The notes: generated from the letters alone by a model not told the origin. 64,000 nucleotides of DNA from Brachyspira hampsonii 30446 (GCF_000316195.1 NZ_JH994110.1:698537-762536); one strand, 5' to 3'. Counted from the first letter of the stretch, positions 1 through 64,000 are shown. Translations and numbers: made by a program.

Positions 1-64
1 ATTATAAAAAATAATAAAAATTAAGATACTGTAATTACTTATTTAAATTTTTTTATAATAAAAA

Positions 65-93
65 TTGACAAATTAAATATTTTTTGGTAAAAT
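65..93 (+). promoter_or_regulatory. Sigma-70-type promoter for the aminotransferase gene
   Basis: TTGACA (65-70) and TAAAAT (88-93) are separated by 17 bp. Transcription would begin near 100 and give a leader of about 70 nt before the ATG at 173. The leader is rich in ATAT dyads, but in DNA this AT-rich I do not call an operator. Confidence 0.7.
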
Positions 94-172
94 ATTATTA
101 TATATAATATTATTGTATATAATATCATGTCTTAATATTTTAATAAAAAAAAAACACCTATGGAGAATCATC

Positions 173-1306
173 ATGGAACTCAATAAAAATATACTTCAAG
201 TGCCGTATTCGCTCATAAGAGAGCTTACAGAAAAAGCACAAAGTAAAGAAAATGCTATAATGCTTACAATAGGGGAGCCGGATTTACAGCCTCCTAAAGA
301 GTTTATTGATTATGCCTGTGAGTTCGCTAAAACTCATAGATTGGGCTATACTCATTCCGGAGGAAGCGAGCATTTAAGAGGATTAGTTGCTAATCATTAT
401 AATAAATACTATGGCTCAGATATTAAAGCTGATAATGTTACTATGCATATTGGTTCTATGGAGGGTATTTCTTCTGTATTTAGAACTATACTTAATATTG
501 ATGATGAGGTTATAATACCTACTCCTTTTTTCTCTCCTTATGAACAGGCGGTAAAACTTTCTTATGGTAAATGTGTATTTTTAGATACTAGGGCAGATCA
601 TCTTGTAATTAAGCCTGAAGCGATAGACAAGGTTATAACAAATAAAACTAAGGCTATACTTTTCAGTAATCCTGGTAATCCTTCTGGATATATGCTTAAA
701 AAAGAAGAGATGGATGAGCTTGTTAAATATTTTGAGAAAAAAGATATATTTATAATAGCCGATGAGATATATTCTGCTATATCATTTTATCCTTTTACTT
801 CATTTGCTTCTTATCCTTCTATAAAAGATAAAGTAATAGTGCTTAATGGTTTTTCAAAATCCCATTCTATGACAGGATGGAGAATAGGTTACAGTATTTC
901 TCCTGAATATGTGAGAAAATGTTTAGTTAATGCCAGCTTTAATAATGTTGGAAGTATGGTTACTGTTTCTTGTGCACTTGCTGAGTTTGCTTTAGAGAAA
1001 TATCCTATGATAGAAGAGTTTAGGGATATATATAAAGAGAGGGCTTTCTTTTTATCTAAAGAGTTAACTGATATGGGATTTGATGTAATAGAACCTAGGG
1101 GAGCTTTTTATTTGTTTGTAGGATATGAGAAATTTTCTAAAGAGCCTTCTTTTGATTTTGCTATAAGATTATTAGATGAAACAGGTGTTGCTGTAGTGCC
1201 TGGAATTGCTTTCGGAAGTGAGAATTATTTTAGAATAGCTTTAACTCAGGATATACCTATATTAAAAGAAGCTGCTAAAAAAATAAGAGAATTCGTACAT
1301 AAATAG
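173..1306 (+). CDS. Pyridoxal-phosphate aminotransferase, class I/II fold
   Basis: A 377-residue fold-type I aminotransferase that transfers an amino group between an amino acid and a 2-oxo acid in the cytoplasm. The PLP-lysine motif is visible as NGFSKSHSMTGWRIGY, with the substrate-contact SNPGNPSGYM and ADEIYS motifs before it, in the usual family order. Length is normal. An in-frame ATG exists 60 nt upstream, but GGAG at 162-165 lies 7 nt from the ATG at 173 and the residues before it are not family-like, so I start at 173. It stands alone, with its own promoter and a hairpin behind it. Substrate cannot be told from sequence; aspartate or aromatic amino acids are the usual options for this subgroup. 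Confidence 0.9.
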   Translation: MELNKNILQVPYSLIRELTEKAQSKENAIMLTIGEPDLQPPKEFIDYACEFAKTHRLGYTHSGGSEHLRGLVANHYNKYYGSDIKADNVTMHIGSMEGISSVFRTILNIDDEVIIPTPFFSPYEQAVKLSYGKCVFLDTRADHLVIKPEAIDKVITNKTKAILFSNPGNPSGYMLKKEEMDELVKYFEKKDIFIIADEIYSAISFYPFTSFASYPSIKDKVIVLNGFSKSHSMTGWRIGYSISPEYVRKCLVNASFNNVGSMVTVSCALAEFALEKYPMIEEFRDIYKERAFFLSKELTDMGFDVIEPRGAFYLFVGYEKFSKEPSFDFAIRLLDETGVAVVPGIAFGSENYFRIALTQDIPILKEAAKKIREFVHK

Positions 1307-1324
1307 ATCATAAATTTATATTTG

Positions 1325-1356
1325 ACGGCAGGAAGAAATTAAAAACTTCTTGCTGT
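1325..1356. terminator. Stem-loop between convergent genes
   Basis: An 11-bp stem (1325-1335 with 1346-1356, two G-U pairs) with a 10-nt A-rich loop lies between two convergent stop codons. The T tract is poor on both strands, so termination is inferred mainly from position. Confidence 0.5.
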
Positions 1357-1366
1357 TAATGTACGG

Positions 1367-3136
1367 TTAATTATCAAAAAATATATTTATAACAGCATTC
1401 GCATTTATTATACTTATAGGTCTTATATAATATTTAGTTTTTTCTAATACTATGAATCTGTTTTTGTCTACATTTGAATTTTTATAATTCATGATATATT
1501 TGATTCCATTTGAGTGAATTGATGTGTATTTTATATTTAAAGTTAATCTTTCTTCTTCGTCTTCTTTATATTTATTTATGATATCAAAATAAAGCATTTG
1601 TTTTATTTTATCAAACTCTTGATTTTCTATTATTTGAAATTCTGCTATTATTATTTTTGACATATCATTCTTATTGAAATAATCATATCTAAAATCTATA
1701 TTTTTTATATCATTATAGGTTTCTGCAAATAGCTCTTCATTATTTTTTGACTCTTTTATATCTTTTAATAATGTATAATTAATTCTATCATTTAATATAA
1801 CTGAAGTAAATTTACTTGATGATATTCTCTCTTCATTGTTAACTTTATAATTTATGAATTTTAATTTATATTTTGAAATTTCTTCTATAGAGATATTATT
1901 TTCAAAATGAATTTTCTTTCTGTAATTGCTTCTTACATCATCATAAGAAATTTTAGCATTATCATAAAATGTAGGTATAACATAAGAAAAGAATGATAAT
2001 TTTTTAGTATTTAAATTATATAGATAAGCACTTGCTCCTAAATATCCTGTAGAAGAAATCCAAGGATAAGCACCTAAGCCCGCTAATTCTCCGCTTTTTC
2101 TATTTATATATTTGCTTCTTATTTCTCCTGTAAGAAGTTTTACCGTTTTATTATCATTATTTTGCTTTGCTTTTTCTATATTTTTTATTGTATTATAAAG
2201 TCTTGAAAGTGAGGCAAAAGCAAATAATTTATTAAATGAAGCATGTTTATTTATCATAGAGTTAATACTCTCAGCAATACTTCTAAATATTTTTGCTAAT
2301 TCCGGCATATTTTTTACTTGAAGTTTTATACTTATTTGTTCTGCAATATCAAAATCTTTTTCACTGCATGAATAGAATCCTTTTTCAAAAATATTTTCAA
2401 TATAATCTTTTGCAAATTTTAAAATATTTTCATCTATTACTTTATCTTCTTCTTTTATATCCTCCAAAGTTCCGTACATCTCTTTGTATTTTAATATAGC
2501 TATTATCTTATGAGCACAAAGTGAAGAGTCTTTGCATGAACATACTGCCTTTTTTATGCTGTCTTTTTTAGGAAAATATATAATTGTATTTTCTTCTGGA
2601 ATATTAATTTCAAGCATAGCATCTTCTTTAATCTCTGCTTCAATATTTTCATAAAACCTATCTAATGCATATTCAAAATTTCTTTTAGTGCTTAATTTCC
2701 TAATTTCATCGAAACTTATATTTTTGACTTCATCAAATGTATTATTTATTGTATTAATATTTGTTTTTTCTGTCTCTTTTGTTTCTTCTGTATTATTATC
2801 TGCTGTATCTTTATTGTTTTCATTTTCTTTATTTTCTGTATCTAAATGTTCTATATATAAAAGCGACATTATAATATGTTTGCAAATATCTTTTGAAGGA
2901 CATGTGCATTTGCTTGATTTTATATCCTCATCATTAAGTATTACTTCTATTTTATCACCTGTATCTATTGTAACTTTTATTTTATCATCGGCTTCTTCTA
3001 GCTTTATTTTTTCAGGGCTATTATTTATAATATTATCAATGTCTTTTACTGATCTGTTATATATGCCTTTATTTGTGAGAGTAAGGAGAAATTTTTCATT
3101 TACATATTGTTTTAAATTGTTAATTTTTTCATTCAT
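1367..3136 (-). CDS. Protein with two SWIM zinc fingers
   Basis: This 589-residue protein has two clear SWIM motifs of the form CxC-x5-CxH. The first is C77, C79, C85, H87 and the second is C199, C201, C207, H209. They are joined by a low-complexity, Asn/Glu/Thr-rich linker at about 100-135. The ~380-residue remainder is lysine- and asparagine-rich with no fold I recognise. SWIM fingers bind DNA or protein and in bacteria often accompany SNF2-type helicases, but none is nearby. The gene starts 15 nt after the Toprim gene stops and has no promoter I can see between, so it may be the third gene of that operon. No signal peptide or membrane segment is visible. The family assignment is firm; the role is unknown. 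Confidence 0.8.
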   Translation of the reverse strand: MNEKINNLKQYVNEKFLLTLTNKGIYNRSVKDIDNIINNSPEKIKLEEADDKIKVTIDTGDKIEVILNDEDIKSSKCTCPSKDICKHIIMSLLYIEHLDTENKENENNKDTADNNTEETKETEKTNINTINNTFDEVKNISFDEIRKLSTKRNFEYALDRFYENIEAEIKEDAMLEINIPEENTIIYFPKKDSIKKAVCSCKDSSLCAHKIIAILKYKEMYGTLEDIKEEDKVIDENILKFAKDYIENIFEKGFYSCSEKDFDIAEQISIKLQVKNMPELAKIFRSIAESINSMINKHASFNKLFAFASLSRLYNTIKNIEKAKQNNDNKTVKLLTGEIRSKYINRKSGELAGLGAYPWISSTGYLGASAYLYNLNTKKLSFFSYVIPTFYDNAKISYDDVRSNYRKKIHFENNISIEEISKYKLKFINYKVNNEERISSSKFTSVILNDRINYTLLKDIKESKNNEELFAETYNDIKNIDFRYDYFNKNDMSKIIIAEFQIIENQEFDKIKQMLYFDIINKYKEDEEERLTLNIKYTSIHSNGIKYIMNYKNSNVDKNRFIVLEKTKYYIRPISIINANAVINIFFDN

Positions 3137-3151
3137 TTTATAAACCTATTT

Positions 3152-3817
3152 TTATTTGAACATATTATTTAAAAAATCAATTAAATCATATAATACATTT
3201 GAATCCAAATAATGAGAGCATTCCTGAAATAACCCTCCTACTGTATTTCTCTTTTTGCATCTTACCGATATAAAAGCAAGTATTTTAGCTTTTAATAAAT
3301 GGGCTTCATTACTGCCTTGATTAATATAATTATCAGCACAGTTAAAAAAATTATTAACGCAGTCATTATATAAGTCTTTATCATTTTCTAAAATTATTTT
3401 TTCTACTAAATGTTCTAAATATCCAGAAGTTTTATCATCTGTTTTGGCTGTTATAAATAAGCCTTTATAATCATCATAATAAATATTGTTGTTTTGATTA
3501 TATTCGCATTTTATAATATCATTAAAAATATTAAATCTTTTTTGAGCATTACTTTCAGCATCAACTACAATTGCAAGTTTTTCTATATTACTGTAGTTGG
3601 AAGTTTTTATAAATGAAGAAATATGATTTTTATTATCAGCTTCATTGATTGTTATTATTTGAATAGTGTTATCATCTTCTATAAAAGTTTTATCATATTT
3701 ACCTATTATGCATTTTAATCCTAATTTTTTATTAATTAAAAGAGAGCATAAATCTCTCTCATCATTTCCTTCAACAAGAAGAACTTTTTTAGCCATAGGA
3801 TTCATTTTATTTTCCAT
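3152..3817 (-). CDS. DUF3226-type Toprim-fold protein, partner of the upstream ATPase
   Basis: A 221-residue protein opening with KKVLLVEGNDE, where E16 and G17 form the Toprim glutamate motif. A second acidic motif, VVDAESN, carries D86 and E88 where Toprim enzymes usually have DxD. The C-terminal half resembles DUF3226 proteins. Toprim domains use metal-bound acidic residues to cut or join nucleic acid. The ribosome-binding site GGGAGG lies inside the end of the upstream ATPase gene and only 6 nt separate the two, so translation is probably coupled. An ATPase-Toprim pair recalls OLD nucleases and PARIS defence systems. That link is inference, and the DxE variant leaves it open whether this copy is catalytic. 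Confidence 0.75.
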   Translation of the reverse strand: MENKMNPMAKKVLLVEGNDERDLCSLLINKKLGLKCIIGKYDKTFIEDDNTIQIITINEADNKNHISSFIKTSNYSNIEKLAIVVDAESNAQKRFNIFNDIIKCEYNQNNNIYYDDYKGLFITAKTDDKTSGYLEHLVEKIILENDKDLYNDCVNNFFNCADNYINQGSNEAHLLKAKILAFISVRCKKRNTVGGLFQECSHYLDSNVLYDLIDFLNNMFK

Positions 3818-3823
3818 TATTTT

Positions 3824-4891
3824 TTATCTTACCTCCCAATTATCCATAGCATTATTTAATTCTTCATTGTTATATATTATAGCTTGATATTTATACTTTT
3901 CTTTTTTGTCAGCTTCTATTCTTATGCCTTGAATATCATCATTTGAGTTGTATTCATTTTTTACCTCATTATAAACATCATTAAAAGCCTTTATACATTC
4001 ATAAGAGTGAGTAGTTGCAAAAAGCTGAACATTATTTTTATAGCATACTTTAAATAGAGATAGCCATAAATTCCTTAAAGCACTATGATGAAACCCATTA
4101 TCGATTTCATCAATAAGCATAACTCCATTTGCAATAAATGGTATACTTACTATGTAATTGAATATTTTTAATATACCGCTTCCCAATGCATTTATTGGTA
4201 AATATCTGTCAAGCCCAATATCAGCTTCACAGATTTGTTCAGATGATATTCTTATTGATTCTATATTTGGTATTATAGCTTTTAAAGTCTCTACAACTAT
4301 TTTATCCATTTTTAAATTTTGAAGTTTATCAAATGATGAAACAACATTATTTTTTACTCTTGTTTCTGAAGTACTGTAATCATTAAAGAAATAAAAGTTA
4401 AATAATGAAGGAGCTAAAATTGCTGAGCGTATATTTATATTGTTAATAGGAAAATTATTATTAATAGGTATAAAACTATTATCTATCTGTCTGTTATCAT
4501 TTATAATCATTGGAAGTTTTATAGTTTCTCCATTATTATTTTTTACTTGATAATAAATACCATCTAAAGTTGCAAGCTCTAATGATTTTATAGGGTATAT
4601 ATTTAATTCTCTTTTATAAGTTTTTATATTAATAGGATTAGTATAATCAAAATTATAAAAAATTAACTCCAAATTATTATTTATAGGTATATTCCTTTGA
4701 AAAAAAGAAGAAGATATAACTGTATCGCTTCTAAACATATTTGAGTATAAATATAATGCCTCTAAAAGATTGCTTTTTCCAACACTGTTTTTACCGAATA
4801 TTAAATTGAACCTTTTAAAACTGTCAATAGAAAATTCTTTGAAGCATTTAAAATTACTTATACTAATATTTGGTATTTGAATATCACTCAT
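3824..4891 (-). CDS. AAA/ABC-class ATPase of the AAA15/AAA21 (OLD-like) type
   Basis: A 355-residue RecF/SMC-like ATPase. Walker A is GKNSVGKS (33-40), a signature-like LGSGIL is at 235-240, Walker B is VMLIDE (256-261) followed by IDNGFHH, and the switch histidine is in ATTHS (H294). The large insert between Walker A and the signature is typical of this class. It is the first gene of a likely three-gene unit, driven by a good promoter at 4933-4961, and its last codons carry the ribosome-binding site of the Toprim gene. Such ATPases sense or gate paired nucleases in several phage-defence systems. That function is inferred from gene pairing, not shown. Confidence 0.85.
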   Translation of the reverse strand: MSDIQIPNISISNFKCFKEFSIDSFKRFNLIFGKNSVGKSNLLEALYLYSNMFRSDTVISSSFFQRNIPINNNLELIFYNFDYTNPINIKTYKRELNIYPIKSLELATLDGIYYQVKNNNGETIKLPMIINDNRQIDNSFIPINNNFPINNINIRSAILAPSLFNFYFFNDYSTSETRVKNNVVSSFDKLQNLKMDKIVVETLKAIIPNIESIRISSEQICEADIGLDRYLPINALGSGILKIFNYIVSIPFIANGVMLIDEIDNGFHHSALRNLWLSLFKVCYKNNVQLFATTHSYECIKAFNDVYNEVKNEYNSNDDIQGIRIEADKKEKYKYQAIIYNNEELNNAMDNWEVR

Positions 4892-4932
4892 AATTTTTAT
4901 TCCGTTTTTTATTTATATTTGATAGCATAAAA

Positions 4933-4961
4933 ATAATATATTAAAATAAATATCTTGTCAA
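4933..4961 (-). promoter_or_regulatory. Promoter of the ATPase-Toprim-SWIM operon
   Basis: Read on the minus strand, TTGACA (4961-4956) and TATTAT (4938-4933) are 17 bp apart. The start point would fall near 4926, about 35 nt before the ATPase ATG. No comparable promoter is visible before the next two genes. Confidence 0.65.
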
Positions 4962-4985
4962 AGATTAAAAATAATACAAATAAAA

Positions 4986-5013
4986 AAGAGCATACATAAA
5001 AATGCATACTCTT
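4986..5013 (-). terminator. Intrinsic terminator of the yajC-secD-secF operon
   Basis: A 12-bp stem (4986-4997 with 5002-5013, two G-U pairs) with a 4-nt loop is followed on the minus strand by a U-rich tract complementary to the A run at 4982-4987. It lies just after the secF stop. Confidence 0.8.
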
Positions 5014-5036
5014 TTATTTTTATATTTAGTAATTTG

Positions 5037-5960
5037 TTAATCTTTTTTAGTTTTCATAAATAATATTAAAAGACCGCTTGCTATAAAGTTACTAGCATAA
5101 GTACCTATAACAACACCGCAGAAGAATGTAAAAGCAAAATCATAAAGTATGAAGCCTCCCCATATCATTATGGCTAATGCGGCAAGAAGTGTAGATATAC
5201 TAGTTATTACTGTTCTTCCTACAACATTGTTCAAACTTATATTAACAATCTCTTTAAATGGTTTTTTAGTGTCAGTATTCTCTCTTATTCTGTCAAATAC
5301 TACTATGATATCGTTAATAGTGTAACCTATTAAAGTAAGCATTGATGAGAGAACTAAGACAGAAAACTCTTTATTTAGAAAAAGAAGTATGCCGAATACT
5401 ATGACAACATTATGTATAAGTGTAATTATAGCAGGGAAAGCGTATCTGTAATTAAATCTTATAGTAATGTATATCATTATGATAACCCAAGAAACTATTA
5501 TAAGTATGAATGCCAGCTTCAAATTATCAGAAGATACAACACCGCTTATGATATTGCTTCCTATAAGTGTAACTTTTTCCTGAGTGTATTTGTCATAAAG
5601 CACCTGCATAGCTCTGTCAGATTCTTCATTAGATCCTCTGAATCTTAAAAGGAAAGCATTTACATTGTCTGCCCCTTCAAGTTCCTGAATATTAACAGTT
5701 TCCGTTCCGAAATTATTGTATAAAGCTCTTATTTCAGCAATATTAATTACTTCAGGATTATTTATCTGTACTTTTAATTCAACACCGCCTGCAAAGTCAA
5801 TACCCATATTAAAACTGTTTGTGGTAAGTTTATTTACAAACAATGCAATAGAAGCTATGAATAATATAGATGATATCACAGCAGCTATTGGCATAATTTT
5901 AACAAATGGTATCTTGTTTTTTGTTAAATCATTATTTTCTTTTTTTATATCTTCACTCAT
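5037..5960 (-). CDS. secF: Protein translocase subunit SecF
   Basis: SecF, 307 residues, forms an inner-membrane complex with SecD and YajC that uses the ion gradient to finish export through SecYEG. One membrane helix near the N terminus is followed by the hallmark GIDFAGGVELKVQI. A small periplasmic domain and five more helices come next. The motifs LIGYTINDIIVVFDRIRE and GRTVITSISTLLA belong to the SecD/F RND-type family. Length is normal. It lies 36 nt after secD on the same strand and is the last gene of yajC-secD-secF, ahead of a terminator. Confidence 0.97.
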   Translation of the reverse strand: MSEDIKKENNDLTKNKIPFVKIMPIAAVISSILFIASIALFVNKLTTNSFNMGIDFAGGVELKVQINNPEVINIAEIRALYNNFGTETVNIQELEGADNVNAFLLRFRGSNEESDRAMQVLYDKYTQEKVTLIGSNIISGVVSSDNLKLAFILIIVSWVIIMIYITIRFNYRYAFPAIITLIHNVVIVFGILLFLNKEFSVLVLSSMLTLIGYTINDIIVVFDRIRENTDTKKPFKEIVNISLNNVVGRTVITSISTLLAALAIMIWGGFILYDFAFTFFCGVVIGTYASNFIASGLLILFMKTKKD

Positions 5961-5996
5961 TTACAAAATCCTATTTATTTTTAAGAAGTCATATAA

Positions 5997-7508
5997 TTAA
6001 ATAAAGAAGAATCCTGCTTTCTTTACTATTTTAGTTCTTATAATCTCTTCATAGATATATCTTGTAATAAATACAGCTGTGAATAGGTTTATCAAAATAC
6101 CGAAGAACAAAGTAATAGCAAAGCCTTGTACAGGACCGCTTCCGAATATCCAAAGTATTAAAGCTACAATTATAGTAGTAATGTTAGAGTCAAATATAGT
6201 AGCGAATGCCCTGTCATAACCTGATATAATAGCATCAGCAACACTAGATTTCACTTTTAACTCATCTTTTATACGCTCGAATATAATAACATTGGCATCA
6301 ACAGCCATACCTATAGTAAGAATAAGTCCGGCTATACCAGGCAATGTCAAAGTAAATCTTAGAGGAGATAATACTGCTATAATGAGTACAACATTCACAA
6401 TCATTGCAATAGTTGCTAAAACTCCTGATACTCTGTATACCGCTATCATAAATACGGCAACTAAAATAGCAGCCATAAGCAAAGCAGTAGCTCCGGCTTT
6501 AACTGAGTCAGCACCTATGGACTGTCCTACAACCTCTTCTTCTACTATACTAACATTAAGAGGCAAAGCACCTTCTTTTAATATTCTAGCCAAATCCTGA
6601 GCTTCTTCTAAAGTAAATCTTCCAGTAATAACACCTCTTCCGCCTCTAATTTCATCATTGATATTAGGTGCACTTATCACTTTATCATCTAATACTATAG
6701 CAAGCATTCTATTTTTATTTTGAGCTGTAACTAAAGCAAACTGTTCTGAACCTTCATTATTAAGTTCAAACTCAACAGTAACTTCTCCGAATTGTCCTCC
6801 GCCTACCTGAGCATTTATTAAAGCACTTCCTTCCAATGAAGGTTCTTTATTAACTATAACAGGAGCACCTCTTATTCTTCTTCCGAAATCATCTTTTTCA
6901 CTGTAAAAATAAAGCTGTTTTCCATATTCCGGAACTTTAGCTGTATTTGTAAATACACCCATAAGCATATCATTTGTAGTTAAAGTAGCAGTAGCAGCTT
7001 CATCTACCAAATTAAAAGTTAAAGCTCCCTGACTTAATACCACACTTTTTATTCTGTCCGGATCTCTTGCTCCCGGAAGCTCAACAACTACTCTGTCCTC
7101 ACCCTGTTTTCTTATACCTACTTCACTTACTCCGAATTGATCTATTCTGCCTCTAAGTCTTGATATAAGTCTTTCCATAGCATCATTTTTCTCTTCAGCT
7201 GTAAGAGATGATACAGTTCTGTCAATTCTGTTGGCATACTCTTCAAAATCGGCCTGAAGAACGATTCTTATACCGCCTTGTAAGTCCAAACCCATATTAA
7301 CAGATTCATTTCTTAATCTTTTAAGAGATTGAATATTATCAATTTGTTCTTTAGTGTATCCTTTAGCTATCATTTCATCTAAAGACATATTACTTTCTTC
7401 TTTTTTGTCATCAGATGTGAAAAAATACCATCTTACTGTAGGAGTAATAAACCAAGCCATTACACCAAGTCCTATAATGATAAATGCTAGTCTTAAATTA
7501 TGACTCAT
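5997..7508 (-). CDS. secD: Protein translocase subunit SecD
   Basis: SecD, 503 residues, is the larger periplasmic partner of SecF. An N-terminal membrane helix precedes GLDLQGGIRIVLQ, the SecD version of the family motif. The periplasmic P1 region carries the conserved RIDQFGVSEVGIRKQG and VVELPGA motifs. The C-terminal part has about five helices with TIGMAVDANVIIFERIKDE, the proton-relay region. It is 35 nt downstream of yajC and upstream of secF, the classical operon order. The ATG is preceded by AGGATAG. Confidence 0.97.
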   Translation of the reverse strand: MSHNLRLAFIIIGLGVMAWFITPTVRWYFFTSDDKKEESNMSLDEMIAKGYTKEQIDNIQSLKRLRNESVNMGLDLQGGIRIVLQADFEEYANRIDRTVSSLTAEEKNDAMERLISRLRGRIDQFGVSEVGIRKQGEDRVVVELPGARDPDRIKSVVLSQGALTFNLVDEAATATLTTNDMLMGVFTNTAKVPEYGKQLYFYSEKDDFGRRIRGAPVIVNKEPSLEGSALINAQVGGGQFGEVTVEFELNNEGSEQFALVTAQNKNRMLAIVLDDKVISAPNINDEIRGGRGVITGRFTLEEAQDLARILKEGALPLNVSIVEEEVVGQSIGADSVKAGATALLMAAILVAVFMIAVYRVSGVLATIAMIVNVVLIIAVLSPLRFTLTLPGIAGLILTIGMAVDANVIIFERIKDELKVKSSVADAIISGYDRAFATIFDSNITTIIVALILWIFGSGPVQGFAITLFFGILINLFTAVFITRYIYEEIIRTKIVKKAGFFFI

Positions 7509-7543
7509 ATATACTATCCTATTATATTATATTTTTTATTTTA

Positions 7544-7978
7544 TTATTCTTTTTTATCTTCTGCCTGAGCTTTTTCCAAATCTTCTTTTATTTGATTCTT
7601 ATCTTCTATAGCCTTTTTATCTTCTTTTTTCTTTTCTTCTTTTTTAGGAGGGTTTAACATTTCTTCTGTAACAACTGCTGATATAGAAGATTTAACAATT
7701 TCCATTTTAGTATTTTCGCCTACTTTAACTATTGCAACTCTTCCGCCTTCTTTATCAGAAACATATTCAGCGATTATGCCGCCTGCTATTATTACTTTAT
7801 CTCCTTTTTTTAATTCAGCTATACTTTGAGCTAATTTTTTCTGCTGCTGTTTCTGCGGTCTTATTAGTAGAAAGTAGAAAATAGCAAATATTACTACCAT
7901 CATACCTATAGATACTAATGGGCTTCCGCCTGCCTGTGCTCCTTGGGCAGTTTGTGCGTATAATGTGGCTGTGAACAT
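7544..7978 (-). CDS. yajC: Preprotein translocase accessory subunit YajC
   Basis: YajC, 144 residues, is a small single-span membrane protein associated with SecDF. The helix at about 24-42 is followed directly by LLIRPQKQQQKK, the family signature, then a small beta domain containing LKKGDKVIIAGGI. The C-terminal 30 residues are an unusually long Lys/Glu-rich tail, so the protein exceeds the ~110 residues of the E. coli form. It is the first gene of the operon and has a promoter just upstream. Confidence 0.95.
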   Translation of the reverse strand: MFTATLYAQTAQGAQAGGSPLVSIGMMVVIFAIFYFLLIRPQKQQQKKLAQSIAELKKGDKVIIAGGIIAEYVSDKEGGRVAIVKVGENTKMEIVKSSISAVVTEEMLNPPKKEEKKKEDKKAIEDKNQIKEDLEKAQAEDKKE

Positions 7979-8022
7979 TCTTTAATTACCTCTTGATTTT
8001 TTTAAATTTTTTTGATTTTAAC

Positions 8023-8051
8023 ATATTAACAATATTTTATAGTTATGTCAA
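8023..8051 (-). promoter_or_regulatory. Promoter of yajC-secD-secF
   Basis: On the minus strand TTGACA (8051-8046) and TAATAT (8028-8023) have a 17-bp spacer. The expected start is near 8016, about 40 nt before the yajC ATG. Confidence 0.7.
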
Positions 8052-8292
8052 TAGATTTGTATTAAAACTAATTTTATTAAAACTTATTAGTACTTTTATT
8101 ATAATTTAGTTTTTTAAAAAAGAATAAAAGGTTTCTTCTATATATAATTATTTATTACATGCTTAACGAATAACAATATACATCATTATAAAAAACTTTG
8201 AAAGTTTCTATACTGAAATTAAGTATATATTAAAGGTATATAGTTTTTCTAATTATCTATTGAATTATTTAAGTGTTTGCGGCAAATATAGT

Positions 8293-8344
8293 AATTGCTA
8301 GTCAATACATTCATAAGTCTAATAAATGTAAGTAACTAGCAATT
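8293..8344. terminator. Inverted repeat after the ABC importer operon
   Basis: AATTGCTAGT (8293-8302) and ACTAGCAATT (8335-8344) form a perfect 10-bp stem, with an inner TACATT/AATGTA pair (8306-8311 with 8325-8330). On the plus strand it is followed by TTTTATT, while the gene it follows is on the minus strand, so its direction is uncertain. Apart from this hairpin and the yajC promoter, the 390-bp spacer 7979-8368 shows nothing recognisable. Confidence 0.5.
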
Positions 8345-8368
8345 TTTATTAAAACAATATCAAAAAGA

Positions 8369-9349
8369 TTATTTTATTATCAAATCATCTATATTAACTT
8401 CAGTTTCTATCATGTTATTATTTCTCATAAACTCTTCAGTTTTTTTCATAGAGTTTATATCATTATCAGTAATATCTATACTAAAGTCGTACATAGTATA
8501 CATCTCTTTTACAGCCTCATCGCTAAGTCCTGTTTCTTTTGCAGAAATTGCCATAGCCTCATCATAATTATTTTCTATATAGCTTAAAACCTCTCTTTGT
8601 GCATTAATAAAATCATCTACCAATACTTTATTGCTGTTATAAAAACTTTCACTAGTAGCAACTGCTATAGTGGCATCAACTAAACCTTCCCCCGTAGTTA
8701 CAACATTATAACCATCTTTTATCATATTATAGGCAGAAGGACCAGCAAGCAAAGCCATATCAACAGAGCCTCCCACTAAAGCAGCCTGAGATTCTGGTAT
8801 GCCCATTGATATAAACTCTACATCGCTTTCTTTTAGTCCTAATGTATTTAAATATGCTGTTAAAAGTTCATGAAGTATAGTTCCTTTTGGTCCTGCTATT
8901 TTTTTTCCTCTAACTTCATCTGCTGTTGTAAAAGATGTTCCTTTTTGAGAAAATAATGTAAAAGCCTTTGGAGATCTGCTGTACATATTAATAATTTTTA
9001 TATCAGCACCATTTGCTTTAGCTAATATTACAGAAGTAGCACCTACTGCATATAAGAATTGAATATCTCCTGATGCTAATGCCTGAGTTTGTTCCGGACC
9101 TGTTGTAAGTTCAGAATATGTTACGGGTATATTATATTTGCTGAAAGTATTGCTGAATATTGCTTTTTCTTTTTCAACTATTGATGGAACATTCAATGGT
9201 GATTTTACATATGTAATAGCTATTTTTTTAGCTGTAAAATTAGTTGATGAAGAATTAGAATTGTTTGAAGATTTATTATTATTGCAGGATACAGCAAATA
9301 ATAATATAAATACTGTTATAATAGTTTTAAAAAAAATTTGTTTTTTCAT
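8369..9349 (-). CDS. ABC importer substrate-binding lipoprotein, nitrate/sulfonate/taurine type
   Basis: A 326-residue substrate-binding lipoprotein of the NMT1/SsuA-like class, predicted to deliver a small organic or inorganic ligand to the permease encoded upstream. The signal peptide ends at the lipobox FAVSC, with C22 as the lipidated cysteine, followed by an Asn/Ser-rich tether. The body contains features typical of this class, such as LASGDIQFLYAVGATS, GKKIAGPKGTILHELL and SVDMALLAGPSAYN. AAGGAG precedes the ATG. It is the last gene of permease-ATPase-binding protein. Ligand choices include alkanesulfonates, taurine, nitrate, thiamine precursors or aromatic acids, and the sequence alone does not decide. 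Confidence 0.88.
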   Translation of the reverse strand: MKKQIFFKTIITVFILLFAVSCNNNKSSNNSNSSSTNFTAKKIAITYVKSPLNVPSIVEKEKAIFSNTFSKYNIPVTYSELTTGPEQTQALASGDIQFLYAVGATSVILAKANGADIKIINMYSRSPKAFTLFSQKGTSFTTADEVRGKKIAGPKGTILHELLTAYLNTLGLKESDVEFISMGIPESQAALVGGSVDMALLAGPSAYNMIKDGYNVVTTGEGLVDATIAVATSESFYNSNKVLVDDFINAQREVLSYIENNYDEAMAISAKETGLSDEAVKEMYTMYDFSIDITDNDINSMKKTEEFMRNNNMIETEVNIDDLIIK

Positions 9350-9395
9350 TTTATAGCTCCTTAAAAATTATTTTAATATTATCTATTATTTTTTA

Positions 9396-10121
9396 TTATT
9401 TATATTTTTCATTTCTTATAGAATCTAAAATATCTTTTTTTATATCTATAAACTCATTTGAAAGTATATTTCTTTTATAAGGCTCATCAATTAAATTATA
9501 TTCTTTTTTTATACTTCCATTTTCAAATATTATAATCTTACTTCCTAAAATAAGTGCCTCATCAATACTATGCGTTACAAATATAATAGACTTTTTATTT
9601 TCTTTGTAAATATTAATAGTTTCATTCTGCAGAGTTTCTCTAGTAAAATAATCCAAAGAAGCAAAAGGCTCGTCCATTAGTATAATATCTCCATCGTATG
9701 CTAAAGCTCTTGCAATAGATACTCTTTGCATCATACCTAAAGATAGTTCAGAAGGATAAGCCTTATCAAAACCGTTTAATCCCATCATATTGATAAGGCT
9801 ATATATTTTATCTTTGTATATATTTTTTTCTTTTTTGTTCATATAAAAAGCAATATTATCAAATACATTAAGCCAAGGCATAAGTCTTGATTCCTGAAAA
9901 ACTATTGATATTTTAGCATTGTTTTCTACAATCACACTTCCGCTGTCTGCTTTTTCTAATCCTAATAATAATCTTAAAAAAGTAGTTTTACCGCATCCGC
10001 TTTTGCCTAATATTATTGTAATGCCTTTATCTAAAGATTCAAAATTAACATTTTTTATAACATCAATTTTTCTATTATCAACTATAAATGATTTTGAAAT
10101 ATTTTCAGTTTTAACTTTCAA
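9396..10121 (-). CDS. ABC importer ATP-binding protein (TTG start)
   Basis: A 241-residue ATPase of the nitrate/sulfonate/taurine importer family, which powers the adjacent permease. Walker A is GKSGCGKT (39-46), the signature is LSLGMMQRVSIARAL, Walker B is IILMDEP with the D-loop ASLD, and the H-loop is VTHS. LSxGMxQR is typical of this family. A longer frame exists upstream, but AAGGAG sits 6-7 nt before a TTG at 10121 and homologous proteins begin near there, so TTG is the likely start. This makes the gene overlap the end of the permease gene by 11 nt, consistent with translational coupling. Confidence 0.9.
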   Translation of the reverse strand: MKVKTENISKSFIVDNRKIDVIKNVNFESLDKGITIILGKSGCGKTTFLRLLLGLEKADSGSVIVENNAKISIVFQESRLMPWLNVFDNIAFYMNKKEKNIYKDKIYSLINMMGLNGFDKAYPSELSLGMMQRVSIARALAYDGDIILMDEPFASLDYFTRETLQNETINIYKENKKSIIFVTHSIDEALILGSKIIIFENGSIKKEYNLIDEPYKRNILSNEFIDIKKDILDSIRNEKYK

Positions 10122-10911
10122 TGTATACTCCTTTAGAATAAGGAAGTTTTTTGATAAGATAAGAAAATAAAATATCAAACATATATCCCAAAATACCTAT
10201 AGTAATAATTCCAGCTATAACCTTATCAGATCTAGAAAGCTGTTGGGCATCAAGTATCATATAACCCAATCCGCTTGACGCTGCTATCATTTCAGCTCCT
10301 ATTATAGCCCTAAAACTATAGCCAAGTCCTATTTTCATTCCAGCGAGTATGCTTGGCAATGCACTTGGAAGCATTATTTTAAAAAATATTTTTGACTTTG
10401 TAAATCCTAGAGAGTATCCCACTTCTATGAGTTTTTTATCAACAGAACCTATAGCCTGTCTTATATTTATAAATATAGGAAAAAAAGAGGCTAGTATTAT
10501 AATGATTATTTTAGATTTTTCGCCTATTCCAAACCATAATATCAATATTGCTATCAAACTTATAGGAGGTACATTTCTCATAAACTCTATTATATTTCTA
10601 AAATATTCAAATCTCTCAGGCTTTATACCAAGAATCATTCCAAATATAAAAGCAAAAACAAAAGCTATAGAAAAACCGATTATTACTCTCAAAAGGCTTA
10701 CATATGTATTTTTTATTAGATTACCATTCATTATTTCCATATAAAAAGCTCTAATTACACGCTGAGGCGAAGGCAGAACATAGGCACTCCATATATGGCT
10801 TTCACTTGCTATAAACCAAAGTATTAAAATTAATACCAATATGATGTTTTGTTTTATAATCTTCACACTATTATCAATTTGTAAATTATATATGTTATAA
10901 GAGGCTAACAT
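10111..10911 (-). CDS. ABC importer permease, SsuC/TauC/NrtB type
   Basis: An inner-membrane permease of about 266 residues with six or so helices and the family's EAA loop, GYSLGFTKSKIFFKIMLP, which docks the ATPase. LPSPQRVIRAF after the first helix is also typical. The start is uncertain: an in-frame TTG at 10929 and an ATG at 10911 are both possible, and neither has a convincing ribosome-binding site. I chose the ATG. It is the first gene of the importer operon and is divergent from the small RNA promoter at 10958. Confidence 0.85.
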   Translation of the reverse strand: MLASYNIYNLQIDNSVKIIKQNIILVLILILWFIASESHIWSAYVLPSPQRVIRAFYMEIMNGNLIKNTYVSLLRVIIGFSIAFVFAFIFGMILGIKPERFEYFRNIIEFMRNVPPISLIAILILWFGIGEKSKIIIIILASFFPIFINIRQAIGSVDKKLIEVGYSLGFTKSKIFFKIMLPSALPSILAGMKIGLGYSFRAIIGAEMIAASSGLGYMILDAQQLSRSDKVIAGIITIGILGYMFDILFSYLIKKLPYSKGVYIES

Positions 10912-10957
10912 ATATGAATAATTTGTCAATACATCATGTTTTTTTATAAAATAAAAC

Positions 10958-10986
10958 TTGATTTTTTATAATATAAAATATATAAT
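10958..10986 (+). promoter_or_regulatory. Strong promoter of a candidate small RNA
   Basis: TTGATT (10958-10963) and TATAAT (10981-10986) are exactly 17 bp apart. The A/T-rich upstream block and the -35 region match, nearly base for base, the block in front of tRNA-Leu at about 11714-11740, which suggests a shared stable-RNA promoter type. Confidence 0.7.
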
Positions 10987-10992
10987 AATCCA

Positions 10993-11049
10993 AATAAGCG
11001 TAGTGGTTCCTCTGGAGCCTTACTCCCCATCATAGGATGGGGTTTTTTA
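10993..11049 (+). ncRNA. Candidate ~55-nt structured RNA or leader before the NYN gene
   Basis: Starting about 7 nt after the TATAAT box, the transcript would contain two hairpins. The first is GGTTCC-TCT-GGAGCC (11005-11019, one G-U pair). The second is a perfect CCCCATC/GATGGGG stem with a 4-nt loop followed by six T. Promoter, two stems and terminator fit a free-standing small RNA, but the T tract ends only 7 nt before the next ATG, so a leader or attenuator for that gene is equally possible. I recognise no known RNA family. Confidence 0.55.
11025..11048 (+). terminator. Intrinsic terminator running into the NYN start codon
   Basis: CCCCATC (11025-11031), loop ATAG, GATGGGG (11036-11042) and six T (11043-11048). 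The ATG of the next gene is at 11056. The only G-rich sequence that could act as its ribosome-binding site is inside the stem. Confidence 0.8.
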
Positions 11050-11055
11050 TTTTTT

Positions 11056-11685
11056 ATGGATAAAGTTAATTTCTACATAGACGGATTTAATATATATCAT
11101 GCCATTGATAGATTAAATAATAATAAGTTAAAATGGATAAACTATTATGATTTATGTAAAAGTTTATTAAAAGATAATGAGATAATAAATAAAGTATATT
11201 ACTTTTCAGCATATGCTTTTTGGAAACCATATAGTCAAAATAAGCATTATATATTTATACAAGCACTTAAATATTTTAATGTAGAAGTAGTTCTAGGTAA
11301 TTTTAAAAAGAAAAGTAAAAATTTAATTATAAAAGATAATAATGGTAATATAATAAAATATAATTATGAATATCATGAAGAAAAAGAAAGTGATGTAAAT
11401 ATAGCTATATATTTAGTAAGGGATGCATGTAATAGAAATTGTGATAAAGCTATATTGTTATCTGGAGATAGTGATTTAGTACCTGCTATAAAAATGGCAA
11501 AAGAAGAGAATGCCGACTTAAAAGTAGGAGTTGTTGTTCCGCCTAATGTTCAGGCAAGCAGTTTAAAAAATATTTCTGATTTTGATATAAAATTATTAAA
11601 AATTGATATATCTTCTTTTTTACTCCCCAATTCTATTAAATTAGAAACAGGGCATACAATAATTTGTCCTAAAGATTGGCAGTAA
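11056..11685 (+). CDS. NYN-domain protein, probable ribonuclease
   Basis: A 209-residue NYN (LabA-like, PIN-fold) protein. The N-terminal NFYIDGFNIYHA carries the first catalytic Asp and Asn. SDVNIAIYLVRDA supplies a second acidic site, and KAILLSGDSDLVPAIK the third. The following KVGVVVPP is also typical. The family is expected to be metal-dependent RNases, but the substrate here is unknown. The ATG directly follows a terminator hairpin, without a normal Shine-Dalgarno sequence, so expression is probably low or conditional. The start is secure because the conserved motif begins five residues in. tRNA-Leu lies 90 nt downstream on the same strand. Confidence 0.88.
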   Translation: MDKVNFYIDGFNIYHAIDRLNNNKLKWINYYDLCKSLLKDNEIINKVYYFSAYAFWKPYSQNKHYIFIQALKYFNVEVVLGNFKKKSKNLIIKDNNGNIIKYNYEYHEEKESDVNIAIYLVRDACNRNCDKAILLSGDSDLVPAIKMAKEENADLKVGVVVPPNVQASSLKNISDFDIKLLKIDISSFLLPNSIKLETGHTIICPKDWQ

Positions 11686-11731
11686 TTTTATTTGATTATA
11701 TAAATACAAATAATTTTTTATAAAATAAAAC

Positions 11732-11760
11732 TTGATTTTTTTTTGCTAATATGATAATAT
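11732..11760 (+). promoter_or_regulatory. Promoter of tRNA-Leu
   Basis: TTGATT (11732-11737), a 17-bp spacer and TAATAT (11755-11760). The preceding A/T block is the same as at the small RNA promoter near 10940-10963. Confidence 0.65.
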
Positions 11761-11775
11761 ATAAAGCAACTACCA

Positions 11776-11860
11776 GCTCGGGTGATGGAATTGGTAGACA
11801 TAGCAGATTTAAAATCTGCTGGTCCTTGCGACCGTGCCGGTTCGATTCCGGCCCCGAGCA
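11776..11860 (+). tRNA. tRNA-Leu (anticodon UAA)
   Basis: An 85-nt class II tRNA. Acceptor arm GCTCGGG pairs with CCCGAGC (11853-11859), with discriminator A. The anticodon stem GCAGA/TCTGC encloses loop TTTAAAA, giving anticodon TAA, which reads UUA and UUG. The long variable arm GGTCC-TTGC-GACC is diagnostic of leucine or serine, and the T arm contains GGTTCGATTCC. CCA is not encoded. It reads UUA, likely the main leucine codon in DNA this AT-rich. Confidence 0.97.
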
Positions 11861-11916
11861 AATAAAAACTAAATAATGGAGCAGATAAAACAAGGTTTAT
11901 AGCAATATTTTAGGCT

Positions 11917-12141
11917 ATGAACTTTTTTTATATATTAAATATGGTAAATAATCACGATAAACTTTCTAAACAAAATCTAATTATCCTAATCATAGGGCTT
12001 ATAATATTTGCCGTAAGTTTTTTATTTATAGCAATGGTAGGGCAGCACCCTGAAGGTTTTATGGGGTTTCTAGCTCCTTTTACTATGCTTGTGGGTATTA
12101 TAGTTATAGTTACAGGTTTCTTGTATAAATCTAATTCATAA
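11917..12141 (+). CDS. Small membrane protein with two predicted helices
   Basis: A 74-residue protein with two hydrophobic stretches, LIILIIGLIIFAVSFLFIA at about 21-39 and a second one near 50-68, joined by a short GQHPEGF loop. I recognise no family. The start at 11917 has only a weak AGG before it. A second ATG at 11941 has no ribosome-binding site either, so the N terminus is uncertain. It lies just behind tRNA-Leu and could be read through from that promoter. The opposite strand of the last part also holds a frame, but its sequence is not protein-like. Confidence 0.5.
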   Translation: MNFFYILNMVNNHDKLSKQNLIILIIGLIIFAVSFLFIAMVGQHPEGFMGFLAPFTMLVGIIVIVTGFLYKSNS

Positions 12142-12148
12142 TAATTTC

Positions 12149-12436
12149 TCATTTACCAAAAAGTTTTTTATAAATATCATTTTGCTCTTCTAAATGCACT
12201 GCAAATCCAACTGCAGTTTTATTTTCTGTAGCCTCTATTATCTTTCTTGCTCCTTCTTCTCCAAAGCCTCCGCATAGTTCTATACAGTCAATACCTTCAT
12301 TTTGAAGTTCTTTTGCAATTTTGCATGCTTCTTCTATATTAGACACTCCTATAATTTGTGAAACTCCATTATGTATAGATGCTTTATCTTTTTTGCTGTC
12401 AAAAATTGTACCCATTATTAAGTAAGCGAATTTCAT
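12149..12436 (-). CDS. DUF6506 family small protein
   Basis: A 95-residue cytoplasmic protein resembling DUF6506, recognised by MKFAYLIMG at the start, VSNIEEACKIAKEL and the conserved GIDCIELCGGFGEEGARK. The family has a small alpha/beta fold, and I know of no established function. AGGAG precedes the ATG with good spacing. It sits alone on the minus strand, converging with the small membrane protein gene. Confidence 0.7.
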   Translation of the reverse strand: MKFAYLIMGTIFDSKKDKASIHNGVSQIIGVSNIEEACKIAKELQNEGIDCIELCGGFGEEGARKIIEATENKTAVGFAVHLEEQNDIYKKLFGK

Positions 12437-12494
12437 TTTAAACTCCTAAAAAAATATTCACTTTATTATAATATAATCGCAGAAAATATAAATA

Positions 12495-12511
12495 GGGGGC
12501 GGGTGGGTGGG
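12495..12511 (+). other. Perfect G-quadruplex motif in an AT-rich spacer
   Basis: GGGGGCGGGTGGGTGGG has four G runs separated by single-base loops, the most stable class of predicted quadruplex. It lies about 60 bp upstream of the DUF6506 ATG, in a region otherwise nearly free of G. It is followed by GCAGAATAAATTTATAAAAA, which resembles the sequence after the copy at 49586. The rest of the 12437-12947 spacer is a decayed MITE-like element, listed separately. Confidence 0.85.
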
Positions 12512-12615
12512 CAGAATAAATTTATAAAAAGGATAGAATGTTATTTATTAAATAGCAGAAAATTTAATTTTGATAAAAATTATTGATATAATTCAACTAT
12601 AAAATATTTTTAATA

Positions 12616-12911
12616 TACTTATTTCAAAACTATTTGATAAGATTTTGTATAAAATTTTCATAATTTATCAATTATAAAAAAGTTTTACATGTCTTATAAA
12701 TTGTTATTTTAGTATATATGTAATCTTTCACGACTGCGTACTATAGCTGCTTTCTACTAACAAAAGGCATGCTTCACGATATGACTTCGTATAGTCTTCC
12801 TGCCTTATTATTCATTCACAGCTAGGCTTACAAAGAAGTATGCGGCGGTACGGCTGTAACTTTGTAGGGTTAGTCAACACAATTATAAATAAAAATAGTT
12901 TTAATCAAGTC
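12616..12911. repeat. MITE-like element, decayed copy (296 bp)
   Basis: The ends match the family inverted repeat with substitutions: TACTTATTTCAAAAC at the left and AATCAAGTC at the right. Both are flanked by TA (12614-12615 and 12912-12913). The internal arm GATAAGATT and the segment TTTTAGTATATATGTAATCTTTC match the other copies. The core (about 12725-12880) is unlike any other copy and contains several short GC-richer repeats. It carries no open reading frame. Confidence 0.65.
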
Positions 12912-12947
12912 TAATATAGAAATTGGTGTAATCCTATATAAATAACA

Positions 12948-14912
12948 CTATTTTAAACTGAAAAATTTCATTAAATCAGCAAGTTTTTCAGTTTCTTTTT
13001 CCATGTCAATAACTATATCAGCATTTGTTCTCACCAAATTAGTATTTTGTTCAGCACTAATATCAACACTATTAACAGCACTTTGAACCTCTCTTGCAGA
13101 AGCATCTTGCTGAGTGGAAGATTCAACCATCTGGCTTACTATATCGCTGCTTTCTTTAGCTTTATTTGTTATATCTTCCAAAGCGTCCATAGTTTCTTTT
13201 ATTTTACTATTTCCTTCATTGATTTTTTCTATACTGTTATTAACTATATTAGTAATATTTTTTACAGATTCTTGAGATGTCTGAGCTAGGTTTCTAACTT
13301 CAGCTGCTACAACAGCAAACCCTTTTCCCTGCTCTCCTGCTCTTGCCGCCTCTACAGAAGCATTAAGAGCAAGTATATTTGTCTGCATAGCTATATCATC
13401 TATTATTTTTGTTATGTTTGATATTTCAGAAGTTGCTTTTGTAATATCTTCCATAAGAATCATAGATTCCTTTGATAAATTATAGCAATGCTCGCTTGAA
13501 TTTGTGAGAATTTGTATTTTATCATTAGTTACTGCTATATCATTAGTTGTTTTATCTATTACTTTTAATGTATTTGTCATAGTTTCATTTATAAGTTTAA
13601 GATCATCTCTTTGTTTTTCAGTTCTATTTGAAAGATCTACACTTCCAGCACTAACATTTTTGCTTGCATTTTCCATAGCATTAGTAGAATCTAATATTTG
13701 TTTTATTATATTTGATAATATGTTCTGTGTATTTTGAATAGAGTTAAATATCATTCCTATTTCATCTTTTCTTTTGCCTAATGCTTCGTTTTTATATGAA
13801 GTTAAATCTCCGCTGCTTAATTTTTCTGACACATGTAATATTTTTAATATAGGGTCTATCAAACTTTTCTTTATTAAAATATTTATTATAATTAAAAATA
13901 TTATAAGTATTGCAATTGCAAGTATAGATGTTATAACGGCATTTTTTATATTTTCTTTTACTATAACCATTTCCGGAATACTTACAAGAAGTGCTATTGA
14001 ATTATAATCATCTTTTAATGAAGTTAAAGGCACTATAATATTAAACATTTTATGTCTGTCTATTTTATTTATAAAAGAATATTTAATACTGTTTTCTACA
14101 GCATTCATTATTTGATTAGCATTATCAGTATATATGCTTGAAATTTCTCTTCCTATATTCATCGTATTTGTAGAGGCAAGAATGATACCAGACTGATTAA
14201 TCAAATAACCTTGCATACCTTCATTAGTAGATATGGCAGAAACTATTTCTACCAAATTTTCAGCAGAAAAATCCACTCCTACCATACCTAAAAACTTGCC
14301 GGTATTATCTAGTATAGGCTCAACAACACTTACAGTAAGTACAGTATCAGCTCCTGTATAAGTATCGTCTTTTTCCACATCGCTTATATAAAGCTGTTTT
14401 GTATCTCTTGGTATAGTATAGTAGTCTGGGTTTGCATCAAACTCTTCTTGATAAACTTTATCATAAGTAACAGTATTATCATCATAAAAAAATGCAGGTC
14501 CATATCTTCCGTCATTTTCAGAACCGTAATCAGTATCTATAAAATCATTATCTCTTCCGTCAAAGGCATTTTTTTCCCACATCTCATATATAGCAAATAA
14601 GTTTTTATTGTTTTTAAGAACTTCTCCCAAAACTTCCGCATGCGATTGTCTTGTAACTGAACCATTTAATATATCATTCTTTAGAGAAAGCGATATAGTT
14701 TTTAGCATGGATATATATGACATCATTTCTTTTTCTATATCTTTAGCATAAGTACTAACCATATACTCAGTTGAAGCAAATCCTTTTTCTTTTGAAGTAG
14801 ATATATTATGACTTACCATATATGATATAATGGTTATAAACATTATTAGTATTGATATACTCAATATTACAAATATTTTAAATTGAAGCCCTAATGATTT
14901 TTTATTTTCCAT
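12948..14912 (-). CDS. Methyl-accepting chemotaxis protein with dCache-like sensor
   Basis: A 654-residue chemoreceptor. One helix at about 12-31, a ~280-residue periplasmic sensor of dCache type ([36 protein letters not shown]), and a second helix at about 325-350 lead into a HAMP linker. The cytoplasmic signalling tip contains the hallmark [20 protein letters not shown] and [13 protein letters not shown]. It would report small-molecule levels to CheA/CheW, which are not in this window. The gene stands alone between a repeat-filled spacer and lpxD. The ligand cannot be inferred. Confidence 0.93.
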
Positions 14913-15055
14913 TTTTATAATATACCCTAAATAATTTTATTTTATTTAGTATAATAATATACTTAATTAAAAAAAACAACAATAAAATTTTTTAAAAATA
15001 TATTATTTCTGTTATATATTATAGATATAGGCATATTTTTAATTGTGATTAAAAA

Positions 15056-16096
15056 TTATTTCACTCTTTTTATTTTAACTTCAAAACGCTCTTCAACTAA
15101 ATTAATTAATTCAGGTAATTTTTGTTCAGCAATCATTCTTAATTTTTCTCTTTCTATATTTTGTGCAGGAGCTCCAAGCATAATAGAATTAGAAGGAATT
15201 TTAACATTAGACATTACAGCAGTTCTTCCTCCGAATATTACTCTGTCTCCAAGAGTAACATGATCAGCCAAAGCAGCCTGCCCTCCTAATATACAATGAT
15301 GACCTATTTTTGAACTTCCAGCAATTCCAACCTGAGAAACTATTATAGAATGCTCTCCTATATCGCAGTTATGTGCTATTTGAACTAAATTATCTATTTT
15401 TACGCCCTCTCTTATTATTGTAGAACCCAATGTAGCTCTGTCAATACATACATTAGCACCAAGTTCAACATCATTTTCTATAACAACATTTCCTCTCTGA
15501 GGTATTTTCATCTGTTTTCCGTTAACTTCAAAGAATCCAAATCCGTCATTTCCTATAACAGTAGAAGAACCAATTACAACTCTGTCTTTTATTACGCATC
15601 TGTCATGAATAGATACATTGGCATATATGGTGCAGTTCTCTCCTATGACTACATCATCACCCAAAAATACATTAGCTTCTATAACAGTTCCTTTTCCAAC
15701 AATCGTATTTTTCCCTATATGTACATTATCTCCAATGTAGGTATTATCAGATATATTAGTATTTTCTTTTATAACTGCAGTTTTTTCAATGGTTCCTAGA
15801 GGGTATTTTTTATCTTCAAATAAAAAGTAAAGTAATTTTATAAATGCTTCTTTAGGATTATTATGTATTAATAAAGTCTTATTTTTTAAATCTTTTATTT
15901 CATCAGCTGTGCCTTCTCTTAATATTAAGGCATTTGCATTACTGTTTAATGCAGCTTCAAGATATTTATTATTATCTATACATACTATTGAATTTTCTAT
16001 AATTTCATTAATAGGGGAGAGTGTGCTAATTTCTTTATTTTCATCTCCTATTATTTTTTTTGCTTGTATAAAATTAGATATATCTTTGACTTTCAT
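15056..16096 (-). CDS. lpxD: UDP-3-O-acylglucosamine N-acyltransferase LpxD
   Basis: LpxD, 346 residues, adds the second acyl chain in lipid A synthesis, using acyl-ACP on UDP-3-O-acylglucosamine. A short N-terminal uridine-binding domain (about 1-100) is followed by a left-handed beta-helix of hexapeptide repeats such as IGENCT and [10 protein letters not shown]. The catalytic histidine is H242 in [12 protein letters not shown]. The C-terminal helical region binds ACP. Length is normal. It follows the ompH/skp-like gene, as in many Gram-negative bam loci. Its presence implies a lipid A-type outer leaflet. Confidence 0.96.
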
Positions 16097-16141
16097 AGTA
16101 AATTTCCCTTTATAAATTTATTCGTTTGTTTATATATAAAA

Positions 16142-16179
16142 AACTAAAATGCATTAAAAACTATTAATGCATTTTAGTT
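16142..16179 (-). terminator. 16-bp perfect hairpin between ompH and lpxD
   Basis: AACTAAAATGCATTAA (16142-16157) pairs perfectly with TTAATGCATTTTAGTT (16164-16179). On the minus strand it is followed by a run of six T, so it looks like an intrinsic terminator. It lies inside an otherwise collinear gene group, which suggests partial read-through into lpxD or an undetected lpxD promoter. Confidence 0.75.
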
Positions 16180-16203
16180 ATTATCAAAATTGTTTTTTAA
16201 TGA

Positions 16204-16629
16204 TTATTTTTGTAATGAAGCTTTAACATTAGCTATAACGGCTTCTGTTATATCAAAATTTCTATCCGCATAAAGAATAGCATGCTCTGTTCTTTCTAAG
16301 ATTAAAGTATATCCTTCTTTTTTTACTATAGACATAAGAGAACTAGCAACTTGTCTTTTTACCTCTCCTCTCAAAGAATAATCTCTGTTCTGGGCTATAG
16401 AAGTATCCGACATATTAGTTTGCATAGCATCTTGAGTTTTATATTCCTCTAATTTCATTTTTAATTTTTCAACAAATTCATCATCACTAGTTAGTTCTTT
16501 GATTACTCTTTCAAGATCAATATATCCAACTTTTGTAAGTCTGTAAGATTGAGTAAAAACTCTAGGACTAATAATAGATACTGTAAGCACTGCTATAAAT
16601 AATAAACTCATAATATAATACTTTTTCAT
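16204..16629 (-). CDS. OmpH/Skp-family periplasmic chaperone
   Basis: A 141-residue exported protein with an N-terminal signal sequence (about 1-26) and the family opening VGYIDLERVIKEL. A charged, coiled-coil-prone middle and the C-terminal EGYTLILERTEHAILYAD agree with OmpH/Skp. These trimeric chaperones hold unfolded outer-membrane proteins on their way to BamA. It lies 44 nt after bamA on the same strand, the usual order, and AAGGAG precedes the ATG. It is slightly short for the family, mainly in the helical arms. Confidence 0.85.
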   Translation of the reverse strand: MKKYYIMSLLFIAVLTVSIISPRVFTQSYRLTKVGYIDLERVIKELTSDDEFVEKLKMKLEEYKTQDAMQTNMSDTSIAQNRDYSLRGEVKRQVASSLMSIVKKEGYTLILERTEHAILYADRNFDITEAVIANVKASLQK

Positions 16630-16673
16630 TTTTTATCTCCTTAGAAATTAATAAAAATTATTTTTATATATTT

Positions 16674-19292
16674 TTAATAGAATGGGTGATTCATAGTAAA
16701 TGCAATTCCCCATCCTCTTCCAAGCCAAGCACCAAGAGGTGTGAAAGTATCTCCTTCAAAGTCCTGAAGACCTTTACCAAAACCAACATCATTCTTGTTA
16801 TAAACGAATCTCTTAGCAACATAGAACCTTATATTGAATATCGGTATTGTAAGTCTGAATCCAAATCCTACAGAATATATGTATTGGGAAGGGTCAAATA
16901 TATCTTCAATTTTCATAAATTGAGAAGGATATGTATGAGCATCTCCGTCCTGATTCCAGCCTGTACTTCCAGGCATCCATAATTGTCCTGCATCAAAGAA
17001 AGTAACAAATCCTAAAGTTTTAGGTACAATAGGTATACGAAGTTCAGCAAAGAATCTCACTTTAGCTCTTCCATAACTCCAAGAATCGGTAGAATTATTT
17101 TCACCTTTCATATCGTAAGTAGAAAGACCTCTGTTTTTCTTAAATATAGTATATTTAGAAGTATCCCAGCCGCGTACATCTTCAAATGGGTTAAGATAGT
17201 AAAGTACATCGGCATCATTTTGCATAGCAAGTCCGGGAGTTGCAATTATCTGTCCTAATTCCCCATAGAATGCAAATGACAGCCACTCTGTAGCAGGAAC
17301 CGCCAAAAATCCTGTAGCACTTAATCTCATAAGCTGTGTATGCCCAAAATAAAAATCCACCATACCTCTTAAGAAACTTCCTCTAGTAGGGTTCAAATAA
17401 TCATTTCTGCTGTCTCTAATTAAAGAATATGAAAGAATAAATGTTGTAAACCAATCACTTTCCCATCTTTCAAATGAACCGTCTTTTTTATTAACTCTAT
17501 GAGTTAAGTATTTTTTTACATCGCTAAGAACATAGTTAGGACCTGCATCGCTGGCTCCCTGATCATACCATTGCTGATACTGCTGCACTATAGTATCAAA
17601 TGTTATGAATGTAGAATAATAGTCAGCAAAATAATAACCAAGCCTTACTATACCTTCAAAACCATGTTTGGTATAATATGAATATTTAGGTATACCGAAT
17701 TGATCGGTACCTATTTCATATCCGGTGTTTACTCCTTCATTAAAATAAGATAAATCAATACCGAAATATATAGGCAAATTAAGCAAATAAGGTTCAGCAA
17801 AATTAACCGCTATACGCTTTTGCTGCTGTCCTAATTCTCCGCTTAATCCTAACTGCAAACCTCTTCCTAAGAAATTGTTTTCTCTAATAGAAGCGAATAC
17901 TTTAAATCCTGAACCTGTAGAGAAACCGCCTCCTCCTGATACCATAGCAGTTCTTCCTTCAGTTACATTCAAACTTAATTCCATAAGTCCTTCAGCAGAA
18001 CCAGGTTTTACTCCTAAGTTAATATTATCAAAGAATTGAGTATTATATAATCTTTCCTGTACTCTTTGTATCTTTGTAGTGTTAAATACTTCTCCAGGTT
18101 TTATATCTACATATCTTTCTATAACGAAATCTTTAGTTTTGGTATTTCCGGATATAGTAATATTTTCTATATGTACTTTATCATTTTCTACTATATCATA
18201 CATTATATTTACTATTTTGTTTTCTTCATTAACAGTAATTACAGGTATAACTTGTCTGAATATATATCCTCTTTCAGAATATTTATTTTGTATACCCTGA
18301 TAATCTGCCATATGATATGAGTAATTATATAATGCCCCTTTTTTTGATTTTATATCTTTTTCTATATTATCAGAAGGTATAATAAAGTTTCCTTTAAATC
18401 CTATATCTCCAAAATAATATTTATCTCCTTCAGTAAGATATATATCTATTATTAAATCCTGCTCATTTTTTATCTCGGGATTTCTCCATTGATATGTAAA
18501 CTTGACATTATCAACCTTAGCTCTGTAATAACCCCTGTCAGCATAATATTTAACAATTTTATCTTTATCCCCATCAAATGTAAACTCGTTAAATTTTCCA
18601 AGTGCCATAAATCCGTTTTCTTTAGTTGACATTTGTCTTTTTAATTCATTGTCTGTAAAGTGAGTATTTCCATGGAATCGTATATGAGCAACTTTAACTT
18701 CATTACCTTCTACTATATTCATTTGTATTAGAACATCAGAATTATCTTTGTTTTCTATTACTTTAGGCTCAACATACGCTTTTAAATATCCTTTATCCTG
18801 ATAATTAGTAATAATAGCATTAACAGCATCATTTAATTTCTGAGGTATATAAGGATCCCCTGCCTTCATTATAGGTTTTACCGCATCATTAAGTGCCGTT
18901 CTGCTTAATCTTTTATTTCCTATATATTCTATATCTTTTATTATAAATCTTTCTGCTACTATGATATTTAAAACTACTCCTTCACCTTCTCTATTAGCAT
19001 CTATTGCCACTCTGTCAAATAGTTGGCTGTCAAATAATTTTTTAATCGCTTCATTTATTTGTGTTCTTTGGAATTTACTTCCGGCTTTTACAGGAAAATT
19101 ATTTATTATTTGTTCTTTTGTAATTCTTACTTCACCTGTAACATCTATACGATTTATTGTAAGACCTTCATATACAGCTATGTTTCTAGCTGTTTGTAAG
19201 TTTTCAAAGTCACTTTCTGCAGATATCAATAATGATACAGTAAGTAAAAGAAATGAAAATAGAATAATATAATTTTTCTTAATAAAATTCAC
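16674..19292 (-). CDS. bamA: Outer-membrane assembly factor BamA
   Basis: BamA, about 872 residues, is the central barrel that folds other barrels into the outer membrane. A signal sequence is followed by five POTRA domains (repeats such as GNKRLSRTALNDAV and GNTKTKDFVIERYV) and an Omp85 barrel from about 470. The L6 motif appears as VRGWD rather than VRGF. The protein ends in an aromatic-rich strand, MNHPFY. Two in-frame GTG codons are possible. I prefer the one at 19292, because GGAG lies 6 nt before it; this overlaps the tamB stop by one base (TAGTG). It precedes the ompH/skp-like gene and lpxD. Confidence 0.95.
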   Translation of the reverse strand: MNFIKKNYIILFSFLLLTVSLLISAESDFENLQTARNIAVYEGLTINRIDVTGEVRITKEQIINNFPVKAGSKFQRTQINEAIKKLFDSQLFDRVAIDANREGEGVVLNIIVAERFIIKDIEYIGNKRLSRTALNDAVKPIMKAGDPYIPQKLNDAVNAIITNYQDKGYLKAYVEPKVIENKDNSDVLIQMNIVEGNEVKVAHIRFHGNTHFTDNELKRQMSTKENGFMALGKFNEFTFDGDKDKIVKYYADRGYYRAKVDNVKFTYQWRNPEIKNEQDLIIDIYLTEGDKYYFGDIGFKGNFIIPSDNIEKDIKSKKGALYNYSYHMADYQGIQNKYSERGYIFRQVIPVITVNEENKIVNIMYDIVENDKVHIENITISGNTKTKDFVIERYVDIKPGEVFNTTKIQRVQERLYNTQFFDNINLGVKPGSAEGLMELSLNVTEGRTAMVSGGGGFSTGSGFKVFASIRENNFLGRGLQLGLSGELGQQQKRIAVNFAEPYLLNLPIYFGIDLSYFNEGVNTGYEIGTDQFGIPKYSYYTKHGFEGIVRLGYYFADYYSTFITFDTIVQQYQQWYDQGASDAGPNYVLSDVKKYLTHRVNKKDGSFERWESDWFTTFILSYSLIRDSRNDYLNPTRGSFLRGMVDFYFGHTQLMRLSATGFLAVPATEWLSFAFYGELGQIIATPGLAMQNDADVLYYLNPFEDVRGWDTSKYTIFKKNRGLSTYDMKGENNSTDSWSYGRAKVRFFAELRIPIVPKTLGFVTFFDAGQLWMPGSTGWNQDGDAHTYPSQFMKIEDIFDPSQYIYSVGFGFRLTIPIFNIRFYVAKRFVYNKNDVGFGKGLQDFEGDTFTPLGAWLGRGWGIAFTMNHPFY

Positions 19293-22200
19293 TAAAATCT
19301 CCACCGAGTAACAATATTAAAATCTTGTCCTTTTCCTCTTATATCGAAAGGATTTATTTTATACTCAAACACAAAATTTGCAAGTTTATAATTTTTTAAT
19401 AGAGAAACCTCAAAACCAAATTGATGGTCAAAATAGTAAGGGTCTATATTTCTTCCGTTTATACTTGGTCTTGTTGTATCATTAACTCTATATGTAACAT
19501 CGTATTTTAAATATAAATATTTAGAAACATATTTACCAATACCAACACTAGTATTATCCCATACTGATGTAGGATTTATACTGCTGGTGTTTGTAACAAA
19601 TAATAAATTATTTACTACTGTAGGACTTAAGTTTATATAATCAATACCTAAAAACTGTCTGAACCATCTTTCTACAGGTCTTAATACAGTGCTTCTCAAT
19701 AGTAAATCGCTGTAATTCATAGTAAGCTGCTGCAATTGATCGCTATTTATACTGCTTCTATTTGCTGTACTGTCTGCAAACATCTGATCTTCTCGGCTTC
19801 CAAAAGTTCCTTGAGGTATTCCGGCAAGCTGATTAACCTGATATTGACCTAAAGCAGGTATAGTATAGAATCTTACAGGTCTTAATGCTCCATTTTGAGA
19901 AGATATTAGCTGAGAAAGTCTGGCATTCATTTCTACATATAAAGTTACACTTTCTCCTGCCAATTCATTTTCAAATGACTGAGAAGAGGTATTTACTGTT
20001 GAAGGGTAATATTTTTTATATGTATAGGCAGTAGCTTCTATTATAGGATCCAAGCTGTTAACACTTGGAAAAGTTACAGAACCTCTTTCCAACTGATATA
20101 CATTCTGTAAATAGTATATACTTCCTCTTTCTACATTTATAGTGCCTGCAAGTTCTATTCCGTCAATAAGAGTATTGTAAACTCTCATTTTAGAACCTTC
20201 TTCTAAATATACATCTCCAACCAAGTTATGAGCTACTCTAACCTGACGCCAAGCCTCTATAGTGAAATCCCAATATATCTTACTTAATATACCATAAACT
20301 CTTTCTCTATATGTACTTACTGAAGATATAGTAGAAAGCTGAACATCGCTTTTCATAAGGGTAAGTATTCCGCCTATTCTAGGTGCTGCAATATTTCCGC
20401 CTACTGTAAGATCAACATGTACCGGACCTTTTACTTTAGCAATACCCAAATTTAAATTGCCGTCTAAAAGTCCTAGCTGTTCATCTGATGACAGCAAATC
20501 AAATGCCATATAATTTATATTGTTTTTAAAAATTTCTGCCTCGCCTGTTACTGTTAAATTTTTCTTATTTTTAGATGTAAATGTTAAATTATTAACATTG
20601 AACATATTTCCATTAAAACTAAAGTCTACTATTGTATCATCAAAAATATCATTGAAATATGATATTTTTACTCTTTTTCCATGTCCTAAAAATCTTCCGT
20701 CTATTGCTACATTATCGGCATCACCATGTATACGGGCATACAATGTATAGGGTTTACCATCTACTGTGAAATTGGTAGGAGATGAAACTATCTCTGTGAA
20801 TAATACATTGAATATTTCAAAAATTTCTACATTTATTATATCGGATGTAACTAATAAGTCTACCTGATCTCTTTTTGTATTTTTTATGACACCGTCTATA
20901 TTAAGCATATCATCATTATCGTATATATAAATTAAATCAGTTCTTTTATTTCCATCTTCTGATATTATAGAACCTTTTATACCATGATCTTTAGTATTTG
21001 TAAGTAGTATATCATTTTCATATTTAATAACTGTAGTTCCAAATTCAGGCAGTTTTCTTTTGTTTATAGTAATAGGACCTGTTTGTAATCTGTATTCTTC
21101 CTTGCCGTCAGGCAATTTTCTCATATTATAATTTATCGTTCCAGAGAATGAACTCATAAAGCTCATATTATCAACTTCAACTGTCATATTCTGAAGTTCT
21201 TTTGAAAAATAAGCATAAGGAATTTTTATCTGCTGTTTTTTTGCAAAAGGTTTTGCTGTAAGAGTTCCGAAATCCCCTGTCTTAGTTATTAATACATCTT
21301 TTATCTCAAGTTCATTTGCCCTATAATATCCATTTAAAGAAACATCAAACTGCATTCCCGGTATTTGAAAATCTTTTATATCAAATTTTTCAAGATAAAC
21401 AACAGGATTATTCATTAAGCCTATTACAGTAGCATTAGCAGTTAACACTCCGTAGGCCTGACCGCTTATATCGAAAGGCAGCTGATTAACAGCTATTGTA
21501 CCATATATATTGTTCTTATTTATAGATGTGTCTATTGCAAATATCCCGTTATTTTCTAAATCTTTTAATAAGGCAGCAAATTTTGTTATGCCGTCTGTAG
21601 AGTTTAATATTCCGTCTCCTGTTATCCTATTTTCTCCATAATTTAAAATAATATTTGTAAACATTATACTTTCATTTGATAATTCAAATTGTGTATTTAA
21701 AGCAAATATTGGAGCAAGATTTTTATTAGCCTTAACATTACCATATAAATATAAAGGCTGACGCATATAATTATTGATATTTACATCCACATTTATATCT
21801 ATATCTTTTATACTTAAAGTTTTAGGAGTTTTAATATTTAAATCTAATATACCATTTGTAGCTATTACTCCGTTTGCGATTATTTCTGAATTATCTGTAG
21901 AAGCGTATATTATTTTGCTTCCATTTGTAGATGTTGTACTGAATCCGTTTAGTCCGTAATTGCCGGCAGGAGTATTAACATTTCCATCTATTTTAACATT
22001 AAAATTTTTGTCATATTCTATTTTGGCATTGGCATTTATTCCGCTGTCTTCAGAAAGTCTGTAATAAATGTCATTAATATCTATTATGTTTTTATAGGCA
22101 GATGCTCCTATTCTTATTAAATATTCCTCTGTATATATTTTTTTAGATGATGCATTCAATACATGTACATTTCCCTTACCGCCCGTATACATTGCATTAC

Positions 22201-23740
22201 TCATAGTATATTCTATATTTAAAGATGATAAATTATCTATTATATTTTGTCCCAAGAATACTACAAATATATCCTGCGGTATTACCCCTCTGGCAGAAGC
22301 TAGTACAGGACTGCTATTATCTAATGAATAGCTGGCGTAAAAAGGCTGACCATATATATTTTCTATTAAATTAAGAGATATTTCCTTTTCAGGTCTTTTA
22401 TATAAAAATTCAAATGTCATAGGATTTTGCATAGTATTAGCATAACTAAGAGATGATATTGTAAATCTCGATATTATTTCATCATCATTTACATTTACAG
22501 GTTTTAAATGTACTTTCGTTGATAGATAGTTTGCCCCTGCTTTTATATTGTTTACATCTAATGAAAGTATGCTTGATATAGGGTCATTTAAAGGCACTAT
22601 GCCGCTTGCTATAATATCACCTTCTAATATATTAATATAAGCATTTGATAGTATTATATTATTGTTGGTTAACTCAGCATTTACCATTACATTGAATAAT
22701 TTATCTCTAACATTTAAATCAAAATTAATATGAGATTTTTCTTTTTCTTCAATAGAATAGTATCCGTCCGCTTCTATTTCAGCATCTCTAAATGTATTTA
22801 TAGAATTACTTATAGTGCTTATAGTTTTATTATCTAATTTTACAAATTTATAAATTATTGGAGTGTCCAAAACTATATTCATAATTTTGTATATTGTATC
22901 TTTTTTTACTTTTACATTTGTAATGGAGAAATCTATATCTTTGTTATCAAAATCATATTTGAAGTTTAACAAATTATTTTTATTTTCATTTTGTAAATTA
23001 GCTCCTAATATATTATATTCATTAGTTAAAAATAATGTATAATCAAATAAATCTCCATGTTCATCTTCTGCGTATATTTTTGAATTAATTTCTGATAAAT
23101 TAGTTTTGCTTTCCAATGAAAAATGTACTAATGTTCTGTCAGGTAAATCTATATCGTATGAAAGAAAATAACCGTAATTTCTGAAATTACCATTTAAAGA
23201 ATTAAGCGATACTTCTGTTATATTACCATTATCTTCTATTTTAGTTGAAAAGTTATTAATGCTAATATTTTTATCCATAAATATAGGACTTATACTATCA
23301 ACTATTTTCCTTATATCCTCTAAAGATGTTTTATTAGTATTATTATTATTTTGAAATATAGACATGTCCATTAATACAGGATAAAAGACAGCATCATTAA
23401 TATCTACATCACTTAAAATATATAATGGATCTCTTTTTATAAATATTCTAAAAATATTGAATCTTAATGAGGCTTTATCCATTTCAAAAAATGCTTTAGT
23501 ATTATTTTTAGAATATAATTTAACATTATCTAATACTAATTCTAATTTATAGGATATGCTTATATCTGATATATATATATTTATTGGACTTACTTTATTT
23601 ATATACTCTATAACATTATCTAAATATTTTTGTTTATTAGATATTACTATAGATACGCTAAATAAAGCTGGTATCATAAAAGCTAACAAAGTTGTAGCTA
23701 CATACATTCTAAACCTAGAGTACCTATTTTTTTGTCTCAA
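19292..23740 (-). CDS. tamB: TamB-family translocation and assembly module protein
   Basis: A 1482-residue envelope-spanning protein of the TamB/DUF490 family. A single N-terminal helix (about 12-32) anchors it in the inner membrane. The rest is predicted beta-rich repeats with the conserved C-terminal DUF490 region (LNLGIAKVKGPVHVDLTVGG, GTINVERGSIYYLQN), ending in WRF. Such proteins support outer-membrane protein insertion or phospholipid transport together with an Omp85 partner, and bamA follows immediately. The first codon may be the TTG at 23740 or an ATG at 23707 with a better-spaced AGG. Length is typical of the family. Confidence 0.9.
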   Translation of the reverse strand: MRQKNRYSRFRMYVATTLLAFMIPALFSVSIVISNKQKYLDNVIEYINKVSPINIYISDISISYKLELVLDNVKLYSKNNTKAFFEMDKASLRFNIFRIFIKRDPLYILSDVDINDAVFYPVLMDMSIFQNNNNTNKTSLEDIRKIVDSISPIFMDKNISINNFSTKIEDNGNITEVSLNSLNGNFRNYGYFLSYDIDLPDRTLVHFSLESKTNLSEINSKIYAEDEHGDLFDYTLFLTNEYNILGANLQNENKNNLLNFKYDFDNKDIDFSITNVKVKKDTIYKIMNIVLDTPIIYKFVKLDNKTISTISNSINTFRDAEIEADGYYSIEEKEKSHINFDLNVRDKLFNVMVNAELTNNNIILSNAYINILEGDIIASGIVPLNDPISSILSLDVNNIKAGANYLSTKVHLKPVNVNDDEIISRFTISSLSYANTMQNPMTFEFLYKRPEKEISLNLIENIYGQPFYASYSLDNSSPVLASARGVIPQDIFVVFLGQNIIDNLSSLNIEYTMSNAMYTGGKGNVHVLNASSKKIYTEEYLIRIGASAYKNIIDINDIYYRLSEDSGINANAKIEYDKNFNVKIDGNVNTPAGNYGLNGFSTTSTNGSKIIYASTDNSEIIANGVIATNGILDLNIKTPKTLSIKDIDINVDVNINNYMRQPLYLYGNVKANKNLAPIFALNTQFELSNESIMFTNIILNYGENRITGDGILNSTDGITKFAALLKDLENNGIFAIDTSINKNNIYGTIAVNQLPFDISGQAYGVLTANATVIGLMNNPVVYLEKFDIKDFQIPGMQFDVSLNGYYRANELEIKDVLITKTGDFGTLTAKPFAKKQQIKIPYAYFSKELQNMTVEVDNMSFMSSFSGTINYNMRKLPDGKEEYRLQTGPITINKRKLPEFGTTVIKYENDILLTNTKDHGIKGSIISEDGNKRTDLIYIYDNDDMLNIDGVIKNTKRDQVDLLVTSDIINVEIFEIFNVLFTEIVSSPTNFTVDGKPYTLYARIHGDADNVAIDGRFLGHGKRVKISYFNDIFDDTIVDFSFNGNMFNVNNLTFTSKNKKNLTVTGEAEIFKNNINYMAFDLLSSDEQLGLLDGNLNLGIAKVKGPVHVDLTVGGNIAAPRIGGILTLMKSDVQLSTISSVSTYRERVYGILSKIYWDFTIEAWRQVRVAHNLVGDVYLEEGSKMRVYNTLIDGIELAGTINVERGSIYYLQNVYQLERGSVTFPSVNSLDPIIEATAYTYKKYYPSTVNTSSQSFENELAGESVTLYVEMNARLSQLISSQNGALRPVRFYTIPALGQYQVNQLAGIPQGTFGSREDQMFADSTANRSSINSDQLQQLTMNYSDLLLRSTVLRPVERWFRQFLGIDYINLSPTVVNNLLFVTNTSSINPTSVWDNTSVGIGKYVSKYLYLKYDVTYRVNDTTRPSINGRNIDPYYFDHQFGFEVSLLKNYKLANFVFEYKINPFDIRGKGQDFNIVTRWRF

Positions 23741-23902
23741 TTAAAATCCAATTTGTAAATGTAGTTTTCGTTATATACTATAACCTATTTATACAGAAAT
23801 TGTTATATTTTAATAGTTCATTATCGTAATTTATATTTTTATATATTAAAATAGAGCATAACTTTATTATTTTGAAACTTTTATGTACATAAAAAATAAT
23901 AA

Positions 23903-23930
23903 TTGACAAATAATAAAATAAAAGTATAAT
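23903..23930 (+). promoter_or_regulatory. Promoter of the PTS IIA genes
   Basis: TTGACA (23903-23908) and a perfect TATAAT (23925-23930) are separated by 16 bp, about 40 bp before the first IIA ATG. Confidence 0.7.
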
Positions 23931-23968
23931 TTTATAATATATAAAAGTTTATTATATGGAGAGTTTAT

Positions 23969-24403
23969 ATGTTAAAAGAACTTATAAAAAACAAAATAGA
24001 TATAGTTGATAGTATTGATAATTGGGAAGATGCTATAAAAAAGGGAGCTGAGCTGCTTTTGGAAAATAAATGTATAGAACCAAGATATGTTGACTGCATT
24101 ATAAACAATATAAAAGAAACCGGTCCATATATTGTGCTTGGAGATGGAATGGCTATGTCTCATGCCAGACCAGAGGACGGGGTTCTAAAAAATGGAATTA
24201 CTCTTTTAAAAATTAAAAATGGTGTTGACTTTGATGAAAAAAATAAAGTGTTTTTATTGTTTACATTGGCGGCAGAAAATAATGATAATCATCAGGGATT
24301 AATGGAAGAAATTGCTGATTTATTAAATGAAAGTGAAAAAATTAAAAGAATAATGTATGATGAATTAACTGATTTAGAAATATACGATATTATCATACAG
24401 TAA
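23969..24403 (+). CDS. PTS IIA component, ascorbate/fructose-mannitol class, copy 1
   Basis: A 144-residue EIIA domain that would accept phosphate from HPr and pass it to an EIIB. The active-site histidine is H65 in AMSHARPEDGVLKNG, the pattern seen in UlaC/SgaA-like and other type-2 IIA proteins. TLAAENNDNHQGLMEEIA is the second conserved block. It is a free-standing domain, and no EIIB or EIIC gene lies nearby. A close paralogue follows 126 nt downstream. TGGAGAG precedes the ATG. A regulatory rather than transport role is possible for such orphan IIA proteins. Confidence 0.9.
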   Translation: MLKELIKNKIDIVDSIDNWEDAIKKGAELLLENKCIEPRYVDCIINNIKETGPYIVLGDGMAMSHARPEDGVLKNGITLLKIKNGVDFDEKNKVFLLFTLAAENNDNHQGLMEEIADLLNESEKIKRIMYDELTDLEIYDIIIQ

Positions 24404-24529
24404 TATATTGTTTTTTTGATTATCTGATATAATGTTAAACTATATAGCACTTATAAGAAATTATTTATATATGTTATAAAATCCTAAAAATAATTATACT
24501 TAATAAAATAAATAAAGGATTGAGTTTTT

Positions 24530-24961
24530 ATGTTAAAAGAGTTTTTAAAAGGCAATATTAAAATAGTAGAAAGTGTTTCAAATTGGGAAGAGGCCTTAAA
24601 AATAGGAGCAAGATCTTTAGTTGATAATGGTAATATAGAAGAAAAATATATTCAAGCAATAATAGATGATGTATATAAATACGGACCTTATATAGTTCTT
24701 ACAGAGGGGGCTGCAATGCCGCACTCAAGACCTGAAAATGGTGTTTTAAAAAAAGGGATGAGTTTTTTAAAAGTAAAAAATGGTGTAGATTTTTATAAAA
24801 CAGATGAAAAAGTATATTTATTTTTTACATTAGCTGCAGAAAATGCAGATGGGCATCAGGAGGCAATATCTGAACTTGCTGAATTTCTGAGCAATAATGA
24901 AAAATTAGAAAAAATGATAAAAGAAGACTTTACAGAAGATGAGATTTTATCTTTTTTATAA
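24530..24961 (+). CDS. PTS IIA component, copy 2
   Basis: A 143-residue paralogue of the preceding gene, aligned without large gaps. H65 lies in AAMPHSRPENGVLKKG, closer to the canonical MPH motif than copy 1, which has MSH. The conserved FTLAAENADGHQEAI block is present. The same N-terminal start (MLKE) and length indicate tandem duplication. AAAGGAT precedes the ATG. It is followed after 59 nt by the HAD phosphatase gene, so the three may form one carbohydrate-phosphate unit. Confidence 0.9.
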   Translation: MLKEFLKGNIKIVESVSNWEEALKIGARSLVDNGNIEEKYIQAIIDDVYKYGPYIVLTEGAAMPHSRPENGVLKKGMSFLKVKNGVDFYKTDEKVYLFFTLAAENADGHQEAISELAEFLSNNEKLEKMIKEDFTEDEILSFL

Positions 24962-25020
24962 AATTATTTTTATTAATATAAAACAAAATTTTCTAAAACA
25001 TATAATACCGGAGATAATCT

Positions 25021-26081
25021 TTGGAAAATATTCAGATTATAGCAACCGATTTAGACGGCACTTTATTAAATAATAATCATCAAATAAGTGAATATAATAA
25101 AAATGTTATAAAAGAAGCCTCCAAAATAGGAATAAAAACAATATTATCAACCGGAAGACCTACCTCTGCTGCCCATAATTTTTTAGCAGAACTTCATATT
25201 GATACGGAACTTATATCATTTAATGGTGCTATGATTACTGATAAATATTGTAATATTGTATATCAGCAAAACCTTGATGCTGAAATAGGAAAAGAACTTA
25301 TAAATATTGCTAGAAAATATAATAGACTTGTTTCAAAACTAAATTTATTAATATTTATAAATGTTTATTTAATATTTTTAAATTATAGTTGGGGCTTTGC
25401 CCCAAACCCCAGTTCTTTTATTGGTATAAAAGAACCAAAAGAACTGCATTTTCTAGCTTAAACATACAATTTATACAACATATAAAATATTTAATTAAAT
25501 TGTTATTAATATTATTTAATTTAGCATAAAATAATAAACTCATAAAATTGTTTGTCAAGTAGTTTTGAAACAGGTCTAATATTTATCATCAAAGTTTTTT
25601 AGCTGATAGATGGAACATAGGTTTTTTTGATAAGAAATGGATAGATTTTTATATATCAATAGCTAAAATAAATAATTATACTATAGGATTTGATAATATT
25701 ACTGATTTCTCTTTCAGTAAATTTATGTTTATAGGAGAAAACAGCATATTAAAAATAATAGCAGAAGAACTAGATAAAACTTTTGGTGATAGTATTTATT
25801 TTACTTTTTCAAGACCTGTATATTTGGAAGTACATAATCCTAATGCTACAAAAGCTAAATCATTATCTTATCTTCTTAATAAATATAATATAAAACCTGA
25901 TAATGTGATGGCTTTCGGAGATAATAATAATGATTTAGAGATGCTTGAATTTGCTGGTATTTCTGTTGCTGTTGAAAATGCTGAAGATATAGTAAAATCA
26001 AAGGCTTTATATATTACTAAAAGTAATGAAGAAAATGGGGTAGGTATATTCATTAATAAAATGCTTAATTTAAATATATAA
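25021..26081 (+). pseudogene. Cof-type HAD phosphatase split by a MITE-like insertion
   Basis: The gene starts at a TTG 7 nt after GGAG. Fragment 1 (to codon 101) has HAD motif I DLDGTLL and motif II STGRP. Fragment 2 (25577-26081) has the Cof cap sequence, ATKAKSLSYLL and motif IV AFGDNNNDLEML. Between them lies a 252-bp element flanked by TA. Removing 25323-25576 (254 bp, element plus one TA) rejoins the codons in frame as RKYN-NIYHQS. This gives a 268-residue protein, the normal Cof length. As it stands, fragment 1 stops after 146 residues. Intact relatives dephosphorylate sugar phosphates or flavin precursors. Whether fragment 2 is translated separately from an internal ATG at 25725 is unknown. 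Confidence 0.85.
25325..25576. repeat. MITE-like element inserted in the HAD gene (252 bp)
   Basis: Left end GACTTGTTTCAAAACT and right end AGTTTTGAAACAGGTC are inverted copies, flanked on both sides by TA (25323-25324, 25577-25578). The core contains GGGGCTTTGCCCC and a TTCTTTTATTGG...AAAGAACC inverted repeat. It is in the opposite orientation to the copy at 28816 and the same orientation as the copy at 62065. No transposase is encoded. Confidence 0.9.
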
Positions 26082-26164
26082 TTTTCATTATTCAATAATA
26101 AAAACTTCTTTGACAAATTTGCTTTTTATTGATATAGTTTCTTGAGTTAATTAGGAGTATGATT

Positions 26165-27205
26165 ATGCAGATATTTCAAGAAAAATTATTAAAAGCTTTA
26201 GAAATGTATCAAAATGATTTTGATAATATTGTCAGCAGTTTTTTTGAAGATAAAGAAAAATATAATAATTTAATAAGCAAATATTCATGGGAAATGGAAG
26301 ATAATGTTGATAAGAATTATTTATTAAGGGCAAGACTTTCATTTTCAATTATATATTATAAAAATGTGCAGGCTTTAAATAAAGAAGCTCTTAAAAATAT
26401 AATTATTCATTTATTTAATGAAGAATTAAAAGACCGAGAAACTTCAAAGTATAAAGGAATAGGAATAGCATTAGAGTCTTTAACATTTCTTCTAAGTAAA
26501 TACAATAAAGATAATAAAGATTTATTTGAAAAGGCAAAAAAGATAAATAATGATTGTGCTATTGGATATGACAGTAATGTAAGATTTGAAACTGACATAG
26601 AAAAATTAAATATTCAGTATTGTATGCATTATGCTTTGGAGTTAGGTTTTAAAGATTTATATTATGAACTTATAGATATATGGAAATCGGGAATAAAAAA
26701 ATGGGACAGAATTAATTTAGAAAGACTCAGAGATTTTGAAATTGAAATAGGCAATAGAGAAGGTGAATTAGAAGCTAATAAAAATCTTTATGAGATTGTA
26801 AAAAATGATTATGATAAAAACAAAGATAATCAGGCATTATCAAAAAAGTATTTATTTTATTTAGTTTCATATTTAAGTACTTATGCAGAAAATTTAATAA
26901 GGCTTTCACATTATGATGAGGCTTTGAATATTATTTTATTAAACATTGATAATATAGAAAACATTAATAATAATGCTTTTTATAAGGTTCATGCTGGAAT
27001 ATCAATAGTAGATAGTGCTTTAAAAGTTTTAGTTAATATAGAAAATAATGAGCAGTTAAACTTATTATGGGATTTTGTAAAGACAGCATTTATCAATGAG
27101 CATGATACATATTCGAAAAGTTTGTATGATTCTTTCTTTAAAGCATGCGATAAAATGAATGACTTAGAATTGAAAGAGAAAGTTTTAAAAGAGATTAAAA
27201 ATTAA
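26165..27205 (+). CDS. Uncharacterised helical protein, TPR-like
   Basis: A 346-residue, highly charged, probably all-helical cytoplasmic protein with no signal peptide or membrane segment. Regular aromatic and leucine spacing (for instance ALELGFKDLYYELIDIW and LSHYDEALNIILLNI) suggests TPR-like repeats, but I do not recognise a family. AGGAG at 26153-26157 is 7 nt from the ATG at 26165 and only 1 nt from an earlier ATG at 26159, so I use the later one. Its stop overlaps the convergent comF-like gene by four bases. Confidence 0.75.
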   Translation: MQIFQEKLLKALEMYQNDFDNIVSSFFEDKEKYNNLISKYSWEMEDNVDKNYLLRARLSFSIIYYKNVQALNKEALKNIIIHLFNEELKDRETSKYKGIGIALESLTFLLSKYNKDNKDLFEKAKKINNDCAIGYDSNVRFETDIEKLNIQYCMHYALELGFKDLYYELIDIWKSGIKKWDRINLERLRDFEIEIGNREGELEANKNLYEIVKNDYDKNKDNQALSKKYLFYLVSYLSTYAENLIRLSHYDEALNIILLNIDNIENINNNAFYKVHAGISIVDSALKVLVNIENNEQLNLLWDFVKTAFINEHDTYSKSLYDSFFKACDKMNDLELKEKVLKEIKN

Positions 27206-27933
27206 GCACGGGCTACTGTAAGTACTCCTATTTTATTAATGCATTCAAGTTTCTTAATCTCTTTAGAAATTTCATTTAAAGTGCTTCCCGTGGTAATTAC
27301 ATCATCTATTATAAGTATGTTTATTTTATCTTTTAAATTGTAATTACTGTTTACTTCAAAAGCATTTTGTATCATGTTTATTCTTTCTGTTTTGCTATTT
27401 AAAGAACTCAATGCTTTAGTTTCTTTTTTTCGTATTATAATATTATTTATCAAACTTATATTTAAAATTTTAGATATAGTTTCTGCTATGAGTTCGCTTT
27501 GATTGTATCCTCTATCCAATAATCTATTTCTGCCAAGAGGAACAAAAGTAACAGCATCATAGTTTTTGATATAATCTTTATAATAGTAGCTAAGCATAGC
27601 AGCAAAATCTCTGCATATTAAATACCTATGAGAGAACTTCATTTTATGAATCAAATCTACAGTATAATTATTATAATAAAGCATAGATTTACATTCATCA
27701 AAATAAAGTTCTTCATCTTTGCATATACATATAGAATTTATATTCTCTAAAACTTTACCGCATCTATTGCATCGTATATATTCATCTTTATGTATATAAT
27801 CCAATTTTTTATTTATGCAATTAATACAAATATAATTCATATTATTGCTTTGAATTAACTCTCCACATATTATGCAGTGATTAGGAAATATTAAAGAAAA
27901 TATATTATTTATAATATGCTTGTAAAGTTTCAT
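27202..27933 (-). CDS. comF: ComF family phosphoribosyltransferase-like protein
   Basis: A 243-residue ComF-type protein. The N terminus has cysteine pairs that fit a zinc-binding region (C20/C23, C36/C39, C55/C58 and a later pair). The C-terminal domain has VPLGRNRLLDRGYNQSE and the PRPP-loop motif ILIIDDVITTGSTLNE. In naturally competent bacteria ComF helps DNA uptake, but the family is found widely outside competence and its biochemical role is unsettled. It lies 11 nt downstream of the SPFH gene, probably co-transcribed. Confidence 0.9.
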   Translation of the reverse strand: MKLYKHIINNIFSLIFPNHCIICGELIQSNNMNYICINCINKKLDYIHKDEYIRCNRCGKVLENINSICICKDEELYFDECKSMLYYNNYTVDLIHKMKFSHRYLICRDFAAMLSYYYKDYIKNYDAVTFVPLGRNRLLDRGYNQSELIAETISKILNISLINNIIIRKKETKALSSLNSKTERINMIQNAFEVNSNYNLKDKINILIIDDVITTGSTLNEISKEIKKLECINKIGVLTVARA

Positions 27934-27944
27934 TTATTATTTAA

Positions 27945-28736
27945 TTATTTTATCTGTATCATAGGCGTAACACCAGAGCCTGATACCTGAGGCATTTTAC
28001 CGTCCCATTTTTCTATATACATTCTTTGTATTAATAGAGGAGTTAAAGATTCCTGCATTATTCTATTAGCTTCGGAAACACCTTTAGCTTTTGTGATTTC
28101 AGCCTCTGCTTCGTATCGAACTTTTTCTAAAGCATTTTGTGCTGTTAGGGCGTCCTGAGATGCTATTAATTTTCTCTCTATTGCTTGGTCAAATTCATCA
28201 GAGAAATCATGCTCTATAATGGAGCAGGCTGCAACTGTTATTCCATAATCATCAAAATCGGCTGTAACTTCTTTTAAGAGTTCTCCTGCCATTTCATTTC
28301 TTTTTGTGATAAACTCTTCTATGGTATATCTAGCAGAAACTGCATTAAGGCTTTCAGATATTCTAGGATTAATTAATTTATTTTTATAATCTACTCCAAA
28401 TTTTCTAAATAAATCCAAAGCATCTCCTCCTATAGAATACTGAACATTTAAAGTCATAGATATAGTCTGCATATCTTTTGATGATACAGAATATGTTTTT
28501 TCTACAGTTTGTTCTCTCACTTCCATAGTTTTTATTGTATCTATGAAAGGTATTCTAAAATGAAGACCTGGCTCTTCTTGTGATATAGCTTTACCAAGTC
28601 TGCTTCTTATTCCTACTTCACCTGTAGAAACTATAGTAACGCTTGAAAATAGTAAAAATCCTACTACAAGTACAATAGGAATCAATATAAAAAGCATAGA
28701 ATGCAATTTATTTGCATATACATTAATTATTCTCAT
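27945..28736 (-). CDS. SPFH/prohibitin-family membrane protein
   Basis: A 263-residue protein with one N-terminal helix (about 14-33) and a prohibitin-like SPFH domain: VSTGEVGIRSRLGKAI, EEPGLHFRIPFIDTI, ALDLFRKFGVDY. A C-terminal coiled-coil-prone region rich in Ala/Glu (VRYEAEAEITKAKGVSEANR) follows. Such proteins form ring-like membrane assemblies and often modulate proteases such as FtsH, which is encoded elsewhere in this window. AAGGAGAGG precedes the ATG. A MITE-like element is inserted 80 bp upstream and could affect its promoter. Confidence 0.88.
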   Translation of the reverse strand: MRIINVYANKLHSMLFILIPIVLVVGFLLFSSVTIVSTGEVGIRSRLGKAISQEEPGLHFRIPFIDTIKTMEVREQTVEKTYSVSSKDMQTISMTLNVQYSIGGDALDLFRKFGVDYKNKLINPRISESLNAVSARYTIEEFITKRNEMAGELLKEVTADFDDYGITVAACSIIEHDFSDEFDQAIERKLIASQDALTAQNALEKVRYEAEAEITKAKGVSEANRIMQESLTPLLIQRMYIEKWDGKMPQVSGSGVTPMIQIK

Positions 28737-28815
28737 AAACCTCTCCTTAAAAATAATTTAAAATTATATTAAAATATAAATAAATTTTTTGCAAGCATGT
28801 ACTATTTGGGTATTA

Positions 28816-29040
28816 GACTTGTTTCAAAACTACTTGACAAGATTAATTATAAAAATTATTTAATTTTAAAATTATAAACATGATGTTTTCCATGTTGCAT
28901 AATTTAGTATTTTAGTATATAAATATGCAGTCTTTTTGCTTCTTTGTGCCAACAAAAGAAGTGGGGTTTGGGGCAAAGCCCCAACTATAATTTAAAAAAT
29001 ATTAAATTAAAAATTTATAAATTTAGTTTTGAAACAAGTC
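28816..29040. repeat. MITE-like element upstream of the SPFH gene (225 bp)
   Basis: Ends GACTTGTTTCAAAACTAC and AGTTTTGAAACAAGTC, flanked by TA (28814-28815, 29041-29042). The core has CTTCTTTG...CAAAAGAAG and GGGGCAAAGCCCC inverted repeats. An internal TTGACA at the left arm could act as an inward promoter. It separates the divergent SPFH and hydrolase genes. Confidence 0.9.
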
Positions 29041-29192
29041 TATTATTCATCATATTAAAATATGTAAAAATTAATTGCATTAAGAAAAAAAATGCTATAT
29101 AATTTGCCCTATTATTTATAACAATAGCCGTATTAATTATGTTAAGTTAAATAACTTTCTAACAACAGCAATTTTATTATCGGAGTCTTTTT

Positions 29193-30128
29193 ATGGAAAT
29201 GCTAAATAGGGTATTAATATCAGATGACGGACACAGAATGTATACTTATATATTTATACCAGATTGCAAACCTAAAGCTATAGTTCAGCTTGTTCATGGA
29301 CTAGGCGAGCATGCAGGAAGATATAAAGATTTTGCTGAGAAATTAAATAAGGCTGGATTTTTAGTTTGTGCCGATGATCATAGAGGTTTTGGAAGAAGCA
29401 CTGTAAGTAAGGATCAAATAGGGCATATATCGGATAAGAATGGACATGAACTTATAATAGAAGATATGAGACATTTGATGGTTAATACTAAAGCAGATTA
29501 TTCTAATATTCCTTATTTTATGATAGGACATAGTATGGGATCTTTTCTCACTAGATATTTTATAATTAAGTATTATAAAGAATTAAATGGTGCTGTTGTA
29601 ATGGGTACTAAGGGAAAACCTAAAGGAATAGAAAATTTAGGAAAGGTTATAGCGAATATTCAGAAATCAATATTTGGCGGAAGAAAAAGAGCCAACTTAC
29701 TTGATAAATTATCAGTAGGAGGATATGGTAAAAAATTCTTTCCTAAAGATAAATCGCCTTTAGCATGGCTTACTTCCGATAAAGAAGAGATAAAAAAAAC
29801 TCTTGAAGATGAATATTTTGCTAATAAGCCTGCAAGTATAGAAACATATATACAGATGTTTGAGCTTATTGATAAAATTTCAAATAAGGATAATTATTCT
29901 TCTATGGATAAAAATTTTCCTATACTTTTAATATCCGGAGAGAAAGATCCAGTAGGTGATATGGGAAAAGGTGTAAAATGGGTTTATGACATGTACAAAT
30001 CATTAGGCTTTAATGATGTTAATATGAGTTTGTATAAAGACGGAAGACATGAAATACTTAATGATATTCAAAGAGACGATGTGGCCAAAGAAATAACAGA
30101 GTGGATTAATATTCATATAAACAAATAA
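29193..30128 (+). CDS. Alpha/beta hydrolase, monoacylglycerol-lipase type
   Basis: A 311-residue cytoplasmic serine hydrolase of the monoacylglycerol lipase/lysophospholipase group. LVHGLGEHAGRYKDFA is the oxyanion-loop region typical of this group. The nucleophile is in GHSMGS, the acid probably in ISGEKDPVGD and the histidine in DGRHEIL. Homologues release fatty acids from monoacylglycerols or lysophospholipids. GGAG lies 7 nt before the ATG. It stands alone on the plus strand between two repeat elements. Confidence 0.88.
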   Translation: MEMLNRVLISDDGHRMYTYIFIPDCKPKAIVQLVHGLGEHAGRYKDFAEKLNKAGFLVCADDHRGFGRSTVSKDQIGHISDKNGHELIIEDMRHLMVNTKADYSNIPYFMIGHSMGSFLTRYFIIKYYKELNGAVVMGTKGKPKGIENLGKVIANIQKSIFGGRKRANLLDKLSVGGYGKKFFPKDKSPLAWLTSDKEEIKKTLEDEYFANKPASIETYIQMFELIDKISNKDNYSSMDKNFPILLISGEKDPVGDMGKGVKWVYDMYKSLGFNDVNMSLYKDGRHEILNDIQRDDVAKEITEWINIHINK

Positions 30129-30137
30129 TTATTTTTT

Positions 30138-30350
30138 ACGCACGGTAAGTTTACTTATATAAGTATAAAAATTATTTTTGCAGTACATATTTTTTATTCA
30201 TTTATAAATTAAACGTGCGTTTTACAAAGTTCTGTAATCTAAATAAATTTTGGGCGGGCATGCTTTTTCTTTTTAAGCAATAAAGAAATAATAATCTAAT
30301 AATTTATATTTAGTTATAAAACTAATAGGGCGGGGATGCAGTATAGATTA
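30138..30350. repeat. Composite intergenic element, copy 1
   Basis: ACGCACG (30138-30144) and CGTGCGT (30214-30220) form a long-range inverted repeat, with TTGCAGT between. GGGCGGG (30252-30258) and GGGCGGGG (30328-30335) follow, separated by an AAGCAATAAAG segment. Each landmark is spaced within 1-2 bp of the copy at 35476, although the intervening bases differ. It lies between convergent genes. Confidence 0.6.
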
Positions 30351-30372
30351 AAAATATAAAAAATTATATAAT

Positions 30373-30861
30373 TTAATCATAATAAGCATAGCTGTCAATT
30401 TCCCTTGAAGCATCATAATCTTCTTTAATACTCATTGCATATTTATTTTCTGAGTTAATAAATTTTAAACATGATTTTATTGCTTCTTTTGTAAGAGGAG
30501 GCACATCATTTCTATTAAGAGCCTCTTCTATATCAAGCCAAATAACTTCGCTGTTTTCAGAATCATTAACTTTCGCTTCTCCTGAAATATATTCTGCCAT
30601 GAATATCAAATACCAATCATTAGCAGTAAAACGCATAGATACTATTTCTTTTGCAATTACTTTTACATTAGTTTCTTCCAATACTTCTCTTTGAGCTGCT
30701 TCTGCAGGCAGTTCTCCCTCATTAATAAATCCTCCCGGTATTATAAGAAGACCATTTCCTCTGCCGTAATTATGCCTTCCTAAAAGAACTTTACCTTCTT
30801 TTATTACAACACAGCCTACACCTTTTCCAAATATCATTCTTTCATTATCTGAAAATGCCAT
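30373..30861 (-). CDS. NUDIX hydrolase
   Basis: A 162-residue NUDIX protein, which hydrolyses a nucleoside diphosphate linked to another group. The Nudix box runs from G44 to V66: G44, E50, R58-E59-V60-L61-E62-E63, with N65 replacing the usual Gly. The substrate is not deducible; the compact domain and DWYLIFMAEY suggest the ADP-ribose/NADH-like or MutT-like groups. AAGGGAT precedes the ATG. It is the last gene of a five-gene minus-strand run that includes tilS. Confidence 0.9.
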   Translation of the reverse strand: MAFSDNERMIFGKGVGCVVIKEGKVLLGRHNYGRGNGLLIIPGGFINEGELPAEAAQREVLEETNVKVIAKEIVSMRFTANDWYLIFMAEYISGEAKVNDSENSEVIWLDIEEALNRNDVPPLTKEAIKSCLKFINSENKYAMSIKEDYDASREIDSYAYYD

Positions 30862-30885
30862 TTCTAATTATCCCTTTTAATTTTC

Positions 30886-32265
30886 TTATTTTTTAATATC
30901 GCAATCATTATTAAAGATGATTTTTAATATGTATTCATCTTCTTTATTTATAGCTGTTTCATTTGATATTCTATTTAATCCGTAAGGCTCTAAATATAAA
31001 GCCAGAATATTGTTATCATCTTCTGAAGTTATTACGGGTATTCTATCTCTTTTATATGAAGATATTTTTAAGTCTATAAAAATCTTTCTTAAATATTTTT
31101 TTTGATTATTAGGATATGCATATATAAAATCCCCATCTTTTCTGCTTCTTATTATAATTGGGTACTTAGCTTTTATATACAGAGCTTCTTTATAATTAAT
31201 ATCTTTATTTAAAACTGTTTCTGTTTTTATTGTTTTATTGCAGAAAATATATAAGCCGTCTTTTTCTATTTTTATAAAATTATTTGTTTTGATATCATCA
31301 AGTTTTTTTTCTATAGCTTTTATATTAATGAAGTCGTATTCTTTTATAATATAAAAATTATCAAGTCTTAATTTAATATTAGGCTTATCAGATTTTATTA
31401 TATTTAGTATTTCTATAATTCTTTTTTCTGTTATTTCTATATTATTTTTTGCTAAAAGTTTTATTATGATTTTTTTTATAAAAAGACTTTTTATATTTTT
31501 TATTTTTTCTATATTAAGTTTTTTATTTTTTTCGTATATATTTTTTTTGTATAATTTATTAATTTTTTTTCTTAGTATATAAGTTTCTTCATAGCTTTTT
31601 TTTGCAAATCTTATTATATTGTTTTTAGCATTTGTATTTATTTCTTCAAGCATTGGTATGATTAAATTTCTTATTTTATTTCTAGCATAATAATTTTTTT
31701 TATTTGAAACATCTTCTCTATGTTCAAGATTATTATTTACTGCATACTCTTCAATATCTTTTCTATAAAAGTTCAAAATAGGTCTTAAAATATATCCTTT
31801 TTTTTCTCTAAGGCTTTTATAAACATTAGTTCCAGCCCCTTTAATCATTCTGTAAATTATAGTTTCAGCTAAATCATCTTTATTATGAGCTATTAAAAGA
31901 TAATCATATATTTTTTTATTATGAAGCTCTTCAAAAAAAGCATATCTGTCATTTCTAGCTTCAAGCTGAATATTTTTTCCATTATAGCTGTTAGGAGGTA
32001 TTTCTTTAACATATATATCTATATTATATTTTTTAGCCATTTCGCGGGCAAATAATTCATCATTAGTAGAATCTTCGCCTCTAAGATTATAATTAACATG
32101 TATTATTATTAAATTAAATGATAACTTTTCTTTTAATCTGTATGCGATATTGAGCATAACCTGAGAATCAATACCTCCTGAATATGCTGCAGCTAATGTT
32201 TTATTTTTTATGTCATCTATATTTGAAAGTAAAAATTGTGAAGTTTCTTCCATCATTATATTCAT
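30886..32265 (-). CDS. tilS: tRNA(Ile)-lysidine synthase TilS
   Basis: TilS, 459 residues, converts the wobble cytidine of tRNA-Ile(CAU) to lysidine with ATP, so that it reads AUA. This matters in a genome where AUA is likely to be common. The PP-loop is SGGIDS (29-34), with AHNKDDLAETIIYRMIKGAG, the conserved tRNA- and ATP-site region. A helical middle and the C-terminal TilS domain (YIKAKYPIIIRSRKDGDFI, KKYLRKIFIDLKI) complete the family pattern. It follows the DUF1848 gene by 15 nt. Confidence 0.93.
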   Translation of the reverse strand: MNIMMEETSQFLLSNIDDIKNKTLAAAYSGGIDSQVMLNIAYRLKEKLSFNLIIIHVNYNLRGEDSTNDELFAREMAKKYNIDIYVKEIPPNSYNGKNIQLEARNDRYAFFEELHNKKIYDYLLIAHNKDDLAETIIYRMIKGAGTNVYKSLREKKGYILRPILNFYRKDIEEYAVNNNLEHREDVSNKKNYYARNKIRNLIIPMLEEINTNAKNNIIRFAKKSYEETYILRKKINKLYKKNIYEKNKKLNIEKIKNIKSLFIKKIIIKLLAKNNIEITEKRIIEILNIIKSDKPNIKLRLDNFYIIKEYDFINIKAIEKKLDDIKTNNFIKIEKDGLYIFCNKTIKTETVLNKDINYKEALYIKAKYPIIIRSRKDGDFIYAYPNNQKKYLRKIFIDLKISSYKRDRIPVITSEDDNNILALYLEPYGLNRISNETAINKEDEYILKIIFNNDCDIKK

Positions 32266-32280
32266 TATGTTATCCGTAAT

Positions 32281-33186
32281 TTATAATTTAAATACTTTAC
32301 TCTTTTCATTAACAATTATTTTTCTTTCTTTTATATTTATATTATCATTTAAATATTTATCAGATAATATTTTGCTATTTGCATCATAATCTTTTAATAT
32401 ATTTTTTGAATTGGCATAACAGTATATACAGCCGTTAGTACATGTATTATACATTCCTATATCAATACTTTCTATACAAGCACATAATTTTCTTTGAGAT
32501 TTATCTTTTTTTTCTTTTATAGAATAACCCAATATTTTTTGTATTCTTTCTTTATCTATGCATGCAGATTTTTCTATTTTTATATTGGAATTATCAAAAT
32601 CTTGAGAGCAGGATTTTAATTTTATATTATTTTTTTCAGATATATATTTCATATTTTCTATTAATAAAACTTTATCATCATTGTTTATATTTTTAATACT
32701 ATTTTTTATTTTTGAATATATTTCAACAAAGCTGAATATGCATTCATCTGTATAACCATTTAAACTATAAGCAAAGTTTTTGAAATGATTTATATGATAA
32801 TTAATATCAAAATCATCATTTAAAATAATAGGATCATATCTCCAAACTATTTTTTCTTTTGCGAATAACTTACTTATAGATTGAAATTTTTTTATTAAGC
32901 TATATTTATCAGGAATATTTTTTTCTATATTTTCATCATAAGCTGTAATAGTAAAATGCAGATAAAACTCATAACCTAAATCTTTTACTTCATTCAAAAA
33001 CTCTATATCAGGATTTTTTGACCAAAATACTATTATATCAACTATATTTTTATTTAATGTTATTTTATAAAAGTTATTTTTGTTTATAGGGTTTTGAGTA
33101 ATTATATACCCTTCTTTTAATCTATTTATAAACCATTTAGTATGCAGTGATGGTATATCAGTTCTTCTGCTTGCACTTATTATCAT
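32281..33186 (-). CDS. DUF1848 family protein, radical-SAM-like cysteine cluster
   Basis: A 301-residue DUF1848 protein. The opening MIISASRRTDIPSLHTKWF and WSKNPDIEFL are characteristic. Near the C terminus C-A-C and the cluster NTCTNGCIYCYAN could bind an iron-sulfur cluster as in radical SAM enzymes, although the CxxxCxxC pattern is not at the usual N-terminal position. The biochemical role is unknown. It sits between the MBL-fold gene and tilS with gaps of 12-15 nt, so they are probably one transcript. Confidence 0.85.
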   Translation of the reverse strand: MIISASRRTDIPSLHTKWFINRLKEGYIITQNPINKNNFYKITLNKNIVDIIVFWSKNPDIEFLNEVKDLGYEFYLHFTITAYDENIEKNIPDKYSLIKKFQSISKLFAKEKIVWRYDPIILNDDFDINYHINHFKNFAYSLNGYTDECIFSFVEIYSKIKNSIKNINNDDKVLLIENMKYISEKNNIKLKSCSQDFDNSNIKIEKSACIDKERIQKILGYSIKEKKDKSQRKLCACIESIDIGMYNTCTNGCIYCYANSKNILKDYDANSKILSDKYLNDNINIKERKIIVNEKSKVFKL

Positions 33187-33198
33187 TTTGTATTGATA

Positions 33199-33822
33199 TT
33201 AAAATACACCCATTTTTTTTCTTTGGGATAATTTTACACCATAAGCATCATGACCTGGATATAATAAAGTGTCATCATCTAAAGCAAATACTTTTTGAGA
33301 TATGCTTTCTTCTAATGTAGGAAAATCGCCTGTAGGAAAATCTGTTCTTCCTATTCCGTAAGCAAATATGGTATCTCCGCAGAATAAGTGCCCTTTAGTA
33401 TAATAGCATACTCCTCCTCTCGTATGACCTGGGGTATGTATAACTTTAAACTCTATATCTTTTAATTTGAAAGTATCGCCTTCATTAAATTGTATTTCTG
33501 GGCTTTGGCATTTAATTACACTTCCTAAATATGAGCTTACATTTAAACTTCCGTCCTGAAAGAAATCATAATCAAGGCTATGCACGCAATGAGGGGCATC
33601 TGGAAACTCTCTTCTTATATCATCTGCTCCTGATATATGATCAAAATGCCCATGTGTATATATTACTCTAACTAGTTTTTTCCCTTCTAATAATTTTTTA
33701 TAAATGTCATAGTTATTTAGTTTTGCCGCATCTATTATTATAGCCTCATCATCATAAGATACCACATAAGAATTCATTCCATACATGTTTTCACATACAC
33801 AATCAATTTTTAATTCACTCAT
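33199..33822 (-). CDS. MBL-fold metallo-hydrolase, glyoxalase II-like
   Basis: A 207-residue metallo-beta-lactamase-fold hydrolase. The metal motif is THGHFDH, followed by HTPGHTRGGVCYY and LFCGDTIFAYGIGRTDFP, and PGHDAYG at the end, a pattern shared with glyoxalase II-like thioesterases. It lacks the C-terminal extension of true glyoxalase II. The frame extends 20 codons upstream, but GGAGAG lies just before the ATG at 33822, and the upstream residues are not family-like, so I start there. It is in the tilS operon. Confidence 0.88.
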   Translation of the reverse strand: MSELKIDCVCENMYGMNSYVVSYDDEAIIIDAAKLNNYDIYKKLLEGKKLVRVIYTHGHFDHISGADDIRREFPDAPHCVHSLDYDFFQDGSLNVSSYLGSVIKCQSPEIQFNEGDTFKLKDIEFKVIHTPGHTRGGVCYYTKGHLFCGDTIFAYGIGRTDFPTGDFPTLEESISQKVFALDDDTLLYPGHDAYGVKLSQRKKMGVF

Positions 33823-33838
33823 TATTATCTCTCCTATT

Positions 33839-34594
33839 TTATTTTTTTTCTGTTTCCACAAGATAAATATCCATAGTATCAAGCATTCCTGTCATAGTAT
33901 TGTATTTTATTATTTTTCTTGTTTTATCATCTTTTTCAATATAAGCTGCTATTTTTGGGAAAAATATTGAAAAAGGTATTCCTTCTAATTTTATTTCCAT
34001 TTCATAGCATTCTTTTTCTTCATTATTTATTTTGATTTTTTTTATGCCATTGTTCAGTATTGATACTTTTAATTTACTATCTTTAGAAGCCATAGGCATA
34101 ATAATATTCATTTGATTTGTAGAGTCTATAGGAAAAGTTCTCGATATTTGATATACTCCATACATAGAGAATATAGCCAAATCTCCGTTTGAATTTGTAT
34201 AGTTCACCTTGTCTCTTATATCAAATGTATGCTCCATATTTCCGAAATCATAATAATCTATTGTTTTATTATAAACAGTTCTCATATTTGCCAAATCTAT
34301 AATGGAATACATTTCAGACTTTCTTACATTAGTCATCATGTTTTCTTCTAGTAGAAAAGGGTCTTTTAATTTGTTTGTAACAAAGCCTTTGATATAAGTT
34401 TCTTTAATGTTCCAATAGCCTTTACTGTCAACAGAAGTTTCTGTATATACTATCATGGCATTACTCTTTTTGCTGGATATTCCTTTATGTACAAAGTATT
34501 CCTGTTTCTGAAAGGAAGGTATATTAGTATAAGAGTAATACTGTGCAAATAAAAATGAATTTAATATAAAAATTATTATTAATATGTTTTTCAT
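33839..34594 (-). CDS. Secreted protein of unknown function
   Basis: A 251-residue protein with a short signal sequence (about 1-17, ending FLFAQ) and no further membrane segments, so probably periplasmic. The rest is predicted beta-rich, with repeated short strands such as YNKTIDYYDFGNMEHTFDIR and IKKIKINNEEKECYEMEIKL. I recognise no family with confidence; an outer-membrane lipoprotein-carrier-like or DUF4412-like fold is possible. It is the first gene of the run leading to the MBL, DUF1848, tilS and NUDIX genes, 16 nt before the MBL gene. Confidence 0.75.
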   Translation of the reverse strand: MKNILIIIFILNSFLFAQYYSYTNIPSFQKQEYFVHKGISSKKSNAMIVYTETSVDSKGYWNIKETYIKGFVTNKLKDPFLLEENMMTNVRKSEMYSIIDLANMRTVYNKTIDYYDFGNMEHTFDIRDKVNYTNSNGDLAIFSMYGVYQISRTFPIDSTNQMNIIMPMASKDSKLKVSILNNGIKKIKINNEEKECYEMEIKLEGIPFSIFFPKIAAYIEKDDKTRKIIKYNTMTGMLDTMDIYLVETEKK

Positions 34595-34647
34595 ATCAAT
34601 ATAATAAACCTTAAAAATACAAATTTCAATACAAATTAATAATATTT

Positions 34648-35031
34648 TTATACATTTCTAGTCTTTAAAATATTGCCTCTATTATCTATTATAATAATAT
34701 TATTGCTGATTTCTATTTCATATTTATTTTTTCTTTTTATTATTCTGTATATATTAAAATCTGCATATTTATTTTTTATAGTATTTATGACTTCTTTCTC
34801 TATGATATTATCTTCAGCAAATTTTTCTATTATAGGAAATGCTATCTCATTACCGTTTCCTATAATAGAAGTCCATTCACCCCTTGAAGTAAAGTTTACA
34901 GAGCTTCCGCCTTTAAATACAACACTGTATGATGAAGTAAATGTAGTTTTAAAAACATAATAATCATTAAAATATGTTTCTATAAAGTTTTTTGCTTTTT
35001 CTGGAAGTTTTTGATAAGGTATAATATCCAT
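34648..35031 (-). CDS. PepSY-like (DUF2874-type) protein lacking a signal peptide
   Basis: A 127-residue protein similar to PepSY-like/DUF2874 periplasmic proteins: IPYQKLPEKAKNFIETYF, SYSVVFKGGSSVNFTSRGEW and IIDNRGNIL. The homologue at 35721 has the same layout but adds about 30 N-terminal residues including a signal peptide. Here a stop codon lies four codons upstream and no clear ribosome-binding site precedes the ATG, so this copy looks N-terminally truncated and may be cytoplasmic or non-functional. Confidence 0.65.
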   Translation of the reverse strand: MDIIPYQKLPEKAKNFIETYFNDYYVFKTTFTSSYSVVFKGGSSVNFTSRGEWTSIIGNGNEIAFPIIEKFAEDNIIEKEVINTIKNKYADFNIYRIIKRKNKYEIEISNNIIIIDNRGNILKTRNV

Positions 35032-35081
35032 AATTGTAATCTAAATAATTTTCAATTTTATATAACTCTCAAATACCTTGC

Positions 35082-35222
35082 TTATTGATTTTCATTTTTT
35101 TCTTTTTCTATCATATCTTCTAAATATGCTTTTAAGAAAATATAATTATGAGCATCATCTAGGTTTTGATTATTTTCAATTTTTCTATTTAGAAATTCAA
35201 CTAATTCTTCTTTTGTTTTCAC
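35082..35222 (-). CDS. Small 46-residue protein, GTG start
   Basis: A 46-residue reading frame starting at GTG, with AAGGAT five to six bases upstream. The product is helical and charged, with a regular pattern (EELVEFLNRKIENN, AYLEDMIEKEKNE) typical of a small coiled or two-helix protein. Codon use matches the neighbours. It ends 50 bp before the PepSY-like gene on the same strand. I recognise no family; the evidence is composition plus the ribosome-binding site. Confidence 0.6.
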   Translation of the reverse strand: MKTKEELVEFLNRKIENNQNLDDAHNYIFLKAYLEDMIEKEKNENQ

Positions 35223-35475
35223 ATTAATATCCTTATAAATAGTTTATGTATTTTAATTTTCAAATTATAGTAGTTTTAAACCTTATAATATTATTTTTAG
35301 TATGTCAATAGATAAATTGTATATTTGTTTATTAAACTGTTTGTATATTGAAAGCCTGAATTGTACAAAAATAATTATAAAAGCAATTATAAAATCATAT
35401 TTTAACATAAGTTATTTAGTTTTATTTATACTGTGATTAAAAAGCTAATTTTATTTTTTTAAGTGTATTTTACAC

Positions 35476-35690
35476 CACGCGTTAAACTTGCTTAAAAAAC
35501 AAGGTTATTTTTTATTGCAGTTTCTAGCATAATTTGAAATTCCTTTTACCGCGTGCTGATACAGCAGCAAATTAAAAAAACACTTGGGCGGGTGTCTTGA
35601 AATTCTAATTAAGCATTAAGAAAAATTAAATATAATTTTCTAAAATAATTAAAAAATATAAAGGGCGGGGTATGTAATAAAAATTTTAAA
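35476..35690. repeat. Composite intergenic element, copy 2
   Basis: CACGCG (35476-35481) and CGCGTG (35550-35555), TTGCAGT between them, GGGCGGG (35586-35592) and GGGCGGGG (35663-35670) with AAGCATTAAG between. The landmark spacing equals that of the copy at 30138 within 1-2 bp. It fills most of the 498-bp spacer 35223-35720; the rest shows nothing else recognisable. Confidence 0.6.
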
Positions 35691-35720
35691 ATTTAAATGA
35701 AAATATATTAATTTATTATT

Positions 35721-36176
35721 TTAGGCTTTTTTTATTTTTATTATATTGCCTTCATAGTCTATATAAATATATTCTTTGTCATCAGCCTTGAATTCTATTC
35801 CTTTGCTTTTTTTGTATATATTATTAATGGTTTTATATTTTGATTTAATTATATTTATGATTTTAGCGTCAATAAACTTTTCAGCTGTGCTAATAGCTAT
35901 TGTTTTTCTATTTCCTATTATAGAAGTCCATTGCCCTTTTCTATTGAAATTTATTGATGAACCTCCTTTAAAAATTACGATATAATGAGTGGAAACAGCA
36001 GCACTATGCACTTCATAATCTTTAAAATATGTATTTACAAACTCTTGAATATTTAAAGGTAAAGATGTGTAGGGAATAAAATTAATATTTCTATCATTGT
36101 CAAAAAATAAAAATGAAGAAGATGTCAAATATATAAAAATTATCACAATATAAAATATATTTTTATTTTTAAGCAT
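35721..36176 (-). CDS. Exported PepSY-like (DUF2874-type) protein
   Basis: A 151-residue protein with an N-terminal signal or anchor helix (about 5-24), then IPYTSLPLNIQEFVNTYFKDY, IVIFKGGSSINFNRKGQW and the terminal YIDYEGNIIKI. These match the PepSY-like repeat family, which in relatives is exported and may inhibit or chaperone envelope enzymes. It is the full-length paralogue of the gene at 34648. It is divergent from the MATE gene, and the operator sites at 36263 lie between them. Confidence 0.75.
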   Translation of the reverse strand: MLKNKNIFYIVIIFIYLTSSSFLFFDNDRNINFIPYTSLPLNIQEFVNTYFKDYEVHSAAVSTHYIVIFKGGSSINFNRKGQWTSIIGNRKTIAISTAEKFIDAKIINIIKSKYKTINNIYKKSKGIEFKADDKEYIYIDYEGNIIKIKKA

Positions 36177-36262
36177 AAGAATATATCCTTAAATGATTGC
36201 TGACTATATTTTAAATAATACTCTAAAAAACAAATATTGCAATAGTGAATAAAAAAAGTAAA

Positions 36263-36332
36263 ATTTCGTACTTTATCTATTGACAAAATAATAAACATGC
36301 ATATAATACACATCTTGTATATAGTACGAAAT
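36263..36332 (+). promoter_or_regulatory. Consensus promoter bracketed by a 10-bp inverted repeat
   Basis: TTGACA (36280-36285), 16-bp spacer and TATAAT (36302-36307) form a near-ideal promoter for the MATE gene. It is enclosed by ATTTCGTACT (36263-36272) and its exact reverse complement AGTACGAAAT (36323-36332). One site abuts the -35 box and the other lies just after the start point, a classic layout for repression. Confidence 0.75.
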
Positions 36333-36360
36333 AAGACTATTCTTTATAAAGGAGTTTATC

Positions 36361-37719
36361 ATGATTAATATTGAACAAAATACTAAAAACATGGAAAAAT
36401 CTTTTTTTAAGTATGTTTTACCTGCTATAGTATCTACTATGCTTGGAGGACTTTATATAGTTGTAGATGGTTTTTTCATTGGTAATTCTATGGGAGATAT
36501 TGGTCTTACTGCAATTAATTTAGTTTATCCTATAGGCACTTTGCTTATGGCAGCAGCTATTATGCTTGGTATGGGAGGCTCTGTTATAATGTCTACATAT
36601 CTTGGAGAGGGTAATATAGAAGGATTTAATAGGGCTAAAGTAAATACTTTTATTTCTTTAATATTAGCTAGTATAATATTAACAGTTGTTTTGCTTTTAT
36701 TAAAAAACAGTCTCATATATTTGCTTGGGGCAAGAGATGAGGTATTTAAACAGGCTGATTCATATATCACTACTATAATTTTAGGAGGAGGTTTTCAAAT
36801 AATATCATTTGGATCTATGCCTATAATAAGAAATTCAGGAAAAACTATACATGCTATGAGTTTTATGGGAGTTGGACTTATAACAAATATTATTCTTGAT
36901 TATTTATTTTTGATGGTTTTTAGATTAGAAATGTTCGGTGCTGCTTTAGCTACCATAATAGCTCAAGGTATTGTAGCTTTGATAGCTGTTTATTATCTAT
37001 TTATAAGAAAGAAAAACAGAACAAAAATAAAATTATCAGATTTTGATTTATCTATGCCAAAAAGAGCTTTGCAAATAGGATTATCTCCATTTGGTTTAGT
37101 TATGGCTCCTTCTCTTATAGTGATATTTAATAATCTTCAATGCATCAAATACGGCGGATATTTAGGAACTACTGCATACTCTGTAATGAATTATATTTAC
37201 GGTTCTATTTTGCATTTATTTGAGGGAGTGGCAGAGGGCTGTCAGCCTATGATAAGTTATTTTAAAGGAGCATGCAGAAATGACCTTATGAAAAAAGTAT
37301 TAAAAAAAGGCATATTATTTGATATTATACTTGGTGCTTTTCTTATTATAATAGTATTGATTTTTAGAAATAAACTTGGAATATTATTCGGTGCTTCTAT
37401 AGAGACTAATTCTATAATAAGTTTAGGTCTTCCTATAATATCAGCTGCATTTATACTTCAGCCCATAGTAAGGCTTGGAACTGCATATTTTTATTCATCA
37501 GGAGAAAGCAGATATTCTACACTTTTAACATATATAGACCCTTTATTTGTAAGTCCTTTATGTATATTGATACTTCCTTTATTTTTAAAACTTAATGGTG
37601 TATGGTTTGCTGTGCCTGTATCACAATTAATATTAGCTATTATATTTTTATTGATATTTTATAATACAAATTTAAAGAATGATAATTTAATAAGTAAAGC
37701 AGTTTATCAAAATGAATAA
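36361..37719 (+). CDS. MATE-family multidrug/toxin exporter
   Basis: A 452-residue membrane exporter with about 12 helices in two bundles. Family features include the N-terminal KYVLPAIVSTMLGGLYIVVDG, GNSMGDIGLTAINLVYP, and the second-half counterpart beginning near LQIGLSPFGLVMAPSLI. MATE proteins expel cationic drugs or metabolites using a sodium or proton gradient. AAAGGAG precedes the ATG. The promoter at 36280-36307 is flanked by a perfect inverted repeat, so the gene is probably repressor-controlled. The regulator is not encoded next to it. Confidence 0.93.
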   Translation: MINIEQNTKNMEKSFFKYVLPAIVSTMLGGLYIVVDGFFIGNSMGDIGLTAINLVYPIGTLLMAAAIMLGMGGSVIMSTYLGEGNIEGFNRAKVNTFISLILASIILTVVLLLLKNSLIYLLGARDEVFKQADSYITTIILGGGFQIISFGSMPIIRNSGKTIHAMSFMGVGLITNIILDYLFLMVFRLEMFGAALATIIAQGIVALIAVYYLFIRKKNRTKIKLSDFDLSMPKRALQIGLSPFGLVMAPSLIVIFNNLQCIKYGGYLGTTAYSVMNYIYGSILHLFEGVAEGCQPMISYFKGACRNDLMKKVLKKGILFDIILGAFLIIIVLIFRNKLGILFGASIETNSIISLGLPIISAAFILQPIVRLGTAYFYSSGESRYSTLLTYIDPLFVSPLCILILPLFLKLNGVWFAVPVSQLILAIIFLLIFYNTNLKNDNLISKAVYQNE

Positions 37720-37728
37720 TTAATAAAT

Positions 37729-37773
37729 ATAGGCTTTAAATAATAATCAATATTTATATTATTTAAAGCCTAT
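37729..37773. terminator. Hairpin between convergent MATE and cbiB-like genes
   Basis: A perfect 17-bp stem (37729-37745 with 37757-37773) containing AGGCTTTAAA, with an 11-nt loop. It lies between two convergent genes and probably ends both transcripts; the T tracts are modest. Confidence 0.7.
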
Positions 37774-37799
37774 AATCATATTCTTATTTATTATCTTGT

Positions 37800-38777
37800 T
37801 TAGAAAATTATTGAAGATATTAACATAGAAATAAGTTTAATTATTATCAAAATAGCCAAAGAAAATATTGCAGAAGTTAGCATTAGTTTATTGGCTTTTT
37901 CTATATGTTCAGAATTTAAATCTTCTAAGTATTCACCTACTAAAGGTCTGTCATATATTTCCCCGTCTTTAATATATTCTCCCCCAAGCTCTATATCTAA
38001 AGCACCAGCAACACTTGCTTCCAATCTTGCTTTATTATTTTTGCCGTCTCTTTTTAATGCCGTAAATGCATTTTTATATTCATATCTGAAGAATATAGAT
38101 GCAACAATGCAAACTAAAGATGTAAAGAATGAAGGTATTATATTTAATATATAGCATAATTTGATATTAAATATTCCGAATATATCATTACTTTTATTTT
38201 CATCTATGTATATAGTATCAGAAGAACTTTCAGAAAGTACATATATAACTTTATAGGCTATACAAAGAGGGGCACCTCCCAATAACAAAAATATAGCCGG
38301 ATATATATAATCTTCTGAAATACTTATTATAGTATATTCTATAGTATTTTTAATAATTTGTTCTTCTTCTATATCTTCAGTATCAATTTCAGCATTTTCT
38401 TTTAAAAGTGATTTTGCCTTTTTTAAATCATTTGTAGTCAAGCTATGATATATATATGAGCTTATTTCTAAAGGTTTTCTAATTCCTAATGTCATATAAC
38501 ATAGAGCAAGCTCTATTATTAATCCTAGTATGAAATGCACTTTATACAAAAGCATTAAAAGAAAGAAAGGAATTAAAAAAGATACAGCTATGAGTATTAA
38601 AGAAGATAGTATTCCTACCGTATATGTCAATATTTTATTTTCAGGATTTCCTTTTTTTCTAAATAAATCTTCTGATATAAAATGAAGTCTTGATATAAAA
38701 ACAAAAGGATCAAATTTTACATTTTTAATAAATATATTTAAAAGAAAAGATATAGGCAGTATTAATAATATTCTCAT
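37800..38777 (-). CDS. cbiB: CbiB/CobD-family cobalamin biosynthesis membrane protein
   Basis: A 325-residue, multi-helix inner-membrane protein of the CbiB/CobD family, which attaches aminopropanol to cobyric acid to make adenosylcobinamide. Recognisable are RLHFISEDLF, LGIRKPLEISSYIYHSL, GGAPLCIAYKVIYVL and ARLEASVAGALDIELGG. The canonical RLEASVAGAL block is intact. It lies 44 nt after a phosphoglycerate-mutase-like gene that is probably cobC, so the pair suggests corrinoid salvage or late B12 assembly. No other B12 genes are in the window. Confidence 0.85.
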   Translation of the reverse strand: MRILLILPISFLLNIFIKNVKFDPFVFISRLHFISEDLFRKKGNPENKILTYTVGILSSLILIAVSFLIPFFLLMLLYKVHFILGLIIELALCYMTLGIRKPLEISSYIYHSLTTNDLKKAKSLLKENAEIDTEDIEEEQIIKNTIEYTIISISEDYIYPAIFLLLGGAPLCIAYKVIYVLSESSSDTIYIDENKSNDIFGIFNIKLCYILNIIPSFFTSLVCIVASIFFRYEYKNAFTALKRDGKNNKARLEASVAGALDIELGGEYIKDGEIYDRPLVGEYLEDLNSEHIEKANKLMLTSAIFSLAILIIIKLISMLISSIIF

Positions 38778-38821
38778 GTTGCTTATTCCAATAAAAGTTA
38801 TTACTAATAATCATCGTAAAA

Positions 38822-39406
38822 TTATAACTTTTCTATAATATTTATATTATTTTTCTCATCTATTTCTGTATAATATCCGCATCCATTTTGTAAAAGATAA
38901 TCATAAAATCCCAATTTCTGCTTATCAAATCTGCTGAATATAGACATAATAACTCCTCCATGACTGACTACAGCAGTATAATCCAAATTATTTTTCTTCA
39001 TATCTTCTATAATATATAGGTATGCTTTTTCTGTTCTGCTAAAGAAATTTTCGGAAGTTTCTCCATTAGGTACATTGCTTTTCCAATTAGTTCTGAAAAA
39101 TTCTTTATAGTAAGGATTATTTTTTAATTCATCATGATTTTTTCCTTCAAAATCTCCGAAACTTCTTTCTCTTAAATCATTCAAAACTTCTTTTTGCATA
39201 TCATTAAAGTATATATCAGCGGTTTCTAAGCATCTTTTTAATGGACTGCAATACAATTTCTCTACAGGTTTATAATTATCTATTATTTTTTTTCTATCAT
39301 TTAAAGCTTTTTTTCCATCTTCGCATAATGGAGCATCTGTAGATCCCAGCCATCTTCCTTCAGCATTTAATTGAGTTTGCCCATGTCGTATAAATAGTAT
39401 TTTCAT
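38822..39406 (-). CDS. cobC: Histidine phosphatase family protein, probable alpha-ribazole phosphatase
   Basis: A 194-residue histidine phosphatase. The catalytic motif is FIRHGQTQLNAEGRWLG, followed by LYCSPLKRCLETADI, LRERSFGDFEGK and VVSHGGVIMSIF, which supply the arginines, the acid and the second histidine. CobC removes the 5'-phosphate of alpha-ribazole phosphate in B12 assembly. Its place upstream of the cbiB-like gene supports that role, but a general phosphoglycerate-mutase-like phosphatase remains possible. Confidence 0.8.
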   Translation of the reverse strand: MKILFIRHGQTQLNAEGRWLGSTDAPLCEDGKKALNDRKKIIDNYKPVEKLYCSPLKRCLETADIYFNDMQKEVLNDLRERSFGDFEGKNHDELKNNPYYKEFFRTNWKSNVPNGETSENFFSRTEKAYLYIIEDMKKNNLDYTAVVSHGGVIMSIFSRFDKQKLGFYDYLLQNGCGYYTEIDEKNNINIIEKL

Positions 39407-39783
39407 AATGATAACTCCTAGCTTTAAAATAATTTTCCATAAATTTTTAACATTAATATTGACATTATAATGATAGTTTATTTTTTTTCAATAATATTAT
39501 TTTTGTAATAGTAAATTTATGTAAAAATATTATGTAATTATATAAACATTATTTAGAAATAAAGCAATAGATTATAGAATAGGTAAAATACCTAATTTTG
39601 GCTTAATTTATGACAACACAACACAACACTAATCTAACATTTCTATTTTTTAATAAAATCAATCTTTATTTTTTAGCTATAAAAACATATTCCCATAATA
39701 TTATCTTTATCAATACAAAAAAACACTATTTATTAATATCTCATGTAAAAAATAATTAATATAAATATCTTAGGGGAATGATT
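39407..39783. other. Intergenic spacer between divergent genes
   Basis: A 377-bp AT-rich spacer between divergent genes. It contains a perfect dyad AGGTA-AAA-TACCT (39591-39603), a small ACAAC direct-repeat tract near 39615-39630, and AGGGGA before the arylsulfotransferase start. No RNA gene or reading frame stands out. Confidence 0.5.
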
Positions 39784-41274
39784 ATGAAAAAACTATTATT
39801 TACTATTTTACTCATTACAGGTTTATTTACTTTATCTTGTAAAGATAAAGTAACAAGTCCTCTTAATAATCCAATTGGAATAACTGTTAATCCTAATGGA
39901 ACAACACCATTGTCAGCAGTTTATACAAGAGAAACAGTAAATACTGCTCCAATAACAGTAACAGTTAAAGGTTTATATGGAGAGCCTGATATAATACATA
40001 CTTACCCTGCAGGTTATGGCAGAGAGTTTGAAATACATGGTATGTTTGCAGAATCTCAGAACACTATTGAAGTTAATGATGGCGGAAGAATTATAACTAA
40101 AAATGTTTATGTAGCATCTTTACAAAATGGGATACAAAAAAAATATGATGTGTCAATCAATAATTTACCAGAAGAAAAATACAAAAATAATCCTGAATTG
40201 TATTTTATTATGGCTATTACTTATTTATATTCCATAGGAATATCAGAAAATGGTTATGTAAGATATATACAAACTGGTTATGGTGGTACAAAACTAGTAA
40301 TTGAAAATAAAAGGATGTTATTATATCCAGAGATTAGTGGAAAAATTACTGATTTATTAGGAAAAGAATTAATAAAGTATCCAACAATTTCTCATCATGA
40401 TACTATAAAAGTTAATGGTAATTATATTTATTTATCCTTTTCAACTTGGGGATCAGAGGATAGATTGGTAGAAATAAATAGTGCAGGTTCCAAAGTAAGA
40501 GAATTAAGTTTTGGAAAATTGATACAAAATTCTTTAGATTTAGAAAAATATCCTGAAGATGAGGCTGTATTTAAACAGATAGTTTTTGGAGAGGATGTAA
40601 ATAATATATATACTGTAAGCGGACAGCAAAAATCTATAGATTGGTTTCATGGTAATTCTTTAGTTTATGATTCTTCAACTGATATTTTATATGTCTCTAT
40701 AAGACAGAGAGCAGTAGTTGCTATAGATTATTCAGAGTGGAAATTGATATGGTGGATGGCTGATGAAACATTAGCTACAGAAGTTCCAGGTGCTATACCA
40801 TACGATGTACATTTTAAAGATTTAAAATCATTAGATGCTTATAGAGTAAAAGGTGATGGAATGAATGACGGACCTAAGAATCAGCATGCTTTATTTTTAC
40901 TTGCTAATGGTAATTTAGGTATGTTTGATAATCAAGGAGATGAAGAAAATAATCCTAATGGTTCGAGATATGTAGAATACCAAATAACGGGTACACATGG
41001 TAATTACATGGCTCAAAAAGTTTATGAGTATAGAGATACTTCATTATATTCTCACAGTATGTCTGATGTAGATTTTACAGGAGATAATTATCAGAATTTA
41101 TTATTAGCATATGCAGATCCAAAAGCTAGAATTTTAGAAGTAGAAAAAAATACAAAGAATGTTTTATTCAGATTAGATTTACCATTTATGAGTTATAGAG
41201 CAGATAAAATGCCTTTATATTATGATGAAGGAAGAGTTTATTCAGAGGACTGTAACTTGAAAAATCCTAATTGA
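39784..41274 (+). CDS. Aryl-sulfate sulfotransferase-like lipoprotein
   Basis: A 496-residue exported protein of the ASST (arylsulfotransferase) family. The signal peptide ends in a lipobox, LFTLSCKD, so it is probably a lipoprotein. A small beta domain with TVNPNGTTPLSAVYTRET comes first, then a beta-propeller with SHHDTIKVNGNYIYLSF, DWFHGNSLVYDS, YSEWKLIWWM and QHALFLLANGNLGMFDN. These include histidines near the expected sulfate-transfer site. Relatives move sulfate between phenolic compounds. The ATG at 39784 is chosen over one 6 nt upstream because of spacing from AGGGGA. A terminator follows. Confidence 0.85.
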   Translation: MKKLLFTILLITGLFTLSCKDKVTSPLNNPIGITVNPNGTTPLSAVYTRETVNTAPITVTVKGLYGEPDIIHTYPAGYGREFEIHGMFAESQNTIEVNDGGRIITKNVYVASLQNGIQKKYDVSINNLPEEKYKNNPELYFIMAITYLYSIGISENGYVRYIQTGYGGTKLVIENKRMLLYPEISGKITDLLGKELIKYPTISHHDTIKVNGNYIYLSFSTWGSEDRLVEINSAGSKVRELSFGKLIQNSLDLEKYPEDEAVFKQIVFGEDVNNIYTVSGQQKSIDWFHGNSLVYDSSTDILYVSIRQRAVVAIDYSEWKLIWWMADETLATEVPGAIPYDVHFKDLKSLDAYRVKGDGMNDGPKNQHALFLLANGNLGMFDNQGDEENNPNGSRYVEYQITGTHGNYMAQKVYEYRDTSLYSHSMSDVDFTGDNYQNLLLAYADPKARILEVEKNTKNVLFRLDLPFMSYRADKMPLYYDEGRVYSEDCNLKNPN

Positions 41275-41296
41275 TTATAATTTGATAAATTAAATT

Positions 41297-41331
41297 AAGG
41301 CTTGATTATAATAGTAATATAATTAAGCCTT
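41297..41331 (+). terminator. Intrinsic terminator after the arylsulfotransferase-like gene
   Basis: A 14-bp stem (41297-41310 with 41318-41331, one G-U pair), a 7-nt loop and TTTTATTTTT. Canonical placement just after the stop codon. Confidence 0.85.
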
Positions 41332-41463
41332 TTTTATTTTTATACTATATATTAATTTTTTAATAGTGCGTTTACATTTTATTAACAAATAATAATAAAC
41401 TACATATAGCTAAATAAAATTTTATATAGGTCTGGTATGTATAAAAAATACTATAAAAAATAA

Positions 41464-41492
41464 TTGACAATTTATCGAATTTGCGTTATAAT
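41464..41492 (+). promoter_or_regulatory. Consensus promoter of the membrane pyrophosphatase
   Basis: TTGACA (41464-41469), 17-bp spacer and TATAAT (41487-41492), a perfect match to the sigma-70 consensus. The gene is probably highly expressed. Confidence 0.8.
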
Positions 41493-41539
41493 CAATAACT
41501 GTACAAAAACTAACAAAATTTAAAAAATAGGGTATGTGT

Positions 41540-43936
41540 ATGAATTATGAAATATTAGCTGAAAATGCCCGCTTTTTTACAATATCAGCGGCAATACTCA
41601 CATTAGCTTTCGCATTCTATTTTTATAAATGGATGCGTAAGCAGGACGAAGGTAATGAAACTATGAAAGAAATAGCTTCACATGTTCGTTCCGGTGCTAT
41701 AGCTTATCTTAAACAGCAGTATAAAGTTATAGCTTTCTTCTTTGCTGGAGCTTTCATTATTTTTGCTATTCTTTCTTATGCATTAAAAGTGCAAAACCCT
41801 TTCATTCCTATAGGTTTTTTAACAGGCGGTTTCTTCTCAACTCTTTCTGGTTTCTTGGGTATGAAAACTGCTACTTATGCATCTGCTAGAACTGCTAATG
41901 CTGCTAGTAAATCTTTAAATGAAGGTTTAACAATAGCTTTCCGTTCTGGGGCAGTTATGGGACTTACTGTAGTAGGTCTTGCTTTGTTTGACATATCATT
42001 ATGGTTTATAGTATTAAATGTATGGCTTGATAATAGTTTATTCGGTACAGACTTTTTAAATTTAGCTGCTACAGGAATAGCTAAAGGTACTGCTGAATAT
42101 ACTGCAGCTAAAATGCACTTTGTAACTACTACAATGCTTAGCTTTGGTGTAGGTGCTTCTTTCCAAGCATTATTTGCCCGTGTTGGAGGCGGTATATTTA
42201 CTAAAGCTGCCGATGTTGGTGCTGACTTGGTTGGTAAAGTTGAAGCTGGAATACCTGAAGATGACCCTAGAAACCCTGCAGTTATAGCCGATAATGTAGG
42301 CGACAATGTAGGTGATGTTGCTGGTATGGGAGCGGATCTTTATGAATCTTATGCAGGTTCTATACTTGCTGCTATGAGTTTAGGTTCTGCTGCTTTTGGA
42401 TATATTAACCCTAATGTAAGCCCAATATATGCTGTATCTCTTCCTATGATACTTGCTGCTATTGGTACTCTTTCTTCTATAATAGGTGTATTCTTCGTTA
42501 AAACTAAAGAAGGTGCTACTATGGGAGAATTATTAAAATCTTTAAGAGTTGGTGTTTATGTGAGCAGTGCTATTATTATAGTAGTATCTTTCTTACTTGT
42601 AAAAGCACTTCTTCCAAACAATTTAGGATTATTCGTTTCTATAATCGTAGGACTTATAGCTGGTAATGTTGTTGGTTTCTTCACAGAATACTATACTGCA
42701 GCTGAATACAGACCTACTCAATGGGTAGCTGAACAATCTAAAACTGGTCCTGCTACTGTTATTATAGGCGGTCTTGCTGTAGGTATGCAGTCTACTTTAA
42801 TACCTGTTGTTACAGTAGTTATTTCTATAATGTTGGCATTTGGTTTTGCAGGCGGTTTCGGTTCTGAAGCTTCTTCTTTCTCTCAAGGTTTATACGGTAT
42901 TGCTTTAGCTTCTGTTGGTATGTTATCTACTTTAGGTATCACATTAGCTACTGACGCTTATGGTCCTATAGCTGACAATGCAGGCGGTAATGCTGAAATG
43001 TCTGGTCTTCCAGAGAGTGTTAGAGAAAGAACAGACGCTTTAGACTCTTTGGGTAATACTACTGCTGCTACTGGTAAAGGTTTTGCTATATGTTCTGCTG
43101 CTTTAACTGCCATGGCTTTGATTGCTGCTTATATTGAGGAAATTAAAACTTCCTTGGGAAGAATGATTAATTCTGGTAACCTTACTTCTATAGATATAGG
43201 TACTGTTCAATATACTGCTAACAGTGCTAAAGAATTATACGACAAAGTTGTTTATAGTTTAGGTATGAATGAGTTTATGAATGCTTTCAATATTCACTTG
43301 ATGAACCCTAAAGTATTAATAGGTATATTTATCGGTGCTATGTTAGTATTCTTCTTCTGTGCTTTAACTATGAAAGCTGTTGGTCGTGCTGCTGCAGGTG
43401 TTGTAGAAGAAGTTAGAAGACAGTTTAGAGAAATTAAAGGCTTGCTTGCTGGTGAAAAAGGCGTAAAAGCTGATTATGAAAAAGCTGTTCAAATTTGTAC
43501 TAAATCAGCTCAAAAAGAGATGATTGTTCCTTCTGTACTTGCTATAATAGTACCTGTTGTAGTTGGTTTCTTATTCGGAGTACCTGCTGTTATAGGTATG
43601 TTGGTAGGCGGTTTAACTGCAGGTTTTGCTATGGCTGTTATGATGTCTAATGCTGGCGGTGCTTGGGATAATGCTAAAAAATACATTGAAGCTGGTAATT
43701 TGGGCGGTAAAAAAATCATAGATGAAAAAACAGGTGAAAAAATTACTAACCCTAATCATGCTGCTGCTGTTATAGGTGATACAGTTGGTGACCCATTCAA
43801 AGATACTTCAGGGCCTTCAATCAACATTCTTATCAAATTAATGAGCTTGATAAGTGTTGTATTTGCTGGTGCAATAGTAGCTTTCTCACCAAAAATTCAG
43901 GCTCTATTAGGTATAGCTGATCAAATTATTAAGTAA
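41540..43936 (+). CDS. hppA: Membrane ion-pumping pyrophosphatase, potassium-dependent type
   Basis: A 798-residue, roughly 16-helix pump that couples pyrophosphate hydrolysis to H+ or Na+ export. The hydrolytic motif [20 protein letters not shown] is followed by [19 protein letters not shown] and, at the C terminus, [15 protein letters not shown]. The sequence [13 protein letters not shown] has Ala where K+-independent enzymes have Lys, so the K+-dependent class is indicated. The pumped ion cannot be judged safely. GC is slightly higher than the neighbours, as expected for a highly expressed gene. The second ATG (41540) is spaced correctly from AGGG; the one at 41534 is too close. Confidence 0.95.
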
Positions 43937-43961
43937 TAACTTTATTTAATATTAAATATAT

Positions 43962-43993
43962 AAGCTGTCTGACTTTAATTAGTTGGGCAGCTT
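43962..43993 (+). terminator. Intrinsic terminator of hppA
   Basis: A 13-bp stem containing AAGCTGTC/GGCAGCTT (43962-43974 with 43981-43993, several G-U pairs) followed by a T run beginning at 43992. Confidence 0.8.
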
Positions 43994-44123
43994 TTTTTAT
44001 TTAAATATGAACTATAATTCTTTTTATTATACAATAATTATTAAATAATGGTAATTTCATATTTGTTTATTTATTTATTTATAATACTAATCGTACTTAA
44101 TATTATTAATTTTGAGGTAATTT

Positions 44124-45332
44124 ATGAAGTTAATATGTATTTTTATGATTATTTTAACATTATTCAATTTATCAGCATGTACAAAACATGAATACTCGGT
44201 ATATTATCCAAGCACTCCAGAAACTCCAAGCACTCCAGAAACTCCTTCTATTTATGAAGATATTAATTTTATGTATTTAGATAGTAATTATACCTCTGTA
44301 GAAAATAAAACAGATATTATGTGTATATTTTTTAAAGATATTGAAGATATGGTAATTTTTTCAGAAAAAGAAAATGATAATGAGTATTTAGTTTCTGTAA
44401 TATTAAAAAATAATACTTCTGTTTTAATGAGATATAAAAATAAAAAAATATTTCCTGAAACAATTAGTTTTTATAAAAATAGTACCATAATAAAAGGATT
44501 GGTAAAAATGGATTTAGTTAAATATAATAATATTGATGTTACATTTTATATGAATGATACAATGGAGTTAATATCCGGTATAGAACTAAAAAATGATATA
44601 AAAAATTATAAAGAAAATTTTAATTTAGATAAAGATGAAAATTATAATCTTAATATAATGATGAATAGTTTATTCATATTAAATTCAATTAATAATCATA
44701 TTACTAATAATGGACAATTTCAAGCAAGAGCTGGATTTGGTCCCATATTTCAAGCATTAGGTACAATAGTAACAGGTATAGCAGAAGGGATAATGGCTGC
44801 TGTTGGAATTCTGGTTGGATTAAGTATAGTAACTGCAATTATTGTTGTTCCATTAATTAGTTTAATTACGGATTCTGCTAAAAAAGCTTTAGAATCAAAA
44901 AAAGTTGATGAACAATTTGTTATAAATTATAGAAATAGTTCTGCTGTAATATTGAAAGATAATCAGGATATTGTATTTGATGGTGATTCATTTATTGTTA
45001 ATAATGTTCTTAATTTGGTGATCCCCATAAAATCTGATTTAGCACCTATAAGATGGTATATAAAACACAAGCCTGATAGTATGAGTTATGCACAAATTGG
45101 TCAATATTTTTTGTTTAAAAATTATAATAATAATCCTATATCAATTAAACCAGATGGTTTGATAGTTAATCTTTTAGTTTCAGGAGGAATGTCAGAGGCT
45201 ACATTTTATATAAAAAATGAAAAAATACAAAATTTGCCGGACGGAGAATCTATAATTATATGTTTTGAATTTCCAAAATATTCTATAGTTAATGGATATT
45301 ATACTGATAATTTATGTATTGAAATAAAATAA
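44124..45332 (+). CDS. Lipoprotein with Pro-rich repeat and a central hydrophobic segment
   Basis: A 402-residue protein with a lipobox, NLSACTKH (C19 lipidated), then a tandem STPETP repeat as a short Pro/Thr-rich stalk. The N-terminal domain is beta-rich. A Gly/Ala/Ile-rich hydrophobic stretch at about 205-255 (GIMAAVGILVGLSIVTAIIV) could insert into a membrane, unusual inside a lipoprotein. The C-terminal domain is soluble-looking. GAGGT precedes the ATG. I recognise no family. A small barrel-like protein gene follows, and the two may act together in the envelope. Base composition is like the neighbours. Confidence 0.75.
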   Translation: MKLICIFMIILTLFNLSACTKHEYSVYYPSTPETPSTPETPSIYEDINFMYLDSNYTSVENKTDIMCIFFKDIEDMVIFSEKENDNEYLVSVILKNNTSVLMRYKNKKIFPETISFYKNSTIIKGLVKMDLVKYNNIDVTFYMNDTMELISGIELKNDIKNYKENFNLDKDENYNLNIMMNSLFILNSINNHITNNGQFQARAGFGPIFQALGTIVTGIAEGIMAAVGILVGLSIVTAIIVVPLISLITDSAKKALESKKVDEQFVINYRNSSAVILKDNQDIVFDGDSFIVNNVLNLVIPIKSDLAPIRWYIKHKPDSMSYAQIGQYFLFKNYNNNPISIKPDGLIVNLLVSGGMSEATFYIKNEKIQNLPDGESIIICFEFPKYSIVNGYYTDNLCIEIK

Positions 45333-45368
45333 TTATAGTTTAATATATTAATAATTGGAGTGATACTT

Positions 45369-46124
45369 ATGAAAATAATTAAATATTTTTTATTTGTAAA
45401 TATTTTAATTATCACTATTACATATACTGCATTTGCTAGTTTGGAGATAAATTTTCAAGGACATTATGGAATTGCTTTTCCGTTTAATTCTATAAAAGTA
45501 AATGATAATTATAAAAATACTATTTATGATAGCGTTAAAGGTACTTTAGGTTTTGAAGGAGCTATATTTTTTCAAATTGGAAATTATTTTAAATTATTTG
45601 AAGATGATTATACAAGCATTATTAAAGGTGTGAGTTTATTTGGAGATATTGGTTTTAGTATTAATGCTTTGATGTCTGATTATAAAGAAAATAATATAAA
45701 ATATACAGAGATACTTGGATTTTATTCTATGCTGGTTGGAGCTACTGTAAAGTTAAATTTCAGTAAAATATCTATAGGATTTGGTACAGGAATAATAGCT
45801 CCTTTATATGCTGTTGTTTCTTCAAGTAAATATGGCGGGGTTATATCGGCACCTGATGATTTAGATAATTGGAATGTTTCTGATATGAGAAATCTATTTA
45901 AAGCTCCAATAATGCCTTATATAAAACTCACTGTTGAAGGATTTATATATTTAGTTCCTAATTTTGCTGTTACTCTTGGAGGATATATGATGTATAATTT
46001 TGGTATGCAGTACAAAACTGATGCTGTGAATAATAATTTAGGTAATAATATATATAATAAATATAATTTTTCGACTCTTTCTATTGGATTAGTTTTAGGT
46101 ATATCTTTTGGCAGATGTAATTGA
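45369..46124 (+). CDS. Exported, probable outer-membrane beta-barrel protein
   Basis: A 251-residue protein with a signal peptide (about 1-20, ending TAFAS), then alternating short strands with Gly and aromatic residues (NFQGHYGIAFPFNS, SIGFGTGIIAPLYAVV, AVTLGGYMMYNFGMQY) and a final strand LSIGLVLGISFGR. This is the pattern of a small outer-membrane barrel. TTGGAG lies 8 nt before the ATG at 45369, so I reject an upstream GTG at 45360. It follows the lipoprotein gene by 36 nt and is probably in the same transcript. Confidence 0.75.
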   Translation: MKIIKYFLFVNILIITITYTAFASLEINFQGHYGIAFPFNSIKVNDNYKNTIYDSVKGTLGFEGAIFFQIGNYFKLFEDDYTSIIKGVSLFGDIGFSINALMSDYKENNIKYTEILGFYSMLVGATVKLNFSKISIGFGTGIIAPLYAVVSSSKYGGVISAPDDLDNWNVSDMRNLFKAPIMPYIKLTVEGFIYLVPNFAVTLGGYMMYNFGMQYKTDAVNNNLGNNIYNKYNFSTLSIGLVLGISFGRCN

Positions 46125-46352
46125 TATAGTTTTATTTTAGTTTTTATATGAAATTATTAAAAAAATTTACTTTATGCACTATAAAAGTAAAAAAGATATA
46201 TTTTTGTTTGACTTTATATGATTATAATTTATAATAATTTTCTAAAATAATCAAAAATATTTACTTCTATTAGAATATTGTTTTTACTGTTTTTTTGTAA
46301 AAATTCTATTATTGTTTTTTATAAAGATAAAATATCGTATAAGGAAAATATT

Positions 46353-48185
46353 ATGAAAAAAATTCATTCCATTAGAGTAAAAATGCCTATAGCAATAAGT
46401 ATTTTAAGCACTATATTTTTAGTTTTAATAGTTGCTATATTATCATACAGATCCCATATTACAATTAAAGATGCCACATTGAATGGTTTTAATAATACAG
46501 TAAATGGTTATAAAGACATGCTTGATGTTTGGCTTGATGATAGTAGGAATTTGATAGAAACCTATTCTGTATCTCCTATAGTAAGAAATTATCTTCTAAA
46601 TAGAAATGTAGATATTAGAACTACACTTACAGAGTTTGAAGGCATTAATGAATATGTACTTGATATAGGTATTACAGATACTAATGGAATAGTTTTAGAT
46701 AATGTTAATAATGTAAAGATAGGTGAAAATATAACCACAGTAAGACCTAATATTTTAAATATATTAAAAAATAATAATAATAAAGCCTCTTTCGATGACG
46801 GCATACAAAGATCAAGTGCTGATAATAAATGGTCATTAGCTGCTATTTGCGGTGTTAATTATAATGGTGAATACATAGGAAATATATATATGATTTTGGA
46901 TTGGGAGGAGCTTGCTGTAAAGCTTCAGGATTTGAAATTGCCTGAAAGAACTAGGATATTTGCTATTGATGATGAAGAGACAGTTGTACTTGACACAAAA
47001 AATGAAATCAATACCAAAGCGAATGAGGCTTATGGAGAAATTATAAATAGCGGTTTATCATCTGGTGTTATGAATTACATATCTTCTGTAAGTGATGATC
47101 CTAGAACAGCAGTTTACAGCAAACTTCAAAATTTATCTTGGTATTTAATTATGGCTATGGATGATAAAATTATTTACAAGGCTAATAATGATTCTATAAT
47201 AATATCTATCATTATATGTATTTTATCTATCATTTTTATAAATATATTCGCTTTTATTTATATTAAAAAAGTTACTCATCCGCTTAAAAATTTAATGGAT
47301 CATGCAACTAGTATATCTGAAGGTAATATTACTGTTAGGACTAAAAATAATTATGGAAAAGATGAGTTTGGAGAATTAGAAATGGTTTTTGATATTATGA
47401 GCAGCAGATTAGCAGAAGTAGTTTATAATGTTAATAATGCCTCTAAAGAGATAATGACCGCAGCAGAAAATATGATGGAAAGCAGCAGCGAATTATCGGC
47501 AAGAACAGACACTCAGTCATCTAGTTTGGAAGAAACAGCAGCCAGCATCGAAGAAATGGTTTCTAATATAAAGATTTCAGCTGAGAACTCTATTCATGGT
47601 AAGGATATGATGTCTGAGTCTATTACATTCATTGAAGATGCTGCAAACATTATATCACAAACCGCTTCAAATATAGAGGATGTTTATCAGTCTAGCGAGA
47701 AAATAAAAGATATTACAAAGATTATCGAAGATATTGCATTTCAAACGAATATACTTGCTCTTAATGCTTCCGTAGAGGCAGCACGTGCTGGAGATCATGG
47801 TAAGGGATTTGCTGTTGTTGCTTCTGAAGTAAGAAATCTAGCTCAAACCACTCAGGCTTCTGTAAAGGATATTACAGCATTAGTTGATAGCACCTCAAGT
47901 AAAATAGATATAGCAACTAATACTGCTAAACAATCGCAGGATATATTTGCCAAACTTCAAAACAAGGTATTAGAAACTTCAAAGCTGATGGAAGATATCA
48001 CTTCAAATGCATTACAACAGCAGTCTGGAACTAATCAGATAAGCACTGAAATTAATAATATGGAAACGGTAACTACTCAGAATGCTACCTTAGCTGAAAA
48101 CTCAAATGAGATATCAAAAAGTTTGGTTGAAAAAGCCAGATTTTTAGAAAACAGTATTGAGTTTTTCAAAATTTCTCATAATTGA
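46353..48185 (+). CDS. Methyl-accepting chemotaxis protein with Cache-type sensor
   Basis: A 610-residue chemoreceptor. The first helix (about 12-31) is followed by a periplasmic Cache-like sensor ([39 protein letters not shown]), a second helix at about 285-310, a HAMP linker and the signalling tip [20 protein letters not shown]. The tip ends [17 protein letters not shown]. The frame runs 25 codons upstream, but AAGGAA lies 8 nt before the ATG at 46353 and the upstream residues are poor, so I start there. A MITE-like element follows 21 bp after the stop. Confidence 0.92.
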
Positions 48186-48206
48186 TAAAATGCAGTTATT
48201 ATAATA

Positions 48207-48393
48207 GACTTGTTTTAAAAGTACTTTATAAGATTAAGTATAAAATTATAAACATGATGTTTTATAATTTATTATTTTAGTATATAGATATGCAGTCTTT
48301 CGCGACTGAGGATTTTGTATACCACACTTCACGGAGTGTACCTCGTAGTGTTAGTCCACACAAAATTATAAAAAATTAGTTTTGAAAAAAGTC
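48207..48393. repeat. MITE-like element after the chemoreceptor gene (187 bp)
   Basis: Ends GACTTGTTTTAAAA and AGTTTTGAAAAAAGTC, flanked by TA (48205-48206, 48394-48395). It is the shortest copy. The core CGCGACTGAGG...CACTTCACGGAGTGTACCTC differs completely from the cores of copies at 25325, 28816 and 62065, while the outer arms still align. Confidence 0.85.
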
Positions 48394-48494
48394 TAATGTG
48401 TAATACCTAATTATACAAATTATTTTATTTTAAATTTGCATTTCTTTTTATTTTGTTTTATAAATATAATATCAAATAAAAATAGGATAAAATT

Positions 48495-49481
48495 ATGAAA
48501 GAGATAAAAATAACAGATATAGAAAATATTAAAATAGGCAATGCTCAAAATAAAGATGCAGCAACAGGCTGTACTGTTATAATATGCGAAAGAGGGGCGG
48601 TTACTGGACTCGATGTTAGGGGAGGAGGACCTGCTTCAAGAGAAAGCGAACTTACAAAACCATTTGCTTCGGCAGAAGTTATACATGCTGTGCTTTTAAG
48701 CGGAGGAAGTGCTTTTGGTCTTGATGCTTCCGGAGGCGTTATGAAATATTTAGAAGAGAGAAATATAGGTTTTGATGTTGGAGTTACAAAGGTTCCTTTG
48801 GTTTGTCAGTCTTGTATATTTGATTTGCGTGTTGGGGATTATAAAGTTCGTCCGGATATTAATATGGCTTATGAGGCTTGTATCAATGCTCAAAATAATA
48901 ATCCAAAAATGGGAAATTATGGAGCTGGTACAGGTGCTAGTGTTGGAAAAATACTTGGTGCTGATTATACTATGAAGTCTGGGCTTGGTTTTTATGCTGT
49001 TCAAATTGATGATGTTAAGGTTGGTGCTATAGTTGCTCTTAATGCTTTCGGCGATATTTATGATTATGATAATGGAAAAATGATTGCTGGTCTTCTTAAT
49101 GAAAATAAAGATGGGTTTAGAAGTTCTGAAGAGGAGCTTATAAAAATAACGCAGAATAATAATTTGTCTTTTACTTCTAATAATAATATAGTTACAAATA
49201 CTACAATAGGAGCTGTAATTACAAATGCCAAGTTTACAAAGTCACAAATGGGAAAAATAGCTTCTATGGCACATAACGGCTTTGCTAGGGCTATAAAACC
49301 AGTGCATACTACAGTAGATGGCGACAGTATTTATGCTATGAGTGTTGGGGATATTAATGCTAGTTTAGATTCAGTTGGAACTATTGCTGCAATAGTTATG
49401 GGTAGGGCTATTAATAATGCTGTAAAAAGTGCTGAGGCTTCTTATGGTTTTAAATCTTATAGTGATATAATGAAAAATTAA
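48495..49481 (+). CDS. P1-family (S58) aminopeptidase / DmpA-like hydrolase
   Basis: A 328-residue N-terminal-nucleophile hydrolase. The pattern is TGCTVIICERGAVTGLDVRG, LLSGGSAFGLDASGGV and GAGTGASVGKILG. The expected self-cleavage and nucleophile site is NTTIGAVITNA, with threonine in the position of the serine of DmpA. Relatives cleave D- or beta-amino acid peptides or act as L-aminopeptidases. AGGAT precedes the ATG. It stands alone, with a strong terminator after it. A central stretch, VPLVCQSCIFDLRVGDYKVR, is also typical of the family. Confidence 0.92.
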   Translation: MKEIKITDIENIKIGNAQNKDAATGCTVIICERGAVTGLDVRGGGPASRESELTKPFASAEVIHAVLLSGGSAFGLDASGGVMKYLEERNIGFDVGVTKVPLVCQSCIFDLRVGDYKVRPDINMAYEACINAQNNNPKMGNYGAGTGASVGKILGADYTMKSGLGFYAVQIDDVKVGAIVALNAFGDIYDYDNGKMIAGLLNENKDGFRSSEEELIKITQNNNLSFTSNNNIVTNTTIGAVITNAKFTKSQMGKIASMAHNGFARAIKPVHTTVDGDSIYAMSVGDINASLDSVGTIAAIVMGRAINNAVKSAEASYGFKSYSDIMKN

Positions 49482-49517
49482 TTCTTATTAAAATTAGAAT
49501 ATTATTTTTATAAAAGT

Positions 49518-49554
49518 AAACTAGAAGTGCTTATTAAATTAGTGCTTCTAGTTT
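49518..49554 (+). terminator. Intrinsic terminator of the P1 peptidase gene
   Basis: A 14-bp stem centred on CTAGAAGTGC/GTGCTTCTAG (two G-U pairs) with a 9-nt loop and six T (49552-49557). Confidence 0.85.
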
Positions 49555-49585
49555 TTTAATTTTGTCTAATAAAAAAATAGATTTT

Positions 49586-49601
49586 GGGGTGGGCGGGCGG
49601 G
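49586..49601 (+). other. Perfect G-quadruplex motif in an AT-rich spacer
   Basis: GGGGTGGGCGGGCGGG: four G runs with single-base loops, followed by CAGGATAGATTAATAAAAAA. That flank resembles the one after the G-rich boxes at 12495 and 30328. It lies between two terminators that face each other. Confidence 0.85.
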
Positions 49602-49669
49602 CAGGATAGATTAATAAAAAAATTAAATTCTTTTATTTTGTAATTATTAATATTTTTTAAGCAATTAAA

Positions 49670-49701
49670 AAAGCCATAGTATAAATAAATACTATGGCTT
49701 T
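49670..49701 (-). terminator. Intrinsic terminator of ftsH
   Basis: A perfect 13-bp stem containing AAAGCCATAGTAT, with a 6-nt loop. On the minus strand it is followed by a T-rich tract. It lies 21 bp after the ftsH stop. Confidence 0.85.
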
Positions 49702-49722
49702 TATATTGAAAAATATTTGTTT

Positions 49723-51813
49723 TTATTCTTCTGTTTTTTTCTTTTTAGAAGAAGGTACTTTTTTTACACTAGATTTTTTTATTGATTTTACTTCTTCTTT
49801 TTTTTCTTCTTTCACTTTAAGAGGAGAATTAAATACTTCTTCTTTAACGCTTTTTACTTCTCCATCTTGATAAGCAGAAGGATCTTCAAGTTCATCAGTT
49901 CCCCTTTTAGGGTCCTTACCAGCATAAACTAATTTGTCTTTAACTTTATCCAATTTGACTTCGCATATTCTCTCTATATCTTCTATGTCGAGAGATTCTT
50001 TTTCAAATAATTCTCTTGATAAACCCTCAAACTTATCAGCATTCTCAGCTATTAATTTTTTAGTTCTTTCATAAGCTTTCATTACAAACTTATGTACTTC
50101 TTCATCTATTTTCTGAGCAGTCTCTTCACTGTAGTCTTTATGTCTTGCTATTTCTTTACCTAAAAATATAGGCTGTTCTTTTTGTCCGAATGATATAGGT
50201 CCTAATCTGCTCATACCCCATTCGCATACCATTCTTCTAGCAAGTTCAGTAACTCTTTCTATATCATTAGAAGCACCTGTAGTAACAGAATCTTCTCCGA
50301 ATTTGAACTCTTCAGCAACGCGTCCTCCAAGAAGCAAAGACATTTCATCAATGGCTTTTTTTCTTTGAAGAGTATATCTTCCGTCTGAAGGTAAAGTCCA
50401 AGTAGCACCTAAACTTCTTCCTCTAGGAACTATAGTAACTTTATGCAAAGCATCAGTATTTTGAAGAAGAACTGCCATTAAAGTATGTCCTGCTTCATGA
50501 TAAGCAGTATTTAACTTTTCTTTTTCGCTTATCAAAATACTTCTTCTTTCAGGCCCCATCATAACTTTATCTCTAGCCTCTTCAAAATCAGAAAGCTCTA
50601 CTCTTGATTTATCATTTCTAGCAGCTATTAAAGCAGCCTCATTAACCATATTAGCAATATCAGCTCCAGAAAAACCTGGAGTAGCTCTAGCTAAATGATA
50701 CAAATCTATAGAAGGATCATGCTGTATTTTAGCAACATGTACTTTGAATATCCCTTCTCTTCCTTTTACATCAGGCAAATCAACAACAACCTGTCTGTCA
50801 AATCTTCCAGGACGAAGCAAAGCAGGGTCAAGTACATCAGGTCTGTTAGTAGCAGCAAATATTATGATTCTAGTATCAGTATTAAAACCGTCCATTTCAA
50901 CAAGCATTTGGTTTAAAGTCTGCTCTCTTTCATCATGACCGCCACCGTATCCAGCTCCTCTAGTTCTTCCAACAGCATCAAGCTCATCTATAAATATAAT
51001 ACAAGGAGCAGATCTTTTTCCCTGTTCAAATAAATCTCTTACTCTTGAAGCTCCGACACCTACAAACATCTCAACAAACTCAGAACCAGACATACTAAAA
51101 AATGGAACATTAGCCTCACCAGCAACAGCTTTAGCAAGTAAAGTTTTACCTGTACCCGGAGGGCCTACTAAAAGCACACCCTTAGGTATTTTAGCACCTA
51201 ATTTTGTGAATTTGCTTGCATCTTTTAAAAACTGCACAACTTCCTGCAATTCTTCTTTAGCTTCTTTACAGCCTTCTACATCTTTGAAAGTAACTTTTAC
51301 ATCCTCTTTAGTTAGAAGTCTCGCTCTGCTTTTACCAAAGCTCATAGCCCTGTTATTAGAACCCTGAACCTGTCTGAACATAAAAAACCAAAGTAAAAAT
51401 CCTATTAAAAGTATAGGCAGTAAGTTTACAAGTATGAGACTTAAATAGCTGGGCTTTTCTGCCTCTCCTCTTACTTTTACATTATTATCTATAAGCAAAT
51501 TAACAAAACCGCTTGCTGTAAATGGTATAAATGAATAAAAGTTTATCTCTGTAATTTTACCATTAACAGTTTCTATAGCTTTACCATTTCTTATGTTTTG
51601 ATCAACTATAGTAACTTCTTTAACGACACCTTCTTTAACTTTTTGTACAACTGTAGAATAATCCCATTCCTGAGCTTTTACCTGCGGTGTTTTTTGAAAG
51701 TACATTATAGCCATTACAACTACCATTGTAAGAAGAAGTATGATTATAATTTGATTTCCGCCTCCGCCAGATTGAGGCATAGATTGTCTTCTATTATTTC
51801 TTTTACTACTCAT
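49723..51813 (-). CDS. ftsH: ATP-dependent zinc metalloprotease FtsH
   Basis: FtsH, 696 residues, is a hexameric inner-membrane protease that extracts and degrades membrane and short-lived soluble proteins. Two N-terminal helices (about 23-40 and 125-145) flank a periplasmic domain. The AAA domain has Walker A GPPGTGKT, Walker [12 protein letters not shown] and the SRH arginine region [17 protein letters not shown]. The zinc site is HEAGH, with the third ligand further on in [14 protein letters not shown] Lys/Glu-rich C-terminal tail of ~50 residues is extra. GGAG precedes the ATG, and a terminator follows. Confidence 0.97.
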
Positions 51814-51887
51814 GTATTCTCCAAACTTATTTTAACTTTTTTATATATAAATAAATATTAATAAAATATCAAATATTTACAAATTTA

Positions 51888-52574
51888 TTATTTAGGTATA
51901 TCCAAGATAGTACCATAGCTATTAAAGCAATGAGATGCTAAAGAAGAAACTCCTCCGCCTCTCTTAAGATAGCTGTTTATTGTTTTCCCATCTTTTTTAG
52001 CCAAATCAGGGTATTTTAAGTTCATATATCCAACTATAAGTCCTTTACTAGTAGAAGCATGAATATATGTTACAGTTTCATCTTCTTTATCAACTCCTAT
52101 TACTATACCTGCATGCGTAAGTTTTTTATCATCGGATGTAGTTTTGTCAAACATTATTATATCTCCTACATTCGGCAAAACATCTTTATAAATTTTTTTG
52201 TATTTTGACAAAGTAGTATATATAGTTTTTACTCCGCCGGAATCTAAAATTGCCTGTTTTTCAAATACCGCTATGTTAGAAGTCCAATAAACTGCTGCTA
52301 CATATCCCGAACAGTCAAAGCGAAATGTTTTTTTCTCTTTGGAAGTAGGGTGTGTTAATGTAGCTTCTTCATTATATTTGTAATGTTTATTCAAATAAAA
52401 GTTAGCCCATTTATTTATATCATTTCTAACTTTTTGCTTTTGAGTATCATTTATTTCAACGCCTTTCTCTTCCAGCTGTTTTTGATATTCTTTATCATAT
52501 CCGTAAGTTTGAGTAAATGATACTGAATTAAACAACATCATAAATAATGATAGTATAATAATATAAAAACGCAT
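51888..52574 (-). CDS. Secreted NlpC/P60-like cysteine peptidase, copy 1
   Basis: A 228-residue exported protein: signal peptide (about 1-20), then an NlpC/P60- or CHAP-type papain-like domain. The catalytic Cys is in FRFDCSGYVAAVYW, the His in KLTHAGIVIG, and the third polar residue probably in YIHASTSKGLIVGYMNL. Such enzymes cleave peptide bonds in peptidoglycan stems. A close paralogue lies 80 bp upstream. The shared C terminus ends ASHCFNSYGT with a second Cys-His pair. The family assignment is good; the substrate is inferred. Confidence 0.8.
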   Translation of the reverse strand: MRFYIIILSLFMMLFNSVSFTQTYGYDKEYQKQLEEKGVEINDTQKQKVRNDINKWANFYLNKHYKYNEEATLTHPTSKEKKTFRFDCSGYVAAVYWTSNIAVFEKQAILDSGGVKTIYTTLSKYKKIYKDVLPNVGDIIMFDKTTSDDKKLTHAGIVIGVDKEDETVTYIHASTSKGLIVGYMNLKYPDLAKKDGKTINSYLKRGGGVSSLASHCFNSYGTILDIPK

Positions 52575-52653
52575 AATACACTCTTATATATAGTAAGTTA
52601 TTTTATAAAATATTAGTAAAAAGTCAAGGCAATTTACAATATTATTATTTATA

Positions 52654-53250
52654 TTAATTTGGTTTTTCTAATACAGTGCCATAACTGTTAAAACAATGAG
52701 AAGCTAGTGAATAAGGAGCATCTCCTCTTCTAAGGTAGCTATTTATTTGTTTTCCGTCTTTTCTTGCTAAATCAGGATATTGTAAATTCATATATCCTAA
52801 AATAGGACCTTTACTCGTAGATGAATGAATATATGTTATAGTTTCATCTTCATCTATATTTATAATAATTCCTGAATGTGTCAGCTTCTTATTCGGATCT
52901 GTAGTTCCGTCAAAAAATATTATATCTCCTATATTTGGAAGTGAGTTTTTATAAGTTTTATTTTCTTTTGACAGTATATAAAATATATTTGCAGTTGAAC
53001 CTTTAAGTGTTATTTCTGGATTTTCAATGGCTGTCCAATATACAGCTGCTACAAATCCGGAACAGTCAAAATTAACTTTTTTCTTTTCCTTTGTAAAAGG
53101 ATTAGTAATAGTGTCGCTTTGATTGTATTTATATTTTTTATTCATATAAAAATTAGCCCATTTTATTATTTCAAGTCTGATATTTTCCTGATTGAAAGCA
53201 GGTACATTAAATAGTAATGAGATAATTAAAATACTAATATAAAAACGCAT
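52654..53250 (-). CDS. Secreted NlpC/P60-like cysteine peptidase, copy 2
   Basis: A 198-residue paralogue of the preceding gene product. Signal peptide about 1-18, catalytic Cys in VNFDCSGFVAAVYW, His in KLTHSGIIIN, and YIHSSTSKGPILGYMNLQYP matching copy 1. It lacks about 30 residues that copy 1 has between the signal and the domain. AGGTGA precedes the ATG. Tandem duplication is clear from the shared C-terminal SLASHCFNSYGTVLE. Both are predicted to be cell-wall hydrolases. Confidence 0.8.
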   Translation of the reverse strand: MRFYISILIISLLFNVPAFNQENIRLEIIKWANFYMNKKYKYNQSDTITNPFTKEKKKVNFDCSGFVAAVYWTAIENPEITLKGSTANIFYILSKENKTYKNSLPNIGDIIFFDGTTDPNKKLTHSGIIINIDEDETITYIHSSTSKGPILGYMNLQYPDLARKDGKQINSYLRRGDAPYSLASHCFNSYGTVLEKPN

Positions 53251-53338
53251 ATAATCACCTGTAATATTTAATTTTTTTATTATTTTTTTATAATAATTTT
53301 CATTAATTATAAATCGGATTTTTAATTATAAATAATAG

Positions 53339-53917
53339 TTACATGTTATTATAATATAATTCTTTAATACTGAATTCATCAGATTTTAACCATTTTATTC
53401 TATATTGTATAGGCGTTATTATATTAAAAAATGCTGATAAATAAGGATATGCATTTTGAAACTGCATGGATAACCTAGTTTTGAATATGTATTTATTATT
53501 TTTATTTAGTTTATTTACATTAATTACTTCTATTCTGTTTATCTGATAAATATTTTTAATTAATATTTCTAAATCAGAATTTCTAGTTTCCCTCATAGTT
53601 TCGGAGTTTAAAACTACATATTCTTTAGTGAAAAAGTCATAATATAATTTTTTGTATATATATATTTCTCTTACATTATCATTGATAATCAAATTCTTTT
53701 TTATCAAATCAACCCTATAGTTGATAAACAATATTATTCCATTATCTATATATTTTTTGATATTCTGATATATTTCATTTTCATAATGAGTTCTTACATC
53801 AACATAAAGCATATCATCATATATATAGCTTCTTGAAAAATATAATCTTAATTCATAAGAGTATGATATTTTTGAAATAATTATAAAAAATAATAATAGT
53901 ATAAAAATTCTTTTCAT
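53339..53917 (-). CDS. Exported protein, probably DUF4390-like
   Basis: A 192-residue protein with a signal peptide (about 1-20) and a beta-rich body. IDNGIILFINYRVDLI, LYYDFFTKEYVVLNSET and QYRIKWLKSDEFSIKELYY resemble DUF4390 proteins, which are small periplasmic proteins of unknown role. That match is from memory of the pattern and is tentative. No good ribosome-binding site is visible. It lies between the P60-like pair and a DUF1207-type gene, all on the minus strand. Confidence 0.6.
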   Translation of the reverse strand: MKRIFILLLFFIIISKISYSYELRLYFSRSYIYDDMLYVDVRTHYENEIYQNIKKYIDNGIILFINYRVDLIKKNLIINDNVREIYIYKKLYYDFFTKEYVVLNSETMRETRNSDLEILIKNIYQINRIEVINVNKLNKNNKYIFKTRLSMQFQNAYPYLSAFFNIITPIQYRIKWLKSDEFSIKELYYNNM

Positions 53918-53980
53918 AAATATTATTTTACTTTTTTTGTAAAATATTACAATATAAAAAATCCAACTAATAATTAATTA

Positions 53981-54985
53981 TTATAAAAATATACTTACTT
54001 CTATTCCGATTTTATTTTCCATTTTTTTGTAAGCATATAATTGTCTTGATCTCAGATATTCATATTTAAATGCAAAAACTATTCTATAAATTTCAAAACC
54101 AACTCCCACAGCTATATGAGGATATAGTTTCTGATAGCTGTCAATAACAGGATATCCTTCTCCTCTCTTTTTTCTATCTATCGTATTAATCTCATCATAA
54201 TTTCCAGCTAAATATATCCCTGTTATTAAACTTATTTCTCCCCATATAGGAAATCTAAAATCTGTTCCGAAATACATATTAAATAAATTTACAAAGTTTG
54301 ATTTTTTGAATCCTGTTATAGCGAATGCAGTTCCGCCGTAAAAAGTAAACCAACCCCAATTATAGTGCAAAGAAAAATGCATCTGTTCAAAACCAACATC
54401 TCTAAATTCTTCTTCATCTTTATTGTATAATTCGCTGTCTCCTAATATATCTCCGCTTATATGAGAACAGGTATGTCTTAGAGGAGTGAATCTGAATCTT
54501 AATTTATTTTTATAAATATAATCAAAATACGCTTCAACTTGCATATGAGTACCATACATCAAACTTATTCCATAATATCTGTCATATCCTTTAGGGTAGG
54601 CTGATAAGAAAAATTGAGTCAAATAACCTACGCCTATTCTGAATCTATGATCATTATTATATTCAAATGCTATTGGAGATGCTTCGGTTGCTAATGTAGG
54701 CTGATGAAATATCAATACAGAATCAAAATCATAATTACCTTTATTATACATCTCTTTTATATTTAAAATATCACCGAACCAAAATTTACTATTATAAACA
54801 TTAGGGTCAAGCCAGCCATATAAATATCTGTCTGTTTCAAAGTTTCTAAATGGATTATATCTCCATTTTATTTTTGTATTTTCTCTGTATTCATTCATTT
54901 TGTTTTCTAAAGAATTTTCTGCATTTTGAGAATAAATAGGCAAAGTAAATAAAATGAATATTATAATATATAATAGTTTTTTCAT
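53981..54985 (-). CDS. DUF1207-type outer-membrane protein
   Basis: A 334-residue protein with a signal peptide (about 1-19, ending LPIYSQ) and a beta-rich body, predicted to be an outer-membrane barrel. RFTPLRHTCSHISGDILGD matches the conserved histidine/serine block of DUF1207, and FYGGTAFAITGF plus the final strand NKIGIEVSIFL fit a barrel. The function is unknown. GGA lies before the ATG at 54985, which gives a proper signal peptide; the frame continues 10 codons upstream without one. Confidence 0.8.
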   Translation of the reverse strand: MKKLLYIIIFILFTLPIYSQNAENSLENKMNEYRENTKIKWRYNPFRNFETDRYLYGWLDPNVYNSKFWFGDILNIKEMYNKGNYDFDSVLIFHQPTLATEASPIAFEYNNDHRFRIGVGYLTQFFLSAYPKGYDRYYGISLMYGTHMQVEAYFDYIYKNKLRFRFTPLRHTCSHISGDILGDSELYNKDEEEFRDVGFEQMHFSLHYNWGWFTFYGGTAFAITGFKKSNFVNLFNMYFGTDFRFPIWGEISLITGIYLAGNYDEINTIDRKKRGEGYPVIDSYQKLYPHIAVGVGFEIYRIVFAFKYEYLRSRQLYAYKKMENKIGIEVSIFL

Positions 54986-55056
54986 AATGATTTCCAATTT
55001 TTTATAAATAATCAAACATTATATATGAAAAATTCATTTTTTCAATAAATTACAAA

Positions 55057-55617
55057 TTATAAAGTTATTTTTTTAGCAAGCAGATTTATATATGGTTCTG
55101 TTTCTATACAGTTTTTATCTATACCTATTTCATTTAATATGGATTTTAATTGAATTATTTGATTTTCTATAGTTTCATTTGAGTTTAAAAACTCTATTTC
55201 TATAAAGTTGTCTAAATTTTTTATTTTTGAAATTTCTACTAAAGCATTTTTATATATAAAGGCATAACCTTTTTTTTCTTTTTTTACATACTCTTTATAT
55301 TTCTGCAGTTTTGATAAAAAGTTAATAATAAATCTTGCTTTTTTCTTGCTGACTTTAATTTCTATTTCTTCATTAACTTCTACACCTTCAATTAAGTTTC
55401 TTTCTTTTGTACAGAAAGTATATCTTCCATGTTCTATTCTAAGTCTTATACAGTCGCTAGTTTTTATATTTTTTTCTTTTATATCATTTTCTTTTGCATA
55501 GTAAATATCTTTTTTAAAATACTTTTTTTTGAATTTAGCATTATTTCTCAAAAAATTTAAAACAGAGTCAAAATCTTTTATATATGCTTTTATTTCAATT
55601 TCAGAGTTTGCTTTCAT
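55057..55617 (-). CDS. CYTH-domain protein, class IV adenylate cyclase-like
   Basis: A 186-residue CYTH protein. It opens with the hallmark EIEIKAYI, followed by CIRLRIEHGRYTFCTKERN, VNEEIEIKV and ALVEISKIKNLDNFIEIEF, the alternating acidic and basic strands that line the triphosphate tunnel. Members hydrolyse inorganic or nucleoside triphosphates or make cyclic AMP; which applies here is not visible. It lies 7 nt after mreD and probably ends that operon. Confidence 0.88.
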   Translation of the reverse strand: MKANSEIEIKAYIKDFDSVLNFLRNNAKFKKKYFKKDIYYAKENDIKEKNIKTSDCIRLRIEHGRYTFCTKERNLIEGVEVNEEIEIKVSKKKARFIINFLSKLQKYKEYVKKEKKGYAFIYKNALVEISKIKNLDNFIEIEFLNSNETIENQIIQLKSILNEIGIDKNCIETEPYINLLAKKITL

Positions 55618-55624
55618 TATTTAT

Positions 55625-56167
55625 TTACTCACTATATTCTTTCGAAGTGCTGTCATCTACATGTATTTTTTGCTTATCATAAATTAAAGGAGCTAGTTTT
55701 TCAAATAAGATAAATGCAGGTGAAGATAATATTACTGTAAGAGGAAGTCCAACAAGTAATTCAGATCTTATTAATACGGCAACATTTGAAAGATCTGAAT
55801 ATATAGAAGTTACCAAAAATAATGCTATAATTTTTATTAAATATCCAATTAAAGTTACAAATATTCCAGCAGCAATTTGTTTTATGAATATTCTAGTATT
55901 GAAGAAACCAACAAAGAAGCCTATGTTTAAAAATATTATGGCATAAGAACCGAAAGTACCGCTTGAAACAATATCCTGCAAAAGCCCTATGATGAAACCA
56001 TATATTATACCGTCAAATGAACCATATCTAAATGCTATGAATACTAAAAAAATTAAAAGTAAATCAGGTTTGGCACCTAATGCCACTCTTATTAAATCAT
56101 AAGCTGGAGATGACTGTATAAGAAGCAAAATCAGAGTTGTAATGATTACTGTTACTATTCTTTTCAT
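55625..56167 (-). CDS. mreD: Rod shape-determining protein MreD
   Basis: MreD, 180 residues, is a five- to six-helix inner-membrane protein of the elongasome, working with MreB and MreC in cell-wall synthesis. ALGAKPDLLLIFLVFIAFRYG and IIGLLQDIVSSGTFGSYAI are typical. Its ATG overlaps the mreC stop by four bases (ATGA), showing translational coupling. A charged C-terminal tail of about 20 residues follows the last helix. Confidence 0.92.
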   Translation of the reverse strand: MKRIVTVIITTLILLLIQSSPAYDLIRVALGAKPDLLLIFLVFIAFRYGSFDGIIYGFIIGLLQDIVSSGTFGSYAIIFLNIGFFVGFFNTRIFIKQIAAGIFVTLIGYLIKIIALFLVTSIYSDLSNVAVLIRSELLVGLPLTVILSSPAFILFEKLAPLIYDKQKIHVDDSTSKEYSE

Positions 56168-57051
56168 TTAGCATCTCCGTTTTCTGCATTATCTTCTTCA
56201 TTAGCAAGCATAATTATTTCTTGGTCTGGAACTTTTTTTATAACATAAACATTTTCTAAAGTAGAGAAATTAACAGTAGGTTCAACATAGAGATCATGGA
56301 AAAGTCCGTAATTTTTCTTTTCAACTTTGAATATAGTGCCTACTAATATACCTTTAGGAAATACTCCTCCCATACCGCTTGTAACAACTCTTTCGCCTTC
56401 TTCAACATCCATTTGCAAATCTATATACTGCAAATGTGTCTGAGTAGATTTAGGGCTTTGTCCCACCATTATTCCTGTAGTTCTTGAGCTTTCAAGCATT
56501 ACAGATATTTGGGATCTTTGATCAACTAGAGATAATATTCTACTGTTGTATCTTCTTACTTCAACTACCTTTCCAACCAATCCTTTATATCCGTTTTGAT
56601 ATGATATAACAGGCATTCCTACAACTATTCCATGTGCACTGCCTTTATTTATAACAATAGTAGTGTAGAAATTCTGAGGGTCTTTAGAAACTATTTCAGC
56701 ATATTCTAAAGGATATTCATCAGTAGGAGCTTCATTTAATAATGCTCTAAGTCTGTCATTTTCAGCACTTAACTGTTCATACTCCAAAGCAGCTCCGCTT
56801 AATTCAGCTATTCTATCCCTTAATATCTGCACTTGACTTTGAAGAGTGAATATATCTGTTATGCTGGTATAAAGATATACAAAAGCTCTTGATACGCTTT
56901 TGGTAGCACTTTGAATAGGGTATACTCCAAGTGCATAAATAGACTGCAGATTAAATACAAAATTGCTTCTATTTAAGACCATAAACATTCCTGCCACAAG
57001 ATTAAGCAGAATATAAAGTGTAAGTAGTTTATGTTTTATAAAAAGTTTCAC
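56164..57051 (-). CDS. mreC: Rod shape-determining protein MreC
   Basis: MreC, 295 residues, is a bitopic periplasmic protein that organises the wall-elongation complex. One helix at about 8-28, a coiled coil (QVQILRDRIAELSGAALEYEQL), then the two beta barrels with NKGSAHGIVVGMPVISYQNG, GLVGKVVEV and VTSGMGGVFPKGILVG. The start is a GTG with no strong ribosome-binding site. It lies 47 nt downstream of mreB and overlaps mreD. A short acidic tail ends the protein. Confidence 0.95.
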   Translation of the reverse strand: MKLFIKHKLLTLYILLNLVAGMFMVLNRSNFVFNLQSIYALGVYPIQSATKSVSRAFVYLYTSITDIFTLQSQVQILRDRIAELSGAALEYEQLSAENDRLRALLNEAPTDEYPLEYAEIVSKDPQNFYTTIVINKGSAHGIVVGMPVISYQNGYKGLVGKVVEVRRYNSRILSLVDQRSQISVMLESSRTTGIMVGQSPKSTQTHLQYIDLQMDVEEGERVVTSGMGGVFPKGILVGTIFKVEKKNYGLFHDLYVEPTVNFSTLENVYVIKKVPDQEIIMLANEEDNAENGDAK

Positions 57052-57098
57052 GTATATGAATATCGGCTATATTAATTAAAGTTTTATAATTTTTCCGA

Positions 57099-58124
57099 TT
57101 AAGAGTATCGTCTATAATTCTTTAAATTTTTAGTTTCTTCTATAAACTTTCCGCATCCTATAGCAACGCATGTAAGAGGACTTTCAGCAAGAATTACAGG
57201 CACACCTGTTTCCATAGAAATTAGATCTGTGAATCCCGGAAGTAGGGAAGTACCTCCGCTCATAACAATGCCTCTCTCTACGATATCAGCAGAAATCTCA
57301 GGCGGTGTCTGATTAAGTACAGATTTCACAGCCTCTAAAATTTCTACTAGTATATCAGCTATAGCATCTTTAATTTCTGCACTGTTTATAGTAAGAGTTT
57401 TAGGAAGTCCTGATACAGAATCTCTTCCTCTTATATCCATAGTTTTTGATATGTCTCCTTTATAAGCATGACCTATATTGATTTTTATCTCTTCAGCAGT
57501 TTTTTCACCTATATAGAGGTTATGAGTTCTTTGCATGTATTTGATAATAGCATCATCAAGTTCATCGCCTCCAACTCTTATAGAAGCACTTCTTACCATA
57601 CTTCCAAGTGAAAGTACAGCAACTTCAGTAGTACCTCCTCCTATCTCTATAATCATATTTCCATGAGGCTCATTTATAGGCATATCTGCACCTATAGCAG
57701 CAGCTCTTGCCTGTTCTATCAAAAATATTGTTCTAGCTCCAGCCTGTTCGCAGCTTTCTCTAACAGCTCTTCTTTCTACTTCAGTAATTCCTGTAGGTAT
57801 ACCTATAGCTATTCTAGGTTTTACCAAAGTCCTTTTATTATGTACTTTATTAATAAAGTATCTTATCATCTTTTCAACAGTTTCAAAGTCAGCAATAACT
57901 CCGTCTCTCATAGGTCTTATTGCCGCTATTGAATTAGGTACTTTTCCTAACATTTGCTTAGCTTCATTTCCTACAGCAATAACATTTCCTGTACTTTTTT
58001 CTATAGCTACAACTGAAGGCTCAGCCAAAACAATACCTTCACCCTTTACATATACTAAAGTGTTAGCAGTACCTAAATCTATTCCCATATCACTTGAGAA
58101 CATATTATATAACCAGTTAAACAT
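57099..58124 (-). CDS. mreB: Rod shape-determining actin homologue MreB
   Basis: MreB, 341 residues, forms membrane-bound filaments that guide elongation of the wall. The ATPase motifs are [55 protein letters not shown] and [12 protein letters not shown]. Length is normal. AAGGAG in the end of the preceding TPR gene serves as its ribosome-binding site, and only 3 nt separate the two, so they are coupled. It heads the mreB-mreC-mreD group. Confidence 0.97.
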
Positions 58125-58127
58125 TTA

Positions 58128-59069
58128 TTATAATCTCCTTAAAGTATCCCTAGCGGGCTTATACGAATTATCTATTTTTAGAGCTTCCCTAAACATTTTT
58201 ACAGCTTCGTTTCTTCTTTTAGTTTCTAAATATAATGTTCCTATACTATAATATAAATCAGGATTTTTTTCATCTATCTCTAATGCCTTTTTATAAAAAA
58301 ATTCGCTTTCTTTATATAATCCTTGTCTGTAATATAAATTACCTAATTTAAAATAGGTTCTGGATTCAAGCATAGTATTATTATTAAATTTACCATCCAT
58401 AGACGATAATATTTGTATAGCTTTTGTATAATCTTTATCACCCTCATAAGCATTGGCAAGTTCATAATATAATTCCATATTTATAAATTTATCACTATTT
58501 TCTTCTAGCTCTCTGTCAATAGCATCTTCTAAATATTTTACAGCATCTTTAAATAAACCTATCTCATAACAAATTTTGGATAATTCTATAGCTGTTGATA
58601 CTCTATTATCGCCCTCATTTATTGCTTCTATATATGAATTGTATGAATCAATATAATAAGCATGCCCTAATCTTTGATAACTGTATGCTAATCTTTGATG
58701 TATGATATTCTTGTTTTTTATGAATTTGAAAGATAATAATAATTGATTAGCATATCGTATGATATTTTCACTTGCATTTACAATAATTTCTTTTTTATCA
58801 GATCTTATAAGAATATCATAATATAAATCTATTCCTGTTATAAGTATATTTTTATTTAAAGGTTTTTTACTGTAGAGATCATTAAACAAAAATGAAGCAT
58901 TATTATAATCTTCTGATTCCATATAGTCATATATAGATTTCAATCTTTTTTTTTCTATATAGTTTGAAGTAAATAAATAAGCAGCTGATATTACAGCTGC
59001 AGCAGTAATTAAGGTTGCTGCCACAATATGTATGCTAATCTTTTTTTCAACATTATATAGGTAAGGCAT
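58128..59069 (-). CDS. Membrane-anchored TPR-repeat protein
   Basis: A 313-residue protein with one N-terminal helix (about 13-34) and a series of tetratricopeptide repeats in the second half, clearest in KLGNLYYRQGLYKESEFFYK and SIGTLYLETKRRNEAVKMFR. A first, less regular set lies at about 40-150. TPR domains hold protein partners. The gene sits between bactofilin and mreB with coupling to mreB, so a scaffold role in envelope or cell-shape machinery is likely, but unproven. No enzymatic motif is visible. Confidence 0.85.
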   Translation of the reverse strand: MPYLYNVEKKISIHIVAATLITAAAVISAAYLFTSNYIEKKRLKSIYDYMESEDYNNASFLFNDLYSKKPLNKNILITGIDLYYDILIRSDKKEIIVNASENIIRYANQLLLSFKFIKNKNIIHQRLAYSYQRLGHAYYIDSYNSYIEAINEGDNRVSTAIELSKICYEIGLFKDAVKYLEDAIDRELEENSDKFINMELYYELANAYEGDKDYTKAIQILSSMDGKFNNNTMLESRTYFKLGNLYYRQGLYKESEFFYKKALEIDEKNPDLYYSIGTLYLETKRRNEAVKMFREALKIDNSYKPARDTLRRL

Positions 59070-59092
59070 TATTATTTAATGTAATCCATAAA

Positions 59093-59506
59093 TTAATTTT
59101 GATTATCTGCTGTGTTACCATTATTATATAATTCTAAAATGGTTTCTTTAGGATTAGTAAGCGGATCCTGAGATACTATACATAATCCTTCTAATATAAC
59201 TCCGTTTTGTATTATAAGTTCAGGAGTTCTTATTTCACCAAGCACTCTGCTTGTAGGCATAAGCATTACTCTGTTTTTTGCCTCTATATTTCCAATAATT
59301 ATTCCTTCTATAACAGCTGAAACAGTTTTTATATTTGACTTTACTTTTCCTGTAGCTCCTACAAAAACATTATCAACTTCTAATTTTTCGCCTTCATAGC
59401 ATCCGTCAACTCTCAAAGTTCCGTTTAATGTAAATTCTCCTTTGAAGTATGAACCTTCGCCTATAATAGAATTAGATTCTGTATTATCATTTCTTCTTGA
59501 AAACAT
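59093..59506 (-). CDS. Bactofilin
   Basis: A 137-residue bactofilin, a polymer-forming cytoskeletal protein with a right-handed beta-helix core. IIGEGSYFKGEFTLNGTLRV begins the domain, and NVFVGATGKVKSNIKTVSA, IIGNIEAKNRVMLMPTSRV and RVLGEIRTPELIIQNGVIL are successive turns. AGGAG lies 8 nt before the ATG at 59506; a TTG one codon earlier is less likely. It is encoded between cheR and the TPR gene. In spirochaetes, bactofilins affect cell shape and motility. Confidence 0.93.
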   Translation of the reverse strand: MFSRRNDNTESNSIIGEGSYFKGEFTLNGTLRVDGCYEGEKLEVDNVFVGATGKVKSNIKTVSAVIEGIIIGNIEAKNRVMLMPTSRVLGEIRTPELIIQNGVILEGLCIVSQDPLTNPKETILELYNNGNTADNQN

Positions 59507-59517
59507 CAATAAAACTC

Positions 59518-60333
59518 CTAATTTTTAGTATATACTATGGAATTATCTATATTGTTAAATTTAAATTTTGTATCTAACCCAAATAATGATTCACTATGTC
59601 CTATAAATAAAAAACCATGTTCATTTAGTATGTCATAAAATCTATTAACAGTAAGTTTAACAGATTCATTATCAAAATATATAAGAACATTCCTGCAAAA
59701 AATAACATCCATATTTGCTTGGCTTCCTCTATGCCTCAAATTATGATAATCAAAAGTTATTAATTTTTTTATATCATTTTTGATGGAGTATTCTCCTGAG
59801 GATAGTTTATCAAAATATTTATTTAAATACTCTTTTGGAACATTTTCAACCTTATGTTCATCATATCTTCCTTCTTTAGCCGCTACCAAAGAATTAAGAG
59901 AAAGATCGCTTGCAAATATTTTTATATCCTCTGCTCTTATACCCGGAGTTTCCAAACAAGTTATCGCTATGGAGTAGGGTTCTTCTCCTGTAGAGCAGCC
60001 TGCACTCCAAATTCTTATTTGTTCGCCTGCTTTTTTATATTTCATTATTTTGGGCAGAACATAATTTTTAAGCAGTTTAAAATTCGGCTCATTCCTAAAA
60101 AATTTAGTAAGATTTGTAGTAATGTTATCTAAAAATTTTTTTAACTCTTCTTTATCAGAGGAAATAAGTTTATAATAGTCTTCTACTACTTCCAATTTTT
60201 TTTCTTTCATAGAAGAAGCTATTCTTGATTCTAAAATAATTTTATTAATAACATTAAAACATATACCGCTTTCTCTATATACAAAATCTTTAAACAGATC
60301 GAATTGTGTTTCGGTTAATTTTATCTCATTCAA
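59518..60333 (-). CDS. cheR: Chemotaxis protein methyltransferase CheR
   Basis: CheR, 271 residues, methylates glutamates on chemoreceptor tips using S-adenosylmethionine. The N-terminal helical domain (FKDFVYRESGICF, NLTKFFRNEPNF) is followed by the SAM site IRIWSAGCSTGEEPYSIAI, then FASDLS and DVIFCRNVLIYFD. Both receptors in this window would be substrates. It lies 34 nt after cheY and 8 nt before bactofilin. Confidence 0.95.
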   Translation of the reverse strand: MNEIKLTETQFDLFKDFVYRESGICFNVINKIILESRIASSMKEKKLEVVEDYYKLISSDKEELKKFLDNITTNLTKFFRNEPNFKLLKNYVLPKIMKYKKAGEQIRIWSAGCSTGEEPYSIAITCLETPGIRAEDIKIFASDLSLNSLVAAKEGRYDEHKVENVPKEYLNKYFDKLSSGEYSIKNDIKKLITFDYHNLRHRGSQANMDVIFCRNVLIYFDNESVKLTVNRFYDILNEHGFLFIGHSESLFGLDTKFKFNNIDNSIVYTKN

Positions 60334-60367
60334 AACAAGTTATTCCAAGTAAATAGGTAATAAATTA

Positions 60368-60787
60368 TTATTGTTTTTTTGCAAGAACCATTTTTATACG
60401 CTCAAGAACTTTTTTTCTGTCCAAAGGTTTAGTTATATAGTTTTTAGCACCGGCTAAAAGTGCTTTTTTTACCATATCTTCTTTACCTAAAGCACTAACC
60501 ATAACAACTTTAGCATTTTTATCGTATTCTATTATTTTAGTTAATGCAGTAATACCGTCCATTTTAGGCATTGTAATATCCATAGTTACTAAGTCTGGCT
60601 TGTATTCTTTATACATAAGTACGCCTTCTTCTCCATTTTCTGCGGTACCCACTACATTATATTGTTCAGATACAAAGATTTGCTGTAATTGTTTAACGAC
60701 AAATGCAGAGTCATCTACGATTAAAACTTTAAATGGCTTACCAAATTCATTTATACCATCAGCTTCTTTTGTATTAATGTCAGACAT
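60368..60787 (-). CDS. CheY-like response regulator
   Basis: A 139-residue single receiver domain. D25/D26 (VLIVDDSAFV), phosphoacceptor D70 (LVTMDITMPKMDG), the conserved switch residue region VMVSALGKED and Lys in YITKPLD are all present. An N-terminal extension of about 18 residues precedes the fold. It would carry the signal to the flagellar switch or serve as a CheY-type sink. AAGGAG lies at the end of the preceding cheX gene, indicating coupling. Confidence 0.92.
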   Translation of the reverse strand: MSDINTKEADGINEFGKPFKVLIVDDSAFVVKQLQQIFVSEQYNVVGTAENGEEGVLMYKEYKPDLVTMDITMPKMDGITALTKIIEYDKNAKVVMVSALGKEDMVKKALLAGAKNYITKPLDRKKVLERIKMVLAKKQ

Positions 60788-60793
60788 ATTTCT

Positions 60794-61261
60794 TTACTCC
60801 TTTTCTGATTCTACGGCAACTAATATATTAAAATCGCCAATAGAGGTATCTAATTTTATATGCAGAAATTCCGAATCGCTTATCGAAACTTCTAAATTTT
60901 TGCTTTTCATAATTACAGGCGGAGATATATCTACATCATATCCGTCTGTTTCTAATTTGGTTACAGAAAGCCCAGCTATTAAATTGACAAGTTCCTGTAT
61001 AGTAGATAATGATAGCTTATCAATATCTTTTATTTCTCTGTCATTCATTATAGCAACTATTTTTTTGGCCGTTTCTATTTCCATATCTATTATAAAATGA
61101 CCTACTATATCTTTTGATAATGCTACTATAGCTATAATACCTGAAGCATTTACAAAATCACCTTTTAAAGTTATATCTCCGATTTTTATTCCGTCTTTAA
61201 TATAATTTTGCAATATTTCATTTGACGCATCGGTAAATGGTCTTATATAGTCAAGTCTCAT
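60794..61261 (-). CDS. cheX: Chemotaxis phosphatase CheX
   Basis: CheX, 155 residues, dephosphorylates CheY-P; spirochaetes use it in place of CheZ. YIRPFTDASNEILQNY at the N terminus and the helix TIQELVNLIAGLSVTKLE carry the family pattern, with the conserved Glu and Asn. The last strand region is DFNILVAVES. A TTG at 61279 extends the frame, but the ATG at 61261 gives the normal CheX start. It is followed by cheY and cheR on the same strand. A hairpin lies just upstream. Confidence 0.88.
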   Translation of the reverse strand: MRLDYIRPFTDASNEILQNYIKDGIKIGDITLKGDFVNASGIIAIVALSKDIVGHFIIDMEIETAKKIVAIMNDREIKDIDKLSLSTIQELVNLIAGLSVTKLETDGYDVDISPPVIMKSKNLEVSISDSEFLHIKLDTSIGDFNILVAVESEKE

Positions 61262-61266
61262 ATAAT

Positions 61267-61300
61267 AATACTCTTTCAATACTAATTGATTGAAAGTATT
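61267..61300 (-). promoter_or_regulatory. Hairpin upstream of the cheX start codon
   Basis: AATACT-ct-TTCAA pairs with TTGAAAGTATT (61267-61279 with 61290-61300), an 11-bp stem with a 2-nt bulge and a 10-nt loop. The purine-rich AAAGAG that could bind the ribosome is in one arm, so translation may be modulated. From 61300 to about 61456 the spacer shows only the AT-rich upstream region of this operon. Confidence 0.4.
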
Positions 61301-61456
61301 TTAACAATATATGAATTTTATTGCAAGTATAGTTGCAAAATATAGTATTATGCTTTTATAAATATCGAAAAAAAAATAATTTGTTTGAAAATATTTTAAA
61401 ATATAAAAACATTTTTTATATGAATTGCTTAGTTTTTATATATAAGTCTTATTATA

Positions 61457-61640
61457 TGTTTGATTTGTTTTAAAATTGATTTAAAATATTAAGCATAAAA
61501 TTATTTAACCTTAGAATAACGATATTATATTTTATATGCTATATAGATTGTGATTTTATATATATTTAGTTTCTTATCCGCTGGTTGCTTCTCACCTAAC
61601 CAATAAAAAATCATCTTCTTTTTTTGTTCTACACTAGTAA
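61457..61640. repeat. Possible relic of a MITE-like element
   Basis: The segment TGATTTGTTTTAAAATTGAT...AAGCATAAAATTATTTAA aligns loosely with the left arm of the intact copies. The right end is not recognisable, so this is tentative. Later bases may belong to the gene fragment described at 61946. Confidence 0.35.
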
Positions 61641-61667
61641 TGATCGTGTATTTGATAGCTAGTATTA

Positions 61668-61945
61668 GACTTATTTCAAAACTACTTGACAAGATTAATT
61701 ATAAAAATTATTTAATTTAAAATTATACATATAATGTATTATATGTTGTATGGATTGCTGTTTTAGTGTGCAAATATGTAGACCTTCGCCTGCTGACATC
61801 TGCCAAAGTTACGCAGCGTTACAAAAGAAGCGGAGTTTTGCGAAGCACGCAGAGCGGTGCACGAATGTGAATCCCAAACTATAATCAAAAAAATATTAAA
61901 TTAAAAAAACTATAAATATTAAAAATTTGAGTTTTGAAACAAGTC
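61668..61945. repeat. MITE-like element (278 bp)
   Basis: Ends GACTTATTTCAAAACTAC and GAGTTTTGAAACAAGTC, flanked by TA (61666-61667, 61946-61947). The core (about 61780-61875) is GC-richer than the arms, with GCGTTAC and GAAGC repeats, and unlike any other copy. No open reading frame. Confidence 0.85.
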
Positions 61946-62371
61946 TAAAGTCTATGGAACTTTAGAAGGAGATAAGGCTTCTATACAGTTTAGAATATTA
62001 GATGATGGAATCATGGATAGTTTATGCTTTAGAGATTACGGCGAAGCTTATACAACAGATAATAGACTTGTTTCAAAAGTAATTTTATTTATAATTTGTG
62101 GGGACTAGCCCCCACACCCCCACTTCTTTTGGTGCCCCAAAGAAGCAAAAGGACTGCATTTTCTAGCTTAAACATACAATTTATACAACATGTAAAACAT
62201 TTTATTAAATTATAATTAATATTATTTAATTAAGCATAAAACAATAAACTTATAAAATTATTTGTCAAGTAGTTTTGAAACAAGTCTAATATTGATGAAG
62301 ATTTATATAGTTTATATTTAATAGCTGCTGAAGGGGTATTAAAAAAAATAAAAAATATATTAAGATATTAA
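61946..62371 (+). pseudogene. Gene fragment interrupted by MITE-like elements
   Basis: Between the two elements the frame reads VYGTLEGDKASIQFRILDD, then DGIMDSLCFRDYGEAYTTDN. Removing the second element with one TA (62063-62286, 224 bp) continues it in frame as NIDEDLYSLYLIAAEG and then VLKKIKNILRY to a stop at 62369-62371. A terminator follows 12 bp later. Upstream of the first element the same frame stays open back to about 61607, so the original start is lost or unclear. I recognise no family. The composition is coding-like and the frame agreement across the TA junction supports a real former gene. Confidence 0.55.
62065..62286. repeat. MITE-like element (222 bp)
   Basis: Ends GACTTGTTTCAAAAGT and AGTTTTGAAACAAGTC, flanked by TA (62063-62064, 62287-62288). 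The last ~140 bp match the copy at 25325 almost base for base, in the same orientation. The core has GGGGACTAGCCCCCAC and a CTTCTTTTGG...AAAGAAG inverted repeat. Confidence 0.9.
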
Positions 62372-62382
62372 AAAAATAAAAA

Positions 62383-62411
62383 GGGCTTTGAAAATCATAT
62401 ATTCAAAGCCC
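62383..62411. terminator. Bidirectional intrinsic terminator
   Basis: A perfect 10-bp stem, GGGCTTTGAA/TTCAAAGCCC, with a 9-nt loop, and T-rich tracts on both strands. It lies between the gene fragment on the plus strand and the large gene on the minus strand. Confidence 0.9.
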
Positions 62412-62431
62412 TTTTCTTTATAGTATGACTT

Positions 62432-63991
62432 TTACATAATTTTGTAGAAATCTATGTTATGCTGCAATTCATCTGGAAGAGGATTTCCTGATTTTGTGAA
62501 TTTGAAGTATCTGTTTTCTAATTCAGTGGCTTTTTTATTTCTTATGTTTTTAAATCTATTTGCTATTTCTGTGTACATAGGCTGTTTTTCAAGTTCTGTT
62601 CTTATGCTTTTAGCAAAAGGTACTTGTCTGTATAATATTCCTCTTGCAACCCTGTTAAGTCTCATAATACCTTTACTCTCATATTTTATCCACAAATTAT
62701 AATCGGTTACGAATACTTCTCTAAGATTGTTTCTGCATTTTTTAATTTGTACTTTTAATTTTTCTTTAGCTTCATCTGAAAGACCTCTGTTTTTCTTGTA
62801 GAACTGAACATAATCACTGTACTCAGAAGTAATAGACATTTGAGTAATATCATTCCAAGCAGGTCCAAGCATAGTTTTACATAATTCCCATCTGAAAGCT
62901 CCGATAGTAGGTATTAATAAAGAATCTATATCTTCAGAAGTGAATATTGGAAATAAAAATCTTCCTGTACTATTTTTTTGTCTGCTTGAAAGTTCTTCCC
63001 ACATTATAGCCCTAGAACCAAATGTAGGCATAAGTATTATATTAGGCAAAACTTCCTGCATAACTAATTCTTTTTCTATATTTAGTTCTTTATTCTTATA
63101 CAATACCTCCCTATAGAATGCTGAAAAATCTACATCAGTTATATCTTTTATAGACTTTTCCATAACATCTCTTCTGATTAATGCTCTTTCGAAATCTTTT
63201 GTTATCATATCTTTATGCAGTATAGGGAAGTACACGCTTACTTGTCCGTAACATAATCTATGAGTAGTTTCGATCATATTATCAACTTCATATTCAAGTC
63301 TTTTAGAAGAACTTTCCCAATGATCTTCTAATTCTTTATCATTTATAGTACCTCGTTTTTTTAATTCTCTTAAAGCCTCTCTATAATCCTGACCGAATCC
63401 ATTAACAGAAGGCGGCTCTTCTTTATCATAAATTTTTTGAAGCCATTCGTCTATATAAAATACATTTATTCTTTTAGTTTTACTTTTATCTTTTATTTCA
63501 TAAAGATCCATTATTTGATTAGGAGTAAGCAGCTGATCATCCATGTATCCGAAGTTTAAAAACATTTTTACAAGTTTGCTGTTTTCTCCGTTTATTATTG
63601 CTCTTTTAGAAATTTCTTTATATATTTCAAAGAATACACTTGAAACCCCTCTTCTTATTTTTCTTACATCATCATCTGTACTGAATTTATCTCTTAATTT
63701 TCTAAATGCCTGCAAAGATTTCATGAAGTTTTTAGCTTTAGTTTCATCAATTCCAGACATTTCTATTAATTTCTTAGTAGGATTTTTTACTTCAGCCGGT
63801 AATTCTTCAAAACCAACAGTAACTTTAATACTGTCAATTTCATTACCCATAGATGCATTTTCACCAGGCTGCATTATAGAATTTGCTGATATTCTTCTTA
63901 TTATCGAATCTATCTCATCAATATCTATATTAAGATCATAATCATATTCAGTTTTAATTTTATTATAAATGTCTTTTATAATATTAGACAT
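62432..63991 (-). CDS. Large uncharacterised cytoplasmic protein
   Basis: A protein of 519 residues as visible, with no signal peptide or membrane helix. It is helical and charged; a motif-like region WEELSSRQKNSTGRFLFPIF and a conserved-looking MYTEIANRFKNIRNKKATEL near the end stand out, but I recognise no family. The ATG is only 9 bases from the window edge, so the ribosome-binding site cannot be seen and the true start may lie outside. A strong terminator follows the stop. It may be a spirochaete-specific protein. Confidence 0.8.
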   Translation of the reverse strand: MSNIIKDIYNKIKTEYDYDLNIDIDEIDSIIRRISANSIMQPGENASMGNEIDSIKVTVGFEELPAEVKNPTKKLIEMSGIDETKAKNFMKSLQAFRKLRDKFSTDDDVRKIRRGVSSVFFEIYKEISKRAIINGENSKLVKMFLNFGYMDDQLLTPNQIMDLYEIKDKSKTKRINVFYIDEWLQKIYDKEEPPSVNGFGQDYREALRELKKRGTINDKELEDHWESSSKRLEYEVDNMIETTHRLCYGQVSVYFPILHKDMITKDFERALIRRDVMEKSIKDITDVDFSAFYREVLYKNKELNIEKELVMQEVLPNIILMPTFGSRAIMWEELSSRQKNSTGRFLFPIFTSEDIDSLLIPTIGAFRWELCKTMLGPAWNDITQMSITSEYSDYVQFYKKNRGLSDEAKEKLKVQIKKCRNNLREVFVTDYNLWIKYESKGIMRLNRVARGILYRQVPFAKSIRTELEKQPMYTEIANRFKNIRNKKATELENRYFKFTKSGNPLPDELQHNIDFYKIM

Positions 63992-64000
63992 AAATATTAT

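Follow-up and report, generated by a model that had tools for sequence, protein, structure and literature searches.

The adjacent ATPase and Toprim genes of Brachyspira hampsonii 30446 described here form a mobile two-gene unit, whose members evolve together, retain conserved ATPase and nuclease motifs and include a Toprim protein with a predicted OLD-like fold. With a probability of roughly three in four, we consider the pair to be an OLD-like module of the AbiLi/PDC-M38 kind, with a putative role in ATPase-controlled, nuclease-mediated abortive infection. The genes lie in a 64,000-nucleotide stretch of DNA, referred to below as the window, for which an initial annotation had proposed a candidate defence module of three genes, the third encoding a double-SWIM protein. 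The ATPase-Toprim pair does look like such a module; the grouping of three genes is not supported.

Locus organization and distribution in the genus

The three genes were found at the places initially assigned to them, and their minus-strand ORF coordinates confirm the gaps of 6 nt between the ATPase and Toprim genes and of 15 nt between the Toprim and SWIM genes. The features of the locus are collected in Table 1.

Table 1. Features of the ATPase-Toprim locus and its flanks, in window coordinates
Feature	Position	Strand	Remarks
Class I/II aminotransferase gene	176..1306	+	Convergent flank, travels with the SWIM gene
Double-SWIM protein gene	1367..3136	-	589 aa; core neighbour, outside the module
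DUF3226 Toprim gene	3152..3817	-	221 aa; predicted two-metal nuclease effector
ATPase gene	3824..4891	-	355 aa; OLD/AbiLi/PDC-M38A-type ABC ATPase
Hypervariable ATPase segment, about residues 120-218	4238..4534	-	From dN/dS and identity windows
Promoter of the pair, TTGACA-17-TATTAT	4933..4961	-	11/12 consensus positions
Terminator-like hairpin, 3' of secF	4984..5015	-	Left border of the variable slot
secF	5037..5960	-	Conserved flank upstream of the variable slot

A good promoter had also been reported ahead of the ATPase gene, and this was borne out: the element listed in Table 1 is the top-scoring promoter match in the region, and TTGACA...TATTAT is kept 5' of the ATPase gene in orthologues, including pairs at other loci (in the G021 orthologue the -35 box is cut off by the contig end). 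Promoter-like sites as a class were not enriched in this A+T-rich DNA (37 vs. 34.2 in shuffled sequences); we regard the promoter of the pair as real because the same element accompanies the ATPase gene to other loci. The immediate surroundings of the pair consist of housekeeping genes, with no defence island. No Rfam RNA was found near the module, and a retron-like non-coding RNA is therefore not indicated. Elsewhere in the window, at positions 11056-11685, a gene for an NYN-domain (PIN-like nuclease) protein lies immediately upstream of a tRNA-Leu gene.

For the survey of the genus, 26 genomes, one per species, were each searched with all three proteins. The SWIM gene was present in every genome (26/26), and an ATPase orthologue in 12/26, with 70-92% identity in the other genomes. 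Both genes of the pair are intact in nine genomes (G000, G005, G008, G009, G011, G013, G015, G021 and G023), and in three more a full-length ATPase gene is accompanied by a broken Toprim gene, which is split by a frameshift in G018, reduced to a 45-residue remnant in G014 and represented in G002 by a short open frame that retains only both ends. The pair is absent from the remaining 14 genomes, three of which (G003, G020 and G024) are incomplete, so that absence is less certain there.

The position of the pair, whose variability the initial annotation had asked to be tested, also proved variable, and is not fixed at one core locus across the 26 genomes. It lies immediately 5' of the SWIM gene in 8 of the 12 ATPase-bearing genomes and apart from it in four (G002, G011, G013 and G018). 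The pair of G002 and G018 is situated 3' of secF and is followed by an opposite-strand gene read as hypoxanthine phosphoribosyltransferase, while the SWIM gene occupies another place and retains its aminotransferase neighbour. The pair adjoins purF (identified by reading) in G013 and, in G011 (L097 9381-12256), an integrase-core (rve) transposase gene and an N6/N4 DNA methylase gene; the methylase and a further downstream ORF possibly constitute a restriction-modification system. The secF-SWIM junction lacks the pair in six genomes (G004, G006, G007, G017, G022 and G025), and G017 carries a deletion scar at which the promoter and the first nine ATPase codons are fused to the SWIM leader.

In G007 (L088 3110-4510) the secF-SWIM slot is filled by another long gene in place of the pair, possibly a glycosyltransferase gene by eye, which may make it a small hotspot for insertions. 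A G+C-rich stretch, CCGTGCGGGTTGGTGGTGCGGCTCGCAC, lies behind secF in A+T-rich surroundings (L083 6700-7030, also L077 and L084); it is repeat-like and conserved in several species, both with and without the pair.

Shared history of the pair and the place of the SWIM gene

Mantel tests gave a correlation of r 0.79 between ATPase and Toprim (p 0.0002; 0.66 in the main clade), of r 0.97 between secDF and SWIM (0.84 in the main clade) and of r 0.45 between secDF and ATPase (0.09 in the main clade). Identities between individual genomes follow the same division. G009 and G023 share 87.4% nt identity in secDF, 96.8% nt in the ATPase gene and 97.7% aa in Toprim, and the ATPase genes of G002-G014 (96.6%) and G005-G015 (97.0%) are likewise closer than their secDF (89.6% and 87.6%, respectively). 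The reverse case is seen for G008-G023, with 95.1% in secDF, 97.4% aa in SWIM and only 83.4% nt in the ATPase gene, and for G011-G013, with 93.3%, 93.7% and 81.7%. To judge from these identities, alleles of the pair have crossed species boundaries, in conflict with the core phylogeny. G023 carries a G008-like SWIM gene and a G009-like pair on one contig, which makes a mixed assembly unlikely, though this genome is fragmented. Together, the Mantel values and the identity pattern indicate that the evolving unit is the ATPase with the Toprim, and that SWIM belongs to the core.

Relatives of the pair at other loci lead to the same division. An adjacent ATPase gene was found at 30/30 DUF3226 loci fetched from the phylum, among which SWIM occurred only at orthologues of the secF-SWIM site. 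The contigs of species genomes were also scanned with the narrow Toprim alignment A2, since the family-wide A1 was too diverse. The DUF3226 loci so obtained (in Spirochaetes, Treponema, Thiomargarita, Desantisbacteria and others) had an adjacent ATPase gene in 19/19 cases and a SWIM motif in none. Apart from the site orthologues, SWIM thus stands beside the pair at none of the 49 relative loci, an outcome that the initial annotation had named as counting against its proposal.

Further copies were observed in the genome from which the window derives. A second intact ATPase-DUF3226 pair without SWIM (L112, G000 C4 about 1820875-1822465) adjoins a putative replication-initiator-like ORF. A third pair (L006, G000 C3 about 1057579-1059181), one side of which reads as purine-synthesis genes, has an intact Toprim gene and an ATPase gene split in two frames, by real decay or sequencing error; with this opposite break, loss of Toprim over ATPase is not one-sided everywhere. 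A lone divergent ATPase gene of the same type is found at L002 (G000 C4 293405-294382), with no Toprim gene in the stretch read.

A tblastn search of plasmids with the window Toprim gave no match. With a spirochaete relative as the query, 143 plasmid records matched, 136 of them from Klebsiella, the matches being small, enterobacterial and mostly Klebsiella plasmids. On one inspected plasmid of 4.7 kb the ATPase gene overlaps the DUF3226 gene, beside replication genes. L103 (NZ_LR890187.1) and similar records are 4-5 kb ColRNAI-type Klebsiella plasmids with the pair, replication genes and little else.

The SWIM protein itself contains two SWIM fingers (Pfam SWIM 1.5e-9, in two stretches). It matched no PADLOC model, gave no informative match against PDB sequences and, in a search of 296 phylum genomes, showed a single weak relative from outside the genus. 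The 15-nt spacing and the common promoter in this genome, together with the location of the pair directly ahead of SWIM in 8/12 ATPase-bearing genomes, would fit a three-gene defence operon in which SWIM binds DNA or RNA and either recruits the ATPase-Toprim complex or regulates it. We consider such an operon very unlikely. SWIM is found in all 26 genomes, 14 of them without the pair; where it stands apart from the pair it has its own promoter; it tracks secDF, which the pair does not; it is present at no other pair locus; and its adjacency to the pair can be explained by a single relocation event. Its novelty as a third component, put forward in the initial annotation, is therefore not supported, and SWIM is a core neighbour gene that follows secDF. 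Equally improbable in our view is that the pair is PARIS-like, with a trigger of its own recognized through a hypervariable segment and a DUF3226 nuclease, and that SWIM was captured in one clade as a co-expressed regulator.

Protein families, catalytic residues and variable segment

The ATPase matched Pfam AAA_21 (8.6e-20) and AAA_15 (1.7e-15), and its motifs, Walker A GKNSVGKS (residues 33-40), LIDEIDNGFH and ATTHSYE, are conserved in 12/12 orthologues. Searches against PADLOC models, in which matches were judged on E-values and not on PADLOC's own cut-offs, gave similar values for AbiLi (PDLC02336, 6.6e-51, residues 7-351/355) and PDC-M38A (PDLC04611, 2.8e-48, residues 8-355/355) and a weaker match to the AriA models (7.1e-25). 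The Toprim protein is, as first annotated, a DUF3226 (9.5e-18) and not a DUF4435 member; OLD-like_TOPRIM also appeared, below its cut-off, and PDC-M38B (PDLC04623) was matched at 2.6e-11 over residues 8-221 (profile 1-219/219). Neither DUF4435 nor AriB matched the Toprim at E<=1 in the Pfam and PADLOC scans. A Klebsiella pair and a spirochaete pair gave the same PADLOC picture as the window pair.

By these matches, the pair has the sequence features of PDC-M38, a PADLOC candidate for which no functional data were found in the literature searched: both genes match at full length, are adjacent and stand in the order A-B, although the E-value of the B gene places it in a divergent branch. The ATPase type is common with AbiL of Lactococcus (AbiLi/AbiLii), which is likewise a two-gene operon and confers abortive infection, as is proposed for the window pair; however, the window Toprim matched no AbiLii model at E<=1, in a library that may lack one. 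PARIS (AriA/AriB) also has separate ATPase and Toprim genes, but the DUF3226 partner, with no match to DUF4435 or AriB, rules out a PARIS identity. OLD (BpOLD and XccOLD) resembles the pair in the Toprim fold and in the catalytic E, DxE/D, E, K arrangement. Unlike in OLD classes 1-3, the ATPase and Toprim are separate ORFs and not fused, which rules out a classical OLD identity, and no helicase or retron gene lies beside the pair.

The catalytic set of the Toprim consists of E16, D19/E20, D86-x-E88, E135 and K176. By motif order and spacing, and not by residue-by-residue superposition, these correspond to the reference residues E400, E404, D455/D457, E508 and K562 of the BpOLD Toprim (PMC6755086). 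Alignments of DUF3226 relatives show no variation at E16, D86, E135 and K176 and hardly any at D19/E20; at position 88 both D and E occur, and in rare cases N. The DxE reported in place of DxD is indeed present (D86-A-E88, the second D of the OLD motif being E), but it is not exceptional, since 10/14 relatives in alignment A3 share it. Since most members of this branch have DxE, we do not take it as a sign that the Toprim is inactive or special.

An alignment-based model of the Toprim (pLDDT 80.5) replaced a poor single-sequence model (pLDDT 56.8). Foldseek alone gave no match to the Toprim model at E <= 0.001. A second structural aligner returned as the best match archaeal PH0156 (PDB 2p62; Z 12.7, 193 residues aligned), an uncharacterised protein with 14% identity, and matched the Toprim regions of BpOLD and XccOLD at Z 8.8-9.7, with 9.7 for BpOLD. 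AriB was not in the match list, which is uninformative either way. In catalytic set as in predicted fold, the Toprim matches the OLD nuclease domain.

Median dN/dS was 0.06 for secD and secF, 0.17 for SWIM, 0.25 for ATPase and 0.24 for Toprim, so that the value of the pair (about 0.25) exceeds that of the core genes and stays below 1. Within the ATPase, windows over approximately residues 120-218 gave dN/dS of 0.39-0.59 and amino acid identities of 42-60%, whereas windows towards either end had about 0.07-0.2 and 78-92%. A middle segment in contact with a partner that keeps changing would be expected to vary in this way, which is a pattern and not a proof, and we propose this hypervariable segment as the surface that senses the trigger.

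Proposed mode of action and its alternatives

The most likely putative function of the pair is abortive infection, controlled by the ATPase and mediated by the nuclease. The ABC-type ATPase would oligomerise and bind the DUF3226 Toprim, holding it inactive or correctly loaded, and would detect a phage product, probably by way of its hypervariable middle segment. The Toprim, as a two-metal nuclease, would then cut an essential nucleic acid, either tRNA, as AriB does, or DNA, as OLD does, and growth would stop before the phage matures; SWIM would merely be co-transcribed with the pair. AriB of PARIS, a Toprim protein and partner of the ATPase sensor AriA, cuts tRNA (PMC12409363), and toxicity in E. 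coli of an AbiLii homologue (PMC3985639) also fits this reading. Presence and absence, changes of position, allele exchange, AbiLi/PDC-M38 homologues and carriage on small plasmids make the pair defence-like, and the three Toprim losses beside an intact ATPase (G002, G014 and G018) are expected of a costly effector. Points against it are the housekeeping surroundings, a dN/dS of the pair below 1, the opposite break in the third pair and a literature that, as searched, contained no phage assay of DUF3226 systems.

Carriage on small plasmids with little besides the pair and replication genes, as well as the toxicity of an AbiLii homologue in E. coli (PMC3985639), could also be accounted for if the two genes were a selfish toxin-antitoxin (addiction) pair that acts on phage only secondarily. 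We regard this as unlikely: the pair is freely lost, leaving a scar, and the ATPase is retained after loss of Toprim, with no sign of strong addiction; moreover, the mechanism overlaps with that of abortive infection.

A housekeeping pair for DNA repair or nucleic-acid processing, RecF/RNase M5-like and with no defence role, appears quite unlikely to us. The ATPase is weakly similar to RecF and SMC, the Toprim fold is common to repair and RNA-processing enzymes, the neighbourhood is one of housekeeping genes, and a cell-cycle role is reported for Cran1, an OLD family ATPase of archaea (PMC12796447). Yet the pair is missing in 14/26 species and has repeatedly decayed, and it is exchanged between species, multi-copy and plasmid-borne.

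As the locus illustrates, a tidy operon can arise when a mobile module lands before a core gene, and operon spacing alone is therefore weak evidence for a common function. The uncharacterised Toprim family DUF3226 is now tied to a well-defined two-gene unit, the gain, loss and allele exchange of which are clear within a spirochaete genus, and the alleles found in nature single out one part of the ATPase as a possible reader of the phage trigger.
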